DNA of 64,000 bases from Haloprofundus halobius. Its GTDB lineage: Archaea > Halobacteriota > Halobacteria > Halobacteriales > Haloferacaceae. The position numbers and the translations under genes were made by a program. Position 1 is the first letter of the stretch, and each line of letters begins with the position of its first letter. The stretch is taken from the NCBI RefSeq assembly GCF_020097835.1, contig NZ_CP083666.1, forward strand, positions 1,984,001 to 2,048,000. Reading direction: 5' to 3'. Below the pieces are notes generated by a model, which saw only the letters and a list, made by a program, of their open reading frames with translations, had not been told where the DNA came from and ran no database searches. Positions 1 to 64,000 of the stretch are shown here, one piece after another.

Positions 1-2
1 GT

Positions 3-200
3 GTCTGGCAGGTCCGCGAGTCGGTCCGCCACGCGTTCGAGGGCGAACACGGCGAGAGCGAGACGTTCGCCGACGCGGTTCGTGAGGTGGCGAATGTACT
101 CCCGGTGTCGATGGCGGACCTCCGACGGAAGTCGGCGATGGTCGCCGGGTTGCAGACGAATCTCGCCGACTTCGGCGTCGGGAGTCCGGGCGACGAGTAG
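3..200 (+). CDS. C-terminal fragment of an unidentified protein
   Basis: Only the last 65 codons are in the window, in the frame opening at base 3 and ending with TAG at 198-200; the start lies upstream. The visible tail is hydrophilic, helix-like and Glu/Ala/Val-rich, has no Cys and no membrane segment, and ends in GVGSPGDE. Its acidic, in-frame codon use (GAC, GAG, GTC) supports it over the overlapping Arg-rich frame. I do not recognise the family. Confidence 0.6.
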   Translation, partial: VWQVRESVRHAFEGEHGESETFADAVREVANVLPVSMADLRRKSAMVAGLQTNLADFGVGSPGDE

Positions 201-247
201 CTACTTGTAATTCGACTTAGTAGTTGTGGACTATACTCCCGTTACAG

Positions 248-415
248 ATGGTTCCCGGAGGTCCGGAACTGCTGATTCTCGCGTTTCTCGGCGTGTTCTA
301 CCTCCTGATGGCGCTCGTCCCGATCATCGCGCTGTACTTGCTGTACAAAATCCGCAAAGACACCGCGTCGATGGCTGACTCGTTGGAGCGAATCGCCACC
401 GGCAATCGACCGTAG
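248..415 (+). CDS. small single- or double-span membrane protein
   Basis: A 55-residue protein with a long hydrophobic stretch (about residues 6-33, two short spans or one long one) followed by a basic YKIRKD stop-transfer segment and a short cytoplasmic tail ending in SLERIATGNRP. The ATG at 248 is preferred over an in-frame TTG at 224. An AT-rich segment at 205-225 is a plausible promoter. Proteins of this shape are common in haloarchaea; the function is unknown and I assign none. It converges on the DUF302 gene, with three bases between the stops. Confidence 0.65.
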   Translation: MVPGGPELLILAFLGVFYLLMALVPIIALYLLYKIRKDTASMADSLERIATGNRP

Positions 416-418
416 CGA

Positions 419-868
419 CTACGCCGTATCGAGGTTCGCGTACGCCTCGTCGACCAACTGACCTGTTTCGGCGACGATGTCGGCCATCTCCTCGTCGTCG
501 GGGGCGATACCCGTGAGACGAGCGATGCGCATGATACTCACGTGGTACACCGTCTGTACGCCGGGTTCCTCCTCCCAGACGACGACGTTGCAGGGGAACA
601 GCGCGCCCATCTCGTTGTCGGAGGCGTCGAGCACTCTGTCGGCGATAGCCGGGTTGCACGCGCCGAGCACGTAGTACGGGTCGCGGTCGGCGTCGACCTT
701 CTCGTTGAGTAGTTCCGAGGGTGAGAACTCCGCCGGGATACCGAATCCGGCGTCGAGAAACGTCTCACGGACGTGTTCGACGGCGTCCTCGTGGTCCATC
801 TGGAGCGTCGCGCGCTTCTCGCCGATGTCGCCGGCGTCGAGCGCCGACGGGTCGATTGGCAGAGCCAT
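419..868 (-). CDS. DUF302 family protein
   Basis: A 149-residue soluble protein matching the DUF302 pattern: an early LQMDHEDAVEHVRETFLDAG segment, the central YYVLGACNPAIADRVL motif (the typical GACNP-type loop) and a strand reading FPCNVVVWEE. DUF302 proteins are small alpha/beta folds of unknown biochemical role, sometimes linked to oxidant or metal stress. The start ATG is at 866-868. It converges with the small membrane gene at 248 and sits alone on its strand before DUF5789. Family call firm; function unknown. Confidence 0.9.
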   Translation of the reverse strand: MALPIDPSALDAGDIGEKRATLQMDHEDAVEHVRETFLDAGFGIPAEFSPSELLNEKVDADRDPYYVLGACNPAIADRVLDASDNEMGALFPCNVVVWEEEPGVQTVYHVSIMRIARLTGIAPDDEEMADIVAETGQLVDEAYANLDTA

Positions 869-913
869 GTCTCACGGTCGGGGCGTCGGCGCAAAAAACG
901 GGGCGGTCGTCGC

Positions 914-1201
914 TCAGTTCGAAGTTTCGACCGGGCCGTCGCCGACGACAGCGTGAATCTCGCGGACGAACGTCTGCCGCGTGTCGAAGTACGTCTCGTC
1001 GACGCGGTCCAGTACGTCCGAGAGCGTCTGCGGGCCGTCCGGCGTCCGAACGACTGCGTCGCCCTCCTTCCGTCGGATGCTACTCGCCTGCTGCGGCCAG
1101 GTCAGTCGCGACGCGACCCGTGCAAGCGGCGTGCCGTCGACCGGTTCACCGTCGCCGAGTTCGACGACTGGACCCTCGTCTTCCGCATCGTCGTCAGCCA
1201 T
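914..1201 (-). CDS. DUF5789 family protein
   Basis: A 95-residue acidic protein with the features I know from haloarchaeal DUF5789: an ELGDGEPVDGTPLARVASRL opening block, then EGDAVVRTPDGPQTLSDVLD and DETYFDTRQTFVREI. No Cys, no membrane span. The start is the ATG at 1199-1201 and the gene lies 45 bases upstream of the DUF302 gene on the same strand, so they may be co-transcribed. The family is restricted to Halobacteria as far as I know and has no assigned role. Confidence 0.85.
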   Translation of the reverse strand: MADDDAEDEGPVVELGDGEPVDGTPLARVASRLTWPQQASSIRRKEGDAVVRTPDGPQTLSDVLDRVDETYFDTRQTFVREIHAVVGDGPVETSN

Positions 1202-1439
1202 ACCCGGCGGTTTGCCACCGCCGACATTAATCTCTTCGACCCGTCTCCGCGGCGGCGGTGTCGGCGACGTTGGTGGTAGCGGAGGCGACCAATCCAGAGC
1301 ACGGAATCGACCGGAGGAGTGAACGATCGTCGCAGACGGCTGGTTTCGGTCGCCTCGCTCGGCGTTCGGAGGGATTAGCGCCCCACGTCCGACGCACGTC
1401 TGACGTATCGTTTTGTGGGGGGGTTACGTAGCCGCGGCC

Positions 1440-2426
1440 ATGACGAGTCTCTCGGAGGCGTACAGGGCGGGAACGAGACACGCGAGTCACCGTCGGTTGT
1501 ACGCCGGTATCGGGTTGTTTCTCACCGGTGCACTACTCGTCGTCCTCGGTATCCTCGCCTCGACGACGAACTTCTTCGTCGGACCCGAGGCGCCGCTGTG
1601 GCAGGCGCGAGAGCTCGGGATAACGCTCGGCGGACTGGGCGTTCCGGCGGTGTTTCTCGGCATCTTCGCCGTCCTCCCCGCCGGCCGGCAAACTCGTTTC
1701 GCCGCCGTCGTCGGCGCGCTCGTCACCCTCGCGGGTGTCGCGCTGTTCTGGGAGGCATACCCCTGTCAGTGGTCCGGCGCGACCTGCGGCGGCGAACGGA
1801 TGGACCTCACGCTGCCGACGGTCGGACTGTACTTCCTCGGTAGCGTCACCACCTTCTGGTGTCTGTTCGCGGGCGTCGCGAACTTCAAGACGCGAAACGA
1901 CCCCGGCGGGACGGTCCGCATGGAGATCACGCGACAGGGTGAGACGAGAATCGTGGAGGTCGAACGCTCGGCCGTGCAGGGACTCGGCGGCGTCGGACTG
2001 CTCGGCGCAACCCCCGACGGTGAGGTGGAGACGCAGACGAACCAACCGAGAGAAGAGAGTTCGGTCAGCACGGTCGGCGGTGCCTCGAAGCACTCGTCAC
2101 GGGACCGGTTCGACACGTCCGAGACGGACCGCTCCTCCGGATGGGGAAGCACCGGTAACTCGACCGTCAGCGACGGCGGCGCGACGGATTCGGACATCTA
2201 CTCGCCGTTGGACGACCCCGTCCCCGGCGACGCGGAGGTGTTGTCCCCGGAGACGCCGAGCCGACCTCAGCGGCCGAAAGGCGACAGCTACTGTGGGAGC
2301 TGTGCGCACTTCCAGTACGTCCGGACCGAGGGCGGGATGCGGCCGTACTGCCACCGCCACAGCGAACTGATGGACGACATGGCCGCCTGCGACGAGTGGA
2401 CCAGCCGAAACGACGACGGTCGCTGA
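1440..2426 (+). CDS. DUF7139-like membrane protein with C-terminal Cys-rich motif
   Basis: A 328-residue protein. The N-terminal ~150 residues hold four hydrophobic spans (about 22-42, 62-80, 88-105 and 128-148), with a short loop containing YPCQWSGATC between spans 3 and 4. A long acidic, Ser/Thr-rich linker follows. The last ~45 residues form a Cys/His cluster: CGSCAHF, then PYCHRHSE, then AACDEW, which looks like a small zinc-binding module. The ATG at 1440 is chosen over an in-frame upstream ATG because the membrane segment follows directly. I associate the arrangement with haloarchaeal DUF7139; function unknown. Confidence 0.75.
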   Translation: MTSLSEAYRAGTRHASHRRLYAGIGLFLTGALLVVLGILASTTNFFVGPEAPLWQARELGITLGGLGVPAVFLGIFAVLPAGRQTRFAAVVGALVTLAGVALFWEAYPCQWSGATCGGERMDLTLPTVGLYFLGSVTTFWCLFAGVANFKTRNDPGGTVRMEITRQGETRIVEVERSAVQGLGGVGLLGATPDGEVETQTNQPREESSVSTVGGASKHSSRDRFDTSETDRSSGWGSTGNSTVSDGGATDSDIYSPLDDPVPGDAEVLSPETPSRPQRPKGDSYCGSCAHFQYVRTEGGMRPYCHRHSELMDDMAACDEWTSRNDDGR

Positions 2427-2448
2427 ACGGTCGGTTGGGCCGCTCGAC

Positions 2449-2940
2449 TTAGAGCGAATTCAGCGTCTCTTCTACGTCGTCCCAGTGGCTTCCCCTCCAG
2501 AAGTACTGCCCGCAGCGAGTGCACCGGAACACCGCTCGCTCGCTCGGGTCGGGCGCGTACTCCGGTGTCTCCTCGCCGTCGTCGACGCGTTCGACCGAAC
2601 CGTTGCACCGCCCGCAGCGGGCGGGTACCTCGTCGAGCGAGAGGTCGAATCCGGTGTCTCGGAGTTCTCGCAACTGGTCGACGACGGCGCGCGATTCGAG
2701 CAGGACGCCGTCGGCGGCGCGCTCGGCGAGTTGCACGTCGCGCGTGAGCAGGCGGCGATTCTCCGTCTCGGCGACTGCCAGCAACCGGTCGTCGGCTTCT
2801 ACCGCTCTGTCGAGCGCGTAGACGGCGTCGTAGCCGCACATGCGCAGGTACACCGCGAGTTTGCCGAGCATCACGTCGAGCAACAGCGGCGTGTTCTCGG
2901 GGTTCACGGAGCGAATCGACATCCCGGATTCCCCGCCCAT
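2449..2940 (-). CDS. Mut7-C RNase domain protein
   Basis: A 163-residue protein with the Mut7-C layout: a PIN-like N-terminal half (LLLDVMLGKLAVYLRMCGYD, then a VLLESRAV block) and a C-terminal zinc ribbon with CGRC and CTRC pairs, followed by a WRGSHW segment typical of the family. Mut7-C proteins are predicted RNases named after C. elegans Mut-7. It begins one base after the polX stop (2942-2944), so the two are almost certainly translated from one mRNA. A second in-frame ATG lies at residue 7. Confidence 0.9.
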   Translation of the reverse strand: MGGESGMSIRSVNPENTPLLLDVMLGKLAVYLRMCGYDAVYALDRAVEADDRLLAVAETENRRLLTRDVQLAERAADGVLLESRAVVDQLRELRDTGFDLSLDEVPARCGRCNGSVERVDDGEETPEYAPDPSERAVFRCTRCGQYFWRGSHWDDVEETLNSL

Positions 2941-2941
2941 C

Positions 2942-4699
2942 TCAGTCGACGAACTCGCGGACGCCCGCCGCGTCTCGTGCGTTGAGCACGTCGGCCGTCT
3001 CCGCCCAGCCGCGGCGGGCGGTGTGGACGCCGTAGCGGACGTTGTCGAACTCGCCGGGGCTGTGTGCGTCGGTGTTCACGACGATGGTCGCACCCGCGTC
3101 GACGGCCACCTTGACGACCTCACCCCAGAGGTCGAGTCGCGCCGGGTTCGCGTTGATTTCGAGCGCGGTGCCGTGCTCGGCGGCGGCCGCGGCGAGACGG
3201 TCGAAGTCGGGGTCTAGCCCCGCGCGCTGATTGATGAGGCGGCCGGTCGGGTGACCCAAAACGTCGACTTCGGGATGTTCGACGGCCGCGACGAGGCGCT
3301 CGGTCGCCTCTTCGCGCCCCTGGTCGAGCGCGCTGTGCGGCGAGGCGACGACGACGTCGAGTTCGGCCAGCAGGTCGTCGTCGACGGAGATTCCTCCCTC
3401 GGCGTCGATGTTCGCCTCGACGCCGTGGAACACCTCGATGTCGGAACTCTCGCGCACGGCTTCGATTTCGTCCATCTGCTCGCGGAGGTCGTCGTCCTCG
3501 AGACCGACCCCGCCGACCATCCCCGGACCGGTCGCGTGGTCGGTGACGCAGTGGTAGTCGTAGCCACGCTCGGCGGCCGCGGCGACCATCTCCTCGACGG
3601 TATTGGCCCCATCGGACCAGTCGGTATGTGTGTGCAGGTCGCCGCGAATCTCGCCTTCCTCGACGAGGTTCGGGAGCGTACCGTTCTGCGCCGCCTGAAT
3701 CTCGCCGTTGTCCTCGCGGAGTTCCGGCGGGATGACGGGTATATCCAGCACGTCGTAGATTTCGGCCTCGGTGCGTCCGCCGATTCTGTCGCCGACGCGT
3801 TGGCCCGCGTCGGGGTCGTCGACCTCTGAGATATCGAAGATACCGTACTCGTTGATTTTGAGGTCGCGGTCGATGGCGACGTTGCGCAGTTGGATGTTGT
3901 GGTCGCGGCTCCCGGTGAAGTACTGCAGCGCGGAACCGAACTCCTCGGGGACGACGACGCGGAGGTCGACGCGGATGCCGTTCGAGCGGAGACTCGCCTT
4001 GTGCTCGCCAGCCTCGATGACGCTCTCGGCGTTCGGCCAGTCCGCGAACGTCGAGACGACCGACTCGCTTTCGGCGCTGGCGGCGAGCACGTCCACGTCG
4101 CCGATGGTGTCGCGCCAGCGGCGAATCGACCCGGCGACCTCCGCGGATTCGACGCCGTCGTCGTCGCGGAGGTACGCGAGCAGTTCGTCGGCGACCGGGC
4201 GGGCGTCCCCGAGTAGTTCGCGCTCTTGGGACTGGCGAGCGAACGGGATGTTGTCGAGGATGTTCTGCTCGGTCTTCGCGCCGAACCCCTTCACCTCCTG
4301 TATCTCGCCCGATTCGGCGGCGGCTTCCAGTTCGTCGAGTGTCGTGATGCCGAGCGCCTCGTAGAGGTCGCCGACGGTTTTCGGACCGACGCCTTCGACG
4401 CTCGTCAGCGCGACCATGTCGACCGGGAGTTCGGCGCGGAGTTCCTCGAGCTCCTCGATTTCGCCGGTCTCGACGTACTCGACGACCTTGCTGGAGATGG
4501 CGTCACCCACGCCGTCTATCTCCTCGACGGCGTCTTGGCCCTCTCTGGCGAGGTCGGCGACGGAGCGGGGGTGACTCCGGATGTTCTCGGCGGCGCGGCG
4601 GTAGCTCTGCGGTTTGTACTCCACTCCCTGGGCTTCGAGGTACTGTGCGAACTCCTCGAAGCGGGCGGCGAGTTCGGCGTTGGTCGTCACGCGGACCAC
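2942..4699 (-). CDS. polX: family X DNA polymerase/3'-5' exonuclease PolX
   Basis: A 585-residue two-domain repair enzyme. The N-terminal half carries helix-hairpin-helix segments (GVGDAISSKVVEY, VEGVGPKTVGDLYEALG) and the polymerase palm motif GSIRRWRDTIGDVDVL with the two metal-binding Asp, plus a third in IRVDLRVV. From about residue 345 it has a PHP domain with LHTHTDWSDG, VTDHATG and NTDAHSP metal ligands, expected to act as a 3'-5' exonuclease/phosphatase. Likely role: gap filling in base excision repair. It starts 40 bases after the DUF5788 gene and is followed directly by Mut7-C. Confidence 0.97.
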   Translation of the reverse strand: MVRVTTNAELAARFEEFAQYLEAQGVEYKPQSYRRAAENIRSHPRSVADLAREGQDAVEEIDGVGDAISSKVVEYVETGEIEELEELRAELPVDMVALTSVEGVGPKTVGDLYEALGITTLDELEAAAESGEIQEVKGFGAKTEQNILDNIPFARQSQERELLGDARPVADELLAYLRDDDGVESAEVAGSIRRWRDTIGDVDVLAASAESESVVSTFADWPNAESVIEAGEHKASLRSNGIRVDLRVVVPEEFGSALQYFTGSRDHNIQLRNVAIDRDLKINEYGIFDISEVDDPDAGQRVGDRIGGRTEAEIYDVLDIPVIPPELREDNGEIQAAQNGTLPNLVEEGEIRGDLHTHTDWSDGANTVEEMVAAAAERGYDYHCVTDHATGPGMVGGVGLEDDDLREQMDEIEAVRESSDIEVFHGVEANIDAEGGISVDDDLLAELDVVVASPHSALDQGREEATERLVAAVEHPEVDVLGHPTGRLINQRAGLDPDFDRLAAAAAEHGTALEINANPARLDLWGEVVKVAVDAGATIVVNTDAHSPGEFDNVRYGVHTARRGWAETADVLNARDAAGVREFVD

Positions 4700-4739
4700 C
4701 CCGTCGGCGCGGGGCCGTCGTCGTGTCGGACGCTCGTGT

Positions 4740-5177
4740 TCATCGCCGCATCCGCCCCCCGGAGTCGTCGCGGCCGAGCGCCTGTCTGAGGAAGTTCATC
4801 CACCGCTTCTTGTCGGCGGCCTCCTGTAACTCCGCCTCTTGATTCAGATCCGTCGGGCGGAGCGATTCCAGCGCGTTGAGCGCCCGGTCGATGCCGACGA
4901 TGCTCTCGACGAGCCGTTCGCCCTCCTCGTAGCTCACTTCGTCGTTCTCGATTTTCTGGAATCGCTGCAGTCGCTCGCGGCGGAGGTTCTTCTTCGCTTG
5001 GTCGACGCGCTCCTTCTCGCCCGGTGGGATGGTGTCGCGCCGCTTTATCTCGAAGACGAACTGGCGGAGGTCGATCTCCTCGCCCTGTACGTCGATGCGG
5101 TCGGGGATGTCCGCACCGACGGTCGCCCCCTCGCGGTTGACCCGCTCCAGCAACCGCTTCCGCTCGAACTCCTTCAT
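4740..5177 (-). CDS. DUF5788 family protein
   Basis: A 145-residue soluble basic/acidic helical protein starting MKEFERKRLLERVNREG at 5177; the frame stays open upstream but that part is Arg/Ser-rich non-coding composition. Conserved-looking blocks are GADIPDRIDVQGEEIDLR, FVFEIKRRDTIPPGE and the coiled segment LRRERLQRFQKIE, matching what I know as haloarchaeal DUF5788. It heads a probable minus-strand unit with polX and Mut7-C. No known biochemical role; the neighbours hint at nucleic-acid metabolism, but that is inference. Confidence 0.85.
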   Translation of the reverse strand: MKEFERKRLLERVNREGATVGADIPDRIDVQGEEIDLRQFVFEIKRRDTIPPGEKERVDQAKKNLRRERLQRFQKIENDEVSYEEGERLVESIVGIDRALNALESLRPTDLNQEAELQEAADKKRWMNFLRQALGRDDSGGRMRR

Positions 5178-5367
5178 ACCTCCCGTTGCGTCGCTCGGCA
5201 CTTCGCTCCTTCGCCCTCGGGACGGTCGGCAGCGGGGGCGAACGCGGCGAGAGCGCGGCGACGGTCCATCGACGGGAGGCGACGACCCATCGACACACAG
5301 ACGGCGTCGATTTCGAGCGTTGCGACTAAGGGAAGACTCTTTACGCTCTTCGACAGTATCCGGGGGT

Positions 5368-6711
5368 ATGGGTTTGTTCGACCGACTGCGCGGTAGCGAC
5401 AATCCGCGCGTCGCTTTCATCGGAACCGACGGCGTTCCTTTCAGTCTTCTCGACGAACACCGCGATGAGTTCCCCAACTTCGCGCGTCTGGCCGACGAGG
5501 GCACCGCCGGGGCCATCGACAGCATCGTCCCGCCGGAGTCGAGCGCCTGCTGGCCCGCGCTGACGACGGGCGTCAACCCCGGCGAGACCGGCGTCTACGG
5601 CTTCCAGGACCGCGAGGTCGGCTCCTACGACACGTACGTCCCGATGGGCCGCGACGTGCAGGCGACGCGCTTGTGGGACCGCGTCAGCGAGGCCGGGATG
5701 GACGCGACGGTGATGAACGTTCCCGTCACGTTCCCACCGCAGCGAAACGTCCAGCGGATGGTCTCGGGCTTTCTCTCCCCCAGCGTCGACAAGGCGTCGC
5801 AACCGGACGAGCTCCGTGAGACGCTCGAATCGATGGGCTACCGTATCGACGTCAACGCCAAACTCGGCCACCAGGAGGACAAAAGCGAGTTCGTCGAGGA
5901 CGCCCACGACACCATCGACAGGCGGTTCGAGGCGTTCTCGCACTACATCGAGCAAGACGACTGGGACCTCTTCTTCGGCGTCTTCATGACGACCGACCGC
6001 GTCAATCACTTCCTCTTCAAGGACTACGAGCGCGACGGCCCGAACAAGCAGGCGTTCTTCGACTTCTACGAGAAGGTCGACGACTACATCGGTCAGATCC
6101 GCGAGATGCTCCCCGACGACGTGACGCTCGTCGTCGCCTCCGACCACGGGTTCACCTCGCTCGACCACGAGGTCCACTTCAACACGTGGCTCGAACAGGA
6201 GGGCTGGCTCAGCTACGAGAGCGACGACCACACCGAACTCGGCGACATCGCCGACGAGACGCGGGCGTACTCGCTCATCCCCGGGCGGTTCTACATCAAC
6301 CTCGAAGGCCGTGAACCGCGCGGAAGCGTCCCCGAAGACGACTACGAGGAGGTCCGCGCCGATCTGAAGGCGGAACTCGAAGCGCTCGAAGGGCCGGACG
6401 GCCGGAAAGTGTGCGACCGAGTCGTCGAGCGCGAGGAGGCGTTCCGCGGCGACCACGAGGATATCGCGCCGGATCTCGTCGCCATCCCCGCTCACGGATT
6501 CGACCTGAAAGCCGGGTTCAAAGGTCACGACGACGTGTTCGGCGTCGGCCCGCGAAACGGGATGCACAGCTTCGACAACGCCTCGCTGTTCGTCGACGAC
6601 CCCGAGGCGAACATCGGCGAGGCCGACCTCTTCGACATCGCGCCCACCATCCTCGACCTGATGGAGATCGAGTACGAGCGCGCGGAACTCGACGGCGCGA
6701 GTCTCGTTTAG
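5368..6711 (+). CDS. alkaline phosphatase-superfamily (nucleotide pyrophosphatase-like) protein
   Basis: A 447-residue enzyme of the type I phosphodiesterase/nucleotide pyrophosphatase branch. The N-terminal VAFIGTDGVPF carries the first metal Asp; a PPESSACWPALTTGVNPG block holds the nucleophile region; FMTTDRVNHFLF and VVASDHGF supply further Asp/His metal ligands; KAGFKGHDDVFG and the C-terminal DIAPTILDLMEI complete the fold. The substrate cannot be read from the sequence; haloarchaeal members are often only called AP family. The ATG at 5368 follows a purine-rich GGGGGT and opens just before the fold. Confidence 0.88.
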   Translation: MGLFDRLRGSDNPRVAFIGTDGVPFSLLDEHRDEFPNFARLADEGTAGAIDSIVPPESSACWPALTTGVNPGETGVYGFQDREVGSYDTYVPMGRDVQATRLWDRVSEAGMDATVMNVPVTFPPQRNVQRMVSGFLSPSVDKASQPDELRETLESMGYRIDVNAKLGHQEDKSEFVEDAHDTIDRRFEAFSHYIEQDDWDLFFGVFMTTDRVNHFLFKDYERDGPNKQAFFDFYEKVDDYIGQIREMLPDDVTLVVASDHGFTSLDHEVHFNTWLEQEGWLSYESDDHTELGDIADETRAYSLIPGRFYINLEGREPRGSVPEDDYEEVRADLKAELEALEGPDGRKVCDRVVEREEAFRGDHEDIAPDLVAIPAHGFDLKAGFKGHDDVFGVGPRNGMHSFDNASLFVDDPEANIGEADLFDIAPTILDLMEIEYERAELDGASLV

Positions 6712-6759
6712 AGGACGATTCCGCCCGTCCCGCTGTTCGGGAGCCCGCCGGACGGGCCC

Positions 6760-6993
6760 GTGTTGACGGTTCTCGTTCTGTTCCTGCTGATAGCGTCGGC
6801 GATACCTGTCGGTGGGGCGGTGTGGGTGTATCGGGACTCGCGGGCGCGCACGGGGACAACTCCGATACCGTGGGCTCTGGCCACGCTGTTCTCGGGGGGA
6901 CTCGCCGCGATACTGTACGTGCAGATCCGCGGCGAAAAATCATCGACCGAGTCGTCCGGTTTGAGAGACGACAGCGACCGAAACCGCACCTAA
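6760..6993 (+). CDS. small two-span membrane protein
   Basis: A 77-residue protein with a GTG start, two hydrophobic spans (about residues 2-24 and 39-54) joined by a WVYRDSRARTGTTPIPW loop, and a polar C-terminal tail. The YRDSRAR-like loop is shared, as I recall, by many short prokaryotic membrane proteins of the phospholipase D/cardiolipin synthase N-terminal type, but no enzyme domain is present here. It converges on cetZ with a six-base gap. Function unknown. Confidence 0.6.
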   Translation: MLTVLVLFLLIASAIPVGGAVWVYRDSRARTGTTPIPWALATLFSGGLAAILYVQIRGEKSSTESSGLRDDSDRNRT

Positions 6994-6999
6994 CGCCGC

Positions 7000-8079
7000 T
7001 TACAACAACGAATCGATCTCGTCGTTGCTCCACATGTCGACGAGGTTGGGTTTCTCCTCGTCGGACTCTTGTTGGGCCTGTTTCGCGCGCTCCATGAACT
7101 GCTGGAGGCGCTCGGAGCGTTCGACGCCGCCGAGCAGGATGAGCGCCGCGAGGCGGCCGCTTTCGAGCGGGAAGTCACCGCCGCGGACCTGCAGACTGCC
7201 GGTCTCCTCCTCGACCCAGCTCCGGGCGCGTTCGACGCCTTTCCGCGAGATGGTCTCTGCCTGTCCGGCGACGACGACGAGCGCCGAGTCGGCCTCCGTC
7301 GCCTCGGGGAGACTCGTCCCCGTGAGAAGCGCTCGACGGACGGTGCTCATGATGGTGTTGATGTTGTCCTCGGCCTCCTCGCTGGCTTCGGAACTGGCGT
7401 AGCCGAGCGCCGCGACGCCGCCGGAGCGGAGCGTGTTGATGATTTCGGAGGAGTCGACGACCGATTCGCCGACGCCCTCGGTCGCCTCGCCGGACGCGAG
7501 AAGTAGACCGATGCGCTGGGCTATGGCCTGGTTGATGGCGTCGAACCCCTCCTCCATGCTCTCGCCGGAGGAGCGCCACGCGTCGTTGTCGACGAGAAGC
7601 ACCGAATCGGCTTCACGGGCGACGGTCTTCAGCGATCGCCCCGCGTTCACTTGGTACATCGACCCCTCGTCGCGTCCGGGGAGGATGCCGAGGCCGTAGA
7701 CGGGCACGTCGTAGACGCGCTTCAGTTCCTTCACGAGAACGGGCATCCCGCCGCTACCGGTGCCGCCGCCGAGACCGGCGACGACGAAGATGGCTTCCGC
7801 CTCGGCGGTGATGCGGCCGTCGAGCTCACCCATCACCTCGCGGGCGTCCGACTGCATCACTTCCGCGCCGAGTTCGTTGTCGCCGCCGACGCCGTGACCG
7901 CTGACGCGGTCCTGGCCGACGAGCACCGTGTCGAGCGGGAGGGGTTGGAGGTCTGCTTTCGCGCTGTTGACTGCAAGTGCGCCTCGGACTGCGCCGAAGC
8001 CCATCCGTGAGTCGAACTCAGCCAGCGCCGTGGCGAGTTTCCCGCCAGCCTGGCCTACACCTATCAGGACGGTTTTCAT
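7000..8079 (-). CDS. cetZ: tubulin-like protein CetZ
   Basis: A 359-residue member of the archaeal CetZ branch of the tubulin/FtsZ superfamily. It begins MKTVLIGVGQAGGK (nucleotide-binding loop 1) and carries the tubulin signature GLGGGTGSGG at residues 102-111, with NELGAEVM and GILPGRDEG blocks matching CetZ rather than FtsZ. CetZ proteins are GTPases that assemble filaments; CetZ1 controls rod shape and motility in Haloferax, other paralogues are less understood. The start at 8079 begins the Rossmann fold directly. It is divergent from the pilus-like cluster with 77 bases between starts. The opening is closer to CetZ2-type than CetZ1-type sequences from memory. Confidence 0.93.
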   Translation of the reverse strand: MKTVLIGVGQAGGKLATALAEFDSRMGFGAVRGALAVNSAKADLQPLPLDTVLVGQDRVSGHGVGGDNELGAEVMQSDAREVMGELDGRITAEAEAIFVVAGLGGGTGSGGMPVLVKELKRVYDVPVYGLGILPGRDEGSMYQVNAGRSLKTVAREADSVLLVDNDAWRSSGESMEEGFDAINQAIAQRIGLLLASGEATEGVGESVVDSSEIINTLRSGGVAALGYASSEASEEAEDNINTIMSTVRRALLTGTSLPEATEADSALVVVAGQAETISRKGVERARSWVEEETGSLQVRGGDFPLESGRLAALILLGGVERSERLQQFMERAKQAQQESDEEKPNLVDMWSNDEIDSLL

Positions 8080-8156
8080 ACCTCCTTCTATCGGGGTCAC
8101 GTCTTCAAACTTCCCCCAGAGACTTATGAGAGAAAACGAGTCCACGTCGTAACACG

Positions 8157-8627
8157 ATGGAGGAAGAAACCGCACGCGGAGACAGCTATTCCGACCACGA
8201 AACTCGTCTCAGTCGCCTCGAATCGCGTCTCGGCGCCGTCGAACGAACCGCGACGGGGACGGAGACGCCAGTCGCCGACCTCTCCGACGCCGCCGAGCTG
8301 GACGTGCGACTCACCGCCGTCGAAGAGAGCGTCTCGGACCTCGACGACCGCCTCTCCGAGCTCGACGCCGCGGTACAGGCGCTTCGTGGGTACGTCGGCG
8401 GCGTTCGAGCGGTCAACCGCGACGTCAAGCGCCGCGCCGACGCCGCCCTCGCCGCCGTGGAGTCGCTAGAACGTCGGCGCGCGGAGACCGACGTGATCGA
8501 CGAACTCGCTGCAAACGTCGAGAGCACGACCGCGATGCGCGAATCGCCGCCGGACGACGACACCGGAGAAGAGACGAGCGCGGAGTCGAACGAGGGACTC
8601 GCCGCACGGCTCCGAGAGACGTGGTGA
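8157..8627 (+). CDS. DUF7310 family coiled-coil protein
   Basis: A 156-residue acidic protein with heptad-like repeats: ETRLSRLESRLGAVE, ELDVRLTAVEESVSDLDDRL and VQALRGYVGGVRAVNRDVKR. It has no membrane span and a disordered Glu/Ser-rich tail before a terminal LRETW. This is the first gene of the secretion-like cluster; its TGA overlaps the GTG of the next gene (GTGA). The coiled coil suggests a structural or scaffold partner of the ATPase encoded downstream, which is inference. Haloarchaea-specific as far as I know. Confidence 0.8.
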   Translation: MEEETARGDSYSDHETRLSRLESRLGAVERTATGTETPVADLSDAAELDVRLTAVEESVSDLDDRLSELDAAVQALRGYVGGVRAVNRDVKRRADAALAAVESLERRRAETDVIDELAANVESTTAMRESPPDDDTGEETSAESNEGLAARLRETW

Positions 8628-9115
8628 TTCGACTCGTCGTCACCGTCGCGCTCGCGGTCGTGCTCACCGCCGCGTCGCTCCCCGCCGTCGACGCGGCCCG
8701 CGACGACCGGACGGCGACTCACCTCGACGGCGAACTCGTCCGGGTCGTCGACGCCGCGCGGGACCTCCCCGAGACCGAGGACGCGACGAGCGACGAATCG
8801 CTGGCCGCGCGCCGCGTCGTCTCCGTCCGGATTCCCGAGCGGTCGCTGACGAACGCGCACGTCGACTACGTCGAACTCGACGGCAGCGGCGGTTCGACTG
8901 CCCGCCCGTCGCTCAGCTACCGACTCGGCGGCCACGAGGAGGCGAGCTATCGTCTCGCGGAACCCGTGTTCGCGACACCGGGCGGCCCGCTCCGCCTCTC
9001 GGCGTCGGGCACGCACCGACTCCGTCTCTCGTTGCTCGAACGCGGCGGTCGACCGGTGGTGGCGGTCGGGCGTCTCGACCCCCGAACGACGTCCGACGGC
9101 GGCGGCACGGGCTGA
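8624..9115 (+). CDS. DUF7311 family exported protein
   Basis: A 163-residue protein opening with a hydrophobic segment (IRLVVTVALAVVLTAASL) that reads as a signal peptide or anchor, followed by a beta-rich body with SVRIPERSLTNAHVDYVEL and LSYRLGGHEEASYRL. Two GTG codons (8621, 8624) are possible starts; 8624 gives the GTGA overlap with DUF7310. It lies between the coiled-coil gene and the ATPase, the order I associate with DUF7310-DUF7311-PilB-type loci in Halobacteria. Likely a cell-surface accessory part of the same machine. Confidence 0.78.
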   Translation: MIRLVVTVALAVVLTAASLPAVDAARDDRTATHLDGELVRVVDAARDLPETEDATSDESLAARRVVSVRIPERSLTNAHVDYVELDGSGGSTARPSLSYRLGGHEEASYRLAEPVFATPGGPLRLSASGTHRLRLSLLERGGRPVVAVGRLDPRTTSDGGGTG

Positions 9116-9148
9116 AGTTCAAGTAGGGAGAGGCGACCACCCCACCGC

Positions 9149-11083
9149 ATGCGACTGCTCTCGCGGTTCGAAACCACCGACGCACCGTCACACGAGGCCG
9201 AAGAGACGGACTGCCTCTGTGACCCGTCGTTCGTCGAACCGAGCGGCACGGGCGTCGGTCGCCTCGTCGAACTCGTCGTCGACGCCGACGACTGCTCCGG
9301 CGGCGGCGATCTGGTCGCCGACTCAGCCTGTCGAGCGACCGTCGTCGACGCGCTCAGCGGGTGCGACGCAGACGTCGTCCGAACCCGCTCTCGCGGCTAC
9401 GAACGAGCGTACGACGGCGACGCAGTGGCGCTGTTGCTGGCCGCCGGACGGTTCGTCGAGCGGGCGGCGTTCCACGATACGGCCGTCGCAGACCGGGCGC
9501 GGCGGGACCCTCTCGGCGCGGCGCGAGAGGCGACGGGACGCGCCGGACCCGTCGCCCGAATCGCCGCCGAGACCGGCCTCGCGGAGGGCGCGGCCCGCGT
9601 GTCGACGTACGAGGACGCGCTCCGACCGTTCGTCGGGCCGACGCTCGTTCGCTCGCGGGTAGCGCTGCGACCGCCCCCGGACGCGACGCTCGCGGACCGC
9701 TGGTCGCTCGACACCGGCGCGACGGTCCGGCGGTACGAACGCGACGGCGGTCGGGATTGGTATCAGCTCGACCCAGCGTTCACCGAACTCGACCGGGCGG
9801 CCACTGCGACGCTCCGGGAGGCGCGAAGCGCGCTGGCCGACGGCGTCGGCGGCGCGGGCGAGCGCGCACCGGGGCGGGCGGTCCGCGCCGTCGCCGACGG
9901 TAACGGCGACGACGGCGACAGCGGTGGCGGGACGCCGGTCGAGCAACTCGCGGCGCTCCTGACGAAGCACACGCGCGGCCACGGCGTCCTCGACGACTTG
10001 TTTTCGGACGCTCGGGTCTCGGACGTGTTCGTGACCGCACCGGTCGAGTCGAACCCAGTTCGCGTCGTCGTCGACGGCGACCGTCTCGACACCAACGTTC
10101 GACTGACGCCGTCGGGGGCGGCGGCGCTGGCGTCGCGTTTTCGACGCGCGAGCGGTCGGCCGTTCTCGAAGGCGGACCCGACGCTCGACGCGGTGGTCGA
10201 CGCCGAGAGCGGGCGAATCCGCGTCGCGGCCGTCTCGGACCCGGCGAGCGACGGCCTCGCGTTCGCGTTCCGCCGCCACGACGACGCCCCGCTGACGCTC
10301 CCGGCGCTGGTCGAAAACGACACGCTCTCCCCCGACGCCGCCGCGCTGCTCTCGTTGGCGGTCGAACGCGGCACCGCCGGACTCGTCGCCGGAACCCGAG
10401 GGGCCGGGAAGACGACGCTGCTGGGCGCGTTGCTGTGGGAACTGCCGGTCGAGACGCGGACCGTCGTCGTCGAGGACACGCCCGAACTGCCGGTCGAGGC
10501 GCTCCAACGCAACGACCGCGAGGTTCAGACGCTCCACGTCGGTCTCGGTGAGAACGCGACGCTCACGCCGGTCGAGGGCGTCAGAACCGCACTCAGACTC
10601 GGCGAGGGGGCGCTCGTCGTCGGCGAGGTGCGCGGCGAGGAGGCCGCCGCACTATACGAGGCGATGCGCGTCGGCGCGAACGGCAGCGCCGTCCTCGGGA
10701 CCGTTCACGGCGACGGCGGCGCGGCCGTCCGCGAACGGGTCGTCTCTGACCTCGGCGTTCCGGAGTCGTCGTTCGCCGCGACCGACCTCGTGGTGACGCT
10801 CTCGCCGAGCGGCGGGCGGCACGTTGCCCGAATCGAGGAGGTTCGCGTGAGTGATGGACGTCTCCGCTTCGAGACGCTGTTCGAGTACGCCGACGGCGCG
10901 CTGAGACCGACCGGTCTCGTCGACAGGGGGAACAGCGCGCTCGTCGCCTCCCTCGCAGGGTCGGGCGAGCGATACGCCGACGTTCGGGACGCGCTCGGGA
11001 AGCGACGTCAGTTGCTCGAAACGCTCGCTGGGAACGGTCGAACGCGTCCGACCGACGTCGCGACGGCGTACGTGGGTCGATGA
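9149..11083 (+). CDS. type II/IV secretion (PilB/TadA-type) ATPase
   Basis: A 644-residue GspE/PilB/VirB11-family ATPase. The first ~200 residues are a lineage-specific domain with a CLCDPSF motif and further Cys (DDCSG, ACRATV). An N2-like domain precedes the motor domain (about residue 270 on) with VSDVFVTAPVESNPV, Walker A GTRGAGKTTLLG at about 412-423, Asp box VVEDTPELPV and Walker B LVVGEVRGEEA followed by VGANGSAVLGTVHGD. It powers pilus or archaellum-like assembly at the membrane. Its stop overlaps the next start by four bases (ATGA), tying it to the platform protein. Confidence 0.92.
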   Translation: MRLLSRFETTDAPSHEAEETDCLCDPSFVEPSGTGVGRLVELVVDADDCSGGGDLVADSACRATVVDALSGCDADVVRTRSRGYERAYDGDAVALLLAAGRFVERAAFHDTAVADRARRDPLGAAREATGRAGPVARIAAETGLAEGAARVSTYEDALRPFVGPTLVRSRVALRPPPDATLADRWSLDTGATVRRYERDGGRDWYQLDPAFTELDRAATATLREARSALADGVGGAGERAPGRAVRAVADGNGDDGDSGGGTPVEQLAALLTKHTRGHGVLDDLFSDARVSDVFVTAPVESNPVRVVVDGDRLDTNVRLTPSGAAALASRFRRASGRPFSKADPTLDAVVDAESGRIRVAAVSDPASDGLAFAFRRHDDAPLTLPALVENDTLSPDAAALLSLAVERGTAGLVAGTRGAGKTTLLGALLWELPVETRTVVVEDTPELPVEALQRNDREVQTLHVGLGENATLTPVEGVRTALRLGEGALVVGEVRGEEAAALYEAMRVGANGSAVLGTVHGDGGAAVRERVVSDLGVPESSFAATDLVVTLSPSGGRHVARIEEVRVSDGRLRFETLFEYADGALRPTGLVDRGNSALVASLAGSGERYADVRDALGKRRQLLETLAGNGRTRPTDVATAYVGR

Positions 11084-12906
11084 GCGCCGGTTCGTCGGTG
11101 GGTGTCGAAGACGGAGCGTCCGCGACGACCGCTACCGTCCTTCGAGCGCTTTCCCGTCTCGTCCCCCTCGAAATCGACGCCAGCGACTCGCTCGCCGACG
11201 CCCTCTCGTATCTCGACTCGCCGGTCTCGGCCGAGACGGTCGTCCGCGGCGGTTACGGGGTCGCCGTCGTCGTCTCGCTGTGTACGCTTCCGGTCGGCAT
11301 ACTCGCCCTCCCTGCCATCGCCGCCGTCCCGTTCGCGCTGGGGGTGGGACTCGCCGCAGCCCACGTCTCCCACCGAGTGCCGGTGCTACTCGCTCGGACG
11401 CGACGGGCCGGGGCGCTGGGTGACGCCGCCGGTGTGGTCAACCGGGCCGTCCTCCGCCTTCGACTCGAACCGACACCCGAGCGCGCGGCCGCCTTCGCCG
11501 CGCGGACGGGACAGGGACTGTTGGCGTCGAGCCTCGCGGAGCACGTCCGCCGTGCCCGCGGGACACCACACTCCGGGATGGCGGCGTTCGGCGACGAGTG
11601 GACGGACCGACTGCCGGCGCTCGGACGGGCGACGACGCTGCTTCTCGCCAGCGCGGCGGCGACGCCCGGCGACCGCGAACGCGGGCTGGAGCGCGCGCTC
11701 GACGCGGTGCTCGACGGCACGCGCGACCGACTGGCACGCTTTGCCGACAACGTGCGCGCGCCGCTGTCGGGGGTGTACGCCTTCGGCGTCCTGCTGCCGC
11801 TGGCGCTGGTTGGGGTCCTCCCGGCGGCCGCGAGCGCGGGCGTCCCGGTCGGGACGCTCCCGCTGGTAGTCGTCTACGACGTGCTCCTCCTGCTCGTACT
11901 GCTCTCGGCGGGCGTGTGGCTCGTCAGCCGTCGACCAGTCGCGTTCCCGCCGCCGCGCGTCGGCCTCGAACATCCCGACGTGTCGGGGTCGCGCCGTCGC
12001 CGATATCTCGCCGTTGCGGCCGCGGCGCTCGCCGTCGCGGCCGCAGGCGCGGCCGTCGTCGACCCGTGGACCGCGCCGCTCGTCGGCGTCGGCGTCGCGG
12101 TCGGTGGGGCGCTCGTCGTCCGATACCGACCGGTTCGACGGGTTCACGCCGACGTGCGGCGGGTCGAAGCCGGACTCGACGACGCGCTGTATCTGGTCGG
12201 CCGCCACGTCGTCGAAGGCGTCGCCGTCGAACGCGCGCTGGACCGCGTCGCCGACGAACTCGACGGCGCGACCGGTGAGATGTTGGCCGACGCCGTGACG
12301 ACACAGCGGGCGCTCCGCGTCGACGTTCGCGACGCGTTTCTCGGCGACGACGGGGCGCTCTCGGCGGTTCCGAGTCCGCGGGCGCGAAGCGCGGCCGAAC
12401 TGCTGGCGCTCGCGGCGACGGAAGGCGCACCCGCGGGCGCGGCGCTCGTCGCGACGGCCGAGCAACTGAGTCGCCTCCGACGGCTCGAACGCGAGGCGCG
12501 GCGAGAGCTGGCGGAGCTGACCGAGACGCTTCAGAACACCGGCGCGCTGTTCGGGCCGCTCGTCGGCGGCGCGACGGTCGCGCTCGTCGAGCGGTTGGAC
12601 GGCGCATCGGCGTCCGCGACGCCGGAAGCGGCGGCGTTCGGGACGGATGCAGCGGACGCTACGGGCGCGGCAGCCGGAACCGCGTCCGCCGCGGGGTCGG
12701 CGCTCGGTGGCGCGCCGGGGACGGCGACGTTCGGCCTCGTCGTCGGCGTCTACGTCCTCCTCTCGGCGGTCCTTCTGACCGCGCTGGCGACGGCCCTCGA
12801 ACACGGACTCGACCGTGTGCTGCTCGGCTACCGAATCGGTCTCGCCCTGCTCGCGGCGACGACGACGTATCTCACGGCGTTCGTCGCCGCCGGGTTGCTC
12901 GTGTGA
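11080..12906 (+). CDS. type II secretion system F / TadC-PilC-type platform protein
   Basis: A 608-residue polytopic protein, about twice a minimal F domain, as in archaeal PilC/FlaJ/TadC proteins. Hydrophobic segments cluster at roughly residues 45-90, 225-285, 305-350 and 545-608, with two cytoplasmic helical regions between them that resemble duplicated T2SSF domains (for example DALYLVGRHVVEGVAVERAL). It is the membrane partner of the ATPase whose stop it overlaps. A low-complexity Ala/Gly/Thr insert before the last spans (about 505-545) is unusual. Paralogues of such pairs occur several times in haloarchaeal genomes. Confidence 0.9.
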   Translation: MSAGSSVGVEDGASATTATVLRALSRLVPLEIDASDSLADALSYLDSPVSAETVVRGGYGVAVVVSLCTLPVGILALPAIAAVPFALGVGLAAAHVSHRVPVLLARTRRAGALGDAAGVVNRAVLRLRLEPTPERAAAFAARTGQGLLASSLAEHVRRARGTPHSGMAAFGDEWTDRLPALGRATTLLLASAAATPGDRERGLERALDAVLDGTRDRLARFADNVRAPLSGVYAFGVLLPLALVGVLPAAASAGVPVGTLPLVVVYDVLLLLVLLSAGVWLVSRRPVAFPPPRVGLEHPDVSGSRRRRYLAVAAAALAVAAAGAAVVDPWTAPLVGVGVAVGGALVVRYRPVRRVHADVRRVEAGLDDALYLVGRHVVEGVAVERALDRVADELDGATGEMLADAVTTQRALRVDVRDAFLGDDGALSAVPSPRARSAAELLALAATEGAPAGAALVATAEQLSRLRRLEREARRELAELTETLQNTGALFGPLVGGATVALVERLDGASASATPEAAAFGTDAADATGAAAGTASAAGSALGGAPGTATFGLVVGVYVLLSAVLLTALATALEHGLDRVLLGYRIGLALLAATTTYLTAFVAAGLLV

Positions 12907-12940
12907 GGGTTTAAAACGGAGGAGGAGGCCAACCCGCCTC

Positions 12941-13411
12941 ATGTTCGACGCACCCGTAGAGACGTGGTACACGTGGCTGGGACTCGCCGTCGCGAGCGTC
13001 GCGATGCTCGGCGCCGCGACGACGTTTCCGGCGACGGCCACACCGGACGCGGCGGGCGTCGCCGACACCGTCGACGGCGTCGCCGCCAGCGAGTATCCGG
13101 CCACGGCAGAACACCCGCTCGCGGCCGAGGCGATTCGAGTCGGCCCGCATCGGCTGAGCCTCCGAAACGACGCCGGGACGACCCACGCCTCGTTCGTTTT
13201 CGGACCGGTGACGCCCGTTGCACCGGGGTCGCGGCTCGAAACCGTCCTCCACGGCGTCCCGCCGGGGGAGGCGTTCGACAGTCGACGGGCGTTCACGCAG
13301 GCGCTCATCGAGGCCCGAACCGAGGAGTCGACGTGGCAGACGGTCGATCGGACGCTCGTCGTTCGGCGCGCCGAATGGGGGGAGAGCGATGCCACGCTCG
13401 TCGGCGCGTAG
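12941..13411 (+). CDS. DUF7283 family membrane-anchored protein
   Basis: A 156-residue protein with one N-terminal membrane span (about residues 10-30, YTWLGLAVASVAMLGAATTF) and an extracytoplasmic body with HPLAAEAIRVGPHRLSLRND and a FVFGPVTPV strand. The ATG at 12941 comes 34 bases after the platform gene's stop; the frame stays open upstream, but there it overlaps the platform gene. A TTTAAAA at 12910 could be a minor promoter. It is the first of four consecutive anchored proteins and overlaps the start of DUF7285. A pseudopilin- or TadE/F-like role is inferred from topology and context. Confidence 0.8.
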   Translation: MFDAPVETWYTWLGLAVASVAMLGAATTFPATATPDAAGVADTVDGVAASEYPATAEHPLAAEAIRVGPHRLSLRNDAGTTHASFVFGPVTPVAPGSRLETVLHGVPPGEAFDSRRAFTQALIEARTEESTWQTVDRTLVVRRAEWGESDATLVGA

Positions 13412-13913
13412 GCCACGTCGGTCTCGTGGGGCGGATGAGGCGGGTGAGGCGGGTGAGGTGGGTGAGGCGCGTCGGTCGGGTGGAGCGAGTTGGGTGCGCC
13501 GGGCACGCCTCGCGGGCCGGGAGAGTCGGGCCCAGACGGAGCCGACGACGGCACTCGTCGCCGTCTTCGCGGTGGTCGTCGCGCTCTCGCTCTACGCCGT
13601 CACCTTCGAAGAGGCTGTGCCCACCGGAGAGCGAGCGATCTCCGAGACGACGCTCGAACGCGCGTCGGCCGAGATAACCGACGGCGGGGTCGCCGACCCG
13701 ACGGCGCTCGGACGTGCCCGTGACGCCGCCCCGGCGGGTTATCGGCTCAACCTCTCGCTCGCTGTCGGGGAGCGGCGGTGGACCGTCGGGTCGGTCGACC
13801 CGGCGAACGTCGACGGTGAGGGGGCTGCGGACAGGGCGAGTCGACGACTGAGTGTCCGCCTCGCACCGGGTGTCGTCCGGCCCGGCCACCTGCGGGTGGC
13901 GGTGTGGCGATGA
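13389..13913 (+). CDS. DUF7285 family pseudopilin-like protein
   Basis: A 174-residue protein. After a variable N-terminus encoded partly by a 9-base tandem repeat it has ESRAQTEPTTALVAVFAVVV, which combines a basic residue, a small residue and then Gln-Thr-Glu-Pro before a hydrophobic segment. That is the layout of archaeal class III (PibD-cleaved) signal peptides, so it may be a pseudopilin or TadE-like subunit. The secreted part follows. It overlaps DUF7283 by 23 bases and ends in an ATGA overlap with DUF7284. The exact start is uncertain; ATG 13389 is the first in frame after the upstream gene's bulk. Confidence 0.75.
   Translation: MPRSSARRPRRSRGADEAGEAGEVGEARRSGGASWVRRARLAGRESRAQTEPTTALVAVFAVVVALSLYAVTFEEAVPTGERAISETTLERASAEITDGGVADPTALGRARDAAPAGYRLNLSLAVGERRWTVGSVDPANVDGEGAADRASRRLSVRLAPGVVRPGHLRVAVWR
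13431..13475 (+). repeat. 9-base tandem repeat inside DUF7285
   Basis: Four near-identical copies of GCGGGTGAG (13431-13439 with one change, 13440-13448, 13449-13457, 13458-13466 with one change) followed by a diverged fifth. In frame they encode a Glu-Ala-Gly repeat just before the conserved membrane segment. Copy number changes would keep the frame. Confidence 0.8.
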
Positions 13914-14776
13914 CGAGCAGCGTCCTCGACGCCGCGCTCTGCTTGCTCCTCGTCAGCGCCGCCGCCGTGACGCTGGCTGACGTGCCGACGGGAGCCGACG
14001 AACCCGCCGCCGACGCCTCACGGACGGCGGAGATGCTCTCGACGACCACCGCCGAGGTCGACTACACGCTCGCGAGCGGGGCGCGCCGCGCCGACGACGC
14101 CGAGCGGTTCCCCGTGACCGACGGGCCGGCGTTCGACCGCCGCGCCCACGGGTCGCTCGCGGAACTGCTGGCCGAGTCGACGACGGCGACCCCGAGAGTC
14201 GACGGAGAACGCGTGACGCACACCGGTGACGACTTCCGACGACAGGTTCGCGCGGCAGTCGCCCGCGCGTTGCCGCCGCGGACGCACGTCGTCGCGCGGT
14301 GGCGGCCGCACGTCGGGTCGAGCGTCGGGGCGTCGACCAGCGTCGGTGAGGAACCGCCGGCGTCGGCCGACGTTCACACCGCAGTCCTCTCGGTGCCGAC
14401 TGCCAGCGACTCGGACGCCGACGCGGCCGCGCGGAGCGCGATGGACGACGGGTTCGCGGGTGTCGCGACGATTGTCAGCGACCGACTCGTGAACGCGTGG
14501 TTCCCGCCGAAGCGAACCCGCCTGGCGCTCGGCGGCGACTACCCGACGTCGGCGCTCGTCGGCCACCGATACGACAGGGCGGCGGCGCTCTCCGGGGCGA
14601 CGTTGCCGTCTGCGCCGAACCGTTCGACGGTGTCGACGGCGAACGCGCGACTCCTCGCAGCGCTCGAACCGCGGGTCGAATCTGACCTGAGACGCGTATT
14701 CGACTCGCCGGCCGAGGCGGCGGTGGCGCTCTCGGGTGGAGAGGTCCGCATCACGGTTCGGCGGTGGTCGGCGTGA
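13910..14776 (+). CDS. DUF7284 family membrane-anchored protein
   Basis: A 288-residue protein beginning MTSSVLDAALCLLLVSAAAV, a single N-terminal hydrophobic segment without a long charged region, then a large extracytoplasmic domain with a THVVARWRPH block, a VPTASDSDADAAARSAMDDG block and an SLVNAWFPPKRTRLAL-like region. The ATG at 13910 gives an ATGA overlap with DUF7285; a GTG at 13904 is also in frame. It ends in a GTGA overlap with DUF7286. Probably an exported part of the same machine; no enzyme motif is visible. Confidence 0.8.
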   Translation: MTSSVLDAALCLLLVSAAAVTLADVPTGADEPAADASRTAEMLSTTTAEVDYTLASGARRADDAERFPVTDGPAFDRRAHGSLAELLAESTTATPRVDGERVTHTGDDFRRQVRAAVARALPPRTHVVARWRPHVGSSVGASTSVGEEPPASADVHTAVLSVPTASDSDADAAARSAMDDGFAGVATIVSDRLVNAWFPPKRTRLALGGDYPTSALVGHRYDRAAALSGATLPSAPNRSTVSTANARLLAALEPRVESDLRRVFDSPAEAAVALSGGEVRITVRRWSA

Positions 14777-17175
14777 GTCGCTCCGACTTTCTCGACGGCA
14801 AGCGCGGGCGCGTCCCGTTCGCGCTCGTCGGTGTCCTGCTTCTCGTGACGAGTTCGGCCTTCGCCGCGACGCTGGACGGTCCCGCCCCCGTCCGCGACGA
14901 CGACGTGGGGACGACGATGGAGCGCGTCGAGGCCGAGTCGGTCACCGCGCTCCGCGTCGCCGCCGACGAGGCCGCTGTCGACGCCGCGGCGAATCCGGTC
15001 ACTACGCGGGCCGAGACATCCGCCGGAAGGGCGCTCAACGAGTCGGCGCCGTTCGTCGACTCGCTCCGGATTCGCGTCTACCTCGCGGCGCGGGAGCGGT
15101 TCGAGCGGACGACGGACCGTCGCAACGGCGTCGCGACGACGGTGTCGGTGCCACCGGTACGGAACGTTTCGGACCTCCGGCAAGCGAAGCGATCCGTCAC
15201 CGTCGAGCGCGTCGACGAGGGGACGGCGATGCGCGTCACGCTCGAAAACGTCACGCGGACGGCGACCCGCGGCGGTCGGGTCGTCGCGACGCGGACGGAC
15301 TCGCTGACCGTGACCGTGGCGAACCCGGTGCTTCTCGCACACGACCGAACCGAGTCGTTCGAGGCGCGCCTCGAACGACCGGCGCTCACAGGTCCGGGAC
15401 TGGACCGACAACTGACCGCGCGACTGTACGCCGTCGCCTGGGCCCGCGGCTACGCGCAGAACCGCGGTGCGCCCATCGAGAACGTCGTCTCGAACCGCCA
15501 CGTCGGACTGTCGACGAACACCGGCGTCGTCGCGGTGCAGCGGGCGGCGTTCGGTCGGAGCGACCCGGCGGCTCGTCGCGGCGTCGAACGGGCGACGGCA
15601 CGGGTCGGCGCGGCCGACCTGCTGGAGTCGACGCCGCCGGACGAGGAGGCAGTCGCGGCAGAGGTTCTCGCTCCGCCGAACGACCCGACCCCTCCCGAGA
15701 CGGAGGTCCCCGCGCCGTCGACTCCGTCGAGAGAAGAACGGTCACTCACCGTCGGTGTCAACCGAACCGCCGATGTCGCGTTCGTCTCGCTGCTCGACGG
15801 CGAGCCAGCGGCTGTCGAAGGGAGCAAGCGGTCGCACCGGCCCCAGTCGCTGGCGGAGACGCTCGACGCGGCGTACCGCGTCGACGCTCACCTCTCGACG
15901 CGCGTCGAGCAGACGAGAGAGGGAACGCCGGAACGACCCTCGTCGCCCGGTCGCAACTGGAGTTCCGTCGCCGACGAAACGGAGACCCACGTCTCGGTGT
16001 CGTCGGGCGACGCGACAGAAGCCGAGAGGAACGGCGTGCGTGTCGAGACGGCGACGCGCCGCGTCGTCGAACGCCACGTCCGAACGACGACGTGGCGACG
16101 GGGCAACGAGACGAAAACGACCCGAGCGACGTGGACTGACCGGTACCGCGTCGGTATCTCGATGGACGTCGAACGGCGCTCACTCGACGGCGTTCCGTCT
16201 CGGCCGGTCGACCCGAAATTCGAACGCGGCGGCGCGCTCGACGGTCCGAACCTCGGTGACGTTCCCGAGCGCGCGTGGACGGCGATGGTCGACCGGCGCG
16301 GCGGTGTCGATGCCGTCGCTCGGCGAGCCGTCGGGGATGCCGCGCCGAGAACCGAAGCGGACACGAGGACGAAAACGAGAACGACGACGTTCACCGGCGA
16401 ACGACCGGACAGCCTCGGGTCGTGGGCGTACGACGACCTCTCGGCGTTCAGAGCGGACGTTCGGGACGTCGACGTCGAGGTCGATGCGACGCGCGTCGCG
16501 ACCGGCGAGGCGAACCCGCCATCGGAACTGGCCGTCGAACTCCGTTCGCACCGGTCCGAACTACTCGACGCCCCCGAGACGTACGACGGGGCGGCCGACC
16601 GGGCGCGCGTCGCGGCGCGGGCGGCGTACCTCGACCGCGTCCTCGCTCACCTCGACGTCCGGGCCGACCGGACCGCGGAGCGAAACGACCGGGTGGGCGA
16701 GACGCTGTCCGACCACGGGTCGACGGCGTCGTCGCCGTCCGAACTCGGCCGCCTCGTCGAAACCGCCGAGGGGACGGTCCGACCGGAGTCGCGGACGTTC
16801 GGCGACGACGCGCCGGCGAGCGACGTAGCACTCCGTCCCGATGGCTCGCCCGCCTACCTCACGCTCGGCACCGTCGAGCGGGCGCACGCGCCACCGATTC
16901 CGGCCAACGCGAGCTATCGACCGCTGGCCGCCCGGAACACGAACCTCGTGACGGCCCCGTACGACGACGTGGCAGACACCGTCGTCGGCCGCGCGCTCGA
17001 GGGGTCGGAGCAGGTGAATCTCCGGACCGGCGGACAGGTGCTCGTCGTGGCGAACCGGACCGCCGCCGCGACCGGGAACGAGACGCTGGACGAGCGGCGA
17101 CAGCGGCTCGGGACCGAGGTCGGAGACGGCGTCGACGTGACGAAGGAAGCGGCGCGGACGACGCTCGAACGGTAG
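14773..17175 (+). CDS. DUF7286 family large anchored protein, 5' part before an internal TAG
   Basis: A reading frame of 800 codons starting with GTG at 14773 (GTGA overlap with DUF7284). The N-terminus has GKRGRVPFALVGVLLLVTSS, a basic-Gly pair before a hydrophobic stretch that resembles a class III signal peptide or membrane anchor. The rest is a long Arg/Thr/Glu-rich extracytoplasmic region with many short repeats of charged sequence. The frame ends at TAG 17173-17175, but sequence in the same frame continues with family-like character to 17964. A full-length protein would be about 1063 residues, so this gene is interrupted or relies on readthrough. Confidence 0.75.
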   Translation: MSRSDFLDGKRGRVPFALVGVLLLVTSSAFAATLDGPAPVRDDDVGTTMERVEAESVTALRVAADEAAVDAAANPVTTRAETSAGRALNESAPFVDSLRIRVYLAARERFERTTDRRNGVATTVSVPPVRNVSDLRQAKRSVTVERVDEGTAMRVTLENVTRTATRGGRVVATRTDSLTVTVANPVLLAHDRTESFEARLERPALTGPGLDRQLTARLYAVAWARGYAQNRGAPIENVVSNRHVGLSTNTGVVAVQRAAFGRSDPAARRGVERATARVGAADLLESTPPDEEAVAAEVLAPPNDPTPPETEVPAPSTPSREERSLTVGVNRTADVAFVSLLDGEPAAVEGSKRSHRPQSLAETLDAAYRVDAHLSTRVEQTREGTPERPSSPGRNWSSVADETETHVSVSSGDATEAERNGVRVETATRRVVERHVRTTTWRRGNETKTTRATWTDRYRVGISMDVERRSLDGVPSRPVDPKFERGGALDGPNLGDVPERAWTAMVDRRGGVDAVARRAVGDAAPRTEADTRTKTRTTTFTGERPDSLGSWAYDDLSAFRADVRDVDVEVDATRVATGEANPPSELAVELRSHRSELLDAPETYDGAADRARVAARAAYLDRVLAHLDVRADRTAERNDRVGETLSDHGSTASSPSELGRLVETAEGTVRPESRTFGDDAPASDVALRPDGSPAYLTLGTVERAHAPPIPANASYRPLAARNTNLVTAPYDDVADTVVGRALEGSEQVNLRTGGQVLVVANRTAAATGNETLDERRQRLGTEVGDGVDVTKEAARTTLER

Positions 17176-17964
17176 ACCGAGTTGTCGGCGACGCAACGCC
17201 GCACCGCCGTCGACCGCGGGTTCGCCAACTGGGAGGGCCACGGGCGGCGAGCGCTCGCCGCCGGCAACGGTTCGGCGGCGACGGCCGTCGCCGAGCAGGT
17301 CGGCGAGCGGCGCGGTTGGCACGACAGGCGGACCGACCGTCTCGCGGTCCGACTCCGGACGTCGATGCTCGACGCGGCCCGAAGCGACGCCGCCCAGGTC
17401 GACCGACGACCGACCGAGCGCACGTCCGAGACGACGCAGTATCTCGCCCGCTACGCCAAGAAGAAACTCGCCGAGGGGCTGGAGAGCGGCACCGAGCGAG
17501 CGACGGACCGCGCACGAGAGAAAGTACGCGACCGTCTCGAAGGGACGAAGTGGGCCGACAAGGCGCTCGTCGGCGTCCCCTCGGGGCTCCCCGTCGCCCC
17601 CGTGCCGGGGTACTGGTACGCGACGGTCAACGTCTGGACCGTCGAGGCCCGGGGGGAGTACGCGCAGTTCGTCGTCACCGCCCGACGCGGCACGGCGGGA
17701 TCGAGCGACCTGCGGTACGTCCGCGACGGTGACCCGGTGACGCTCGACGTCGACGGCGACGGCGAGGCCGAGCGACTGGGTCGGAGCGAGCGTATCTCCT
17801 TCGAGGCGCAGACCACCGTCGTCGTGGCTGTCCCCCCGACGCCGCCGGGCGTCGGCGACGTCGACGGCGATGCCGACGAACGGTCGGGTGGGTGGCCTGC
17901 TCCGGGGTGTGAGCCGGAACCCCGGTGTCGACCGGACGCCGCTCCCGACCCGCGTTCCGAGTGA
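17176..17964 (+). pseudogene. DUF7286 3' part downstream of the internal stop
   Basis: In the same reading frame as the gene upstream, the sequence stays open for about 262 codons after TAG 17173-17175. It encodes QYLARYAKKKLAEGLESG, then GVPSGLPVAPVPGYWYATVN, NVWTVEARGEYAQFVVTA and two acidic DVDGDG/DVDGDADE calcium-loop-like motifs, which I recall as the normal C-terminus of DUF7286 proteins. The only nearby start is a TTG at 17182 with no clear ribosome binding site. A C-to-T change turning CAG into TAG would explain the break. Sequencing error is the main alternative. Confidence 0.7.
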
Positions 17965-17998
17965 CAACCGTTTTGGCCGACGCCGGGCGAGTTCTCCC

Positions 17999-18430
17999 AT
18001 GCTCTACGACGCCGCAGAGAGTCCGGGGTCGCTGACGCCGAACGAGTTGCGCGCCGCCTACGACTCGCAGTTGGCCGCCGTCGTCGACGCCGAGGGCGTC
18101 GAGACGGTCGCCGCCGAGTCGGGCGTCGACCGCGACCGCGTCGTCGCGCTCGCCGAGGGCGAGTCCCCCGACCTCACGCTCGAAGAGGCCGCCGGTATCC
18201 TCGCCGTCGGCGACGGCTACCCCGACCGGGAGGCCATCGTACTCGAACTGCGCGACCACCTCCTGCTGGGGATGACGACGGGCGTCCTCGACGTGGATAC
18301 CATCGCCTCGAACATCGACGCCGACCTCACCGGCCAGGAGGTCCAGCAGGCGCTCGAAGGGCGGACCGCCTTCCCGCTCGACGACCTCGCGGCGGTCCAC
18401 GCGTTCATCGCCGAGCGGAACGACCGCTGA
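17999..18430 (+). CDS. DUF5791 family protein
   Basis: A 143-residue acidic helical protein starting MLYDAAESPGSLTPNELR. A helix-turn-helix-like pattern appears in VAAESGVDRDRVVALAEG with TLEEAAGILAVGD, followed by the conserved block DHLLLGMTTGVLDVDTIAS and DLTGQEVQQALEG that I know from haloarchaeal DUF5791. TTTTGG at about 17971 lies near -28 and suggests a leaderless transcript. Its TGA overlaps the ATG of the next gene by one base (TGATG), indicating an operon with the SDR. Confidence 0.85.
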   Translation: MLYDAAESPGSLTPNELRAAYDSQLAAVVDAEGVETVAAESGVDRDRVVALAEGESPDLTLEEAAGILAVGDGYPDREAIVLELRDHLLLGMTTGVLDVDTIASNIDADLTGQEVQQALEGRTAFPLDDLAAVHAFIAERNDR

Positions 18431-19371
18431 TGAGTCCCCGCAGCGACACCGACGGCGACGACGCCGCCGAGCCGAAACGCGTCGTCGTCCTCGGCTGTGG
18501 TTACGTCGGCACCGAACTCGGCCGCCAGTTGACGGCGGCGGGTCACGACGTGGTCGGCGTCCGCCGCTCCGAGGAGGGACTGGAAGCCATGGAAGCGGCC
18601 GGATTCGACGCCGTGTGCGCCGACGTAACCGACGCGGCGTCGCTCGAACCGGTGCCGGACGCCGACTGGCTGGTGTTCGCCGCGAGCTCCGGCGGCCGCG
18701 ACGCCGACGCCGCCCGCGAGGTGTTCGTCGACGGGCAGCGGACGGCGCTCGCGGCGTTCGGCGAGCGCGATGACGGCCCCGAGCGGTACGTCTACACGTC
18801 GAGTACCGGCGTCTACGGCGACCACGGCGGCGACTGGGTCGACGAGGAGACCGAGATACGGCCGACGACGGAGAAGACGCGGGTTCTCGCGGCGGCCGAG
18901 CGCGTCGCTCGCGAGGTGCCGCGCGAGTACGGCTTCGACGGCACCGTCGCCCGCTTTGCGGGGCTGTACGGCCCGAAGCGCTATCGGCTGGAGCGCTACC
19001 TCGAAGGGCCGGTGACCGAGGGCTATCTCAACATGGTCCACCGCGACGACGCCGCTGGAGCCATCGCGTACCTGCTGGAGCGCGACCACGGACACGACGG
19101 GGTGGTGCTGGTCGTCGACGACGAACCCGCCGAGAAGTGGGCGTTCGCCGACTGGCTCGCCGACGAGTGTGGCGTCGAGCGCCCGTCGAAGCGGACGAAG
19201 GCGGAGCGACTCGACGCGGGCGACCTCTTGGAGGCGGCACGACGACGGATTCTCACGAGCAAGCGCTGCTCGAACGCGCTGCTCCGCGAACTCGGCTACG
19301 AGTTCCGGTACCCCGACTACCGCGCAGGGTACGCCACCGCAATCGAGCAGTATCGGAGAAGAGAGCGCTGA
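18430..19371 (+). CDS. atypical SDR / NAD(P)-dependent epimerase-like protein
   Basis: A 313-residue Rossmann protein. A ~15-residue acidic leader precedes VVVLGCGYVGTELGRQL with the GxGxxG dinucleotide-binding loop. VYTSSTGVYGDHGGDWVDEE is the Ser/Tyr region of extended SDRs, but the usual YxxxK is not obvious: the matching position reads TTEKTR. VARFAGLYGP and NMVHRDDAAGAI follow the YeeZ-like atypical SDR pattern. The substrate is unknown. It is translationally coupled to DUF5791. Confidence 0.88.
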   Translation: MSPRSDTDGDDAAEPKRVVVLGCGYVGTELGRQLTAAGHDVVGVRRSEEGLEAMEAAGFDAVCADVTDAASLEPVPDADWLVFAASSGGRDADAAREVFVDGQRTALAAFGERDDGPERYVYTSSTGVYGDHGGDWVDEETEIRPTTEKTRVLAAAERVAREVPREYGFDGTVARFAGLYGPKRYRLERYLEGPVTEGYLNMVHRDDAAGAIAYLLERDHGHDGVVLVVDDEPAEKWAFADWLADECGVERPSKRTKAERLDAGDLLEAARRRILTSKRCSNALLRELGYEFRYPDYRAGYATAIEQYRRRER

Positions 19372-19458
19372 GAGTCGCGTCGTCGCCTTCCTGTCCCTCC
19401 GAACCCGCACGAATATATTTGGGGAACCTTCTTACCGGTCGACTTTGACAGACGGAGT

Positions 19459-20631
19459 ATGCCGAGTAGGGTCGCCGCGACGGAGGCGCTCTCCGACGCG
19501 GAGGTGTTCGTCCGCGAGAACCCCGAGATCGCGACAGTTCTGGCCGTCGGTCTCGTCGCGCTGTTCGGCGTCAGCTACGCGCTTCAGTGGTTCCGCCGCC
19601 CGATGGGGGTGCAGTTCAAGCGAGCGCTGTCGAACCTCGACGAAATCGCGGTGTTGATGCACCCGAACCCGGACCCCGACGCGATGGCGGCGGCTATCGG
19701 CGTCGCCTGCCTCGCCGACCAGGTGGATACGCAGGCACGTATCCAGTTCACCGGGCAGATACGCCACCAGGAGAACCGCGCCTTCCGAACCGTCCTCGAC
19801 TTGGACCTCGAACAGATCGACCACGTCTCCGAAATCGCCGCCGAGAACGTCGTCCTCGTCGACCACAACACGCCGCGCGGGTTCGCCGGGGCCGAGAGCG
19901 TGCTCCCGTTCGCCGTCATCGACCACCACCCCGGCGACGGCGCGGGCGAGGAGTTCACCGATGTGCGAACGAACTACGGCGCGAGCGCCAGCATCGTCGC
20001 CGAGTACTTCCGCGACATCGGCGCGAAACCCGTTCCGCCCGACCAGCACGCCAGCGAGATAAACGCCCGCTACACGATGCCGTCGACGGTGGCGACCGGT
20101 CTGCTGTACGGCATCCTCGCCGACACCAAACGGCTCACGTCGGGCTGTGTCGCCGCCGACTTCACCGCCAGCGGCTATCTCTACCCCGGCGTCGACGAGG
20201 ACCTGCTGGACCGCATCGCCAACCCGCAGGTCGGCGCGGAGGTGCTGGAGGTGAAAGCCCGCGCCATCGCGGGTCGGAAAGTGCAGGGCTCGTTCGCCGT
20301 CAGCGACGTCGGCCCCGTCTCGAACGTCGACTCTATCCCGCAGGCGGCGGACGAACTGATGCACCTCGAAGGCGTCACCGCAGTCGTCGTCTGCGGCGAG
20401 CGCGACGGCACGGTGTACCTCTCGGGTCGCTCCCGCGACGACCGCGTCCACATGGGCCGTGCGCTGGAGGCCGCCGTCTCCGACATCCCGAGCGCGTCCG
20501 CCGGTGGTCACGCCCGGATGGGCGGCGGTCAGATTCCGCAGGTCGACCCGGCCGGCGGCGACGTGCCGAGCCCCGTGCCCAGAAACGGGCTGGTCGACCG
20601 CCTGTTCCAGACGCTCACCGGCGACGTGTGA
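19459..20631 (+). CDS. membrane-anchored DHH-DHHA1 phosphoesterase
   Basis: A 390-residue protein with one membrane span near residues 24-43, then a DHH domain: MHPNPDPDAMAAAIG (first Asp pair), VVLVDHNTP and the signature AVIDHHPGDG, plus NYGASASIVAEY. A DHHA1 domain follows, with GGHARMGGGQIP near the end. Such proteins are Mn-dependent phosphodiesterases of the NrnA/GdpP type, acting on nanoRNA or cyclic dinucleotides; the membrane anchor makes c-di-AMP turnover a reasonable guess. A GAATATATTT at 19411-19420 is the likely TATA region, giving a short 5' leader. Confidence 0.92.
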   Translation: MPSRVAATEALSDAEVFVRENPEIATVLAVGLVALFGVSYALQWFRRPMGVQFKRALSNLDEIAVLMHPNPDPDAMAAAIGVACLADQVDTQARIQFTGQIRHQENRAFRTVLDLDLEQIDHVSEIAAENVVLVDHNTPRGFAGAESVLPFAVIDHHPGDGAGEEFTDVRTNYGASASIVAEYFRDIGAKPVPPDQHASEINARYTMPSTVATGLLYGILADTKRLTSGCVAADFTASGYLYPGVDEDLLDRIANPQVGAEVLEVKARAIAGRKVQGSFAVSDVGPVSNVDSIPQAADELMHLEGVTAVVVCGERDGTVYLSGRSRDDRVHMGRALEAAVSDIPSASAGGHARMGGGQIPQVDPAGGDVPSPVPRNGLVDRLFQTLTGDV

Positions 20632-20720
20632 GCGCTGGCACGCGCTCGAGGCCACCGACGCGCGCCCGACGCGTGACCGCCGACGTGAACGCTTTTTCAC
20701 CGGCCGCCCGTATCGTGTCC

Positions 20721-21848
20721 ATGGCTACCGCGAGCGGCACGTGGGGGTATCGGGACCGCTTCGGCGACAGTTTCGGTCGCACCTACTTCCGCCGGTTCGG
20801 TCCCGGCGTGGTGTCGAGCATCGGTATCGGCACGTACCTCGGCGACCCGACTGACGACGTCGACGACAGGTATCGGGAGGCGCTCGTAGCCGCGTTCGAG
20901 AGCGGCGTCAACCTCGTCGACACCGCGATAAACTACCGCTGTCAGCGGAGCGAGCGCGTCGTCGGCCGCGCGCTCGACGAGGCCGACGTCGAGCGGGATG
21001 AGGTCGTCGTCGCCACGAAGGGCGGCTTTCTCCCGTTCGACGGCGATCGGCCGAGCGACCCGAGCGAGTACGTTCGCGAGCGGTTCGTCGAGACGGGCCT
21101 CGTCGACATCGACGACCTCGCTCGCGGCAGTCACTGTCTCGCTTCCGACTACCTCGACGCGATGCTCGACCGCTCGCTCGACAACCTCGGTCTCGACAGC
21201 GTCGACTGCTACTACGTCCACAACCCCGAGACACAGTTGGCGGTGCGCGACGCCGACGCGGTGTACGACCAGTTGGAAGCCGCCTTCGAGCGCCTCGAAG
21301 AGCGGCGAACCGCGGGCGATATCGGCGGCTACGGCGTCGCGACGTGGGAGGCGTTCCGCGTGCCGCCCGAGCACCCGAGCTATCTCTCGTTGGCGGAGGT
21401 CGTCGCGTGCGCCGAACGCGCCGCCGACGCCGCCGGCAACGAGGAGTCGGGACTACTTGCGCTCCAACTACCGTTCAACGTCGAGATGGCCGACGCGTTC
21501 ACCGCGAAGGTCCACGAGCGTCGCGGTGGAGACGGCGAAGCTGGAGGCGACGAACGCGGGGAAAGCGACCGGGTGAGCGCGCTGGAGTTCGCCCACGACA
21601 CCGGCCTCTCCGTGTTCGCGAGCGCGAGTCTGAAGCAGGGCGACCTCGTAAGTCGGATGCCGGAGGCGGTCGCCGCGGAGTTAGAAGGCGACTCGACGGC
21701 ACAGCGCGCGCTCAACTTCGCGCGGAGCGCCCCCGCGGTGACGGCGGCGCTCGTCGGGACGAGTCGTCGAAAACACGTCGCCGAGAACGTCGCCGCAGGG
21801 ACGTTCGACCCACTAGGCGCGAAGGTGTTCGACGCCGTCTTCGAGTGA
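20721..21848 (+). CDS. aldo/keto reductase
   Basis: A 375-residue TIM-barrel protein of the aldo/keto reductase superfamily. VNLVDTAINYRCQRSERVVG holds the Asp and Tyr of the catalytic tetrad, VVVATKGGFLP the Lys and CYYVHNPE the His. The C-terminal half has a polar, poorly conserved insert (about residues 265-290, RGGDGEAGGDERGE) before FASASLKQGDLV and VTAALVGTSRRKHVAENV, which places the cofactor loop. The first residues (ASGTWGYRDRFGDSFG) are longer than in a standard member. The substrate is unknown. Confidence 0.92.
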   Translation: MATASGTWGYRDRFGDSFGRTYFRRFGPGVVSSIGIGTYLGDPTDDVDDRYREALVAAFESGVNLVDTAINYRCQRSERVVGRALDEADVERDEVVVATKGGFLPFDGDRPSDPSEYVRERFVETGLVDIDDLARGSHCLASDYLDAMLDRSLDNLGLDSVDCYYVHNPETQLAVRDADAVYDQLEAAFERLEERRTAGDIGGYGVATWEAFRVPPEHPSYLSLAEVVACAERAADAAGNEESGLLALQLPFNVEMADAFTAKVHERRGGDGEAGGDERGESDRVSALEFAHDTGLSVFASASLKQGDLVSRMPEAVAAELEGDSTAQRALNFARSAPAVTAALVGTSRRKHVAENVAAGTFDPLGAKVFDAVFE

Positions 21849-21859
21849 GGGCCGCCGCG

Positions 21860-22027
21860 CTACAGTTCCTTCCACTCGCGGCCGCAGTCCGGACAGCTAC
21901 GAACCGCGAACACCTCGTCGGGGTCGTTGCGCTTCTTCAACGTCTCCTCGCACTCCTCGCACGCGAGACGCCCGTACGTGTCTTTGTCGAGTTCTCCCTC
22001 GCGCAGACCCTTCCGGGTGGATTTCAT
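21860..22027 (-). CDS. HVO_0758-type small zinc finger protein
   Basis: A 55-residue protein: MKSTRKGLREGELDKDTYGR followed by LACEECEETL and VRSCPDCGREWKEL, giving two CxxC pairs about 20 residues apart, a zinc ribbon. The length, opening and Cys spacing match the haloarchaeal HVO_0758 zinc finger family as I recall it. The start ATG is at 22025-22027; a CTATTTTTG about 27 bases upstream on this strand fits a leaderless promoter. It converges on the aldo/keto reductase gene. Function unknown; such micro-proteins often affect growth or biofilm formation. Confidence 0.88.
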   Translation of the reverse strand: MKSTRKGLREGELDKDTYGRLACEECEETLKKRNDPDEVFAVRSCPDCGREWKEL

Positions 22028-22197
22028 GCTCCGCCATTATCGCCCACCCCACAAAAATAGTCCGGCGGAACTGGTTGCAAATAGCGAACGTCCGGATTCG
22101 GGCACCTCTCCCGTCGGATCGACCGCGAGACGGCGAAGGGACGCCGACTCCGTCGTAATCGGCTTGTTTTTTACCCGTCCGTCCTCAGAAGGAATCG

Positions 22198-23292
22198 ATG
22201 GAGTACGTCCAAGAGCGAATCGCGACGCTCCACGACCTGACCGCCCCCGCCCCCGCCGCCCCGGCGGACCGCGCCGCCGTCGTGTTGCCGATGACCGAAC
22301 GCGAGTACGCCAGCCTCGCCGCCGAGCGGGTCCTCGCGGAACTAGAACGCGTCGGCCCCGCACGCGTCGTCGTCGCCCTCCGCGCGTCACCGGACCGTGT
22401 CGGCCCGTTCGCCGAGTGGCTCTCGGAGTTCGACCTCCCGCTGTCGGTGGTGTGGTGCGACGGTCCGACGCTCTCGTCGTTTCTGGCCGAGGAAGGGCTC
22501 AACGGCCGACGCGGCAAGGGTCGCGACGTGTGGTTGGCGCTCGGGCAGGCGCTTTCCGAGGAGTTCGTCGTCGTCCACGACGCGGACACGAAGACGTACT
22601 CTCGCTCGTACGTTCACCGGCTACTGTTCCCGCTCGCGCACGGCTACGGCTTCTCGAAGGGGTACTACGCCCGCGTCGAGAACGACCGCCTCTACGGCCG
22701 ACTGTTTCGGCTGTTCTACGCGCCGCTGGTCGCGGCGCTGGCCGAGGAGGCGGACGCGCCGGTTCTCGACTACCTCTCGGCGTTCCGCTACGCGCTCGCC
22801 GGGGAGTTCGCCGCGACGGTCGACGTGGCTCGGCACCTGCGCATCCAGCGGACGTGGGGTCTGGAGGTGGGGACGCTCGGCGACGCGTTCTCGCTGGCGG
22901 GGTTCGACGGGAGCGCGCAGGTCGACCTCGGGGCGTACGAACACGACCACCGGGCGGTCGGCGGTCCCACGGGCCTCTCCGAGATGAGTCGGTCGGTCGG
23001 CGCGGCGTTGCTGCGGGCAGTCGAAGACCACGGCGTCGACCCCCCGTACGAGACGCTCCCGACTCGGTACCGGGAGACTGCCCGCCGATTCGTCAAGCAG
23101 TACGCCGTCGACGCGGCGTTCAACGGCCTCGACTACGACCGAAGCGACGAACGCGAGCAGGTCGAGCGGTACGCGGCCGCCATCGCCGTCCCGGGCGGCG
23201 ACGACCGGCTTCCCGCGTGGGCCGACGCCCCGGTCTCGCCGGAGACGGTCGCCGAACTCGCCGAAGCCGACCTTCGGGAGGCGGCCGAATGA
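22198..23292 (+). CDS. glucosyl-3-phosphoglycerate synthase-like glycosyltransferase
   Basis: A 364-residue soluble GT-A fold protein. AAVVLPMTEREYASL opens the nucleotide-sugar fold and VVVHDADTKTYSRSYVHRLL carries the DxD metal site in the form typical of GpgS/GT81 enzymes. GYGFSKGYYARVENDRLYGR and RTWGLEVGTLGDAF are acceptor and loop regions of that family. GpgS makes glucosyl-3-phosphoglycerate, a precursor of glucosylglycerate-type compatible solutes; that product fits a halophile but is inference. The stop overlaps the next start (ATGA). Confidence 0.8.
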   Translation: MEYVQERIATLHDLTAPAPAAPADRAAVVLPMTEREYASLAAERVLAELERVGPARVVVALRASPDRVGPFAEWLSEFDLPLSVVWCDGPTLSSFLAEEGLNGRRGKGRDVWLALGQALSEEFVVVHDADTKTYSRSYVHRLLFPLAHGYGFSKGYYARVENDRLYGRLFRLFYAPLVAALAEEADAPVLDYLSAFRYALAGEFAATVDVARHLRIQRTWGLEVGTLGDAFSLAGFDGSAQVDLGAYEHDHRAVGGPTGLSEMSRSVGAALLRAVEDHGVDPPYETLPTRYRETARRFVKQYAVDAAFNGLDYDRSDEREQVERYAAAIAVPGGDDRLPAWADAPVSPETVAELAEADLREAAE

Positions 23293-23807
23293 GCCGAACG
23301 TACGACGACCTCGCGGGCGTCGTCGACCTGTTCGGCGCGCTGACGCACGGGGAACTAGAATCCGCGCTCGACGAACTCGCGTACAAACAGGGGTCGAGCA
23401 CCGACGTGAAGGCGCTCACCGAGGCCGTCGACGGCGCCGTCGAGGAGTACTATCTCGTGGAGTACGTCGCCACCGCGGACGACCGGAGCGTCGAGACGAG
23501 CGAACCGAACCGGCGCGCCGCCGAGGACCGGACGTTCGTGACGGTCGGCCCCGCGGCGTTTCCCTCGATGCCGCCGAACGCCGAGGACCTCCCGCACATC
23601 CTCGACGTGCCGCGGCGGGAAGTGGACCGAGGGGCGCTCGGCGAGCAGGTCCGCGAGCGTCTCGCGGCCGAAGTCGAGACCGCGGCGGACGAAGACGACG
23701 AGGACCGACTCGAACGGCTGTACGACGTGACGTACGACCTCGACGCGTGGGCCCCAGTCGAGACCGACGAGATACGCGAACGGTTGGATGCGCTTCTTCA
23801 AGATTAA
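23289..23807 (+). CDS. DUF7109 family protein
   Basis: A 172-residue acidic protein beginning MSRTYDDLAGVVDLFGALTHG, with a helix-turn-helix-like ALDELAYKQGSSTDVKALTEA, a central TFVTVGPAAFPSMPPNAEDL and a long charged helix near the end (REVDRGALGEQVRERLAAEV). No Cys and no span. It is translationally coupled to the glycosyltransferase by an ATGA overlap. I recall this family as DUF7109 in Halobacteria; the N-terminal helices could bind nucleic acid, but nothing firm can be said. Confidence 0.75.
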   Translation: MSRTYDDLAGVVDLFGALTHGELESALDELAYKQGSSTDVKALTEAVDGAVEEYYLVEYVATADDRSVETSEPNRRAAEDRTFVTVGPAAFPSMPPNAEDLPHILDVPRREVDRGALGEQVRERLAAEVETAADEDDEDRLERLYDVTYDLDAWAPVETDEIRERLDALLQD

Positions 23808-23831
23808 GGCCGTCGAACGATAGCAGGATAC

Positions 23832-24431
23832 ATGGATCTCACAGGGGTGACCCGGCACGAGGCGACCGCCGTCGAGGGAGCGACGCGGCAGGCGGCGGTC
23901 ATCGCACCCGTGCTGTTCCGGGACGGCGACCCGCACGTGCTGTTCACGAAGCGGGCCGACCATCTCGGCGAGCACCCCGGCCAGATGAGCTTTCCCGGCG
24001 GCGGCCGCGAACCGAGCGACGCGGACTTGACGGCGACGGCGCTGCGCGAGGCCCGCGAGGAGATCGGACTCCGGCCGGAGGAGGTCGAACTCGTCGGTCG
24101 ACTGGACGACATCGAGACGGTCACCGACTACTCGGTGCGGCCGTTCGTCGGGCGTATCTCCGACCGCGAGTACACCCCCGACGAGCGAGAGGTCGCCGAA
24201 ATCGCGGTGCTGTCGGTCGCCGACCTCACGGATTTGGACAACTACGAGTCCGAGCGCCGCGACCACCCCAGCCACGGACCGATTCGCGTCCACTTCTTTC
24301 ACGTCGACGGCTACACGGTCTGGGGTGCGACCGGCCGGATGGTCGTCCAACTGCTGGAACTGACGACCGACTGGCGAGCGCCGTCGGAACCCGACCGAGT
24401 GGTCGACCCCGACGCGGAGTTCCCCGCCTGA
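23832..24431 (+). CDS. Nudix hydrolase, CoA pyrophosphatase type
   Basis: A 199-residue Nudix protein. The Nudix box is present as GGGREPSDADLTATALREAR followed by EEIGL, preceded by HPGQMSFPGG, which together give the CoA-pyrophosphatase (NudL/CoAse) subtype. VLFTKRADHLGEHPG matches the substrate-recognition region. The expected reaction is cleavage of CoA or related dinucleotides to phosphopantetheine and nucleoside phosphate. It lies 24 bases after DUF7109 on the same strand. Confidence 0.9.
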   Translation: MDLTGVTRHEATAVEGATRQAAVIAPVLFRDGDPHVLFTKRADHLGEHPGQMSFPGGGREPSDADLTATALREAREEIGLRPEEVELVGRLDDIETVTDYSVRPFVGRISDREYTPDEREVAEIAVLSVADLTDLDNYESERRDHPSHGPIRVHFFHVDGYTVWGATGRMVVQLLELTTDWRAPSEPDRVVDPDAEFPA

Positions 24432-24479
24432 GTCGGTCGTAGGCTCGACGCCGGCGAGCGAAACGGAGCGCGGGAGTCG

Positions 24480-26300
24480 CTACCGACCGAACAGCCGTTT
24501 GAGGAGGCTTCGCTCGCTCGGCCGCTCGGCGAGCAGCACCGAGCAGTCGACGTCGTTGAGCACTTCCAGGTTGAGCGACCCGGCGACCAGTCGTGAGAGC
24601 AGGCCCCGCTCGGTTGCGCCGATGATGACGAGCGTGTGGTCTTCGGCCTCGCGGGCGATGGCGCCCTCGATGTCTCCGGAGTCGTCGACGACGAGGTCGG
24701 CGTCGTCGAGGTCGTGGTCGGCGGCCCACTCGGAGAGGAACTGTTCGCCACCCTCGCGCTCGGAGGTGTCGTCGACGACGTGCAGCAGACTGACTTCCGA
24801 GCCGTCGGTCGAGCGAAGTTTGCGTGCGACCTCGGCGCTCAGATCGGAGTCCGGACCGCCCGCCGTCGGGAGGAGGATTCGCGAGGTGTCGAGACCGCGG
24901 TCCGAGAGGATGAGGAAGTCGCAGGGAAGCTGGTTGGTCAGTTCGTCCAGCGGGCGCTCGGCGCGTGCCGCGCCCCAGAGGTCGTTGGCTCCCCAGCCCA
25001 TCAAAACGAGGTCCGCGTGCGTGCGGTCGGCGATGGTGAATATCTCCTCGAACGAACGGTGGGAGACGACCGTCGACGTCTCGCAGTTGACGCCGTAGCT
25101 GGCGACGGTCTCGCGGACGTCCGCGAGCTGCTCTTCGGACTCGACGGCGATTCGTGTACGTTGTCCGGTTTCGTAGCCGCGGGCGGCCTGTCCCGGCATC
25201 TGGACGATATGGACGAGGTGGACGGTCGCGGCGTCGGTCCGGTCGGCGAGTGTGGAGGCGAGTTCGACGAGTCGCGACTCGGTGCGCGGGTTCGCGATGG
25301 GCACCATCAGTCGGTAGGAGTCGTCTTCGATGAGCGCTGGCGCTTTGGTGGTGTTGATGAGCGGGACGTACGAGCGGCCGACCAGTCCGCCGAACGCCCA
25401 TTCCCGCATCGAGAGTTGGCGGTTCGCCCCCTCGAACCGGGCGGATTCGAGCCGGTGTTCGCTCGTCTGGAAGTAGTTGACGACGGTCACGAGCGCGATG
25501 CCGCCGATGGTGTTGCCGAGAAGCACCGGGAGGACAAACTGAGTGAATCCGTAGAGGACGGCGAGCTCGCCGCTGAAAACGAGATACATCATCTCCGTGA
25601 AGGAGACGACGACGTGGAACAGGCTCCCGAGCGGCACCGAGAGAAACGCCATGTAGACGATGACGAGCCGGGAGATGGTGTCGCGGGATGCGTAGACGAC
25701 CCAAACGACGCCTGCGACGATGAGTCCGGCGAAGATGGCCTTGAAGAACAGGTCCCACCACGGCGTCTCAACCCCGTGCCGGGAGATTTCGGTCGCGACC
25801 GTCGCCGCCTCCGGGGAGAAGACGTTACTGTACGTGAGAACGGCCGCGCCGATCCCACCGCCGGTGAAGTTGCCCGCGAGGACGATGAGCCAGTGACGAA
25901 ACAGCGCCGGAAGACTCGCGAGGCGTTCGAGCGTCAGTGCGACCGGTGGAAGGGTGTTCTCGGTGTAGAGCTGGTAGCCGCCGAGGATGATGTAGATGAA
26001 GCCGAGTGGGTAGAGCAGCGCGCTCAGTACCGTATCCTCGCCCGCTTTCGCCGACATGGAGACGTAGAGGAGAAACGTGATGGTGATGGCGAACCCGGCC
26101 GCGAGCGCGCTGAAGAACAGTTCACGGCTCCCCGAGGTGACCTCCTCGTCTGCGGCGGCGATGATGCGCTGGAACACTTCGTCGGACGAAAAACGGTCCC
26201 GCATGACCGCACCGGCGGCGGGCGCACCGCTTCTGGAACGGTCGACCGCCTCCCGTACCGAGTCCACCTGATCGGAGTTGTCGCGACCGGGTTCGTTCAT
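24480..26300 (-). CDS. formate/nitrite transporter (FNT) fused to two universal stress domains
   Basis: A 606-residue fusion. Residues ~55-290 form an FNT channel with six hydrophobic spans and family motifs such as LIVLAGNFTGGGIGAAVLTY and VLPVLLGNTIGGIALVTVVN. From about 325 (YRLMVPIANPRTESRLVELA) comes a first UspA domain and from about 473 (RILLPTAGGPDSDL) a second, ending with GATERGLLSRLVAGS, an ATP-binding Usp motif. FNT channels move small monovalent anions (formate, nitrite, hydrosulfide); the Usp tail may gate transport by nucleotide binding. The transported anion cannot be read here. Confidence 0.92.
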   Translation of the reverse strand: MNEPGRDNSDQVDSVREAVDRSRSGAPAAGAVMRDRFSSDEVFQRIIAAADEEVTSGSRELFFSALAAGFAITITFLLYVSMSAKAGEDTVLSALLYPLGFIYIILGGYQLYTENTLPPVALTLERLASLPALFRHWLIVLAGNFTGGGIGAAVLTYSNVFSPEAATVATEISRHGVETPWWDLFFKAIFAGLIVAGVVWVVYASRDTISRLVIVYMAFLSVPLGSLFHVVVSFTEMMYLVFSGELAVLYGFTQFVLPVLLGNTIGGIALVTVVNYFQTSEHRLESARFEGANRQLSMREWAFGGLVGRSYVPLINTTKAPALIEDDSYRLMVPIANPRTESRLVELASTLADRTDAATVHLVHIVQMPGQAARGYETGQRTRIAVESEEQLADVRETVASYGVNCETSTVVSHRSFEEIFTIADRTHADLVLMGWGANDLWGAARAERPLDELTNQLPCDFLILSDRGLDTSRILLPTAGGPDSDLSAEVARKLRSTDGSEVSLLHVVDDTSEREGGEQFLSEWAADHDLDDADLVVDDSGDIEGAIAREAEDHTLVIIGATERGLLSRLVAGSLNLEVLNDVDCSVLLAERPSERSLLKRLFGR

Positions 26301-26629
26301 TATCGAACCAAATTTCTGTAGCTACAAAGTGTTTTACTATCGAAACCGGCCGACGGAGGCGGAATCAGCGCAGCTAAATACTACGAATGACAACTTTCTG
26401 GTTGTATTTGGTCAAATAACTCGACTGCGACGAGCGTTCGTCCGGGCGACCGACGCCGATGACGGCGGACGACGGGAGATCCGACCGCCGGCGGTGCCAA
26501 TACTGACCGGAACAGAACCCTTTTGACCGCCACGGCGCTACTCCGGAGCACATGGTCGCACAGACGATGGATCGAGTTCCGCGCCGATGAATCGACGGTT
26601 CTGACCAGCAGTCGCCCCGGAGTAACCCG
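26301..26629 (+). promoter_or_regulatory. intergenic control region between FNT-Usp and DUF7388
   Basis: A 329-base gap holding no convincing protein gene. The half next to the FNT gene is AT-rich and contains the perfect palindrome TATTTG-GT-CAAATA at 26405-26418. Further on, ACCCTTTTGACC at about 26517-26528 could be a TATA/BRE for DUF7388; a 12-codon open frame (ATG 26552 to TGA 26590) then lies at about the expected transcript start, giving a leader of roughly 80 bases before the DUF7388 ATG. Confidence 0.5.
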
Positions 26630-27415
26630 ATGAAAGCAGTCACCGACGAGTCTGTACTCTCGGATACTGGCATCGACGCCGTCGCCCTCAAGCCCGCTGA
26701 GTGCGACGTACGCCGCGCCGTCGACCTCCCGGCGACGACGGTCGCAATCGACTACGAAGGGGCCGACCACCTCCCCGACGCTCGGACGCTCGAAGCGCTC
26801 GCCGAGACGGCTGACGTCCGTCTCACGACGCCGGTCCGCGCCGACGGCTTCGACCCGCTGGGCGACGACTCGCTCGTCGCCGACCTCCCCGAGAGCGTCG
26901 GCCGCGTGCTCGTCGCCGGACACGCCGCTTACCTCACCGAGGACGAACGGCGCAGGGCCGTCGCGCCCCGACTGAAGGCGGCCCGCGAGACTGCCTCCGA
27001 CGCGTGGGTCGGCACGGAGGGTCTCGAGCGCGTCGCGCTCGCCGCCGGCGGAACGCAGTACGAACTGCTCTCGCGAGCGACCGAACGCGACGTACGAGCC
27101 CTGCGCGCCGCGGGCTACGACGGCGAGATAGCGCTCTACGCGCCGACTGTACTGACCGACGACGAGGACGAAATTCTCGACGCCGTCGGCGGCTACGTCG
27201 CCCGCAGACGACCCGTCGCTCGGGCGCTGCCCGAGGGAAGTTCGTCGGATTCGCGCGCGACCGGCCGAGCCAGAACGGTGCTGTCGAAGGCGAGTCGGGA
27301 CTACGCGCTCGTCGGGACGCCGGCAGTCGTTCGGAAACGGGTCGACGCGCTCGAATCGCTCGGCGTCGACACCGTCGTCGGCTACCCCGCGCGTGGCATC
27401 GACGAGTTCCTGTAA
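26630..27415 (+). CDS. DUF7388 family protein (luciferase-like C-terminal pattern)
   Basis: A 261-residue acidic alpha/beta protein. It begins with a divergent VLSDTGIDAVALKPAECDVR segment and shows alternating strand and helix typical of a TIM-barrel: TVAIDYEGADHL, RVLVAGHAAYL and EIALYAPTVL. The end, YALVGTPAVVRKRVDALES followed by LGVDTVVGYPARG, resembles the tail of F420-dependent luciferase-like oxidoreductases. The N-terminal active-site part of those enzymes is not evident, so enzyme activity is doubtful. I recall the family as DUF7388. Confidence 0.7.
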   Translation: MKAVTDESVLSDTGIDAVALKPAECDVRRAVDLPATTVAIDYEGADHLPDARTLEALAETADVRLTTPVRADGFDPLGDDSLVADLPESVGRVLVAGHAAYLTEDERRRAVAPRLKAARETASDAWVGTEGLERVALAAGGTQYELLSRATERDVRALRAAGYDGEIALYAPTVLTDDEDEILDAVGGYVARRRPVARALPEGSSSDSRATGRARTVLSKASRDYALVGTPAVVRKRVDALESLGVDTVVGYPARGIDEFL

Positions 27416-27487
27416 TTTTCGTTCTTTCGCTCTACCTTCCGCGGCGGCGTTTAATTACGCTCAGACTCGTTGTGATATAGCGGTAGA

Positions 27488-27574
27488 CACCTCGAAAGCC
27501 CCCACCGTCTCGACTCCCACCCGATGGTGGCTCGGCCGGCAACCGAGGGCGGGATCGAAAGGGCTTTCGAGGTG
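27488..27574. repeat. 14-bp perfect inverted repeat forming a branched hairpin
   Basis: CACCTCGAAAGCCC at 27488-27501 is exactly complementary to GGGCTTTCGAGGTG at 27561-27574, with 59 bases between. Inside, CCACC/GGTGG (27502-27506 and 27526-27530) and CTCGG/CCGAG (27531-27535 and 27543-27547) can form two smaller stems, so the whole could fold as a branched structure. TTTAATTA at about 27450 and GATATAG at about 27475 are TATA-like. No copy was spotted elsewhere in the window. It may be a small RNA, a palindromic mobile remnant or an attenuator-like structure. Confidence 0.65.
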
Positions 27575-27646
27575 CTCAACAGGTCTGCCCGTGTGTTTGA
27601 ACGCTGCCGGACGAAGCGCTAAGTGCGACGGCCGTGAGTTCCGGGC

Positions 27647-27724
27647 ATGACACCGCCGACCGCCGAACTCGGCCGCTTCGCCGTCCGCCACGCATCTCTC
27701 CACCTGACGGAGGTCCACCGCTGA
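27647..27724 (+). CDS. possible 25-codon upstream reading frame
   Basis: A short open frame, ATG 27647 to TGA 27722-27724, encoding MTPPTAELGRFAVRHASLHL and five more residues. Its stop overlaps the ATG of the FAD oxidoreductase by one base (TGATG), as real coupled genes in this window do. There is no recognisable domain. It may be a translated leader peptide or chance. Confidence 0.3.
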   Translation: MTPPTAELGRFAVRHASLHLTEVHR

Positions 27725-28848
27725 TGCGCGTCGCCGTCGTCGGCGGCGGCGCAGTCGGCCTCACCGCCGCCTACGACCTCGCGACCCGAGACGCCGACGT
27801 GACGCTGTTCGAGCGCGGCGAGTACGACCCGTCGTCGACTCCGGCCGACGGCAGTTCGGCGCGCGCGGCGGGCGTGCTCTACGACGCCTACGCCGAGGAC
27901 GTCGACGCCGAAATCGGCGGCCGAGCGCTGGAGCGCTTTCGCGAGCTCTCGGGCGAGGACGGCTTCGAGTTTCACGGCTGTCCGTACGTGATAACCGTCG
28001 GCGAGGGCGACGAGACGGCCGCCGAGGCACTGGGGGCGAGCGTCGACCGGATGCGCGTCCACGGCCGCGACGTCTCGGTCGTCGACCCCGCCGAACTCGG
28101 GTCGCGGTTCCCGCTTCGGACCGACGACCTGCTCGCGGGCGCCGTCGCCGACAACGCCGGGTGGACCGACCCGGCGAGCTACGTCTCGGCGATGGCCGCG
28201 AAGGCGCGACGCGCGGGTGTCGCGTTCGAGATCGGACAGTCGGTCAGCGTCCGCGTCGACCCACCGGGCGTCGCCGTCGACGACGCGGTGACGAAGGGGT
28301 TCGACGCCGTCCTCGTCGCCACCGGAGCACACACGAAGCAGGTGTTCGCCGAAGCGGGAATCGCCGTTCCGCTGAAACCGTACCGGGTGCAGGCGCTCAC
28401 CGGGCGCAGCGCGTACGAGGGTCCGATGGTGTACGACGCGACGGCGGGCGTCTACTTCCGACCGCACCCGACCGGAGTTCTGGCCGGTGACGGAACCGTC
28501 CCCGTCGAAGCCGACCCCGACGAGTGGAAGCGCGACGCCGACGACTGGTTCGTCGACGACATCCGGACAGCGCTCGGCGAGCGCGCCGGCTACGACCTCG
28601 ACGTGGCGCGGGCGTGGGCGGGACTCTGCGTGGCGACGCCCGACGGCGACCCGCTGCTCGGCGAACTCAGAAGTGGGGTGTTCGTCGCCGCCGGCTGGCA
28701 GGGCCACGGGTTCATGCGCGCGCCGGCGACCGGCGAGGCGATAGCTGCGCAGATAGCGGGTGAGAGCGCAGGAATCACCCCGTTCGACCCGAGACGCTTC
28801 TCGGGCGACGAGGCGTTCGAGATTCGAGAAGGGATGGCGCTGGACTGA
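27724..28848 (+). CDS. FAD-dependent oxidoreductase (DAO / glycine oxidase-like)
   Basis: A 374-residue protein of the D-amino-acid oxidase/DadA superfamily. MRVAVVGGGAVGLTAAYDLA gives the FAD-binding GxGxxG at the very start, which fixes the ATG at 27724. The second FAD region is FDAVLVATGAHTKQVFAEAG and the end reads SGVFVAAGWQGHGFMRAPAT, the typical flavin-contacting tail. SSARAAGVLYDAY is the conserved early motif of such amine oxidases. The substrate could be glycine, sarcosine, proline or a D-amino acid; the sequence alone does not decide. Confidence 0.9.
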   Translation: MRVAVVGGGAVGLTAAYDLATRDADVTLFERGEYDPSSTPADGSSARAAGVLYDAYAEDVDAEIGGRALERFRELSGEDGFEFHGCPYVITVGEGDETAAEALGASVDRMRVHGRDVSVVDPAELGSRFPLRTDDLLAGAVADNAGWTDPASYVSAMAAKARRAGVAFEIGQSVSVRVDPPGVAVDDAVTKGFDAVLVATGAHTKQVFAEAGIAVPLKPYRVQALTGRSAYEGPMVYDATAGVYFRPHPTGVLAGDGTVPVEADPDEWKRDADDWFVDDIRTALGERAGYDLDVARAWAGLCVATPDGDPLLGELRSGVFVAAGWQGHGFMRAPATGEAIAAQIAGESAGITPFDPRRFSGDEAFEIREGMALD

Positions 28849-28872
28849 CGCGACGGTCGAGAAGGAACCGCC

Positions 28873-29652
28873 TCAGTCGCGCGTCTCGTCGTCTTCGTCG
28901 CTCCCGTCCTCGTCGCGGCTCTCGGCCTGTTCGACGAACTCGTCGTCGGTCTCGTCCATCGACTCGTCCGTCGGCTGTCCCGCCGCCTCCGCGGGTTCGA
29001 CGCGGGCGTCGGGGTCGTCGATGGTCGCCTCCTCGTCAAGCATCGACTCGGTGGAGGCCGTCGCGTCGGTGCCCTCGGCGGACGCGTCGTCTTCGTCGCT
29101 CGCTTCGTCTCCGTCGCGCTCGCCGTCTTCCTCCGCGGAGCGGGCGGTCGTCGCCTCCTTCGCCTCTTTCTCGGTCGGTTGCTCTTCGACGACGCTCGTC
29201 TCGCCGCCGGCAGCATCCTCGGAGTCCGTCCCCGTGGCTTCTCCTTCCGCTTCGACGGCCACGTCCTTTCCTTCCTCCGTCTTCGGGATGTAGACGCGGA
29301 GCGTGCCGTGTTTCGTCACCGTCGCCGTCGCCGCCTCGGCGTCGACGGTCGCGTCGTCGGGGAGTTTCGCCTTCCCGTCGAGCGAGAGCCCGCGGCCGGG
29401 GAATCGCATCTCGTACCCGTCGTGGAACTCTCGGAACCGGTCGATGCGGACCTGAACCTCGGTGTCGACGAAGCGGACCTGCACGTCGCTCTTGTTCGCG
29501 CCCGCGGCGTCGAAGACGACGAGGTAGCTGTCGTCGCTCTCCAAGAGGTCGTACGAGAGCGGCTTCCGTTCCTGGACGTGTCCGATTCCGCGGCCGACGC
29601 GCTCGACGACAGCGTTGGCCACCGACTCGCCGATTGCTCGCAGATCGGTCAT
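28873..29652 (-). CDS. Hsp20/alpha-crystallin family protein with long acidic tail
   Basis: A 259-residue protein. Residues ~30-120 form an alpha-crystallin-like domain (YDLLESDDSYLVVFDAAG, VRFVDTEVQVRIDRFREFHD, GRGLSLDGKAKLPDDATVD) ending with GTLRVYIPK in place of the usual GVLTVTLPK. From about residue 125 to the end the chain is almost only Glu, Asp, Ala, Ser and Thr, without hydrophobic core, so more than half is predicted disordered. Small heat-shock proteins hold unfolding proteins; the tail may keep oligomers soluble in high salt. It starts two bases after the DUF7559 gene's stop, implying one transcript. Confidence 0.85.
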   Translation of the reverse strand: MTDLRAIGESVANAVVERVGRGIGHVQERKPLSYDLLESDDSYLVVFDAAGANKSDVQVRFVDTEVQVRIDRFREFHDGYEMRFPGRGLSLDGKAKLPDDATVDAEAATATVTKHGTLRVYIPKTEEGKDVAVEAEGEATGTDSEDAAGGETSVVEEQPTEKEAKEATTARSAEEDGERDGDEASDEDDASAEGTDATASTESMLDEEATIDDPDARVEPAEAAGQPTDESMDETDDEFVEQAESRDEDGSDEDDETRD

Positions 29653-29654
29653 AG

Positions 29655-29813
29655 TTATAGTTCGATGGCTTCGAGAGCGTCGGTCTGCTGGCAGTACGGA
29701 CAGACGAAGTCGTCGACACCGACGTCGTCGGGCATGTCGTACGTGTAGTGCAGTTCGAACATGTCCATCTCGCAGTCGGAGTTGGTACAGGCTACTTCGA
29801 GCGTCGCGGGCAT
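29655..29813 (-). CDS. DUF7559 family small zinc-binding protein
   Basis: A 52-residue protein, MPATLEVACTNSDCEMDMFE followed by HYTYDMPDDVGVDDFVCPYC, with two Cys pairs (CxxxxC and CxxC) suggesting a zinc ribbon. The opening, the HYTYDMPDDV block and the EAIEL ending match haloarchaeal DUF7559 as I recall. A GTTTATCT about 28 bases upstream on this strand (around 29840) fits a TATA element for a leaderless transcript that continues into hsp20. Role unknown. Confidence 0.85.
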   Translation of the reverse strand: MPATLEVACTNSDCEMDMFELHYTYDMPDDVGVDDFVCPYCQQTDALEAIEL

Positions 29814-29935
29814 GGTGACAGATAACGGTCCCATCCAGATAAACGCGCTGGGTGAGAACCGGCCGGAGTCGCCGGGATACGCGGCGTCGGTTATATAACT
29901 CGTGAGCGAGTACCGGTCAGATAGCCAAACATTAC

Positions 29936-30766
29936 ATGAACGACGGGTATCACCCTCCCGAACGTATCTACGGCGTCGTCTTCGACGCGCACAGACGGGA
30001 ATCGGGGGAGCGAAGCTGGGTCGTCGAAGCGGAGGTGACGGAACAGTCGTTACACGTCGTCGACTGCGCGACGGTAGCGCAGCGCTTCGGGGTCTCGCCC
30101 CGGCGAAGCGACACCGTCACCGCGCTGGTGTCGTTTCTCGCCGACCTCGACGGTCGGTGCGCGGTCGGACTCGACTTTCCGTTCGGGCTTCCGAAGTCGG
30201 TGATCCCCGAGCGGCGGTGGCGACGGTTCGTCGACCGGATTCCCGACTGGTTCTCCAGCCCTGAGGACATGACGAAACGCTGCCGGATGCACGCCCGACT
30301 CGTCACCGACGGCGCGGAGTCGAGCGTCCTCCGCGCGACCGAGGAACCGCTGAGCGCGGTCGCCGCCTACGACCCGCGACTCTGCGCGGAGACGTTCTAC
30401 GGCATCCGCGACGTGCTTCGACCGCTCGTCCTGACCGACACCGCCCGAATCGTCCCGATGCAGTTGCCGAAGGAAGACCGGCCGCTGATACTGGAGACGT
30501 ATCCGGCGGGGACGCTCGACACGCTGCGGTGCCAGAAACGCGAGGTGCGTCCCCCCGGCGGCCCGACGCCGACGCTCGTACTCGAGAGCCTCACCCACCG
30601 CGAGGTCGAACTGTCCTCGTCGATTCGAGAGCGCGTCTGCGACGCCGGCGACGACGCCCTCGAAGCGGTCGTCGCCGCGTTCGCGACGTTCCGCAACGCC
30701 ACCGACCCCGCGAACCTCCGGATGACCGACGAACTGCCGTCGGTCGAGGGGTACATCTACGTCTGA
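29936..30766 (+). CDS. DUF429-like predicted RNase H-fold protein
   Basis: A 276-residue protein. YGVVFDAHRRESGERSWVVE, then GRCAVGLDFPFGLPKSVIPE and PLILETYPAGTLDTL, followed by GDDALEAVVAAFATFRN, trace the DUF429 pattern of an RNase H-like fold (acidic residues at each strand end). Members are predicted nucleases with no proven substrate. A TTATATAA at 29891-29898 is the likely TATA box, giving a short leader. Divergent from the DUF7559/hsp20 unit. Confidence 0.75.
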   Translation: MNDGYHPPERIYGVVFDAHRRESGERSWVVEAEVTEQSLHVVDCATVAQRFGVSPRRSDTVTALVSFLADLDGRCAVGLDFPFGLPKSVIPERRWRRFVDRIPDWFSSPEDMTKRCRMHARLVTDGAESSVLRATEEPLSAVAAYDPRLCAETFYGIRDVLRPLVLTDTARIVPMQLPKEDRPLILETYPAGTLDTLRCQKREVRPPGGPTPTLVLESLTHREVELSSSIRERVCDAGDDALEAVVAAFATFRNATDPANLRMTDELPSVEGYIYV

Positions 30767-30848
30767 CCGCCGAGGCCCCCCGAACCGTCGAGAGGCCGCC
30801 GAGCGCCGGAACCGCACCGTTTTACCCGTTGACCGACAACCCCGGCGT

Positions 30849-32576
30849 ATGACCGACCCCGCCGACCTCGAAGTGACGCTCGTCGACGGGTACGTCGACG
30901 AACCGGCACACTTCGGCGTGCCGCCGTACATCTCGACGTACCCGCGCTTTACCGCCGGCGCGATGGTCGACGCCGGGGTACCAGAGGAGCAGATAACGTA
31001 CCACACCATCGACGAACTCCGCGAGGACAGACAGAAATGGGCCGACGTCGCCGACGCGGACCTGTTCGTCTACATCGGCGGGATGACCGTCCCCGGCAGC
31101 TACGTCGGCGGGACGCCCGCCGAACCCGACGAGGTACGGGAACTCGCGTGGACCGCCGACGGAACGACGCTGATGGGCGGCCCCATCCGCTTCGGCGTCG
31201 GCGAGGAGAACGCCGGGGGACAGGAGATGGAGCGCAAGGACCTCGACTACGACTTCGTCGCCAAAGGCGACGTCGAGGCGGCGGCCTACGACCTCGTCGA
31301 CAGCGGGTTGGAGGGGTTCGGCAACCGGATGCGCGACAACGAGGAACTCGACCGCTGGGCGGCGAAGGGGGCGTTCGTCGTCGAACAGCACCCGAACCAT
31401 CCAGAGTACCTCATCTGCGAGATGGAGACCTCTCGGGGTTGTGCCTACCGCTGTTCGTTCTGCACGGAACCGCTGTACGGCAACCCGGCGTTCCGAACCG
31501 CCGACTCGGTCGTCAAGGAGGTCGAGAACCTCTACAGTCGCGGTGCTCGACACTTCCGACTCGGCCGGCAGGCCGACATCCTCGCGTTCGGCGGCGACGG
31601 CGAGGCCCCGAATCCCGACGCGCTCCGGCGACTCTACGGCGGGATTCGGGAGGTAGCACCCGACCTGGGGACGCTGCACCTCGACAACATGAATCCCATC
31701 ACCATCGCGCGGTGGCCCGACGCGTCCAGAGAGTGCATCCGTATCATCGCCGAGCACAATACCCCCGGCGACACCGCCGCCTTCGGCCTCGAATCGGCCG
31801 ACCCCGTGGTGCAGGAGGAGAACAACCTGAACGTGAGCGCCGACGAGTGTTTTCGAGCAGTTGAAATCGTCAACGAGGAAGCCGGCTGGCGTTCCGGCGA
31901 GGACCCGGCGGACGCGCCGACGTTCGGCGACAACGCCGGAAATCGCCTGCCGAAACTGCTTCCGGGTATCAACCTGCTCCACGGCCTGATGGGCGAGCGC
32001 GAGGAGACGTTCGCGCACAACAAGCGGTTCCTTCAGCGCGTCTACGACGAGGGGCTGATGGTCCGTCGCATCAACATCCGGCAGGTGATGGCGTTCGACG
32101 GCACCGAGATGTCGTCGACGGGGTCACAGATCGCGGAGGAGCACAAGAAGCTGTTCAAGCAGTACAAACAGGAGGTCAGAGAGGAGATCGACCGGCCGAT
32201 GCTCAAACGCGTCGCGCCGCCCGGCACAGTGCTCGAAAACGTCCACCTCGAATACCACCAGGAGGGCACGACGTTCGGCCGCCAACTCGGGACGTACCCC
32301 CTCTTGGTCGGCATCCCCGGCGAGCGCGAACTCGACCGAACCATCGACACGGCCATCGTCGACTACGGCTACCGCTCGGTGACGGGCGTGCCGCACCCGC
32401 TCGACGTGAACGACGCGTCGATGGACGAACTGACGGCGATTCCGGGTCTCGGCAAGTCGAAAGCGGGCGACATCATCGTCAACCGACCGTACGACTCCGC
32501 CGACGACGTAGACGACGCGCTCGCGAAGTTCGTCAGCGCCGGCGACGGCGGAAGCGACGTGAGTAGCGCCGACTGA
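30849..32576 (+). CDS. radical SAM protein with C-terminal helix-hairpin-helix (COG1031 type)
   Basis: A 575-residue protein. The radical SAM cluster motif CAYRCSFC (CxxxCxxC) lies near residue 198, after METSRG; GARHFRLGRQADILAF and LHLDNMNPITIARWP belong to the TIM-barrel core. The last ~60 residues form a helix-hairpin-helix: DVNDASMDELTAIPGLGKSK. This pairing defines the archaeal COG1031 group; its reaction is not established to my knowledge, though the HhH suggests a nucleic-acid substrate. Its TGA overlaps the next ATG by one base. Confidence 0.9.
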   Translation: MTDPADLEVTLVDGYVDEPAHFGVPPYISTYPRFTAGAMVDAGVPEEQITYHTIDELREDRQKWADVADADLFVYIGGMTVPGSYVGGTPAEPDEVRELAWTADGTTLMGGPIRFGVGEENAGGQEMERKDLDYDFVAKGDVEAAAYDLVDSGLEGFGNRMRDNEELDRWAAKGAFVVEQHPNHPEYLICEMETSRGCAYRCSFCTEPLYGNPAFRTADSVVKEVENLYSRGARHFRLGRQADILAFGGDGEAPNPDALRRLYGGIREVAPDLGTLHLDNMNPITIARWPDASRECIRIIAEHNTPGDTAAFGLESADPVVQEENNLNVSADECFRAVEIVNEEAGWRSGEDPADAPTFGDNAGNRLPKLLPGINLLHGLMGEREETFAHNKRFLQRVYDEGLMVRRINIRQVMAFDGTEMSSTGSQIAEEHKKLFKQYKQEVREEIDRPMLKRVAPPGTVLENVHLEYHQEGTTFGRQLGTYPLLVGIPGERELDRTIDTAIVDYGYRSVTGVPHPLDVNDASMDELTAIPGLGKSKAGDIIVNRPYDSADDVDDALAKFVSAGDGGSDVSSAD

Positions 32577-33364
32577 TGACGACGCCCGACACGATTCGAC
32601 GAATCTCGGTCCCCGTCGCAACCCGCGCGCCGACGGGTGCGACGAACGCGCACCTCGTCGGCGACGACTCCGCACTCCTCGTCGACCCGGCCGCACGGAC
32701 CGACGAACTCGACTCGCTGGTCGCCGCGTCGACCGTCGAGCACATCGCCGTCACGCACACCCATTCCGACCACGTCGGCGCTGTCGCCGACTACACCGAA
32801 CAGACGGGCGCGACGGTGTGGGCGCGTCGCTGGCGCGAGGACCGGTTCGAGCGAGCGACGGGAATCGAACCCGACCGGACGTTCGTCGAGGGGACCGAAA
32901 TCGAGACTGACGCCGGGCCGGTCACTGCCTTCGATACCCCCGGCCACGCCGTCGACCACGTCGCATTCGGCGTCGGTGACGAGGTACTCTGTGGCGATTT
33001 AGCCGTCGTCGAGGGGAGCGTCGTCGTCGGGGCGCCCGAAGGCGACGTTCGCGCGTACCTGACCGCACTCCGGCGACTGCGCGCGAAAGATCCGGCGAGA
33101 CTGCTGCCCGGTCACGGCCCGGAGATCGACGACCCGAGCGCGACGCTCGAACGACTGATTCGCCATCGACTCGGCCGAGAAGCGAAGGTCCGAGAGGCGA
33201 TTCAGGGCGGGGTGACGACTATCGATGACGTGCTTGACGCCGCCTACGACAGGGACTTAACGGGCGTCGAGGATTTGGCGCGAGCGACGGTCGTCGCGCA
33301 CGTCGAGAAGTTGGCACACGAGGGATGGGTCGTGTGGGACGGCGAGCGGGTTCGGCCGCTGTAA
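32576..33364 (+). CDS. metallo-beta-lactamase fold hydrolase
   Basis: A 262-residue MBL-fold protein with the metal motif HTHSDHVGAVADY (HxHxDH), then FDTPGHAVDHVAFG supplying the next His and LLPGHGPEI the last. The C-terminal ~60 residues (LIRHRLGREAKVREAIQGGV onward) resemble the winged-helix tail of LACTB2/glyoxalase II-like members. It is joined to the radical SAM gene by a TGATG overlap, so both likely work on one pathway. The substrate is not evident. Confidence 0.9.
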   Translation: MTTPDTIRRISVPVATRAPTGATNAHLVGDDSALLVDPAARTDELDSLVAASTVEHIAVTHTHSDHVGAVADYTEQTGATVWARRWREDRFERATGIEPDRTFVEGTEIETDAGPVTAFDTPGHAVDHVAFGVGDEVLCGDLAVVEGSVVVGAPEGDVRAYLTALRRLRAKDPARLLPGHGPEIDDPSATLERLIRHRLGREAKVREAIQGGVTTIDDVLDAAYDRDLTGVEDLARATVVAHVEKLAHEGWVVWDGERVRPL

Positions 33365-33385
33365 GCCGCTGTTCTTGGGCGACAG

Positions 33386-33472
33386 CTACGTATTCGCGAC
33401 GTAGTTCTCCAGCGCCTCGACGGCGACGCTCGAAGCCTCCGACACCGACCCGCTACTCCCACCGATAGACAT
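33386..33472 (-). CDS. possible 28-residue micro-protein
   Basis: In the gap between the MBL gene and surE the minus strand has an open frame of 28 codons, MSIGGSSGSVSEASSVAVEA and eight more residues (ending NYVANT), with ATG at 33470-33472 and TAG at 33386-33388. The composition is typical of coding haloarchaeal sequence, acidic and GC-third-position rich, but the length gives little power. No family recognised. It could also be the remnant of a longer gene. Confidence 0.3.
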   Translation of the reverse strand: MSIGGSSGSVSEASSVAVEALENYVANT

Positions 33473-33501
33473 TCGTAGCGGAGCGTCATCGACCCGAACG
33501 A

Positions 33502-34386
33502 ATGCAGTCGCCGCGAGTGCTTCTGACGAACGACGACGGAATCGACGCGCCCGGAATCGAGGCGCTGTACCGCGAACTCCGGACCGTCGCCGACGTGACG
33601 GTCATCGCCCCCGACGAGAACCAGAGCGGGATGGGCCGCACGCGAAACGGCGCGGTCACGCTCCGCGACCACGAGTGGGGCTACCGCCTCGCCGGGACGC
33701 CCGCCGACTGCGTCGCGTTCGGCCTCGGTGGTTCGGACGCCGAGTTCGACGCCGTCGTCTCCGGCATCAACGACAGTCCGAATCTCGGCAACTACGTCGT
33801 CGGCCGTTCGGGAACTGTCGGCGCGGGCATCGAAGCCTCCTTCCTCGGTACACCGGCCATCGCCGTCTCGGCGTACCACTCCGAAGATTTCCACTGCCAC
33901 CCCGGCGAGGCGTACGACTTCACCCGACCCGCAGTCGTCGCCCGCAACCTGCTCGAACGGGTCTGGGAGACAGCGGTGTTCGACGACGTGGACCTGCTGA
34001 ACGTCAACGCGCCCGTCGACGTCGACGCGCCGTCGCTCCGACTGACGCACGTGCTGGCCGACTACGCGCAGTCGGTGGAGGACGTGGTCGTGGAAGACGA
34101 CCCGGCCGCCGACGGTGGGTCCGCTGACGGTGGTCCCGACGACGAGTCGGAGGTGACCGACCGTGACGTGCGACTGGTCGACCAGACGTGGCCCCACGTC
34201 GTCGGCTTCGGCAACCCGATGCCGGGCATCGACGAGCACCGCGAGCGCTACCCGGCGAACAGCGACCGGCGGGCGATCGTCGACGGCTCTGTGAGCGTCT
34301 CGCCGCTGTCGATGACCCACGAGTACGTCGAGACGCCGGCACTCGACGCGGTGGTCGATTCCGTGGCGTCGTCGCTCACGGAGTGA
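33502..34386 (+). CDS. surE: 5'/3'-nucleotidase SurE
   Basis: A 294-residue survival protein E. LLTNDDGIDAPGIEALY at the start carries the paired Asp metal ligands, APDENQSGMGRTRN the Ser/Asn substrate loop, and VVSGINDSPNLGNYVV the conserved Asn region. SurE removes phosphate from nucleoside 5'- and 3'-monophosphates with a divalent metal. It is longer than bacterial SurE (~250) by an acidic DGGSADGGPDDESE insertion near residue 205, typical of halophiles. Confidence 0.96.
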   Translation: MQSPRVLLTNDDGIDAPGIEALYRELRTVADVTVIAPDENQSGMGRTRNGAVTLRDHEWGYRLAGTPADCVAFGLGGSDAEFDAVVSGINDSPNLGNYVVGRSGTVGAGIEASFLGTPAIAVSAYHSEDFHCHPGEAYDFTRPAVVARNLLERVWETAVFDDVDLLNVNAPVDVDAPSLRLTHVLADYAQSVEDVVVEDDPAADGGSADGGPDDESEVTDRDVRLVDQTWPHVVGFGNPMPGIDEHRERYPANSDRRAIVDGSVSVSPLSMTHEYVETPALDAVVDSVASSLTE

Positions 34387-34443
34387 GCAGAGAGGGAGGA
34401 CGACGCCGTTTTTACCCTCCGCCGCCGAAACGGAACCGAACAG

Positions 34444-35121
34444 ATGGAGTCTCTCGAAACCGAACTGGAGCGAGCGAGGGAGCTCGACACCGACGAGTTA
34501 GCCGACGCTATCGAGTCCATCGGCTTCGAGTGTACTCGATGCGGGGCGTGTTGCAAAGGGTACACCGACGCCGACGGCGACGCGGAACCGCACACCGCGA
34601 CGGTGTTCCCCGACGAGGTTCGGAAACTGGACGGCGCAACGTCGGAAGACTACGATTGGCGCGACGTCGCCCGACCGATGCCGTACGGCCTCTCGGAGAA
34701 TGCGAACGGCGAACTCGAAGGCGAGACGTTCGAGTGGGCGCTGCAGACCGACGCCTGCGGCGACTGCACGTTCTACGAGGAAGACGAGAAGGGAATGGGC
34801 GCGTGCGCGGTCCACGAGAACCGCCCGCTCATCTGCCGAACCTACCCGTTTTCGGTCGTTCTCGGGGGAACCGCGCAACCGATGGGCGAGGCCGTCGACG
34901 AGGAGGGGATGGTTCGCGCCCACGAGTGCGAGGGACTCGGCCGCGACATCTCCCGGACGGACGCCGAGAGGCTCGCGGCGGCGGTGAAGGCGCGCGCCGT
35001 CCGAGAGATAACGGAGGCGATGGGAGTCCACGACAACTACGCGCCGACCGACCGTGCGTCGGGGGAGGTCGTCGTCCACGACTCCGAGGGAGCGAAGCGA
35101 CCGGACGGCACGCCGCGGTAG
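34444..35121 (+). CDS. YkgJ family cysteine cluster protein
   Basis: A 225-residue protein with the YkgJ/Fe-S cluster pattern: FECTRCGACCKGYTD, then ACGDCTFYEEDEKGMGACAV and NRPLICRTYPF. The eight Cys are those expected to bind a zinc ion or Fe-S centre. Members of this group have been linked to flagellin lysine methylation (FliB) or are of unknown function. TTTTTACCC at about 34410 fits a promoter near -30. The C-terminal tail is acidic and variable. Confidence 0.88.
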   Translation: MESLETELERARELDTDELADAIESIGFECTRCGACCKGYTDADGDAEPHTATVFPDEVRKLDGATSEDYDWRDVARPMPYGLSENANGELEGETFEWALQTDACGDCTFYEEDEKGMGACAVHENRPLICRTYPFSVVLGGTAQPMGEAVDEEGMVRAHECEGLGRDISRTDAERLAAAVKARAVREITEAMGVHDNYAPTDRASGEVVVHDSEGAKRPDGTPR

Positions 35122-35205
35122 CCGACTGCTCGCGGCGCTCGTGTATCAGCGGTCGGAACAGTGTTAGCGGCGGTACATCTTTAACGCCGGACACCGAGCC
35201 ACACG

Positions 35206-35631
35206 ATGGAGGTCTCTCCCTTGGAAATCTCAGATAAACTCCTGTGTCTGTTCAGCGCGGAAGTCCGCAGCGACGGCGACTCCTACACCGTCGAAATCCC
35301 CCGTCGAGAGGTCGAAGCCGGTTCCATCGAATCGGGTGAGACGTACCGTGTCGCGCTCATCTCGCGCGAGACGAACGCCGGCACGTCGGCCGAGACGACG
35401 ACGACGGCGACCGACACCGACACCGACGAACCGCAACCGCCGGTCGAGGTCGGCGAACTGCGCTACGTCGAAATCGAGGACATCGGCAAACAGGGCGACG
35501 GTATCGCCCGCGTCGAACGCGGCTACGTCATCATCGTCCCCGACGCGGACGTCGGCGAGCGGGTGAAGATCGAGATAACGGAAGTGAAGTCGAACTTCGC
35601 CGTCGGCGAAGTTATCGAAGACGAGTTCTGA
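35206..35631 (+). CDS. TRAM domain protein
   Basis: A 141-residue protein. The first half (VSPLEISDKLLCLFSAEVRS) is a small beta module, then an acidic Thr/Asp linker, and a C-terminal TRAM domain of about 60 residues: VEIEDIGKQGDGIARVERGY, VIIVPDADVGERVKIEI and FAVGEVIEDEF. TRAM domains bind tRNA or other RNAs and occur as RNA chaperones in archaea; stand-alone versions are common in haloarchaea. It has its own promoter-like ATCTTTAACG about 30 bases upstream. Confidence 0.9.
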   Translation: MEVSPLEISDKLLCLFSAEVRSDGDSYTVEIPRREVEAGSIESGETYRVALISRETNAGTSAETTTTATDTDTDEPQPPVEVGELRYVEIEDIGKQGDGIARVERGYVIIVPDADVGERVKIEITEVKSNFAVGEVIEDEF

Positions 35632-35659
35632 GCCGCCGGACGTCGCAGGTAGGGGTTCG

Positions 35660-36367
35660 TCAGATGACTTCTGCGTTCCAGTACGACACCGACGAGAGCT
35701 TCTCGCCGAGTTCGTTGTCCCGTATCGTCTCGTCTAACTCGCGGAGCTCTCCGGCGATGCCGTTGGGAATCTTTCGATAGAGACCGTAGGGGAGGATGAA
35801 GTCGTGCGACTCGTCGGCCAGTTTCAGTCCGGCCCCCGAGAGCAGTCGCTCGACGTCCTCGCGCGAGTAGAGGTGTGAGCCCATCGGCAAGAGCCAGTTG
35901 TAGACGACCCGCGTGCTGAAACTGTTGAACGTATCGAAGAACACCTGTTGCTTCGAGACGCGACACATCTCCGCGAGAAACTTCGCCGGCGTATCGGCGA
36001 GATGGAAGAATCGCATCGCCATCACCGCGTCGAAATGGTCGTCCGGGAACGGGAGCCGGGCGGCGTCGCCGCGGATAAACTCGATGCGGTCGGCGATGCC
36101 GGCGCTCCGGGCTTTCTGTCGTCCCTGCGCCATCATCGCCGCCGAGATGTCGAGTCCGACGACGTTGGCACCGCGTTCGGCGAGCGCGACCGTGAACCGA
36201 CCGGTTCCGCACGCGATTTCGAGCACGTCCTTCCCCTCGACCGGTCCGAGCGCCGACAGCACCGCCTTCTTCTCGCGGCGGTCGATGAGTCTCCCGCCCT
36301 TCGAGAACCGCTTCGAGTCGTACTCGCGGGCTACGTCGTCGGCCTGGTACCACTCCTGTCCTTTCAC
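35660..36367 (-). CDS. class I SAM-dependent methyltransferase
   Basis: A 235-residue methyltransferase. VLEIACGTGRFTVALAERGA is motif I (SAM binding), NVVGLDISAAMMAQ the acidic loop, and GDAARLPFPDDHFDAVMAM motif II. A C-terminal YSREDVERLLSGAGLKL extends the fold. The start is taken as GTG 36367 (VKGQEWYQADDVAREYDS) after GGAGGT; upstream in-frame ATGs precede poor coding sequence. The substrate, perhaps a quinone or lipid given the UbiE-like form, is not evident. Confidence 0.85.
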   Translation of the reverse strand: MKGQEWYQADDVAREYDSKRFSKGGRLIDRREKKAVLSALGPVEGKDVLEIACGTGRFTVALAERGANVVGLDISAAMMAQGRQKARSAGIADRIEFIRGDAARLPFPDDHFDAVMAMRFFHLADTPAKFLAEMCRVSKQQVFFDTFNSFSTRVVYNWLLPMGSHLYSREDVERLLSGAGLKLADESHDFILPYGLYRKIPNGIAGELRELDETIRDNELGEKLSSVSYWNAEVI

Positions 36368-36465
36368 GCTACCTCCGACTGCACGCCGAAACACCAAAAC
36401 CGTACTGGATGACAGGTCGGCGTCCGTGTACTGTGGCTTATGCGTACACATGGCATAGTATCCGT

Positions 36466-36621
36466 ATGGCCATCTGCCGTCGGTGCGGGGCCGACCATCC
36501 ACCGGAGGAGTTGATTCGTCATGAACTCCCGGGGCTGACGCTGGTTCACTGTCCGGACTGCCGGGGGTTCATGGGTCGCTACCGGCGACACGGCGACGCG
36601 CCGCGGACCGACCGTCGGTGA
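36466..36621 (+). CDS. small zinc-finger protein
   Basis: A 51-residue protein, MAICRRCGADHPPEELIRHE then LPGLTLVHCPDCRGFMGRYR, with two CxxC pairs spaced as in a zinc ribbon. The frame extends upstream, but ATG 36466 lies just after AT-rich promoter-like sequence and starts the Cys module. It is divergent from the methyltransferase. I do not recognise a named family; micro-proteins of this type are numerous in haloarchaea. Confidence 0.65.
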   Translation: MAICRRCGADHPPEELIRHELPGLTLVHCPDCRGFMGRYRRHGDAPRTDRR

Positions 36622-36632
36622 GGCGAGAGCGC

Positions 36633-37025
36633 TCACCCGCTAGTGACGACGTGGTCTGCCGGGATGCGGACGATGACGCGGGGTCCCGACTCGTCGCCGA
36701 GGTGCGGGTACTCGTCGACGCCCATATACTGCTTGGCCAGTTTGTTGATGTGGTCGACGGCTCCCTCCTCGGTGAGGGTCGCCTCGCCGCGAATCGAGAC
36801 GTACCGGTACGGGTCCTCGGGGTCGAGAACGGAGACGCTCACGTTCGGTTCCTGCCTGAGGTTTCTCTCCTTGCGCCGCCCTCGGGCGGTGTTTATCAGC
36901 ACGGCCTCTCGGCCGTCGTGGTCGACCCACACCGGCGTCACCTGCGGCGTTCCGTCGGGTAGCACCGTGGCGATGTGGGCGAACGACTCCTTCTCCAGAA
37001 TGTCTACGTGCGACGCTGGAATCAC
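36633..37025 (-). CDS. PPOX-class F420-dependent protein
   Basis: A 130-residue split-barrel flavin/F420-binding protein. VIPASHVDILEKESFAHIAT, LPDGTPQVTPVWVDHDGREA and VLINTARGRRKERNLRQEPN match PPOX-class F420-dependent oxidoreductases, which use F420 or FMN. The start GTG at 37025 begins the family's usual IPASH segment; a TTG at 37052 is in frame upstream. A TATATATT at 37074-37081 lies at -25 from that TTG, so the true transcript start may be there. Substrate unknown. Confidence 0.85.
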   Translation of the reverse strand: MIPASHVDILEKESFAHIATVLPDGTPQVTPVWVDHDGREAVLINTARGRRKERNLRQEPNVSVSVLDPEDPYRYVSIRGEATLTEEGAVDHINKLAKQYMGVDEYPHLGDESGPRVIVRIPADHVVTSG

Positions 37026-37163
37026 GTTTGACTCATCGGTGTGCGCCGTCAAAACCCTTCTCAGAGGGGTGGCATATATATTGATATTAGGAAATAAAAC
37101 AGTCTGGATACGTATGCCGCATATGTAGCCAAACTTTACCACGGACCGAGCGTAGATGTGGGT

Positions 37164-37436
37164 ATGAGCACCACCACCGCGGAGACCAGCCAACAGGACC
37201 GCCTCTCGGAGTCGGAGTTTCGTGACCGTCTCCGCGAACTTCCGCCGAGCGCGAAACTCGTCGCGAAGGTTCTAGAGGGCGACTCGCCGCTGTCGCAGGG
37301 CCAACTCGCCGAGGAGTCGCTGCTGCCCGACCGGACCGTCCGCTACGCGCTGAACCGCCTCGAAGACTCCGACCTCGTCGGTTCGCGCTACAGTTTCAAG
37401 GACGCGCGCAAACAGGTGTACTTCCTCAACACGTAA
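37164..37436 (+). CDS. winged helix-turn-helix transcriptional regulator
   Basis: A 90-residue DNA-binding protein. LPPSAKLVAKVLEGDSPLSQ and GQLAEESLLPDRTVRYALNR followed by LEDSDLVGSRYSFKDARKQV trace a MarR/TrmB-like winged helix: turn, recognition helix and wing. It is a stand-alone domain without ligand-binding part. The ATG at 37164 is preferred over GTG 37158. It is divergent from the PPOX gene, so the shared region 37026-37163 may carry its own operator. Targets unknown. Confidence 0.85.
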   Translation: MSTTTAETSQQDRLSESEFRDRLRELPPSAKLVAKVLEGDSPLSQGQLAEESLLPDRTVRYALNRLEDSDLVGSRYSFKDARKQVYFLNT

Positions 37437-37550
37437 CCGCCGCGCAGACGCTGCGGCCGCTTTTCGAACGATGTGAGTCCGCCGAGAGCGGTCGTCGAGC
37501 GCGACACCGGGCGCGTGCTCGGCCCTCCTCGCGCGCATTTTCGACAGCTC

Positions 37551-37604
37551 GTCTCTCGCGAGATACCTCTCTCTCGCGTGATACCCGTCTCTCGCGTGAC
37601 GACG
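37551..37604 (+). repeat. three tandem 18-bp repeats upstream of the glycosyltransferase
   Basis: Units at 37551-37568 (GTCTCTCGCGAGATACCT), 37569-37586 (CTCTCTCGCGTGATACCC) and 37587-37604 (GTCTCTCGCGTGACGACG) share the core CTCTCGCGtGA at an exact 18-base period. They end about 55 bases upstream of the TATA box at 37659 in a gene-free stretch (37437-37688). Spaced direct repeats here suggest binding sites for a multimeric regulator. Confidence 0.6.
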
Positions 37605-37658
37605 ACCGATGTCTCCGTCCGAGTGACTGACATCTGTCGCGAGCGGACGGTGGCGAAA

Positions 37659-37666
37659 TTTAAATA
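37659..37666 (+). promoter_or_regulatory. TATA box of the glycosyltransferase gene
   Basis: TTTAAATA, preceded by a purine-rich CGAAA BRE-like element, stands about 26 bases before the ATG at 37689. That distance fits a leaderless haloarchaeal mRNA. Confidence 0.65.
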
Positions 37667-37688
37667 GCTCGTTGCATACTGGAGGGGT

Positions 37689-38597
37689 ATGGAACTCTCG
37701 GTCGTCGTCCCGACACTCAACAGCCGGGACCAACTCGCGGCCAGCCTCGACGCGCTGGCAGCGACTGCGCCGGACGCGGAGGTGGTGGTCGTCAACGGCC
37801 CCTCGGCGGACGGGACGACCGGGATGGTCCGCGACCGAGACGACGTGGACGTGCTCGTCGAGGTGTCGGCGCGGACGCTCAACGTCGCGCGCAACGCGGG
37901 TATCGAGGTCGCCTCCGGCGACGCCGTCGCCTTCGTGGGCCACGACCTCCTCGTCGAGGAGACGTGGCGCGACGCCGTCGTCGACGGGTTGGCCGACGCC
38001 GACGCCGTCACCGGCCCCACCCACCGGACGCTCCGCGCGGGGATGACGACCGAGACACCGGAACACCGCCGCATCCGCGACCGCGAGGTGACGTACTTCG
38101 GCGGCGGCAACGTCGCCTTCCGAAGCGAGATACTGGCGAAACTGGACGGATTCGACGAGTATCTCGAAACCGGCGGCGCGCGCGACGCCGCCCACCGCCT
38201 CGCCGGACTCGGCGGCACCGTCTCGTGGCAACCGGAGGCGTGCGTCCGCCGCGAGTACGAGACGGAGGCCGACGGCGGGACCGACCGCAGAGACCTCCAC
38301 TGGAAGTACCGCGCGCTGGCGTACCGGTTGGTGAAGAACTACGGACTCCGCCCGACCACAGTCCGGCGAACGCTGTCACACGCCGGCAGCGACGCGACAG
38401 CCGCCGCCCGCGACGTCGTCCGCGGCGAGACGACCCCGACCGGGTGGGTCGGCAACGGCCGCGACGTCGTCGTCGGCATCTCGATGGGCACCTCCGACGG
38501 ATTCGTCGCCCGCGCCCGGGACCGCTCGGCAACCCGGAACCCCCACGGCGTCTCCAAGCGCGCCGACCGTGCCGTCGCGCGGTACGACTGGCGCTGA
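37689..38597 (+). CDS. family 2 glycosyltransferase
   Basis: A 302-residue GT-A enzyme. MELSVVVPTLNSRDQLAASL is the first strand and nucleotide-sugar loop, VVVNGPSADGTTGMV the second Asp-containing loop, LNVARNAGIEVASGDAVAFV the family signature, and TYFGGGNVAFRSEILAKLDG the acceptor-side GGGN motif. No membrane span is visible, so it acts at the cytoplasmic face, likely in glycan or glycolipid assembly. It follows a strong TATA box and three 18-base repeats. Confidence 0.9.
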   Translation: MELSVVVPTLNSRDQLAASLDALAATAPDAEVVVVNGPSADGTTGMVRDRDDVDVLVEVSARTLNVARNAGIEVASGDAVAFVGHDLLVEETWRDAVVDGLADADAVTGPTHRTLRAGMTTETPEHRRIRDREVTYFGGGNVAFRSEILAKLDGFDEYLETGGARDAAHRLAGLGGTVSWQPEACVRREYETEADGGTDRRDLHWKYRALAYRLVKNYGLRPTTVRRTLSHAGSDATAAARDVVRGETTPTGWVGNGRDVVVGISMGTSDGFVARARDRSATRNPHGVSKRADRAVARYDWR

Positions 38598-38785
38598 ACG
38601 CGCCGCGGCCGTCGCCGCCGTTCGGACAGTACTGCTCCGGTTCTCCGAGCGCTCGGTCCACACCGGTCGTCAACTGTCGCTCAGTATAACACACGATTGT
38701 ACACTATATTTCCTCTATTTTAACAAAAGAACGAGCCAACACGTTTGTTACTCTCTGTTTGTAATTGGTAATCCCAACAGATAGT

Positions 38786-40231
38786 ATGAGTGTGCAAACC
38801 AGCGGCGGGTCGGGGTTCGGCGACTACGACCGATTCGTCTACGTGACCGCAGCGCTGGCGGCGTTGAATGGGCTCCTGTTCGGTTTCGACACGGGCGTCA
38901 TCTCCGGGGCGTTCCTCTACATCGAGCGCTCGTTCCAGATGACCTCGCTGTTCGGTGTGGAACTCGGGACGGCGTGGGTCGAAGGACTGGTGGTGAGCGG
39001 CGCGCTCGTCGGGGCCGTGGTTGGCGCGGCCGTCGGCGGCCGCCTCGCGGACCGCATCGGTCGTCGGCGACTCATCCTCGTCGGAGCCACGGTGTTCTTC
39101 TTCGGCTCCCTCCTGATGGCAATCGCGCCGACGGTGGAAGTGCTGGTCATCGGGCGCATCATCGACGGTCTCGCAATCGGGTTCGCCTCGATGGTCGGGC
39201 CGCTGTACATCTCCGAGATCTCCCCGCCGAAGATTCGCGGGTCGCTCGTCTCGCTAAACCAGTTGGCGGTGACGAGCGGTATCCTCGTCTCGTACTTCGT
39301 CAACTACGCGTTCGCCGACTCGGGCGCGTGGCGCCTCATGCTCGGCGCGGGGATGATTCCGGCCGTCGTCCTCGGCGTCGGGATGCTGTTCATGCCCGAG
39401 AGCCCCCGGTGGCTCGTCGAGCAGGGCAGAGAGGACGACGCCCGCGAGGTGCTGTCGAAGACGCGGAACGAGACGACGGTCTCCGAGGAGATCGCCGACA
39501 TCAAGGAGACGGCAGCCGCCGAGGCCGGCGACATCCGAGAACTGCTCGAACCGTGGGTCCGGCCGATGCTCGTCGTCGGTATCGGACTCGCGGCGTTCCA
39601 GCAGGTGACCGGCATCAACACGGTCATCTACTACGCGCCGACCATCCTCTCGTCGACCGGGTTCGGCGACTCGGCGTCCATCCTCGCGACGGTCGGTATC
39701 GGCGTCGTGAACGTCGCGATGACCGTCGTCGCCATCTCGGTCATCGACAAGGTGGGACGTCGGCCGCTACTGCTCGTCGGTCTCGGCGGCATGACGGCGA
39801 CGCTCGTTGTGCTTGGGACGGTGTTCTCCCTCCCCGGCCTCTCGGGCGTGATCGGGTGGGTGGCGACGGGGAGTCTGATGCTCTACGTCGCCTTCTTCGC
39901 CATCGGACTCGGTCCGGTGTTCTGGCTGCTCATCTCCGAGATCTACCCGCTGTCGGTCCGCGGGTCGGCCGCCGGCGTGGCGACGGTCGTCAACTGGGCG
40001 GCGAACCTTGCCGTCGCGCTCACGTTCCTGCGGGTCGTCGACCTCCTCGGCCAGAGCGGGACGTTCTGGCTCTACGCGGTGCTGAGCCTCGCGGGTCTCG
40101 CGTTCTGTTACTTCCTCGTGCCGGAGACGAAGGGCCGGTCGCTGGAGGAGATCGAGGCCGACTTCCGCGAGAGCGCCGTCGGCACCGAGGCGGTAAACAT
40201 GACCGGCGAAGAGGCTCCCGACGACGACTGA
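38786..40231 (+). CDS. MFS sugar porter
   Basis: A 481-residue transporter with 12 hydrophobic spans. NGLLFGFDTGVISGAFLYIE, GRLADRIGRRRLILVG, MPESPRWLVEQGR and PETKGRSLEEIEADF are the standard sugar-porter motifs (GRR and PETKGR signatures). The ATG at 38786 begins a short Ser/Gly-rich cytosolic tail. The AT-rich segment 38690-38785, with TATATTT near 38706, should hold the promoter. The sugar is probably a hexose or pentose, taken up by proton or sodium symport; not decidable from sequence. Confidence 0.93.
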   Translation: MSVQTSGGSGFGDYDRFVYVTAALAALNGLLFGFDTGVISGAFLYIERSFQMTSLFGVELGTAWVEGLVVSGALVGAVVGAAVGGRLADRIGRRRLILVGATVFFFGSLLMAIAPTVEVLVIGRIIDGLAIGFASMVGPLYISEISPPKIRGSLVSLNQLAVTSGILVSYFVNYAFADSGAWRLMLGAGMIPAVVLGVGMLFMPESPRWLVEQGREDDAREVLSKTRNETTVSEEIADIKETAAAEAGDIRELLEPWVRPMLVVGIGLAAFQQVTGINTVIYYAPTILSSTGFGDSASILATVGIGVVNVAMTVVAISVIDKVGRRPLLLVGLGGMTATLVVLGTVFSLPGLSGVIGWVATGSLMLYVAFFAIGLGPVFWLLISEIYPLSVRGSAAGVATVVNWAANLAVALTFLRVVDLLGQSGTFWLYAVLSLAGLAFCYFLVPETKGRSLEEIEADFRESAVGTEAVNMTGEEAPDDD

Positions 40232-40283
40232 GACGTCCGTCGAGACGCGGAGACGGCGTCTCCGCTGCTGGCCCTTCCGACTG

Positions 40284-41111
40284 TTACTGACCGCCCGGTG
40301 CGAGCGACGGAACCACCCGGGCCGGGTTTTTCGAGAACGCGCGCACCATCGCGTCCTCCGAGACGTCGAGCGTCAGCAGTTCCATGACGGCGACGTTCGG
40401 GTGGACGGTCGGCGCGCCGCTGCCGAAGAGGATGCGGTCGGGGTGTTCGAGCAACCCGCGCTCGAGCAGCGATCGGTATCTGACGGCGCTCGTGTCGAGG
40501 TAGAGTTGGTCGTACTCGTCCAGGAGTTCGAGCGCCGCCTCCATGCGTGCGAAGTCGAGCGGGAAGCCGCCGAAACTCGTCAACACGACGGGGAACGAGC
40601 GCCGGAGCACCGTCTCGGCGACCGTCGACGGCGCGAACGTCTCGGAACCGCGGACGAGCACGGGGAGTCCCACGTCGTCGAGCACGTCGAGAACGTCGTC
40701 GTCGGGCAGGCCGTCGACCGTCGGGTTGAGGACGTAGCCGTGAAACCGGTCGTCGTAGCCGTACCGCTCGGCGTCGCCGGGCGAGGTGTGGTGGTCGCGA
40801 CGCGACGCCGCGAGGTTCCGGAGTTTCGCGCCCGTCCCCGGCGACGGGTCGCGCGGTCCGTCGAGTCGGGCGAACGCCGAGAACGGACGGTCGACGCTCA
40901 GTCGCGCGACGGCGTTGTTCGCCCGGAGGTAGCCCTCGTCGTCGCGGCGGCGTCCGGCGGCGACGACGGCGTGGACGACGCCCGCTTGGTGCATCTCCCG
41001 TTCGAGTCGCTCGGGCGAGACGTCGCGCCCACGCGTCGCCACGTCGCCGGCGTCGGGGTCGAGACGCGTGTGTACGTCGACGACGCGAAATCCGTGCTCC
41101 AGTTCCAACAT
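40284..41111 (-). CDS. amidohydrolase-2-like protein lacking metal ligands
   Basis: A 275-residue TIM-barrel protein with the overall pattern of amidohydrolase family 2: an early VVDVHTRLD, a central GYVLNPTVDGLPDDDVLDVL, FPVVLTSFGGFPLDFARMEA and ILFGSGAPTVHPNVA near the end. The metal-binding HxH reads HTR (residues 14-16), the barrel His in the VLxHxGG strand is Ser, and the catalytic Asp of FGSDxP is Gly. Catalysis by the normal route is therefore unlikely. It may be a binding or regulatory relative. Confidence 0.8.
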   Translation of the reverse strand: MLELEHGFRVVDVHTRLDPDAGDVATRGRDVSPERLEREMHQAGVVHAVVAAGRRRDDEGYLRANNAVARLSVDRPFSAFARLDGPRDPSPGTGAKLRNLAASRRDHHTSPGDAERYGYDDRFHGYVLNPTVDGLPDDDVLDVLDDVGLPVLVRGSETFAPSTVAETVLRRSFPVVLTSFGGFPLDFARMEAALELLDEYDQLYLDTSAVRYRSLLERGLLEHPDRILFGSGAPTVHPNVAVMELLTLDVSEDAMVRAFSKNPARVVPSLAPGGQ

Positions 41112-41301
41112 CGTCCGTTCGGTTCTCCTACGGTGATATCAGCGTTGCGAGCGCGCGGCGAAGTACTATGGTTGTCGACATCGTAGTCGGACTCACGACG
41201 CGTCGAAGCGCTCGGCGTGTGTGGCAAACACCGGTGGAACCGACGGACGACCCAATGACAAACGAATCAGCGACGAATCGACTGCGAACGACGACGAGAG
41301 A

Positions 41302-41613
41302 ATGTCTCACGAAACGACAAACACCAAACCGACGAGCCAACCCGTATTGCAGGACGGTGCCAGAGTACAGTACTTCTCATACGACCCGACGGACGACGAG
41401 TGGGTGACTGTCGCCGTCGTGGAGGCGGTGGCGGCGGCGAAGAACGTCGACCTGAGCGACCTTCCGCCGCTGTACGAGAGCGGCGTCGACCCGGACGCGC
41501 TCGAAGAACTGTTCGACGGCGAAACCCCCTGGGCGTTCGCGTTCTCGTACGCCGACCGGTCCGTCCTCGTCGAGGGCGACGGAACCGTCTGCGTCGAGGA
41601 CCCGACGAACTGA
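41302..41613 (+). CDS. HalOD1 output domain protein
   Basis: A 103-residue stand-alone HalOD1 domain: VQYFSYDPTDDEWVTVAVVE, AVAAAKNVDLSDLPPLYES and GVDPDALEELFDGETPWAFA, then a strand VLVEGDGTVCVE. HalOD1 is a haloarchaeal signal-output module of unknown target. The ATG at 41302 is chosen; an upstream in-frame ATG at 41221 would add a polar stretch of weak coding character. It lies just upstream of the thermosome promoter. Confidence 0.88.
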   Translation: MSHETTNTKPTSQPVLQDGARVQYFSYDPTDDEWVTVAVVEAVAAAKNVDLSDLPPLYESGVDPDALEELFDGETPWAFAFSYADRSVLVEGDGTVCVEDPTN

Positions 41614-41674
41614 TACCCCTCCGGACGACTTTCTGCGAGAGAGTATCTGACAGAGCGGCGTCTCTGCGGCCGGT

Positions 41675-41704
41675 TTTCGCCCGATTTTGCGAAACCTATA
41701 TATA
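41675..41704 (+). promoter_or_regulatory. thermosome promoter with inverted repeat next to TATA
   Basis: TATATATA at 41697-41704 is the TATA box, 36 bases before the ATG at 41740. Directly upstream, TTTCGC (41675-41680) and GCGAAA (41689-41694) form a perfect inverted repeat that covers the BRE position. Such an arrangement could bind a heat-responsive repressor or activator. Confidence 0.65.
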
Positions 41705-41739
41705 GAACTGCAAACCATGGACCGCTGAGGTTCACCACT

Positions 41740-43308
41740 ATGGCATCACGCATGCAGCAACCGATGTTTATCCTTGCAGAGGGCAACGAGCGCACCCGCG
41801 GTCAGGCCGCCCAGGACTCGAACATTCGAGCGGGCAAGGCCGTCGCCAACGCCGTTCGAACGACACTCGGTCCCCGGGGGATGGACAAGATGCTCGTCGA
41901 CTCCTCCGGCGACGTCGTCATCACCAACGACGGCGCGACCATCCTCAACGAGATGGACATCGAACACCCCGCCGCGCAGATGATCGTCGAAGTCTCGCAG
42001 ACGCAGGAGGACGAGGTCGGCGACGGCACGACGACGGCGGCCGTCCTGACGGGCGAACTGCTCGCGCAGGCCGAGGACCTCCTCGAATCCGATCTCCACC
42101 CGACGGTCATCGTCGAGGGCTACCACGAGGCCGCCCGCCTCGCCCAGGAGGCTATCGACGCCGAACTGCTCGACATCGACCTCGACGACGGGATTCTCGA
42201 ACAGGTCGCCGAGTCCTCGATGACCGGGAAGGGAACCGGGGACGTGACCGCCGACGTACTGGCCAAGCAGGTCGTCAAGGCGGTCCGACAGGTCGCAAAC
42301 GGCGAACGCATAGACAGAGACGACATCCACGTCCACACCAAGACCGGCGCGAGCTCCAGCGCGACCGAACTCGTCGGGGGCGTCGTCATCGACAAGGAGC
42401 CCGTCAGCGAGAACATGCCCCGCGGCGTCGAGGACGCCACCGCCGTCGTCCTCGACATGAAACTCGACGTCCGCAAGGCCGAGGCCGACACCGAGTACAA
42501 CATCACGAACGTCGACCAGCTCAACGCCGCCATCGAGGCTGAGGACAACGAACTCCGCGGCTACGCGAAGACGCTCGCCGACGCCGGCGTCGACGTGGTG
42601 TTCTGCACGAAGTCCATCGACGACCGCGTCGCCGGCTACCTCGCCGACGCGGGCATCCTCGCGTTCAAGAGCGTGAAGAAGTCCGACGCCACGGCGCTGG
42701 CCCGCGCGACCGGTGCGAAGCGTCTCGGTTCGCTCTCGGATCTCGACGAGAGCGACTTCGGCCACGTCGACAGCGTCAGCGTGAAGAAGTTCGGCGACGA
42801 CGAACTCACCTTCATCGAGGGCGGCGAGGCGGCGAAGGCCGTCACGCTGTTCCTCCGCGGCGGCACCGAACACGTCGTCGACGAGCTCGAACGCGCGATG
42901 AACGACGCCGTCGACGTGGTCATCGCCGCGCTCGACAAGGGCGGCGTCGTCCCCGGCGCGGGAGCGACCGAGATCGCCATCGCCGACCACATCCGCTCGG
43001 AGTCGGCGGGTATCGAGGGCCGCAAGCAGTTGGCCGTCACCGCGTTCGCCGACGCCGTCGACAGCCTGCCGCGCACGCTCGCGGAGAACACCGGGATGGA
43101 CTCCATCGACGCGCTGGTCGACCTCCGCGCCGCTCACGAGAAGGAGGGCCGCGCCGGCATCATCTCGACGGGCCGCTTCGGCGAAATCGGCGACCCCGTC
43201 GAAGCCGGCATCCTCGACCCCGCCGCGGTCAAGCGCGAGGCCGTCGAGTCCGCCACCGAGGCCGCGACGATGATCGTCCGCATCGACGACGTCATCGCCG
43301 CCGAGTAA
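41740..43308 (+). CDS. cct3: thermosome subunit (group II chaperonin)
   Basis: A 522-residue CCT/thermosome chaperonin. [40 protein letters not shown] and [16 protein letters not shown] are the ATP-binding blocks, with the catalytic Asp in GDGTT. The C-terminus ends [11 protein letters not shown] with no Gly-Met tail, so it is shorter than the ~560-residue CCT1/CCT2 type and fits the CCT3-like subunit of Haloferax. Eight-membered rings fold proteins under heat or salt stress. A strong TATA precedes it and a T-run follows it. Confidence 0.95.
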
Positions 43309-43322
43309 GCGGTCTACTGCCA

Positions 43323-43327
43323 TTTTT
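43323..43327 (+). terminator. T-run terminator after the thermosome
   Basis: Five T residues lie 15 bases after the thermosome stop in an otherwise GC-rich gap, as expected of an archaeal transcription terminator. Confidence 0.5.
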
Positions 43328-43386
43328 CCGAGTGTCGAATCGACAGTTCAGCAAACGTATTTCTCCTGCTCGCTCGTCCTGCAGCC

Positions 43387-43896
43387 ATGTCCGACGAACC
43401 GAACGAAGCGCGTGAACCGCGTGAATCGCACACCTCACGTATCGTCCGCCCCGCCGACGACTGGACCGGAGAGAGCGACGACGGCAGTCGGTGGAAGCGA
43501 CTGGCACAACTGGCGGGCGGCGACCGCCTCGGCTGCACGCTCGAAGAGTTGCTTCCCGGTCACGACCCGCTGCCGTACCACTACCACACCGCCAACGAGG
43601 AGGCGATGTACGTGCTCGACGGTCGCGGCACGCTTAGAACGCCGGCGGGCGAGGCCGAGGTCCGCGCAGGCGACTACGTCTCGTTTCCGGTCGGCGAGGA
43701 CGGCGCGCACACCGTCGAAAACGCGTCTCAGACGCCGCTGCGGTATCTCGCTGTCTCGACGATGATCGAACCGGACGTGGTCGTCTACCCCGACGAGGAG
43801 ACGCTGTGCGTGAACGTCGGTGCAGCACCCGGACGACCTCGCGGGGAGTTCACGCTGCGGAAGTCGTTCTCGATGCGCGACGGTTCCGATGTGTGA
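43387..43896 (+). CDS. cupin domain protein
   Basis: A 169-residue protein. The double-stranded beta-helix core shows GHDPLPYHYHTANEEAMYVL (first cupin motif with two His and Glu) and GDYVSFPVGEDGAHTVENAS (second motif with His), flanked by an acidic N-terminal tail and a GEFTLRKSF end. Cupins bind a metal and serve as isomerases, dioxygenases or sugar-nucleotide enzymes; this small single-domain form cannot be assigned further. Confidence 0.9.
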   Translation: MSDEPNEAREPRESHTSRIVRPADDWTGESDDGSRWKRLAQLAGGDRLGCTLEELLPGHDPLPYHYHTANEEAMYVLDGRGTLRTPAGEAEVRAGDYVSFPVGEDGAHTVENASQTPLRYLAVSTMIEPDVVVYPDEETLCVNVGAAPGRPRGEFTLRKSFSMRDGSDV

Positions 43897-43934
43897 TGGG
43901 TAAGTGTTCGACCGGGTCGGACCGCGTCGTCGAC

Positions 43935-44543
43935 TCACACCCGCGGCAGCGACCACTCGTAGCGAATCGCGACCAGTCGAACGAGAAGCACGAAGCCCGC
44001 ACACGCGACGGCGGCGAAGTCGGTTGACGCGCCGCCTGTCACGAGCGCCCAGAACACGATACCGCCGAGAAGTGCGGGCGTCGCGTAGAAATCCTCCCGG
44101 AGGACGATGGGCACTCGGGTCAACAACAAATCGGCGAGACTGCCGCCGCCGACGGCGGTCAGCGTCGCGAGCACGACGACGCCGTACGGCGATAGTCCGG
44201 CCTCGAATCCGACGAGCGCACCGGTCGCCGCGAACGCGGCCAAGCCGGCCGCGTCGGGCAACTGTACCGCGGGGTGGTCGCGCAGTCGCTCCGAGAGGAG
44301 AGCGGAGAGGGCGACTGCGAGGCCGACCCCCACGAACGCGACGCTCATCTCGGTGATCGACTGGAGCGACGCCGGCGTCCGACCGACGAGCACGTCGCGC
44401 ATCGTGCCGCCGCCGAGCGCCGTCAACACGCCGAGGACGGCGACGCCGAACAGGTCGAGGTCGGCGTCGGCGGCTTTCAGCGAGCCGACGACCGCGAAGG
44501 CGACGAGGCCGACGAGGTTCATCACCGAGAACGCGTCAACCAT
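43935..44543 (-). CDS. TRIC cation channel family (UPF0126) protein
   Basis: A 202-residue membrane protein with six to seven spans and two UPF0126 repeats. The first has LTALGGGTMRDVLVGRTP, the usual GGGxxRD; the second reads LTAVGGGSLADLLLTRVP, with Ala in place of Arg. This is the prokaryotic TRIC family of monovalent cation (K+) channels. ATG 44543 is used; the open frame continues upstream into the next gene. It overlaps the stop of the SAM adenosyltransferase gene by eight bases, so they are co-translated. Confidence 0.88.
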   Translation of the reverse strand: MVDAFSVMNLVGLVAFAVVGSLKAADADLDLFGVAVLGVLTALGGGTMRDVLVGRTPASLQSITEMSVAFVGVGLAVALSALLSERLRDHPAVQLPDAAGLAAFAATGALVGFEAGLSPYGVVVLATLTAVGGGSLADLLLTRVPIVLREDFYATPALLGGIVFWALVTGGASTDFAAVACAGFVLLVRLVAIRYEWSLPRV

Positions 44544-45306
44544 CGAATTGGAGTCGAACCTCGTCGCCGACGCCGACGCCGAACGCGTCGTCGCCGCGGC
44601 CACGGTTGACTGCCAGTTCGACGTTCCCGTGACTGCCGACGGTGAGCAGTCGCTCGCCGGGATCGACGGCGGCGAACGACTGGCCTACCGGGGCGCGCTC
44701 GCCGTTCACGGTTCCCGCGTCGCGGCCGTCGAGGAGGCCGCCGGGGAGGTTGGTGACGGCGTTGCCGAAGTCGTCGACGACGAGCACTTCGCCCGTCGCG
44801 CCGTCGTCGCGGCGTTCGGGTTCGGGGAACCGGAGGTCGACGTAGTCGTCGACCGGCGAGACGGCGTCGAGCGACTCGACGGCGTCGACGCCGACCTCGT
44901 GAACCTCGGTGGCGGCGGGTGCGAACACGTCGCGTCCGTGGAACGTCGTCGAGTCGGGGTTCTCGTAGGCGTAGTCGAACACGTCGGGTGCACCGCGATT
45001 CTGCCGGTCGGCGAGTCGTCGCGCCACCGGAAGCAGGAGACCGTTGTCGGGACCGACGAGCGCGTGGTCGCCCGCACGGACGACGAGGGCGGCGCGGTCG
45101 GTGCCGACTCCGGGGTCGACGACGGCGAGGTGAACCGCGGGCGGAAAGTGCGGAAGCACCTCACGGAGCCAGAAGGCAGCCGTTCGAACGTCCTGTCGGG
45201 GGAAGTCGTGGGCGATGTCGACGAGACGGGTGTTCGTCTCCGCGAGGATGACGCCTTTCATCGCGGCGGGGTACGGCGTGCCGAAGTCGGAGGCGAGCGT
45301 GATCAT
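44536..45306 (-). CDS. SAM hydroxide adenosyltransferase (DUF62) family
   Basis: A 256-residue enzyme of the chlorinase/fluorinase/duf-62 group. MITLASDFGTPYPAAMKGVI opens the SAM domain with the key Asp, HLAVVDPGVGTDRAALVVRA, VGPDNGLLLP and VVDDFGNAVTNLPG follow. Duf-62 proteins hydrolyse S-adenosylmethionine to adenosine and methionine. The halide-binding fluorinase residues are not apparent, so hydroxide is the likely nucleophile. It starts one base after the nadM stop. Confidence 0.92.
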   Translation of the reverse strand: MITLASDFGTPYPAAMKGVILAETNTRLVDIAHDFPRQDVRTAAFWLREVLPHFPPAVHLAVVDPGVGTDRAALVVRAGDHALVGPDNGLLLPVARRLADRQNRGAPDVFDYAYENPDSTTFHGRDVFAPAATEVHEVGVDAVESLDAVSPVDDYVDLRFPEPERRDDGATGEVLVVDDFGNAVTNLPGGLLDGRDAGTVNGERAPVGQSFAAVDPGERLLTVGSHGNVELAVNRGRGDDAFGVGVGDEVRLQFDG

Positions 45307-45307
45307 C

Positions 45308-45841
45308 TCACGCCGGGTCGCTGTTGCTGTCGCCGTTGGCGTCGGAGTCGCTGACGCGCTGGATGCGTTCGATGCCGTTCATCTCCTCGACGACGTCGAC
45401 GACGGCCGGCGGGACGAGATGTTTCCAGTTCTCGTCCTGAATCATCCGCTCGCGGAGTTCCGTTCCCTCCAGCACCTCGCGCCGGAACATCGGCGACTGG
45501 CGGACTTCGACGCCCGCCTCGTTGAACAGTTGAATGACGAGCGGATTGTTCGAGTAGGCGACGTCGAAACTGGGACACATGCTCTGGACGTGACTCACCC
45601 AGACGGAGTTTCGCTCGAGGTCCTCGATGGGGACGACGTAGGTCGTGATGTCGAACTCCGCCAGCGACTTCGTCAGCATCATCACGCGCTCGCCGGCGGT
45701 GAACGGGTTTCGCGGACTGTGCGAGTCGCCCGCGCTCCCGATGCCGAGGACGAGTTCGTCGACCTCGGTCTCGATCTCCTCGACCATATGGTGGTGGCCG
45801 TTGTGGTACGGCTGGAACCGTCCGATGTAGAACCCCCGCAT
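45308..45841 (-). CDS. nadM: nicotinamide-nucleotide adenylyltransferase
   Basis: A 177-residue archaeal NMN adenylyltransferase, the last step to NAD+. GRFQPYHNGHHHMVEEIETE contains the nucleotidyltransferase HxGH-type motif, GSAGDSHSPRNPFTAGERVM the conserved ATP/NMN loop, and AYSNNPLVIQLFNEAG the C-terminal substrate region. A TTTATAAA at 45864-45871 on this strand is about 23 bases upstream of the start ATG at 45841, so the transcript should be leaderless. Operon with the SAM adenosyltransferase and TRIC genes. Confidence 0.95.
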   Translation of the reverse strand: MRGFYIGRFQPYHNGHHHMVEEIETEVDELVLGIGSAGDSHSPRNPFTAGERVMMLTKSLAEFDITTYVVPIEDLERNSVWVSHVQSMCPSFDVAYSNNPLVIQLFNEAGVEVRQSPMFRREVLEGTELRERMIQDENWKHLVPPAVVDVVEEMNGIERIQRVSDSDANGDSNSDPA

Positions 45842-46008
45842 GGGCGAACAGTACCGTCGCAGCATTTATAAACACGGCGAGTCGGTACAACTGCCGAAAT
45901 CGGGCGCGAGAAGCCTATAAGCGAGCGAACTGGTTAGAACTGCGACGGATGCTCGGGGAGAAAGTATATCAGTCGAGCGACCCTCCGGTCAGGTAGCGAC
46001 ATAGTTCT

Positions 46009-48072
46009 ATGAGCAACGACATGGACAAAGACGACAGCCTCCCGGAACAGGGGGCAGACGAGTCCGCGCCGACGTCCGAGAAAGACGTCACCGACCCCGT
46101 CGACGACGGGACCGACGAGCGGACCATCGACGACCTCGGCAGCGACGTCGAGGTGTCGGCCGAGGTAGCCGACGACGTCGACGAGGACGACCTCCTCGGT
46201 GGCCTCAAAATCGACTCCAGCGAGGATATCGAGGTCCCCGACCGACTCGTCGATCAGGTCATCGGACAGGAACACGCACGCGACGTCATCCTGAAAGCGG
46301 CCAAGCAGCGTCGCCACGTCATGATGATCGGCTCTCCGGGCACTGGGAAGTCGATGCTGGCGAAGGCGATGAGCGAACTCCTCCCGAAGGAGGAACTCCA
46401 AGACGTTCTGGTCTACCACAACCCCGACGACGGCAACGAACCGAAGGTTCGGACCGTCCCCGCGGGCAAAGGTGAACAGATCGTCGAGGCCCACAAAGAG
46501 GAAGCCAGAAAGCGCAACCAGATGCGCTCGTTCCTCATGTGGATCATCATCGCGGTGGTCGTGGGCTACTCGCTCATCATCGCCCAGCAGGTGCTCTTGG
46601 GTATCCTCGCGGCCGGTATCATCTTCCTCGCGTTCCGCTACGGCTCCCGCGGTAGCGACGCGATGATTCCGAACCTCCTCGTGAACAACGCCGACACCTC
46701 GACGGCACCGTTCGAGGACTCCACGGGCGCGCACGCCGGTGCGCTGCTCGGCGACGTCCGCCACGACCCGTTCCAGTCCGGTGGGATGGAGACCCCGAGC
46801 CACGACCGAGTCGAAGCGGGCGCGATTCACAAGGCGAACAAGGGCGTGCTGTTCATCGACGAGATCAACACGCTCGACATCCGCTCCCAGCAGCACCTGA
46901 TGACGGCGATTCAGGAGCGCGAGTTCTCCATCACCGGCCAGTCCGAGCGCTCCTCGGGCGCGATGGTCCAGACGGAACCGGTCCCGACGGACTTCGTGAT
47001 GGTCGCGGCGGGGAACCTCGACGCGATGGAGAACATGCACCCCGCGCTGCGCTCCCGTATCAAAGGGTACGGCTACGAGGTGTACATGGACGACACCATC
47101 GAGGACACGCCGGAGATGCGCCGCAAGTACGCGCGCTTCGTCGCCCAGGAGGTCGCCAAGGACGGTCGCCTCCCCTCGTTCAACGAGGCTGCTATCGAGG
47201 AAATCATCCTCGAAGCCCGTCGCCGCGCGGGGCGGAAAGGCCACCTCACCCTCGAACTGCGTAACCTCGGCGGGTTGGTCCGCGTCGCGGGCGACATGGC
47301 CCGCGCCGAGGACGCCGAGTTCACCACCCGCGAGCACGTGCTGCAGGCGAAAGGTCGCTCGCGCAGCATCGAACAGCAGCTCGCGGACGACTTCATCCAG
47401 CGCCGCAAGGATTACGAACTCTCGGTCAACGAGGGCTACGTCGTCGGCCGCGTCAACGGACTCGCGGTCATGGGCGAGGACTCCGGTATCGTGCTCCCCG
47501 TGATGGCCGAGGTGACCCCTTCGCAGGGCCCCGGCACGGTCATCGCTACCGGTCAGCTCAAGGAGATGGCCCAGGAGGCCGTCGACAACGTCTCGGCGAT
47601 CATCAAGAAGTTCTCCGACGAGAACATCTCCGAGAAGGACATCCACATCCAGTTCGTGCAGGCCGGACAGGGCGGCGTCGACGGCGACTCCGCCTCCATC
47701 ACCGTCGCGGCCGCCGTCATCAGCGCACTGGAGAACGTCGGCGTGGACCAGTCGCTGGCGATGACCGGTTCACTGTCGGTCCGCGGCGACGTGCTCCCGG
47801 TCGGCGGCGTCACCCACAAGATCGAGGCCGCCGCGAAGGCGGGCATGGACCGCGTCATCATCCCCGCTGCGAACGAGCAGGACGTGATGATCGAGGACGA
47901 GTACGAGGAGATGATCGAGATCATCCCCGTCAGCCACATCAGCGAAGTGCTCGACGTGGCGCTCGAAGGCGAACCCGAGAAGGATTCGCTCGTCGACCGC
48001 CTCAAGAGCATCACCGGCTCCGCGTTCGAAAAACAGGGCACTCCGAGCCCCTCGAACCCCAGTCCGCAGTAG
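46009..48072 (+). CDS. lonB: ATP-dependent membrane protease LonB
   Basis: A 687-residue archaeal LonB. After an acidic disordered N-terminus (~60 residues) comes the AAA+ domain with GSPGTGKSM (residues 108-116), an inserted pair of membrane spans at about 174-214 (FLMWIIIAVVVGYSLIIAQQ), then GVLFIDEINTLDIRSQQHLM (Walker B). The protease domain has the Ser-Lys dyad at about S561 (GDSASI) and K604 (THKIEAAAKAG). It degrades misfolded and regulatory proteins at the membrane and is essential in Haloferax as I recall. TATA-like AGTATATC lies at 45962. Confidence 0.97.
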   Translation: MSNDMDKDDSLPEQGADESAPTSEKDVTDPVDDGTDERTIDDLGSDVEVSAEVADDVDEDDLLGGLKIDSSEDIEVPDRLVDQVIGQEHARDVILKAAKQRRHVMMIGSPGTGKSMLAKAMSELLPKEELQDVLVYHNPDDGNEPKVRTVPAGKGEQIVEAHKEEARKRNQMRSFLMWIIIAVVVGYSLIIAQQVLLGILAAGIIFLAFRYGSRGSDAMIPNLLVNNADTSTAPFEDSTGAHAGALLGDVRHDPFQSGGMETPSHDRVEAGAIHKANKGVLFIDEINTLDIRSQQHLMTAIQEREFSITGQSERSSGAMVQTEPVPTDFVMVAAGNLDAMENMHPALRSRIKGYGYEVYMDDTIEDTPEMRRKYARFVAQEVAKDGRLPSFNEAAIEEIILEARRRAGRKGHLTLELRNLGGLVRVAGDMARAEDAEFTTREHVLQAKGRSRSIEQQLADDFIQRRKDYELSVNEGYVVGRVNGLAVMGEDSGIVLPVMAEVTPSQGPGTVIATGQLKEMAQEAVDNVSAIIKKFSDENISEKDIHIQFVQAGQGGVDGDSASITVAAAVISALENVGVDQSLAMTGSLSVRGDVLPVGGVTHKIEAAAKAGMDRVIIPAANEQDVMIEDEYEEMIEIIPVSHISEVLDVALEGEPEKDSLVDRLKSITGSAFEKQGTPSPSNPSPQ

Positions 48073-48077
48073 CGTAG

Positions 48078-49160
48078 ATGGCCGACTGGTCGACGTTCGC
48101 GGGTTTCGCGGGCGTCGTCCTCGTTCTATTACTATTACTCGCGCGTGCGTCGCAAGGTATCGTGAGCGACGGCGACGCGGGCGTCGTCGATAGCCCCGCA
48201 GACGACTTCGACGATTCCGACGATTCTACCGCTTCCATCGAGTCCGACTCGGAGTTGGGAGCGGTAGCTTCCGGGGAGATGTCGGGCCCCTCGTCGGATA
48301 CCGAACCCGCCGAGCGAGCGGCCACCGCCGAGGCTGCCGACCGGACGGTCAAGCGCGACACCACCGACGCCGCCGAGCGGCCGAGACGCCTCGAAGACGT
48401 GGAGTTCCCGGGACGAGTTCAGTACGGTCCTGCACCCGAGCGTCGACCCGCCAGTTCCGAAGACGGCGGAGACGACGAGGGCGAACGAATCGGTCACGCG
48501 AGCGGACCACCGGGCGACGCGGACGAGTCCGACGAGCAGACGACGCTCGGCGACCTCTCGACGGGAGCGCTGCTTTTGAACGTCGCGCTCTCACAGGGGT
48601 TGTTCGCCGGACTGCTGCTCGCCGGCGCGTGGGTCGCAGAGATTCCGGCGTCGGCGTTTGGCGTCACCGCGGCGACGACGGACCTCACGGCGCTCAGTGT
48701 CGGCGTCGCGTTCGGCGTCGGTCTCTACGTGCTCAACGAACTCGCGGCGACGGTCGGCGAGCGGTTCGACTTGGGGGGTGGCGAGGCGCTTCGGGAGGCG
48801 TTGGCCCCCGACTCCGCCGGCGGGTGGGCGGTCCTGCTCTTGGTCGTGCTCCCCATCATCGCCGGCTTCGAGGAGTTGCTGTTTCGCGGCGCGCTCGTCG
48901 GCGTGCTCTCCATCGGCTTCGGTCTCTCGCCGTGGCTGCTCGCCGTGCTCTCGTCGGTCGCGTTCGGTCTCGGCCACGGCGCCCAGGGACCGGTCGGCAT
49001 CCTCGTCACCGGCGCGATCGGATTCGTCCTCGCGGCGGCGTTCGTCCTCACCGAGAGCCTGCTCGTCGTCGTCGTCGCCCACTACCTCGTGAACGCGCTG
49101 GAGTTCGTCGTCCACGAGGGGTTCGGCTGGGAGCGGTCCGGATGGGAACGAACGAGTTAG
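48078..49160 (+). CDS. CPBP family intramembrane metalloprotease
   Basis: A 360-residue membrane protein. One N-terminal span (FAGFAGVVLVLLLLLARAS), a long acidic Ser/Glu linker, then the CPBP (CAAX-protease-like) core with [14 protein letters not shown] (EExxxR), SSVAFGLGHGAQGP (FxxxH) and HYLVNALEFV (HxxxN), the glutamic/metalloprotease motifs. Such proteins cut peptides or mature bacteriocin-like substrates. It starts five bases after the lonB stop, so both are likely in one operon and act on membrane protein quality control. Confidence 0.9.
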   Translation: MADWSTFAGFAGVVLVLLLLLARASQGIVSDGDAGVVDSPADDFDDSDDSTASIESDSELGAVASGEMSGPSSDTEPAERAATAEAADRTVKRDTTDAAERPRRLEDVEFPGRVQYGPAPERRPASSEDGGDDEGERIGHASGPPGDADESDEQTTLGDLSTGALLLNVALSQGLFAGLLLAGAWVAEIPASAFGVTAATTDLTALSVGVAFGVGLYVLNELAATVGERFDLGGGEALREALAPDSAGGWAVLLLVVLPIIAGFEELLFRGALVGVLSIGFGLSPWLLAVLSSVAFGLGHGAQGPVGILVTGAIGFVLAAAFVLTESLLVVVVAHYLVNALEFVVHEGFGWERSGWERTS

Positions 49161-49187
49161 GGCCTCGGAGTCGAAAGCGGCGAGTGA

Positions 49188-49559
49188 ATGGCCGCCCTTC
49201 AGTCGCTGCCGCGTAGCGTCCGCGTTTTCCTCGCAGTCGGCGTCGTCGTCGTCGCCGTCACGGCGATGTACGGCACCGCGACGGGCGATACGGCGCTGTC
49301 GTCGCTGTGGACGCTCGTCTACGCGACGCTGTTTCTCGTCTGGGGTGTGCGACTGTGGGAGGGCCGCGGTGACGGGTCGGCGCTGCGCGTCGTCGGCGCG
49401 GGGGCGCTGTTCGTCGCGGCGCTGAGTTGGACGTCGGAGTTTCTCGGTCTGTTTCGGAGCGGAGCCGTCGGTGCCGCCGTCGACGTCGTGACGCTGTCCG
49501 CGGTGATACTCGGCGTCGGTGCGTATCTGAAGTTGGAGTCGTTCGGGCGGAGCGAGTGA
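49188..49559 (+). CDS. small four-span membrane protein
   Basis: A 123-residue hydrophobic protein with four spans (about 12-30, 39-55, 66-84, 92-113) and a charged GRGDGSAL loop between spans 2 and 3. No enzyme motif is visible. The shape and an LWTLVY / LGLFRSG pattern resemble the next gene in the cluster, so the two may be paralogues. Start ATG 49188. Function unknown. Confidence 0.7.
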   Translation: MAALQSLPRSVRVFLAVGVVVVAVTAMYGTATGDTALSSLWTLVYATLFLVWGVRLWEGRGDGSALRVVGAGALFVAALSWTSEFLGLFRSGAVGAAVDVVTLSAVILGVGAYLKLESFGRSE

Positions 49560-49621
49560 CTGGTTTCGATACGACGGTCGCAGCGAACGAGTTATTAGCT
49601 GACAGACAGAACGAACGGCAG

Positions 49622-49984
49622 ATGTCTACGGTCTCCGAAAAGCCCCTCCTCGACGACGCGGTGCGCGCGCTGGCTGTAGTGTTGTTCTCGATCGGACTCG
49701 TGGGGGTCTACGGTCGCGTCGCCGGCGACCCGGGATTGGCCCGGCTACTGGAGTTCGCGGTCGATTTCGGGCTGTTTCTGTCGGCCGGCGCGCTGTGGTC
49801 GAGGGCGGAGGGTCGCCCGTTCGTCGCCGCCGGCGCGCTCGGGTGGTTGACGGTCGGTGTCGTCAGACTCGCCGAGTACGCCGACGTTTCGCTCGTCCAG
49901 CGTGGGTGGGTCGGTCTCGTCACGATAGCCGGGTCGCTCGTGGGACTGGTCGCGTTCGTCGCCGCGTTCGCCGACGAGCCCTGA
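49622..49984 (+). CDS. small four-span membrane protein
   Basis: A 120-residue protein with an acidic N-terminal stretch and four spans (about 12-30, 38-55, 63-80, 92-115). The order EFAVDFGLFLSAGALWSRAE then GRPFVAAGALGWLTV parallels that of the upstream membrane gene. Start ATG 49622, with frame open upstream into the preceding gap. It converges on the alkyltransferase-like gene with a six-base gap. Function unknown. Confidence 0.7.
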   Translation: MSTVSEKPLLDDAVRALAVVLFSIGLVGVYGRVAGDPGLARLLEFAVDFGLFLSAGALWSRAEGRPFVAAGALGWLTVGVVRLAEYADVSLVQRGWVGLVTIAGSLVGLVAFVAAFADEP

Positions 49985-49990
49985 ACGGCG

Positions 49991-50443
49991 CTACCCCTGC
50001 TCGACGCGCCGTAGTGCCGCCGCCACGTCCTCCGGCGTCGCGCCGGTCGCCCGAATCCGATGGTCGGGGATGAGAAGCGGCACCGGATTCTCTCGAAGCG
50101 CGTTCTCGACCAGTCGGATGTCATCCTCCTCGTCGGCGTCGAGTCCGGCCAGTCGCGCCAGTCGTTCGACCGAGATCGTCTCGCCGTAGGGGACGTTTCG
50201 AGTCGCTTCGAGCACGCTCCGCCGGTCGGTCGGCACCGTCAGCGCGACGGGCGCGTCGTCGAAGTGGTCCTCAGCGCCGTCGAGGTAGTCGAAGATGCGG
50301 TCCAACAGCGAGTGGTCGGTCTCGGCGTCGTCGGGTATCGAGTCGGGGAACGAGACGTTGATGACGCGGCCGCCGACGACGCCGAGTTGGACGACAGTAT
50401 CGAGTGTCGGCGACTCGCGCGCGTAGATTCCTGCGTCTTCCAT
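49991..50443 (-). CDS. MGMT-like (alkyltransferase-like) protein without the reactive Cys
   Basis: A 150-residue protein of the O6-methylguanine-DNA methyltransferase family. VLEATRNVPYGETISVERLA and ENALRENPVPLLIPDHRIRA are the helix-turn-helix and active-site blocks, but the invariant PCHR reads PDHR: the alkyl-accepting Cys is Asp (residue 127). It therefore should not transfer an alkyl group; the ATL proteins (where Cys is Trp or Ala) instead bind O6-alkylguanine and recruit repair. The start is ATG 50443. It stands next to trpC but faces the other way. Confidence 0.82.
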   Translation of the reverse strand: MEDAGIYARESPTLDTVVQLGVVGGRVINVSFPDSIPDDAETDHSLLDRIFDYLDGAEDHFDDAPVALTVPTDRRSVLEATRNVPYGETISVERLARLAGLDADEEDDIRLVENALRENPVPLLIPDHRIRATGATPEDVAAALRRVEQG

Positions 50444-50527
50444 GGTCGAACCGAGGGCGACCTTCGTCTTCAAAGGGCCGTTCGCGGCCCCGGAGACACA
50501 AACCTTATGAACAGATTAGTGCATTAG

Positions 50528-50533
50528 TGTACA
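50528..50533 (+). promoter_or_regulatory. TGTACA palindrome directly before trpC
   Basis: TGTACA lies four bases before the trpC ATG (50537), after two ATTAGTG direct repeats (50514-50520 and 50523-50529) and an AACCTTATG TATA-like element at about 50501-50509. TGTACA is the half-site reported for the methanogen TrpY regulator, so it could be an operator. One copy only; weak evidence. Confidence 0.3.
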
Positions 50534-50536
50534 TCG

Positions 50537-51307
50537 ATGAACGACACAGCGGAGGTCGCCCCGGCGGTACGCTCGATACTCGCCGCCGCGCGCGACAGAG
50601 ACGGCGGGAGCGAACGGCTCTCGGTCGACGCGCGGTCGTTACCCCACGCGTTCGCCGCCGCGGAGGCCGACGGTCGAATCCCCGTCATCGCCGAAGTGAA
50701 ACCGACGAGTCCCACCACCGAAGGGACGCGCGACGACGACCCTGTCGAACTCGCACAGCAGATGGTCGACGGCGGCGCGGCGGCGCTGTCGGTTCTTACT
50801 GAGCCTGAGCACTTCGGCGGGTCGACCGAGAACCTCCGGCGGATCCGCGAGGCGGTCGACGTCCCCGTGCTGCGCAAGGATTTCATCGTCCGCGAGGACC
50901 AGTTCGACGTCGTCGAATCCGACGTGGTGTTGCTCATCGCGCGCTTCGTTGACGACCTTTCTGGGCTCTTGGACGCGGCCGAAGCCCGCGGCTTTCAGGC
51001 GCTCGTCGAGGTCCACGACGGCGACGAACTCGCCGAAGCTATCGACGCGGGAGCCTCCATCGTCGGCGTCAACAACCGCGACCTGACGAAACTCGACGTC
51101 GATTTATCCACCTTCGAGTCCGTCGCGCCCGCGGTTCCCGAGGACGTGACGCTCGTCGCCGAGAGCGGCGTGACGACGCCCGACGACGCCCGACGGATGC
51201 GCGATGCGGGCGCGGACGGCCTGCTCGTCGGTTCTGCGATCATGGCGGGCGACATACAGGAGAACACCGAGAAGTTCGTTACCTCGGAGTCCCAGGAGCA
51301 ACCATGA
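50537..51307 (+). CDS. trpC: indole-3-glycerol-phosphate synthase
   Basis: A 256-residue TIM barrel converting CdRP to indole-3-glycerol phosphate in tryptophan synthesis. [14 protein letters not shown] holds the catalytic Lys, [13 protein letters not shown] the Glu, [12 protein letters not shown] the general-acid Lys, [13 protein letters not shown] the Asn and [16 protein letters not shown] a conserved Glu-Ser. Its stop overlaps trpB by four bases (ATGA). Confidence 0.97.
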
Positions 51308-52548
51308 GCACGAGCGACGGGAAGTTCGGCCGCTACGGCGGACAGTACGTCCCCGAGGCGCTGATGCCCGCTATCGAGGAACTGGAGGACGCCTACGAGC
51401 GCTACGTTCTGCACAACGAAGACGGCTTTATGGACGAGTTCCGGCAGCGACTCCGCGACTTCGGCGGGCGGCCGACGCCGACGCAGTACGCCGAGCGCCT
51501 CTCGGAGCGTTACGACCGCGACGTGTACCTGAAACGCGAGGACCTCGTCCACGGCGGCGCGCACAAGCTGAACAACGCGCTCGGCCAGGTCCTCCTGGCG
51601 AAGTATATGGGTAAAGACCGCATCATCGCCGAGACCGGGGCGGGTCAGCACGGGACCGCGACGGCGATGGCGTGCGCGCACCTCGACTTCGACTGCGAGG
51701 TGTACATGGGCGAGCGCGACATCAACCGCCAGCGCCCGAACGTCTTCCGGATGAAGATAAACGGCGCGGAGGTCACTCCCGTCACCGTGGGTCGCGGAAC
51801 CCTCAAAGAGGCGATTTCGGAGACGATGCGCGACTGGGCGACGAACGTCGAGGACACCCACTACGTCATCGGCTCTGTCGTCGGCCCGCACCCGTTCCCG
51901 GCGATGGTCCGCGACTTCCAGGCAGTCATCTCCGAGGAAGCCCGCGAGCAGATCCAGGAGCGAGCGGGGACGCTTCCCGATTCGGTGCTCGCGTGCGCGG
52001 GCGGCGGGTCGAACACGATGGGCGCGTTCGCCGAGTTCGTCGACGACGAGGGAGTCGACCTCTACGCCGTCGAGGCGGGCGGGTCGTCGCTCTCGGTCGA
52101 CGAGGAGGAAGGCGTCGCGCCCAACTCCGCCTCCTTGTCGACAGGCGGCGAGGGGGTGCTCCACGGCGCGCGCACCAAACTCCTGCAGGACCGCGACGGA
52201 CAGATCATGGAGTCGCACAGCGTCTCCTCCGGTCTGGACTACGCGGGCGTCGGTCCCGAACTCGCCTATCTGGTCGACGAAAACCGGGTGACGCCGGTGA
52301 ACGTGGACGACGACGCGGCACTGGAGGCGTTCCACCGCCTCTCGCGGCTGGAGGGAGTCATCCCAGCGCTGGAGACGGCGCACGCGTTCGCCTACGTGGA
52401 GAAGAACCACGAGGACCTCGGCGACACCGTCCTCGTGAACGTCTCCGGTCGCGGTGACAAGGATTTGGAATCCGTTATCGAGGAGACCGAGAAGCGCGGC
52501 ATCGAGAACGCGCCGGACATGTCGATGTTCTCGGGAGGGCTTCGATGA
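51304..52548 (+). CDS. trpB: tryptophan synthase beta chain
   Basis: A 414-residue PLP enzyme that condenses indole with serine. [19 protein letters not shown] opens the fold, [20 protein letters not shown] holds the PLP Lys (residue 88), and [17 protein letters not shown] is the beta-replacement loop with the conserved Glu. [15 protein letters not shown] is the phosphate-binding Gly/Ser loop. It is a standard TrpB1-type subunit, overlapping trpC and trpA by four bases each. Confidence 0.98.
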
Positions 52549-53441
52549 GCCGAATCCCCGAAGCGTTCGCCGACGTTCGCGGCGGTGAAGCCGCCGCGAG
52601 CCAACCAGAAGCAGATGCTTCTGGTGACGGACCCGCGTTCATTCCGTATCTTGCTGTCGGCGACCCCGACTACGAGTCGTCCATCGAGTACGTCGAGGCG
52701 CTCGAACGCGGCGGCGCGGACATCATCGAACTCGGCCTGCCGTTCTCGGAACCGGTCGCCGAGGGACCAACGATTCAGAACGCGGTCGTCCGGGCGCTCG
52801 AAGGCGGCATGACACCGACGCGTTTCTTCGAGTTCGTCGAGGAACTCGATGTCGATGTTCCGCTCGTCTGCATGACGTACTACAACCTCATCTACCGATA
52901 CGGCGACGACGACGCGAATCGGCCGCGCGCGTTCGTCGAGAAGGCCGCGGAAGTCGGACTCGACGGCTTCGTCGTCCCCGACCTCCCCGCCGAGGAGGCC
53001 GACCCCCTTCGGGAAGCCTGCGACGAGTTCGACCTCGACCTCGTGTTCATCGTCGCGCCGACGACGGAGGGCGAGCGCCTCGAACGCATCATGGAACAGG
53101 TGTCGGGATACGTCTACGTCCAGGCGCGCCTCGGCGTCACCGGGGCGCGCAGCGACGTGTCGGCGCAGACCGACGAGAGCCTCGCGCGACTCGACGACTG
53201 GGACGTACCGAAGGCCGTCGGCTTCGGCATCAAGACCGGCGAGCACGCCGAGCGCATCGTCGCCGGCGGTGCCGACGGCGTCATCGTCGGCAGCGCGCTC
53301 GTCGATATTGTGGCTGAAGGCCACGAGAACGGCGACTCGGCCGAATCGGTCGCCGCCCGTCTCGAAACGAAGGCTCGCGAACTGAGCGAGGGTGCTTCTC
53401 GCGGGTTCGCGCAACGCACACCGCATCCGGAACGCACATAA
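52545..53441 (+). CDS. trpA: tryptophan synthase alpha chain
   Basis: A 298-residue TIM-barrel subunit that cleaves indole-3-glycerol phosphate and passes indole to Trp[21 protein letters not shown] contains the catalytic Glu (residue 62); the second acid, normally Asp in ADGP, is Glu (residue 73), spaced 11 residues as in the classic E49/D60 pair. [11 protein letters not shown] and [20 protein letters not shown] are the phosphate-loop regions. ATGA overlap with trpB. The C-terminus is slightly extended. Confidence 0.96.
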
Positions 53442-53469
53442 CCGTACACTGGCACAGTTTCACATACTC

Positions 53470-54264
53470 ATGAACACAGGAATCCACGCACGACTCGACC
53501 GCATCTCCACGGAGGGGCGATTTCTCGTCGTTCCGATGGATCACGGTATCACACTCGGGGCGGTAAAAGGCCTCAAAAACATCGAATCGACCATCGCGGC
53601 GGTGACACGCGGCGGGGCCGACGCCGTCCTCACGCAGAAGGGGATCGCCCCGCGCGTCCACCCGCACAAAAATGGTCGAGGATACATCGTCCACCTCAAC
53701 GCGTCCACGGTCATCGGTCCCGACAGCAACGACAAGCGGATGACCAGCACCGTCGAGGAGGCCGTCCGCGCCGGGGCCGACGCCGTCTCGTTCCACATCA
53801 ACGTCGGGAGCAACTACGAACCCGGCCAACTGGAGAGCCTCGCGCGCGTCACCGACGACGCCGAGCGACTCGGTATCCCCGTTCTTGCGATGGCGTACGC
53901 CCGGGGTCCCGACGTCGACGGCACCGACCCGCAGGCGCTCGGTCACGCAGTCCGCCTCGCGGAGGAAGCGGGCGCACACGTCGTGAAGACGGGCTACAGC
54001 GGTAACGCCGAGACGTTCGAGCACGTCGTCGAATCGACGCGCCTCCCCGTCGTCATCGCCGGCGGGAGCAGAGGCACCGACCGTGAGACCGTCGATATGG
54101 TCCGCGGCGCGATGGACGCTGGCGCGGCGGGCGTCTCGATGGGCCGCTCTATCTTCCAGCACGACGACCCCGAAGCCATCACCCGCGCCGTCTCCGCCGT
54201 CCTTCACGACGACCAGTCGGCCGAGGAGGCCATCGAGCGCGCCGGTCTCGGCATCGAAGCCTGA
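53470..54264 (+). CDS. aroA': 2-amino-3,7-dideoxy-D-threo-hept-6-ulosonate synthase
   Basis: A 264-residue class I aldolase-like TIM barrel of the DhnA/FBA group. VPMDHGITLGAVKGLKNIES is the opening, FHINVGSNYEPGQLESLAR and AHVVKTGYSGNAETF carry the Schiff-base Lys, and VVIAGGSRGTDRETVDMVRG the phosphate-binding loop. In archaea this enzyme makes ADTH, the first step of the alternative shikimate route, feeding the DHQ synthase II encoded further on. ATG 53470 follows a CATACTC; an earlier in-frame ATG would overlap trpA. Confidence 0.92.
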   Translation: MNTGIHARLDRISTEGRFLVVPMDHGITLGAVKGLKNIESTIAAVTRGGADAVLTQKGIAPRVHPHKNGRGYIVHLNASTVIGPDSNDKRMTSTVEEAVRAGADAVSFHINVGSNYEPGQLESLARVTDDAERLGIPVLAMAYARGPDVDGTDPQALGHAVRLAEEAGAHVVKTGYSGNAETFEHVVESTRLPVVIAGGSRGTDRETVDMVRGAMDAGAAGVSMGRSIFQHDDPEAITRAVSAVLHDDQSAEEAIERAGLGIEA

Positions 54265-54292
54265 AGCGGCTGCGCAGCGGAGCGAACGGGGC

Positions 54293-54297
54293 TTTTT
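54293..54297 (+). terminator. T-run terminator after the ADTH synthase gene
   Basis: Five T residues about 30 bases after the stop, within GC-rich sequence, fit an archaeal terminator ending the trpCBA-ADTH transcript. It overlaps the promoter zone of the SDR gene. Confidence 0.45.
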
Positions 54298-54321
54298 GTC
54301 GCCCTCGCTCGAACGGAGCGT

Positions 54322-55110
54322 ATGGCAACGACGGAGTTCGATTTCGACGGCGAGACGGTCATCGTGACGGGCGGGTCCTCGGGTATCGGCCGGGCGATGG
54401 CGACGCGCTTCGGCGAGTCCGGCGCGACGGTCATCGTCGCCGACGTTCGTGAAGAGCCGAAAGACGTCGACGAGGAGACGCCGACGCACGAACTCGTGCG
54501 CGAGCTGGGCAGCGACGCCGAGTACGTCGAGACGGACGTCACCGACCGCGACGAGGTCGAATCAGTCGTCGAGGCGGCCCGCGAGTACGGCGGCGTCGAC
54601 GTGATGGTGAACAACGCCGGTCTCTTCGTCGAGGGCGACATGCTCGACCTCTCGCCGGAGGAGTTCCGCCGAGTCCACCGCGTCAACGTCGACGGCGTGT
54701 TCTTCGGCGTGCAGGCCGCGGCCAGCGACATGCTCGACAGAGGTGAATCGGGATGCATCGTCAACACCGCCTCCATCTCCTCGAACCTCGCCCAGCACGG
54801 GCAGGTGCAGTACGACTCGACCAAGGGCGCGGTGCGGATGATCACCCGCGGCGCGGCGCTCGAACTCGCCGAGCACGGAATACGCGTCAACGCCGTCGCA
54901 CCCGGACAGATAGCAACGGAGTTCACCGAGGGACTCACCGAGGAGATGTACGAGGACGCAGAGAGCGGCGGCTTCCTGAAGCCGATTCCGCTGGGTCGGC
55001 CGGGCGAACCCGAGGATATCGCCGACGCGGCGGCGTTCTTGGCGACCGAGGGGGCGAGCTACATCACCGGCGAACTGCTGCACGTCGACGGCGGCTGGCA
55101 GATCTGTTGA
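54322..55110 (+). CDS. classical SDR family oxidoreductase
   Basis: A 262-residue short-chain dehydrogenase. ETVIVTGGSSGIGRAMATRF is the cofactor loop, VMVNNAGLFVEGDMLDL the NNAG motif, IVNTASISSNLAQHGQVQYD supplies the catalytic Ser, and QYDSTKGAVRMITRGAALEL the Tyr-Lys pair. The Asp after the second strand (VADVREE) points to NAD or mixed specificity. It resembles glucose 1-dehydrogenase-like and 3-oxoacyl reductase SDRs; the substrate is not known. It separates the ADTH synthase and DHQ synthase genes. Confidence 0.9.
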   Translation: MATTEFDFDGETVIVTGGSSGIGRAMATRFGESGATVIVADVREEPKDVDEETPTHELVRELGSDAEYVETDVTDRDEVESVVEAAREYGGVDVMVNNAGLFVEGDMLDLSPEEFRRVHRVNVDGVFFGVQAAASDMLDRGESGCIVNTASISSNLAQHGQVQYDSTKGAVRMITRGAALELAEHGIRVNAVAPGQIATEFTEGLTEEMYEDAESGGFLKPIPLGRPGEPEDIADAAAFLATEGASYITGELLHVDGGWQIC

Positions 55111-55170
55111 GAGCGCGTTATTCGGCGACGAGAACGAGTCAGTGAGAAATAGTATAAGTTAGACAAACTT

Positions 55171-55180
55171 TATTATATAT
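55171..55180 (+). promoter_or_regulatory. TATA box of the DUF4013 gene
   Basis: TATTATATAT centred about 23 bases before the ATG at 55199 in an unusually AT-rich 40-base segment, the strongest core promoter in this part of the window; the mRNA should be leaderless. Confidence 0.65.
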
Positions 55181-55198
55181 TGACTGTAATCGACGCCG

Positions 55199-55894
55199 AT
55201 GCTCGAAGACGCGCTCTCGTACCCGACGAAAGGCGATAGTGGAATCGTACGACTGCTCATCGGCGGCGTGCTGGTGTTTTTCAGTTGGCTTCTCGTGCCG
55301 GTGTTTCTGGTCTCCGGCTACCTCGTTCGCGCCGCCGCGGCGGTGTCGCGCGGCGACGAGGACCCCCCGGCGCTCGACGACTGGGGTGGCCTCCTCGTCG
55401 ACGGGGTGAAGGCGACGGTCATCGCCGTCGCGTACAGTCTCGTCCCCGCCGTCATCTTCGGCGGGATGCTCGTCGTCGTCGTCGGCGGCGGGTCCGCCGG
55501 CGGCAACGCGGGCGGTCTCCTCGCTGGCGTCGGACTGCTGGGGATGCTCCTCGCGCTGCCGGCCGTGCTCGTCGTCACCTACCTGCTTCCCGCGGCGCTC
55601 ATCAACTTTGCCCGCGAGGAGTCGCTTGGCGCCGCGTTCGCCGTCTCGACGCTGAAACCGGTGCTTCTGAGCCGACAGTACATCGTCGCGACGGTGATCG
55701 TGTTCGGCGTCTCGGTCGTCGGCGGCGCGGTGCTGAGTTTCCTCAGCGCCTTCCTCGTCGGCATCGTCATCGCACCGTTCTACTACTTCTGGCTCGGCCT
55801 CGCCAGCCAGTTCATGTTCGGTCGGGCCTTCGCCGAGGTCGCCAACACCCGCGAAAGCGCGACGCCGGCGGCCGCACCGGTCGCTGACGACTGA
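55199..55894 (+). CDS. DUF4013 family membrane protein
   Basis: A 231-residue protein with five to six spans. MLEDALSYPTKGDSGIVRLL with the following span, VSGYLVRAAAAVSRGDEDPP, DDWGGLLVDGVKATVIAVAY and the late SFLSAFLVGIVIAPFYYFWL are the parts I recognise as DUF4013. A Gly-rich VVGGGSAGGNAGGLLAG loop lies between two spans. The family is widespread in archaea and bacteria; its role is unknown. It has its own strong promoter. Confidence 0.9.
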   Translation: MLEDALSYPTKGDSGIVRLLIGGVLVFFSWLLVPVFLVSGYLVRAAAAVSRGDEDPPALDDWGGLLVDGVKATVIAVAYSLVPAVIFGGMLVVVVGGGSAGGNAGGLLAGVGLLGMLLALPAVLVVTYLLPAALINFAREESLGAAFAVSTLKPVLLSRQYIVATVIVFGVSVVGGAVLSFLSAFLVGIVIAPFYYFWLGLASQFMFGRAFAEVANTRESATPAAAPVADD

Positions 55895-55981
55895 GGCCAC
55901 TCGCGCGACCGACGCCGATATTTTCCGACGCTCCCTGACGCATCCGCCACGTTCAAGCCACACCCCCGAGAGAATCGGACA

Positions 55982-57157
55982 ATGACACGAAGCGTCTGGT
56001 TGAAGGCCGACGACACGGTCGGCGACTGGGAGGTTCGAAAGCAACGCATCACGACGGGACTCGAAGCGGGCGTCAACTGGGTCCTCGTCGACGAGTCCGA
56101 CGTCGCTCGCGTCCGCGAGCTCGGCGACGTGAAGATCGCCGCGTTCCGTACCGACGCGGACGTCCACGTGATGGACGCCGAAGACGAGGAGACGCCGACG
56201 GCGGTGGCGGACGTCTACGTCGTCGGCAAAGACGGCGAGGGCGACGGCACCGTCGACCTCCCGTCGGACTTCTCGGGGTCGGCGGACCTGACGACGCTCC
56301 GACACAGCGACGAGCGGGCGCAGGGCGCCTACGTCCGCATCCGCGGCAAGGAGTACGAGACGTTCGCCGAGGCGGCCGCCCGCGACGCTGACCACACGCT
56401 CGTCGTCGGCGAGGACTGGCAGATAATCCCCCTGGAGAACCTCATCGCGCGCATCGGCGACCAGACGGAGTTGGTCGCGGGCGTCACCTCCGCCGAGGAG
56501 GCCCGCGCCGCGTTCGAGACGCTCGAACACGGTGCCGACGGCGTCCTCCTCGACTCGGACAACCCCGACGAGATTCGCGAAACGGTCGAAGTGCGCGACG
56601 CCACCGAGCGCGAGCAGCTCGACCTCCGGTGGGCCGAGGTGCAGTCGGTCGAACGCGTCGGGATGGCCGACCGCGTCTGCGTCGACACCGGGAGTCTCCT
56701 CGAACACGACGAGGGGATGCTCGTCGGATCGATGTCCCGGGGGCTGTTCTTCGTCCACGCGGAGACGGCCGAGTCGCCGTACGTCGCCTCTCGCCCGTTC
56801 CGCGTCAACGCCGGGGCGGTCCACGCGTACGTCCGCACGCCCGACGGCGGGACGAAGTACCTCTCGGAGCTCAAAAGCGGCGACGAAGTGCAGGTCGTCG
56901 ACACCGAAGGTCGAACGCGCGAAGTCATCGTCGGACGCGTGAAGATAGAGAAGCGACCGATGTTCCGCGTCGAGGTGGACGTCGAGGGCGACCACGTGGA
57001 GACGCTGCTGCAGAACGCCGAAACCATCAAAGTCCCGACGAGCGCGGGTCGCAAAGCCGTCACCGACCTCGAAGCGGGCGACGAGCTGTTGCTGTACTAC
57101 GAGCAGGTGGCGCGGCACTTCGGCGAGGCCGTCGAAGAGAGCATCATCGAGAAGTAA
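55982..57157 (+). CDS. aroB': 3-dehydroquinate synthase II
   Basis: A 391-residue archaeal DHQ synthase II, which makes 3-dehydroquinate by NAD-dependent oxidative deamination of ADTH. MTRSVWLKADDTVGDWEVRK opens the family; GEDWQIIPLENLIARIGDQT is the central block, then DLRWAEVQSVERVGMADRVC and MLVGSMSRGLFFVHAETAES. The C-terminus EVDVEGDHVETLLQNAETIK closes it. Together with the ADTH synthase it gives the archaeal entry to aromatic amino acids. Confidence 0.95.
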   Translation: MTRSVWLKADDTVGDWEVRKQRITTGLEAGVNWVLVDESDVARVRELGDVKIAAFRTDADVHVMDAEDEETPTAVADVYVVGKDGEGDGTVDLPSDFSGSADLTTLRHSDERAQGAYVRIRGKEYETFAEAAARDADHTLVVGEDWQIIPLENLIARIGDQTELVAGVTSAEEARAAFETLEHGADGVLLDSDNPDEIRETVEVRDATEREQLDLRWAEVQSVERVGMADRVCVDTGSLLEHDEGMLVGSMSRGLFFVHAETAESPYVASRPFRVNAGAVHAYVRTPDGGTKYLSELKSGDEVQVVDTEGRTREVIVGRVKIEKRPMFRVEVDVEGDHVETLLQNAETIKVPTSAGRKAVTDLEAGDELLLYYEQVARHFGEAVEESIIEK

Positions 57158-57184
57158 GCGCGACAGCGACGACCCGCTCTTCTC

Positions 57185-57772
57185 TCAGTCGTCGATTTTC
57201 GCTTCCCCAGCGTCGAGTGCACGCTCGAACGGCGGGGTCGCCCGCACGTCGGAGAGCGACACGGGCGGGTCGGGACTCTCGGGAGGGGAGCACAGCGCTC
57301 GACACAACCACTGCACGTCGTGCCACTCACCCTGCTTGTAGCCGACGTTCTCGTAGACGCCCACCGGTTCGAAGCCCATCGCGCGGTGGAAGCCGACGCT
57401 CGCCGGGTTCGGGAGCGTCGTCCCCGCGTAGACGTTCACGTACCCCTGCGCTTCGAGTATTCCGAACAGCGCCGTGTAGAGGCCGCGGGCGACGCCACGT
57501 CGCCGCGCGCCGTCGGCGACGTACACCGAGGAATCGACCGACCACCGGTAGGCGTCGCGTTTGCGGTGCGGTCCGGCGTAGGCGTAGCCGACGACGCGTC
57601 CGTCGCGTTCGTCCACCAGCCAGGGGTACGATTCGAGCGTCGTCTCGATTCGCTCTTTACTCTCAACTTCCGTCGGCGGCGTCGTCTCGAAGGAGACGGC
57701 GGTGTCGCGAACGAACGGTTCGTATATCCTCAGAACGTCGTCGGCGTCGTCGGGCGTGGCGAGTCGTAACAT
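57185..57772 (-). CDS. GNAT acetyltransferase, phosphinothricin N-acetyltransferase-like
   Basis: A 195-residue GNAT. MLRLATPDDADDVLRIYEPF, then RDTAVSFETTPPTEVESKER, VVGYAYAGPHRKRDAYRWSV and GARRRGVARGLYTALFGILE (the acetyl-CoA loop), ending GYKQGEWHDVQWLCRAL, follow the Bar/Pat branch. Many members acetylate amino acids or small amines rather than phosphinothricin. The start is ATG 57772; the frame continues upstream, but the family starts here. A short Pro/Ser tail extends beyond the fold. Confidence 0.88.
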   Translation of the reverse strand: MLRLATPDDADDVLRIYEPFVRDTAVSFETTPPTEVESKERIETTLESYPWLVDERDGRVVGYAYAGPHRKRDAYRWSVDSSVYVADGARRRGVARGLYTALFGILEAQGYVNVYAGTTLPNPASVGFHRAMGFEPVGVYENVGYKQGEWHDVQWLCRALCSPPESPDPPVSLSDVRATPPFERALDAGEAKIDD

Positions 57773-57892
57773 ATCCGGGGAGAACACCTCCGGCCCCAAA
57801 TACGTTGTTTGAATTCACCAGGGCGCTGAAAACTCGGATTCAGTCCCGAGAGCAGCCGTGAACGCGGTTCGGTGAATCGTTCACGAAATACC

Positions 57893-57906
57893 ACTCGCAT
57901 CCGAGT
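57893..57906 (+). promoter_or_regulatory. TrmB-like site upstream of PEP synthase
   Basis: ACT-N7-GAGT at 57893-57906 matches the core of the TrmB consensus (TACT-N7/8-GAGTA) that I recall for Halobacterium. It sits about 35 bases upstream of the TATA-like CTTTAGGA (57941-57948), itself about 29 bases before the ATG, a place expected for activation. Confidence 0.5.
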
Positions 57907-57973
57907 CAGTAATTTTCAGCCATGTACCATACGCAAGCTTCTTTAGGAATCCTGTGGTCGAACCGAATACGCA

Positions 57974-60292
57974 ATGGCTGTACTTTGGCTGGATGACGTG
58001 CGCGCCGCCGACATCGACACGGTCGGCGGTAAAGGTGCCTCGCTCGGCGAACTCACGGCCGCGGGGCTTCCTGTCCCGCCGGGATTCGTCGTGACCGCCG
58101 ACACCTATCGAACGTTCATCGAGGAGGCAGGCATCGACGAGGAACTCTTCGAGGCGATGGATATCGACCCCGAAGACTCGAAGGCGCTCGCCGCCGCCCA
58201 CGAGCGCGCACACGAACTCATCACGGAGACGGAACTCCCCGCCGAAGTACGCGAGGAGATTCTGGAGGCGTACCGCTCCGTGGGAGACGGCGAGGCGTTC
58301 GTCGCGGTCCGGTCATCGGCCACGGCCGAGGACCTTCCGGACGCCTCCTTCGCCGGTCAGCAGGAGACCTTCCTCAACGTCCGCGAGGAGAAACTCGTCG
58401 AGCGCGTCAAGGAGTGTTGGGCGTCGCTGTTCTCCCAGCGCGCCATCTACTACCGGACGCGACAGGGCTTCTCGCACGACAAAGTCGACATCGCCGTCGT
58501 CGTCCAGCAGATGGTCGACGCCGAGAAGAGCGGCGTGATGTTCACCTCCCACCCGTCGACGGGCGAGCCACGGATCATCATCGAGGCGGCGTGGGGGCTC
58601 GGCGAAGCGGTCGTCTCCGGATCTGTCTCTCCCGACAACTACGTCGTCGACCGCGAGACCGCTAGCGTCGACGAAGAGACCCTCGCGGACAAGAAGCTGA
58701 TGATGGTCAAAGACACCGAGACGGGCGAGACATCGACGGTCGACGTCCCCGAGGAGAAGCGCGAGGCGCGCGTGCTCTCGGACGACGAGATCGAGCGCCT
58801 CGTCGAACTCGGCTGCGAAGTCGAAGACCACTACGACGCCCCGCAGGACGTCGAGTGGGCCATCTACGACGGCGATGTGTACATGTTGCAGTCGCGGCCC
58901 ATCACGACTATCTCCGACGACAACGGCGTCGAGGTGGCCGCCGACGGCGACGGCGTCGACGCGACGACGCTCTCGTCGAACGGCAACAGCGGGCAGAAAG
59001 AACAGTCGTCGTCGAACAGCGACACGCTCCTCAGCGGACTGGGCGCGAGTCCCGGCATCGTCTCGGGCGAGGCGCGCATCGTCACCAAACTCGACCAACT
59101 CGACAAAGTGTCGGAGGGCGACATTATCGTCACCGAGATGACGATGCCCGACATGGTCCCGGCGATGAAACGCGCCTCCGGCATCGTCACCGACGAAGGT
59201 GGGATGACGAGTCACGCCGCCATCGTCTCCCGGGAACTCGGCGTGCCGGCCGTCGTCGGCACCGGCAGCGCGACCCGAGAGCTATCGGACGGCCAGGTCA
59301 TCACTATCGACGGCGACAAGGGGACGATTCGAGAAGGTCAGAAGGCGAAGAAGGGAGAGCAACACGAACCCGTCGAGGAGATGCGGCCGAAGACGCCGGT
59401 CAAACCGATGACCGCGACGGAGGTGAAAGTCAACGTCTCCATCCCCGAGGCCGCAGAACGCGCCGCGGCGACCGGTGCCGACGGCGTCGGCCTGCTCCGC
59501 ATCGAACACATGGTGTTGTCGCTCGGCAAAACGCCCCAGAAGTACATCGAGGACAACGGCGAGAAGGCGTACGTCGACGAACTCGTCGAGGGCATCCGGA
59601 CCGTCGCCGACGAGTTCTACCCGCGTGCGGTCCGCGTCCGCACGCTCGACGCGCCGACTGACGAGTTCCGCCAGCTGGAGGGCGGCGACGGCGAACCGAA
59701 GGAGCACAATCCGATGCTCGGCTACCGGGGTATCCGCCGCAGTCTCGACACGCCGGAGGCGTTCGCCCACGAACTGGAGGCGTTCCGTCGCCTCTGGGAG
59801 ATGGGCTACGACAACGTTGAGCTGATGCTTCCGCTCGTCAACGACGCCGAGGACGTCTACCGCGCGACGAAGTTCATGCGCGAGGCGGGCATCGACCCCG
59901 AGAAGCGAACGTGGGGCGTGATGATAGAGACGCCTGCGAGCGCGCTCTCCATCCGCGAACTCGCGGAAGCGGGTATCGACTTCGCCTCCTTCGGGACGAA
60001 CGACCTCACCCAGTACACCCTCGCGGTCGACCGCAACAACGAGAACGTCGCCGACCGGTTCGACGAACTCCACCCCGCCGTGTTGGAGCTCATCGGGTCG
60101 ACTATCGAGACGTGCCGCGAACTCGACGTGAAGACGAGCATCTGCGGGCAGGCCGGGTCGAAACCGCAGATGGTCCAGTTCCTCGTCAACGAGGGAGTTA
60201 CGTCCATCAGCGCGAACATCGACGCGGTGCGCGACGTCCAACACGAGGTCAAGCGCGTCGAGCAGAAACTGATGCTCGACTCGGTTCGCTGA
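57974..60292 (+). CDS. ppsA: phosphoenolpyruvate synthase
   Basis: A 772-residue PEP synthase (pyruvate, water dikinase), the entry to gluconeogenesis. DTVGGKGASLGELTAAGLPV and VRSSATAEDLPDASFAGQQE are the ATP-grasp part; GGMTSHAAIVSRELGVPAVV carries the phosphohistidine (residue 414); FGTNDLTQYTLAVDRNN and TSICGQAGSKPQMVQFLVN with the catalytic Cys (residue 724) form the PEP-binding barrel. An acidic Ser/Asn linker (about 325-350) is inserted between domains. A leaderless promoter precedes it. Confidence 0.97.
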   Translation: MAVLWLDDVRAADIDTVGGKGASLGELTAAGLPVPPGFVVTADTYRTFIEEAGIDEELFEAMDIDPEDSKALAAAHERAHELITETELPAEVREEILEAYRSVGDGEAFVAVRSSATAEDLPDASFAGQQETFLNVREEKLVERVKECWASLFSQRAIYYRTRQGFSHDKVDIAVVVQQMVDAEKSGVMFTSHPSTGEPRIIIEAAWGLGEAVVSGSVSPDNYVVDRETASVDEETLADKKLMMVKDTETGETSTVDVPEEKREARVLSDDEIERLVELGCEVEDHYDAPQDVEWAIYDGDVYMLQSRPITTISDDNGVEVAADGDGVDATTLSSNGNSGQKEQSSSNSDTLLSGLGASPGIVSGEARIVTKLDQLDKVSEGDIIVTEMTMPDMVPAMKRASGIVTDEGGMTSHAAIVSRELGVPAVVGTGSATRELSDGQVITIDGDKGTIREGQKAKKGEQHEPVEEMRPKTPVKPMTATEVKVNVSIPEAAERAAATGADGVGLLRIEHMVLSLGKTPQKYIEDNGEKAYVDELVEGIRTVADEFYPRAVRVRTLDAPTDEFRQLEGGDGEPKEHNPMLGYRGIRRSLDTPEAFAHELEAFRRLWEMGYDNVELMLPLVNDAEDVYRATKFMREAGIDPEKRTWGVMIETPASALSIRELAEAGIDFASFGTNDLTQYTLAVDRNNENVADRFDELHPAVLELIGSTIETCRELDVKTSICGQAGSKPQMVQFLVNEGVTSISANIDAVRDVQHEVKRVEQKLMLDSVR

Positions 60293-60376
60293 GCGTCGGC
60301 TCGGACGGGAGCGAACTGTTCGCCTTCCTCAAAGCCCCTTTATATCACCGAGCGCCAAACTCTGAGTGAGCCACAG

Positions 60377-61144
60377 ATGCCCTCCACACCCTCACCGACC
60401 CCGGACGCCGCCGCCTCGGACGGACCTGGCGGCCCGTCGATCGTCCACCGCCTCGTCGCGTTTCTCGTCGCCGTCGGCCTCCTCCTCGCCGCGTTCGTCG
60501 TCGGAACCATCACCAGCCTCGCCGTCATCTTCCCGCTGTTCTTCCTCGGATTCGGCGTCACCTCGACGGCCGTACTCGTCTTCGGCTCGATTCCACAGCA
60601 ACTGATGTTCGCCGGAATCGGCGGGCTCTACGCCCGACTACGGCTCGACTCGCTGCCGATTCGACGCCCCGACAGCGAGGAACTCCGGTTCGTCGTCGGG
60701 GCGACGCTCGTCGCCGTCGTCCTCGCGTCGGTACTCTCGTACGCGCTGACGCTCACAAGTCTCGAACCCGTCGAGAGCGTCATCGGCGAAGTCGCACAGA
60801 ACGACCCGACGGTGCTTCTCGCTCTCGCCGTGCTCTCTATCGTCCTCGTCGCCCCCGCAGAGGAACTGCTGTTCCGCGGCGCGATTCAGGGCCGCCTCCG
60901 GACCGCCTACGGACCGGTCGCAGCTATCGTGCTCGCCAGCCTCATCTTCGCGTCGCCGCACGTCTTCAACTACATCGGCACCCCCGTCGCCGTCGTCGCG
61001 ACGACGGGCGTCATCTTCGTCACCGGGTCGATACTCGGTATCGCGTACGAACGCACGGATAACCTCGCAGTCCCGATTCTGATTCACGCCGCGTACAACA
61101 CGACGCTGTTCGGCATCGCGTACGTCCAACTCACGGCGTTCTGA
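60377..61144 (+). CDS. CPBP family intramembrane metalloprotease
   Basis: A 255-residue membrane protein with about seven spans. [20 protein letters not shown] (EExxxR), [13 protein letters not shown] (FxxxH-like, SPH) and [15 protein letters not shown] (HxxxN) give the protease motifs. It is shorter than the LonB-linked CPBP gene, with no acidic linker. A TTTATATCA at about 60340-60348 lies about 30 bases before the ATG, so its mRNA is leaderless. The substrate is unknown. Confidence 0.88.
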
Positions 61145-61281
61145 GAGGAGCGGGCCACCGACACGCGGGGGCGTTCGTCAGCGACCGTCGGCGCTCGTCG
61201 ATCCGTAGTTCGTGTTCGTCCGCGACGACGGACGCCGACGGAACGGAATCGATAAACGGAGTGAAAGATTACGGTCGACGT

Positions 61282-62370
61282 ATGCAGCGCGCCGTCCCGC
61301 AGGACTTCTCTCGCGTGCTCTCCTCGATGTGTACGGAACCGCATCCCGCCGCGCGGGAGGCAGCGGTACGGTTTCTCGCGACGAACCCGGGTGACCCCGC
61401 CACCTACCAGTCGGTCGCCGAGTTAGAGCAAGAGGTCGTCGCTGCGCTCGGCGAGTTGGCCGGCCTTCCCGACGCGCAGGGCTACGTCGCAAGCGGCGGC
61501 ACCGAAGCCAACGTTCAGGCGGTCCGGGCGGCGCGAAACCGCGCCCGCGACGAGTGGTCGAACGTTCCGGGGACGCCGAACGTCGTCGCCCCCGAGAGCG
61601 TCCACTTCAGTTTCCGGAAAGCCGCCGACGTGCTCGGCGTCGAACTCCGGACCGTTCCCGTCGACGCCGACTACCGCGCGGACCTCGACGCCGTCCGCGC
61701 AAGCGTCGATTCGGAGACGATTCTGGTCGTCGGCGTCGCCGGGTCGACGGAGTACGGCCGCGTCGACCCGATTCCCGAACTCGCCGCGGCCGCCCACGAC
61801 GCCGACGGCGACCGGCCGTTCCTCCACGTCGACGCCGCGTGGGGCGGGTTCGCGCTCCCCTTCACCGACCACGCGTGGAACTTCGCGCACGCCGACGTCG
61901 ACACGATGACCGTCGACCCGCACAAAATGGGCCGAGCCGTCGTCCCGGCGGGCGGGTTTCTGGCCAGAGACCGCGCGACGCTCGACTCGCTCGCCGTCGA
62001 CACGCCCTATCTGGAATCGACGTCGCAGACGACGCTCACCGGGACGCGGAGCGGTGCGGGTGTCGCGGGTGCCGCCGCGGCGCTCGATGCTCTCTGGCCC
62101 GACGGCTACCGAGAGCAGTTCGAGGAGTCGATGGCCGACGCTGAGTGGTTGGCCGACGCGCTCGCCGCTCACGGCTTCGGCGTCGTCGCCCCCGAACTGC
62201 CGCTCGTCGCGTGTGAGATGCCGGACTCGACGTTCGACGCGCTTCGCGATGCGGGCTGGCGAATCTCGCGGACGGCCGCGGGCGAACTCCGCATCGTCTG
62301 CATGCCGCACGTGACCCGTGAGATGCTCCGTCGGTTCGTCGCCGACGTCGATTCGCTCTCGGAGAAGTGA
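61282..62370 (+). CDS. mfnA: L-tyrosine/L-aspartate decarboxylase MfnA
   Basis: A 362-residue PLP decarboxylase. [20 protein letters not shown] is the GGTEAN motif, [15 protein letters not shown] the PLP-Asp region, and [20 protein letters not shown] the Schiff-base Lys. The family makes beta-alanine for coenzyme A from aspartate in archaea (or tyramine in methanogens); in a halophile aspartate is the likelier substrate. ATG 61282 opens with [20 protein letters not shown], the usual family start. Confidence 0.93.
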
Positions 62371-62440
62371 GTTTACCGCAGAGCAACCATACTACCGACG
62401 AACCTGAAGGTTTACAACGCCGCACTTTCCAGATTCACGT

Positions 62441-63001
62441 GTGACCGCGCTGCTCCCCGCGTTAGACCTCGCACTCGGCCTCTTACCGGATTTCTCGTGG
62501 ATGGAGCGCGCCGTCGAACACGCCACCGGCTGGTTCGGCCTCGTCATCATCTTCGTCTACTCGTTTCTCATCGCCTTCGCGCTGCCGGGCGTGAGCGAAG
62601 TCGTCCTCGCCGCGCCGCTGAACCTCGGTCTCGACTACGCCGGGCGGATGACGGTCATCATCCTCGTCAGCGCCACCGGCAAGGCCGCAGGAAGTCTGTT
62701 CGCGTTTCACATCGGCCAGGAGGCCAAGGACTCCGGAATCATCTTACGGTGGCTCCAGCGGCTACCGGTCGACATCGTCGCGTGGTCCGAGAAACAGACG
62801 ATGACCATCGCGCGCAAGTGGGGGCACGGCGGCCTCGCCATCGCGCTCTGCGTTCCGTTTTTCCCGGACACGCTCTCGATATACGCCTTCTCGATACTGG
62901 AGGAGGATTATCTGAAGTTCGCGGGGGCGACGTTCGTCGGCAGCGCCGGTCGGCTCCTCGTCACGCTGGCGCTCGTCCACGGCGCCGCCGCGCTGTTGTG
63001 A
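62441..63001 (+). CDS. VTT/SNARE-associated (YqaA-like) membrane protein
   Basis: A 186-residue membrane protein with a GTG start. Hydrophobic segments lie at about 25-50, 65-90 and 125-180, with FALPGVSEVVLAAPLNLGLD and SATGKAAGSLFAFHIGQEAK, then LCVPFFPDTLSIYAFSILEE, the conserved Pro/Asp-containing helices of the VTT domain. Members are scramblase-like or unknown transporters. The GTG at 62441 follows about 70 bases of gap after mfnA, with TTTACAAC at 62411 as a promoter candidate. Confidence 0.8.
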   Translation: MTALLPALDLALGLLPDFSWMERAVEHATGWFGLVIIFVYSFLIAFALPGVSEVVLAAPLNLGLDYAGRMTVIILVSATGKAAGSLFAFHIGQEAKDSGIILRWLQRLPVDIVAWSEKQTMTIARKWGHGGLAIALCVPFFPDTLSIYAFSILEEDYLKFAGATFVGSAGRLLVTLALVHGAAALL

Positions 63002-63303
63002 ACGGGAGAGTTAAACGGCTTCGCTGCTTTCTAGACACCGTGACCCGACAGGCTCACCCGACTGGCGTTCGCGCAAGCGACGCCCCCGTGATGCGCATGC
63101 GACGCTTCTAGCGCCGGGTGGACCCGTCAGTTCGTCCGTCGGTCGGTAACGCGACTCGACGGGCGTTCGCCGCGAAACTCGGACGCTCGGTTCTCCCCTC
63201 CGAGCGACGCGTCGCGTCGCCGGGAAGAGACGCACCGGAGTCGATTACAGCGGACTACGAACCAGCGGGCTTTAGGCCCGCATTCACGATACCACAAGAC
63301 AAG
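63002..63303 (+). promoter_or_regulatory. metG upstream region with stem-loop at the TATA position
   Basis: 302 bases without a convincing gene. GCGGGC (63265-63270), a TTTAG loop, then GCCCGC (63276-63281) form a perfect stem whose loop gives a CTTTAGG element like that of ppsA, about 31 bases before the metG ATG at 63304. The TATA-like reading is likelier than a terminator. Nothing else convincing was found in this gap. Confidence 0.5.
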
Positions 63304-64000
63304 ATGAGTCACGAGCAGTTCCCCACGGAGAAGCCAGCGGTGGTGACCTGCGGGTTGCCGTACGCCAACGGCGACCTGCACGTCGGCCACCTCCGAACGT
63401 ACGTCGGCGGCGACGTCTACTCGCGCGCGCTACGCAAACTCGGCCAGCAGACCGCCTTCGTCAGCGGGTCGGATATGCACGGCACCCCCGTCGCCGTCAA
63501 CGCCGAGAAGGAGGGCGTCACCCCCGAGGAGTTCGCCCTCGGCTGGCACGAGAGGTACGAGGAGACGTTCCCCAAGTTCAACGTCGAGTTCGACAACTAC
63601 GGCCACACCCACGACGAGACGAATACCGAACTGACCAAGGAGTTCGTCCGCACGCTCGACGAGAACGGCCACGTCTACGAGAAGACGATCATGGTCGCCT
63701 ACGACCCCGAGGAGGACCAGTACCTCCCGGACCGCTACGTCGAGGGCGAGTGCCCGTACTGCGGGGCGAAAGCCCGCGGCGACGAGTGCGACGAGGGCTG
63801 TCAGCGCCACCTCGAACCCGGCGAAATCGTCGACCCCGTCAGCACCATCACGGGTAACCCCGCCGAGTACCGCGAGCGGACGCACAAGTTCTTCCGCGTC
63901 TCCGAGTTCCAGGAGTACCTGCAGGAGTTCATCGACCGCCTCGAAGGCACCTCGAACGCCCAGAACCAGCCCCGCGAGTGGATCGAGGGCGACCTGCAGG
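63304..64000 (+). CDS. metG: methionine--tRNA ligase, 5' part
   Basis: The window holds the first 232 codons; the stop lies beyond base 64000. VTCGLPYANGDLHVGHLRTY is the class I HIGH-type motif (HVGH), FVSGSDMHGTPVAVNAEKEG follows, and CPYCGAKARGDECDEGC is the zinc knuckle of MetRS. SQVE-type domains and the KMSKS motif would be downstream. It charges tRNA-Met. The ATG at 63304 begins the acidic SHEQFPTEKPAVV leader. Confidence 0.97.
   Translation, partial: MSHEQFPTEKPAVVTCGLPYANGDLHVGHLRTYVGGDVYSRALRKLGQQTAFVSGSDMHGTPVAVNAEKEGVTPEEFALGWHERYEETFPKFNVEFDNYGHTHDETNTELTKEFVRTLDENGHVYEKTIMVAYDPEEDQYLPDRYVEGECPYCGAKARGDECDEGCQRHLEPGEIVDPVSTITGNPAEYRERTHKFFRVSEFQEYLQEFIDRLEGTSNAQNQPREWIEGDLQ

Follow-up and report, generated by a model that had tools for sequence, protein, structure and literature searches.

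What is assembled by a PilB/TadA-type secretion ATPase and its membrane platform when the other six genes of their operon belong to unnamed Pfam families is the question raised by positions 8157-17964 of the window (the whole 64,000-nucleotide stretch of Haloprofundus halobius DNA analyzed here). By sequence and Pfam, this region is an eight-gene operon beside a divergent CetZ tubulin gene, in the order DUF7310, DUF7311, PilB-type ATPase, PilC-type platform, DUF7283, DUF7285, DUF7284, and DUF7286; Pfam confirmed every family that the first-pass annotation had named, and in the order given. The window is haloarchaeal, and the nearest named relative met was Haloprofundus marisrubri (L056), whose DUF7284 is 73% identical. 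The features are as follows.

7000..8079, - strand: divergent CetZ tubulin-like GTPase (Pfam CetZ_C 1.6e-67, Tubulin 2.7e-27)
8157..8627, + strand: DUF7310 (Pfam 9.2e-28), operon gene 1 in 69 of 80 loci
8624..9115, + strand: DUF7311, small, with an N-terminal hydrophobic segment (Pfam 1.6e-40)
9149..11083, + strand: PilB/TadA-type secretion ATPase (PilB2-like) with a Cys-rich N-terminal domain (Pfam T2SSE 7.5e-18)
11080..12906, + strand: PilC/TadC-type membrane platform, a conserved partner (Pfam T2SSF 1.3e-5, barely over the cut-off)
12941..13411, + strand: DUF7283, N-terminal anchor, no class III leader (Pfam 4.4e-55)
13389..13913, + strand: DUF7285, small, pilin-like, class III signal RA/QTEP (Pfam 2.2e-32; start from sequence and alignment)
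13910..14776, + strand: DUF7284, anchored alpha/beta protein, no leader here (Pfam 1.9e-85; alignment)
14773..17175, + strand: DUF7286, giant anchored pilin-like protein, ending at residue 800 (TAG) (Pfam 3.4e-262, profile 2-768)
17173..17175, + strand: in-frame TAG splitting DUF7286 (sequence; genome search)
17176..17964, + strand: DUF7286 C-terminal remnant with no signal of its own (Pfam 7.1e-83, profile 774-1000)
17999..18430, + strand: small conserved arCOG04674-like gene (by neighbourhood) after the operon, in 62 of the 69 loci of intact order
18430..19371, + strand: NAD-dependent epimerase-like flanking gene, the same flank in most loci (flank described in PMC9856176)

The epimerase-like gene probably lies outside the machine; together with the arCOG04674-like gene and a DHH gene, also downstream, it identifies the locus. 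The first-pass annotation, which had missed these three genes as well as the CetZ gene and the TAG in DUF7286, had described the operon as coupled by ATGA/GTGA overlaps. This held for four junctions (GTGA at 8624-8627 between DUF7310 and DUF7311 and at 14773-14776 between DUF7284 and DUF7286; ATGA at 11080-11083 between PilB and PilC and at 13910-13913 between DUF7285 and DUF7284), and DUF7283 and DUF7285 overlap by 23 nt; since DUF7311 and PilB, like PilC and DUF7283, are separated by gaps of about 34 nt, not all junctions overlap. A search against Rfam gave no matches, and there is no tRNA within the window.

The ATPase and platform accompanying DUF7283-7286 are indeed of the type IV pilus/Tad-like kind, the best NCBIfam model for the ATPase being a TadA-family one that scores below its cut-off. 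Alignment revealed, in the cytoplasmic N-terminal portion of the ATPase (window positions 9149-9400), conserved cysteines (C22, C24, C49, and C61), three of them kept in 94-97% of rows, non-haloarchaeal rows included. Such conserved cysteines are unusual among haloarchaeal proteins and suggest a metal site. In a tree built without the reference sequences of Makarova 2016, haloarchaeal and non-haloarchaeal ATPase copies from genomes with the DUF module formed one clade (100/100, 20 rows), apart from other PilB paralogs. DUF7310, a "coiled-coil region" in Pfam, is predicted to be cytoplasmic and matches the description of arCOG07564, a likeness by description rather than by mapping of the arCOG number, and the CetZ neighbour is CetZ2 by neighbourhood, not by tree. 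These families, cysteines, ATPase clade, and gene order match the testable features of the type IV pilus-like system catalogued for haloarchaea as "subclade 4F" (pilB2/C2, linked to cetZ2); the operon is therefore a copy of a known system.

Was the linkage of these genes, expected from the window alone, conserved across Halobacteria? The operon genes were mapped with one profile each in 80 named haloarchaeal loci and 20 further loci; for the DUF7286 scan of the collection a 13-sequence alignment was used, a 28-sequence alignment being too divergent. The eight genes occurred in identical order in 69 of the 80 named loci, 60 of these 69 with CetZ divergent upstream, and several exceptions reflected contig ends or rearrangement. 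Among 145 genomes, DUF7286 was present in 110, DUF7283 and DUF7311 in 106 each, DUF7284 in 105, and the ATPase (E below 1e-50) in 104, and all 104 ATPase-bearing genomes encoded DUF7286. The DUF families are thus not widespread without the ATPase in these genomes: only six had DUF7286 without it, four of them holding deletion remnants (G056, G012, G067, and G124), one having its locus broken by contig ends (G120), and another encoding DUF7285-7284-7286 alone (G045, locus L040). In about seven genomes (G033, G046, G069, G115, G116, G119, and G123), coordinates placed the ATPase and DUF7286 far apart or on separate contigs, yet both were present. The linkage is far above chance expectation. The DUF7283-7286 set is doubled in some genomes (L048 and L049 in G077; L047 in G058), and in G077 the ATPase and platform adjoin one of the two sets only. 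Six unnamed Pfam families are tied by this analysis to one catalogued, experimentally near-untouched archaeal pilus class that about 70% of the haloarchaea sampled carry, and the proteins to test are named.

Genomes without an intact operon (24 examined for remnants) bear on how it came to be absent. All but one kept the arCOG04674-like gene (23 of 24), and the distance from this gene to CetZ is about 100-250 bp in 8 of them. In the four genomes with deletion remnants, a 3' piece of DUF7286 persists between CetZ and the arCOG04674-like gene, in some accompanied by pieces of DUF7310 or DUF7311 (loci L177, L184, L185, and L186, also L053, L054, and L055). Its occurrence at the same site in all four implies that the operon was lost there by deletion, and because the remnants in G056 and G124 differ in breakpoints and in family, at least two separate deletions took place; for G067 and G012, which belong to one genus, a single deletion may suffice. 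This favours repeated loss over a simple recent gain. Two further loci, L178 and L187, have about 1 kb separating CetZ from the arCOG04674-like gene; no remnant is recognisable there, and the stretch may hold unrelated genes or be an older scar. Both the deletion remnants described above and the stop in the window's DUF7286 are new.

The two halves of that DUF7286 fit one continuous profile of 1000 positions, and none of the other full-length copies listed for the 145 haloarchaeal genomes is interrupted by a stop; a degraded partial copy from the same genus (G056) has another internal stop. We infer that the operon copy in the window is probably crippled, with the system disabled or its tip truncated. 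Re-initiation at TTG 17182 was ruled out as a functional remedy, the resulting fragment having no signal. The stop fits the trend toward loss, yet could be an assembly error. That the TAG is such an error or is tolerated, leaving the system intact here, is conceivable though doubtful: it is a single stop in an otherwise open frame and all other operon genes are intact, against which stand a genome 99.7% complete in 5 contigs and the degraded locus L053 of the same genus, which makes decay plausible.

Both motifs read earlier as class III signal peptides, ESRAQTEP in DUF7285 and KRGRVPFALV in DUF7286, are present as quoted, and the reading stands for the first of them. A FlaFind-type motif was found in 84 of 95 haloarchaeal copies of DUF7285 (RAQT in the window copy). 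DUF7286 begins with a conserved R[GA]xxPFA and a hydrophobic stretch, and 93 of 97 copies have R[GA] ahead of the helix, but most carry R or H immediately after the presumed cut, where the FlaFind-type pattern allows neither; only 2 of 97 copies pass it, and the protein is therefore not classed as a proven class III substrate. The motif was found in 1 of 94 copies of DUF7283, which on this test lacks a class III signal, and in 42 of 77 copies of DUF7284, the remainder of which, the window copy included, start straight at the helix. Counts for DUF7311 were unusable because, in small GC-rich genes, the start codon is hard to place with certainty. In the window copy of DUF7285, about five copies of a 9-bp tandem repeat (GTGAGGCGG) at 13426-13482 stretch the leader to about 50 residues; leaders in its relatives are far shorter.

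Structural models did not reveal the unrelated cytoplasmic enzymes that would have counted against the earlier reading: the two modelled families are membrane-anchored alpha/beta proteins. The AlphaFold2 model of DUF7284 (mean pLDDT 89.4) has a helix at residues 3-23 followed by an alpha/beta body, and that of the intact L056 DUF7286 (mean pLDDT 82.5) a helix at 23-42, of low confidence, followed by several alpha/beta segments. Neither model, searched whole, had a PDB match at E < 0.001, and no known pilin or TadE fold was recovered; from searches with entire models we make no claim of a new fold for either protein. Weak rows in the fold searches (ribosomal S3, Z ~6; enoyl-CoA hydratase and SecB, E 0.06-0.1) were set aside as unrelated noise.

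Relatives outside Halobacteria have a different arrangement. Control searches found DUF7284 and DUF7286 in Methanosarcina acetivorans, and DUF7284 also occurs in further families of the phylum. In 11 non-haloarchaeal loci, DUF7285 adjoined DUF7284 without exception, DUF7286 was adjacent or within a few kilobases in 7, and two extra small anchored proteins lay directly upstream in most. Profile comparison identified the first as a DUF7311 homologue (hhalign probability 97, E 9e-11, 131 columns); the second resembles DUF7283 weakly (probability 15, E 0.0018; cross-comparisons E ~0.3). The ATPase was not beside the subunits, and in each of seven such genomes a single strong ATPase relative was identified (38-49% identity versus 25-32% for other paralogs). 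Also new is this retention of DUF7285 next to DUF7284, in many cases accompanied by DUF7286 and a homologue of DUF7311, at a distance from the ATPase. Many of these non-haloarchaeal subunits start with R[GA]- or a similar motif right before the hydrophobic helix, the pilin pattern, and the pilin-type leaders of several are missing from haloarchaeal DUF7311, DUF7283, and often DUF7284. It would appear that DUF7311, DUF7284, and perhaps DUF7283 descend from pilin-like proteins whose leader they no longer have, which suggests that some pilin-derived subunits have shed it. Outside Halobacteria, DUF7286 is followed by a gene (L140:14379-14984, L146:13530-14060) whose product of ~180-200 residues has an N-terminus of the Sec type and is possibly a further component. 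One non-haloarchaeal genome has a CetZ-like gene (L144:15539-16666, E 4e-40) within ~5 kb of DUF7284.

We consider it likely, on balance, that the locus encodes a haloarchaeal subclade 4F system assembling a short pilus-like filament that exposes DUF7286, with a crippled copy in this genome. DUF7311, DUF7283, DUF7285, DUF7284, and DUF7286 would each be anchored through a single N-terminal helix and expose the rest of the protein outside the membrane, and a prepilin peptidase would trim those bearing leaders (DUF7285, perhaps DUF7286). The PilB ATPase on its PilC platform would then drive subunits into a short filament whose large exposed subunit, DUF7286, would probably occupy the tip or a place close to it. 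DUF7310 may act inside the cell as an adaptor or regulator, CetZ may position the machine, and a major pilin, if used, would be supplied from elsewhere in the genome; the role is probably attachment or cell contact. Besides the conserved gene order, co-occurrence, ATPase clade, pilin-type leaders, and published match given in this text, the anchor helix and external-type body predicted for DUF7284 and DUF7286 count for the filament. Against it are the absence of leaders from DUF7283 and from the window's DUF7284, the basic residue after the presumed DUF7286 cut, two models that fit no known pilin fold, and a non-haloarchaeal ATPase that is not beside the subunits. A structure unlike an ordinary pilus is worth naming as a rather improbable variant: short, built from leaderless pilin-derived subunits that dispense with the prepilin peptidase, positioned by a tubulin, and topped by a pilin-like protein ~1000 residues long whose fold is unrecognised.

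Two other readings, about equally unlikely, keep the machinery and change what it delivers. With several minor pilin-like subunits, no major pilin gene in the operon, and an ATPase and platform of the type II secretion type, DUF7285 and its partners could form a short pseudopilus expelling a soluble substrate, DUF7286 serving as an exit or guiding component; no conserved secreted substrate is linked to the haloarchaeal loci, however, and the related archaeal systems characterised to date form filaments (PMC4858521). DUF7286 might instead be an S-layer-like coat or envelope protein, exported or regulated with the pilus and not built into it. Its size (~1000 residues), a post-cut position that breaks the pilin pattern, and the naming of one component of the system as S-layer-like in Makarova 2016 (PMC4858521) speak for such a coat; its conserved R[GA]xxPFA and hydrophobic start and strict co-occurrence with the ATPase speak against it. 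Most improbable by far is the undescribed system first proposed. Our literature search found no paper using these DUF numbers, and there is no match to a solved fold, but the testable signatures of 4F and of the cetZ2-pilB2/C2 regulon are present, and the match to published descriptions (PMC4858521, PMC9856176) largely refutes the idea. The observation behind that proposal was thus partly confirmed and its interpretation partly supported.

The subclade 4F filament that we prefer can be set beside several known systems. In open papers we found no functional study of it and no filament, expression, or mutant data. Control searches recovered DUF7283, DUF7284, DUF7286, and DUF7311 from Haloferax volcanii; HVO_0739-0744, considered as the operon of that species, was dropped, as two papers place polX and a gene under cell-division control there. 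Bacterial Tad (Flp) pili share with the operon an ATPase nearest the TadA model and small subunits with one N-terminal helix; they differ in that the ATPase here scores below the family cut-off and no TadE/TadG match was found in sequence or fold. The pil-2 operon of Halobacterium salinarum encodes PilB2/PilC2 and predicted prepilins, is co-transcribed, has an ATPase in arCOG01818, and is itself damaged, by an internal stop in pilC2 (R1) and an insertion in pilB2 (NRC-1) (PMC4292770). It may or may not be of the same class; other papers hint at subclade 4C.

Subclade 4F was described as having a Cys-rich ATPase N-terminus, a hybrid pilin set, an S-layer-like protein, a coiled-coil protein special to Halobacteria, and an FtsZ-family neighbour (Makarova, Koonin & Albers 2016, PMC4858521). 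The window operon shares the clade of Halobacteria and phylum relatives, the Cys-rich N-terminus, the coiled-coil gene, a large anchored protein, the FtsZ-family neighbour, and pilins without an obvious major pilin among them; it differs in its interrupted DUF7286, and the likeness of its DUFs to the paper's arCOGs is one of described features. That no ordinary pilin is present, taken earlier as a sign of a different structure, is true of the operon and expected of the subclade, whose major pilin (arCOG02981) generally comes from another locus (PMC4858521); this genome has three Pilin_N genes outside the operon. The pilB2/C2 regulon, which adjoins cetZ2 and is accompanied by arCOG04674 and an epimerase (Brown & Duggin 2023, PMC9856176), shares with our locus the CetZ neighbour, the arCOG04674-type gene, the epimerase, the phosphoesterase flank, and the gene organisation. 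That study favours recent acquisition, whereas our remnants demonstrate deletion in at least some of the lineages that lack the operon; more than one deletion of the locus argues against a purely recent-acquisition history, and the proposed link between CetZ2 and the pilus is made directly testable.
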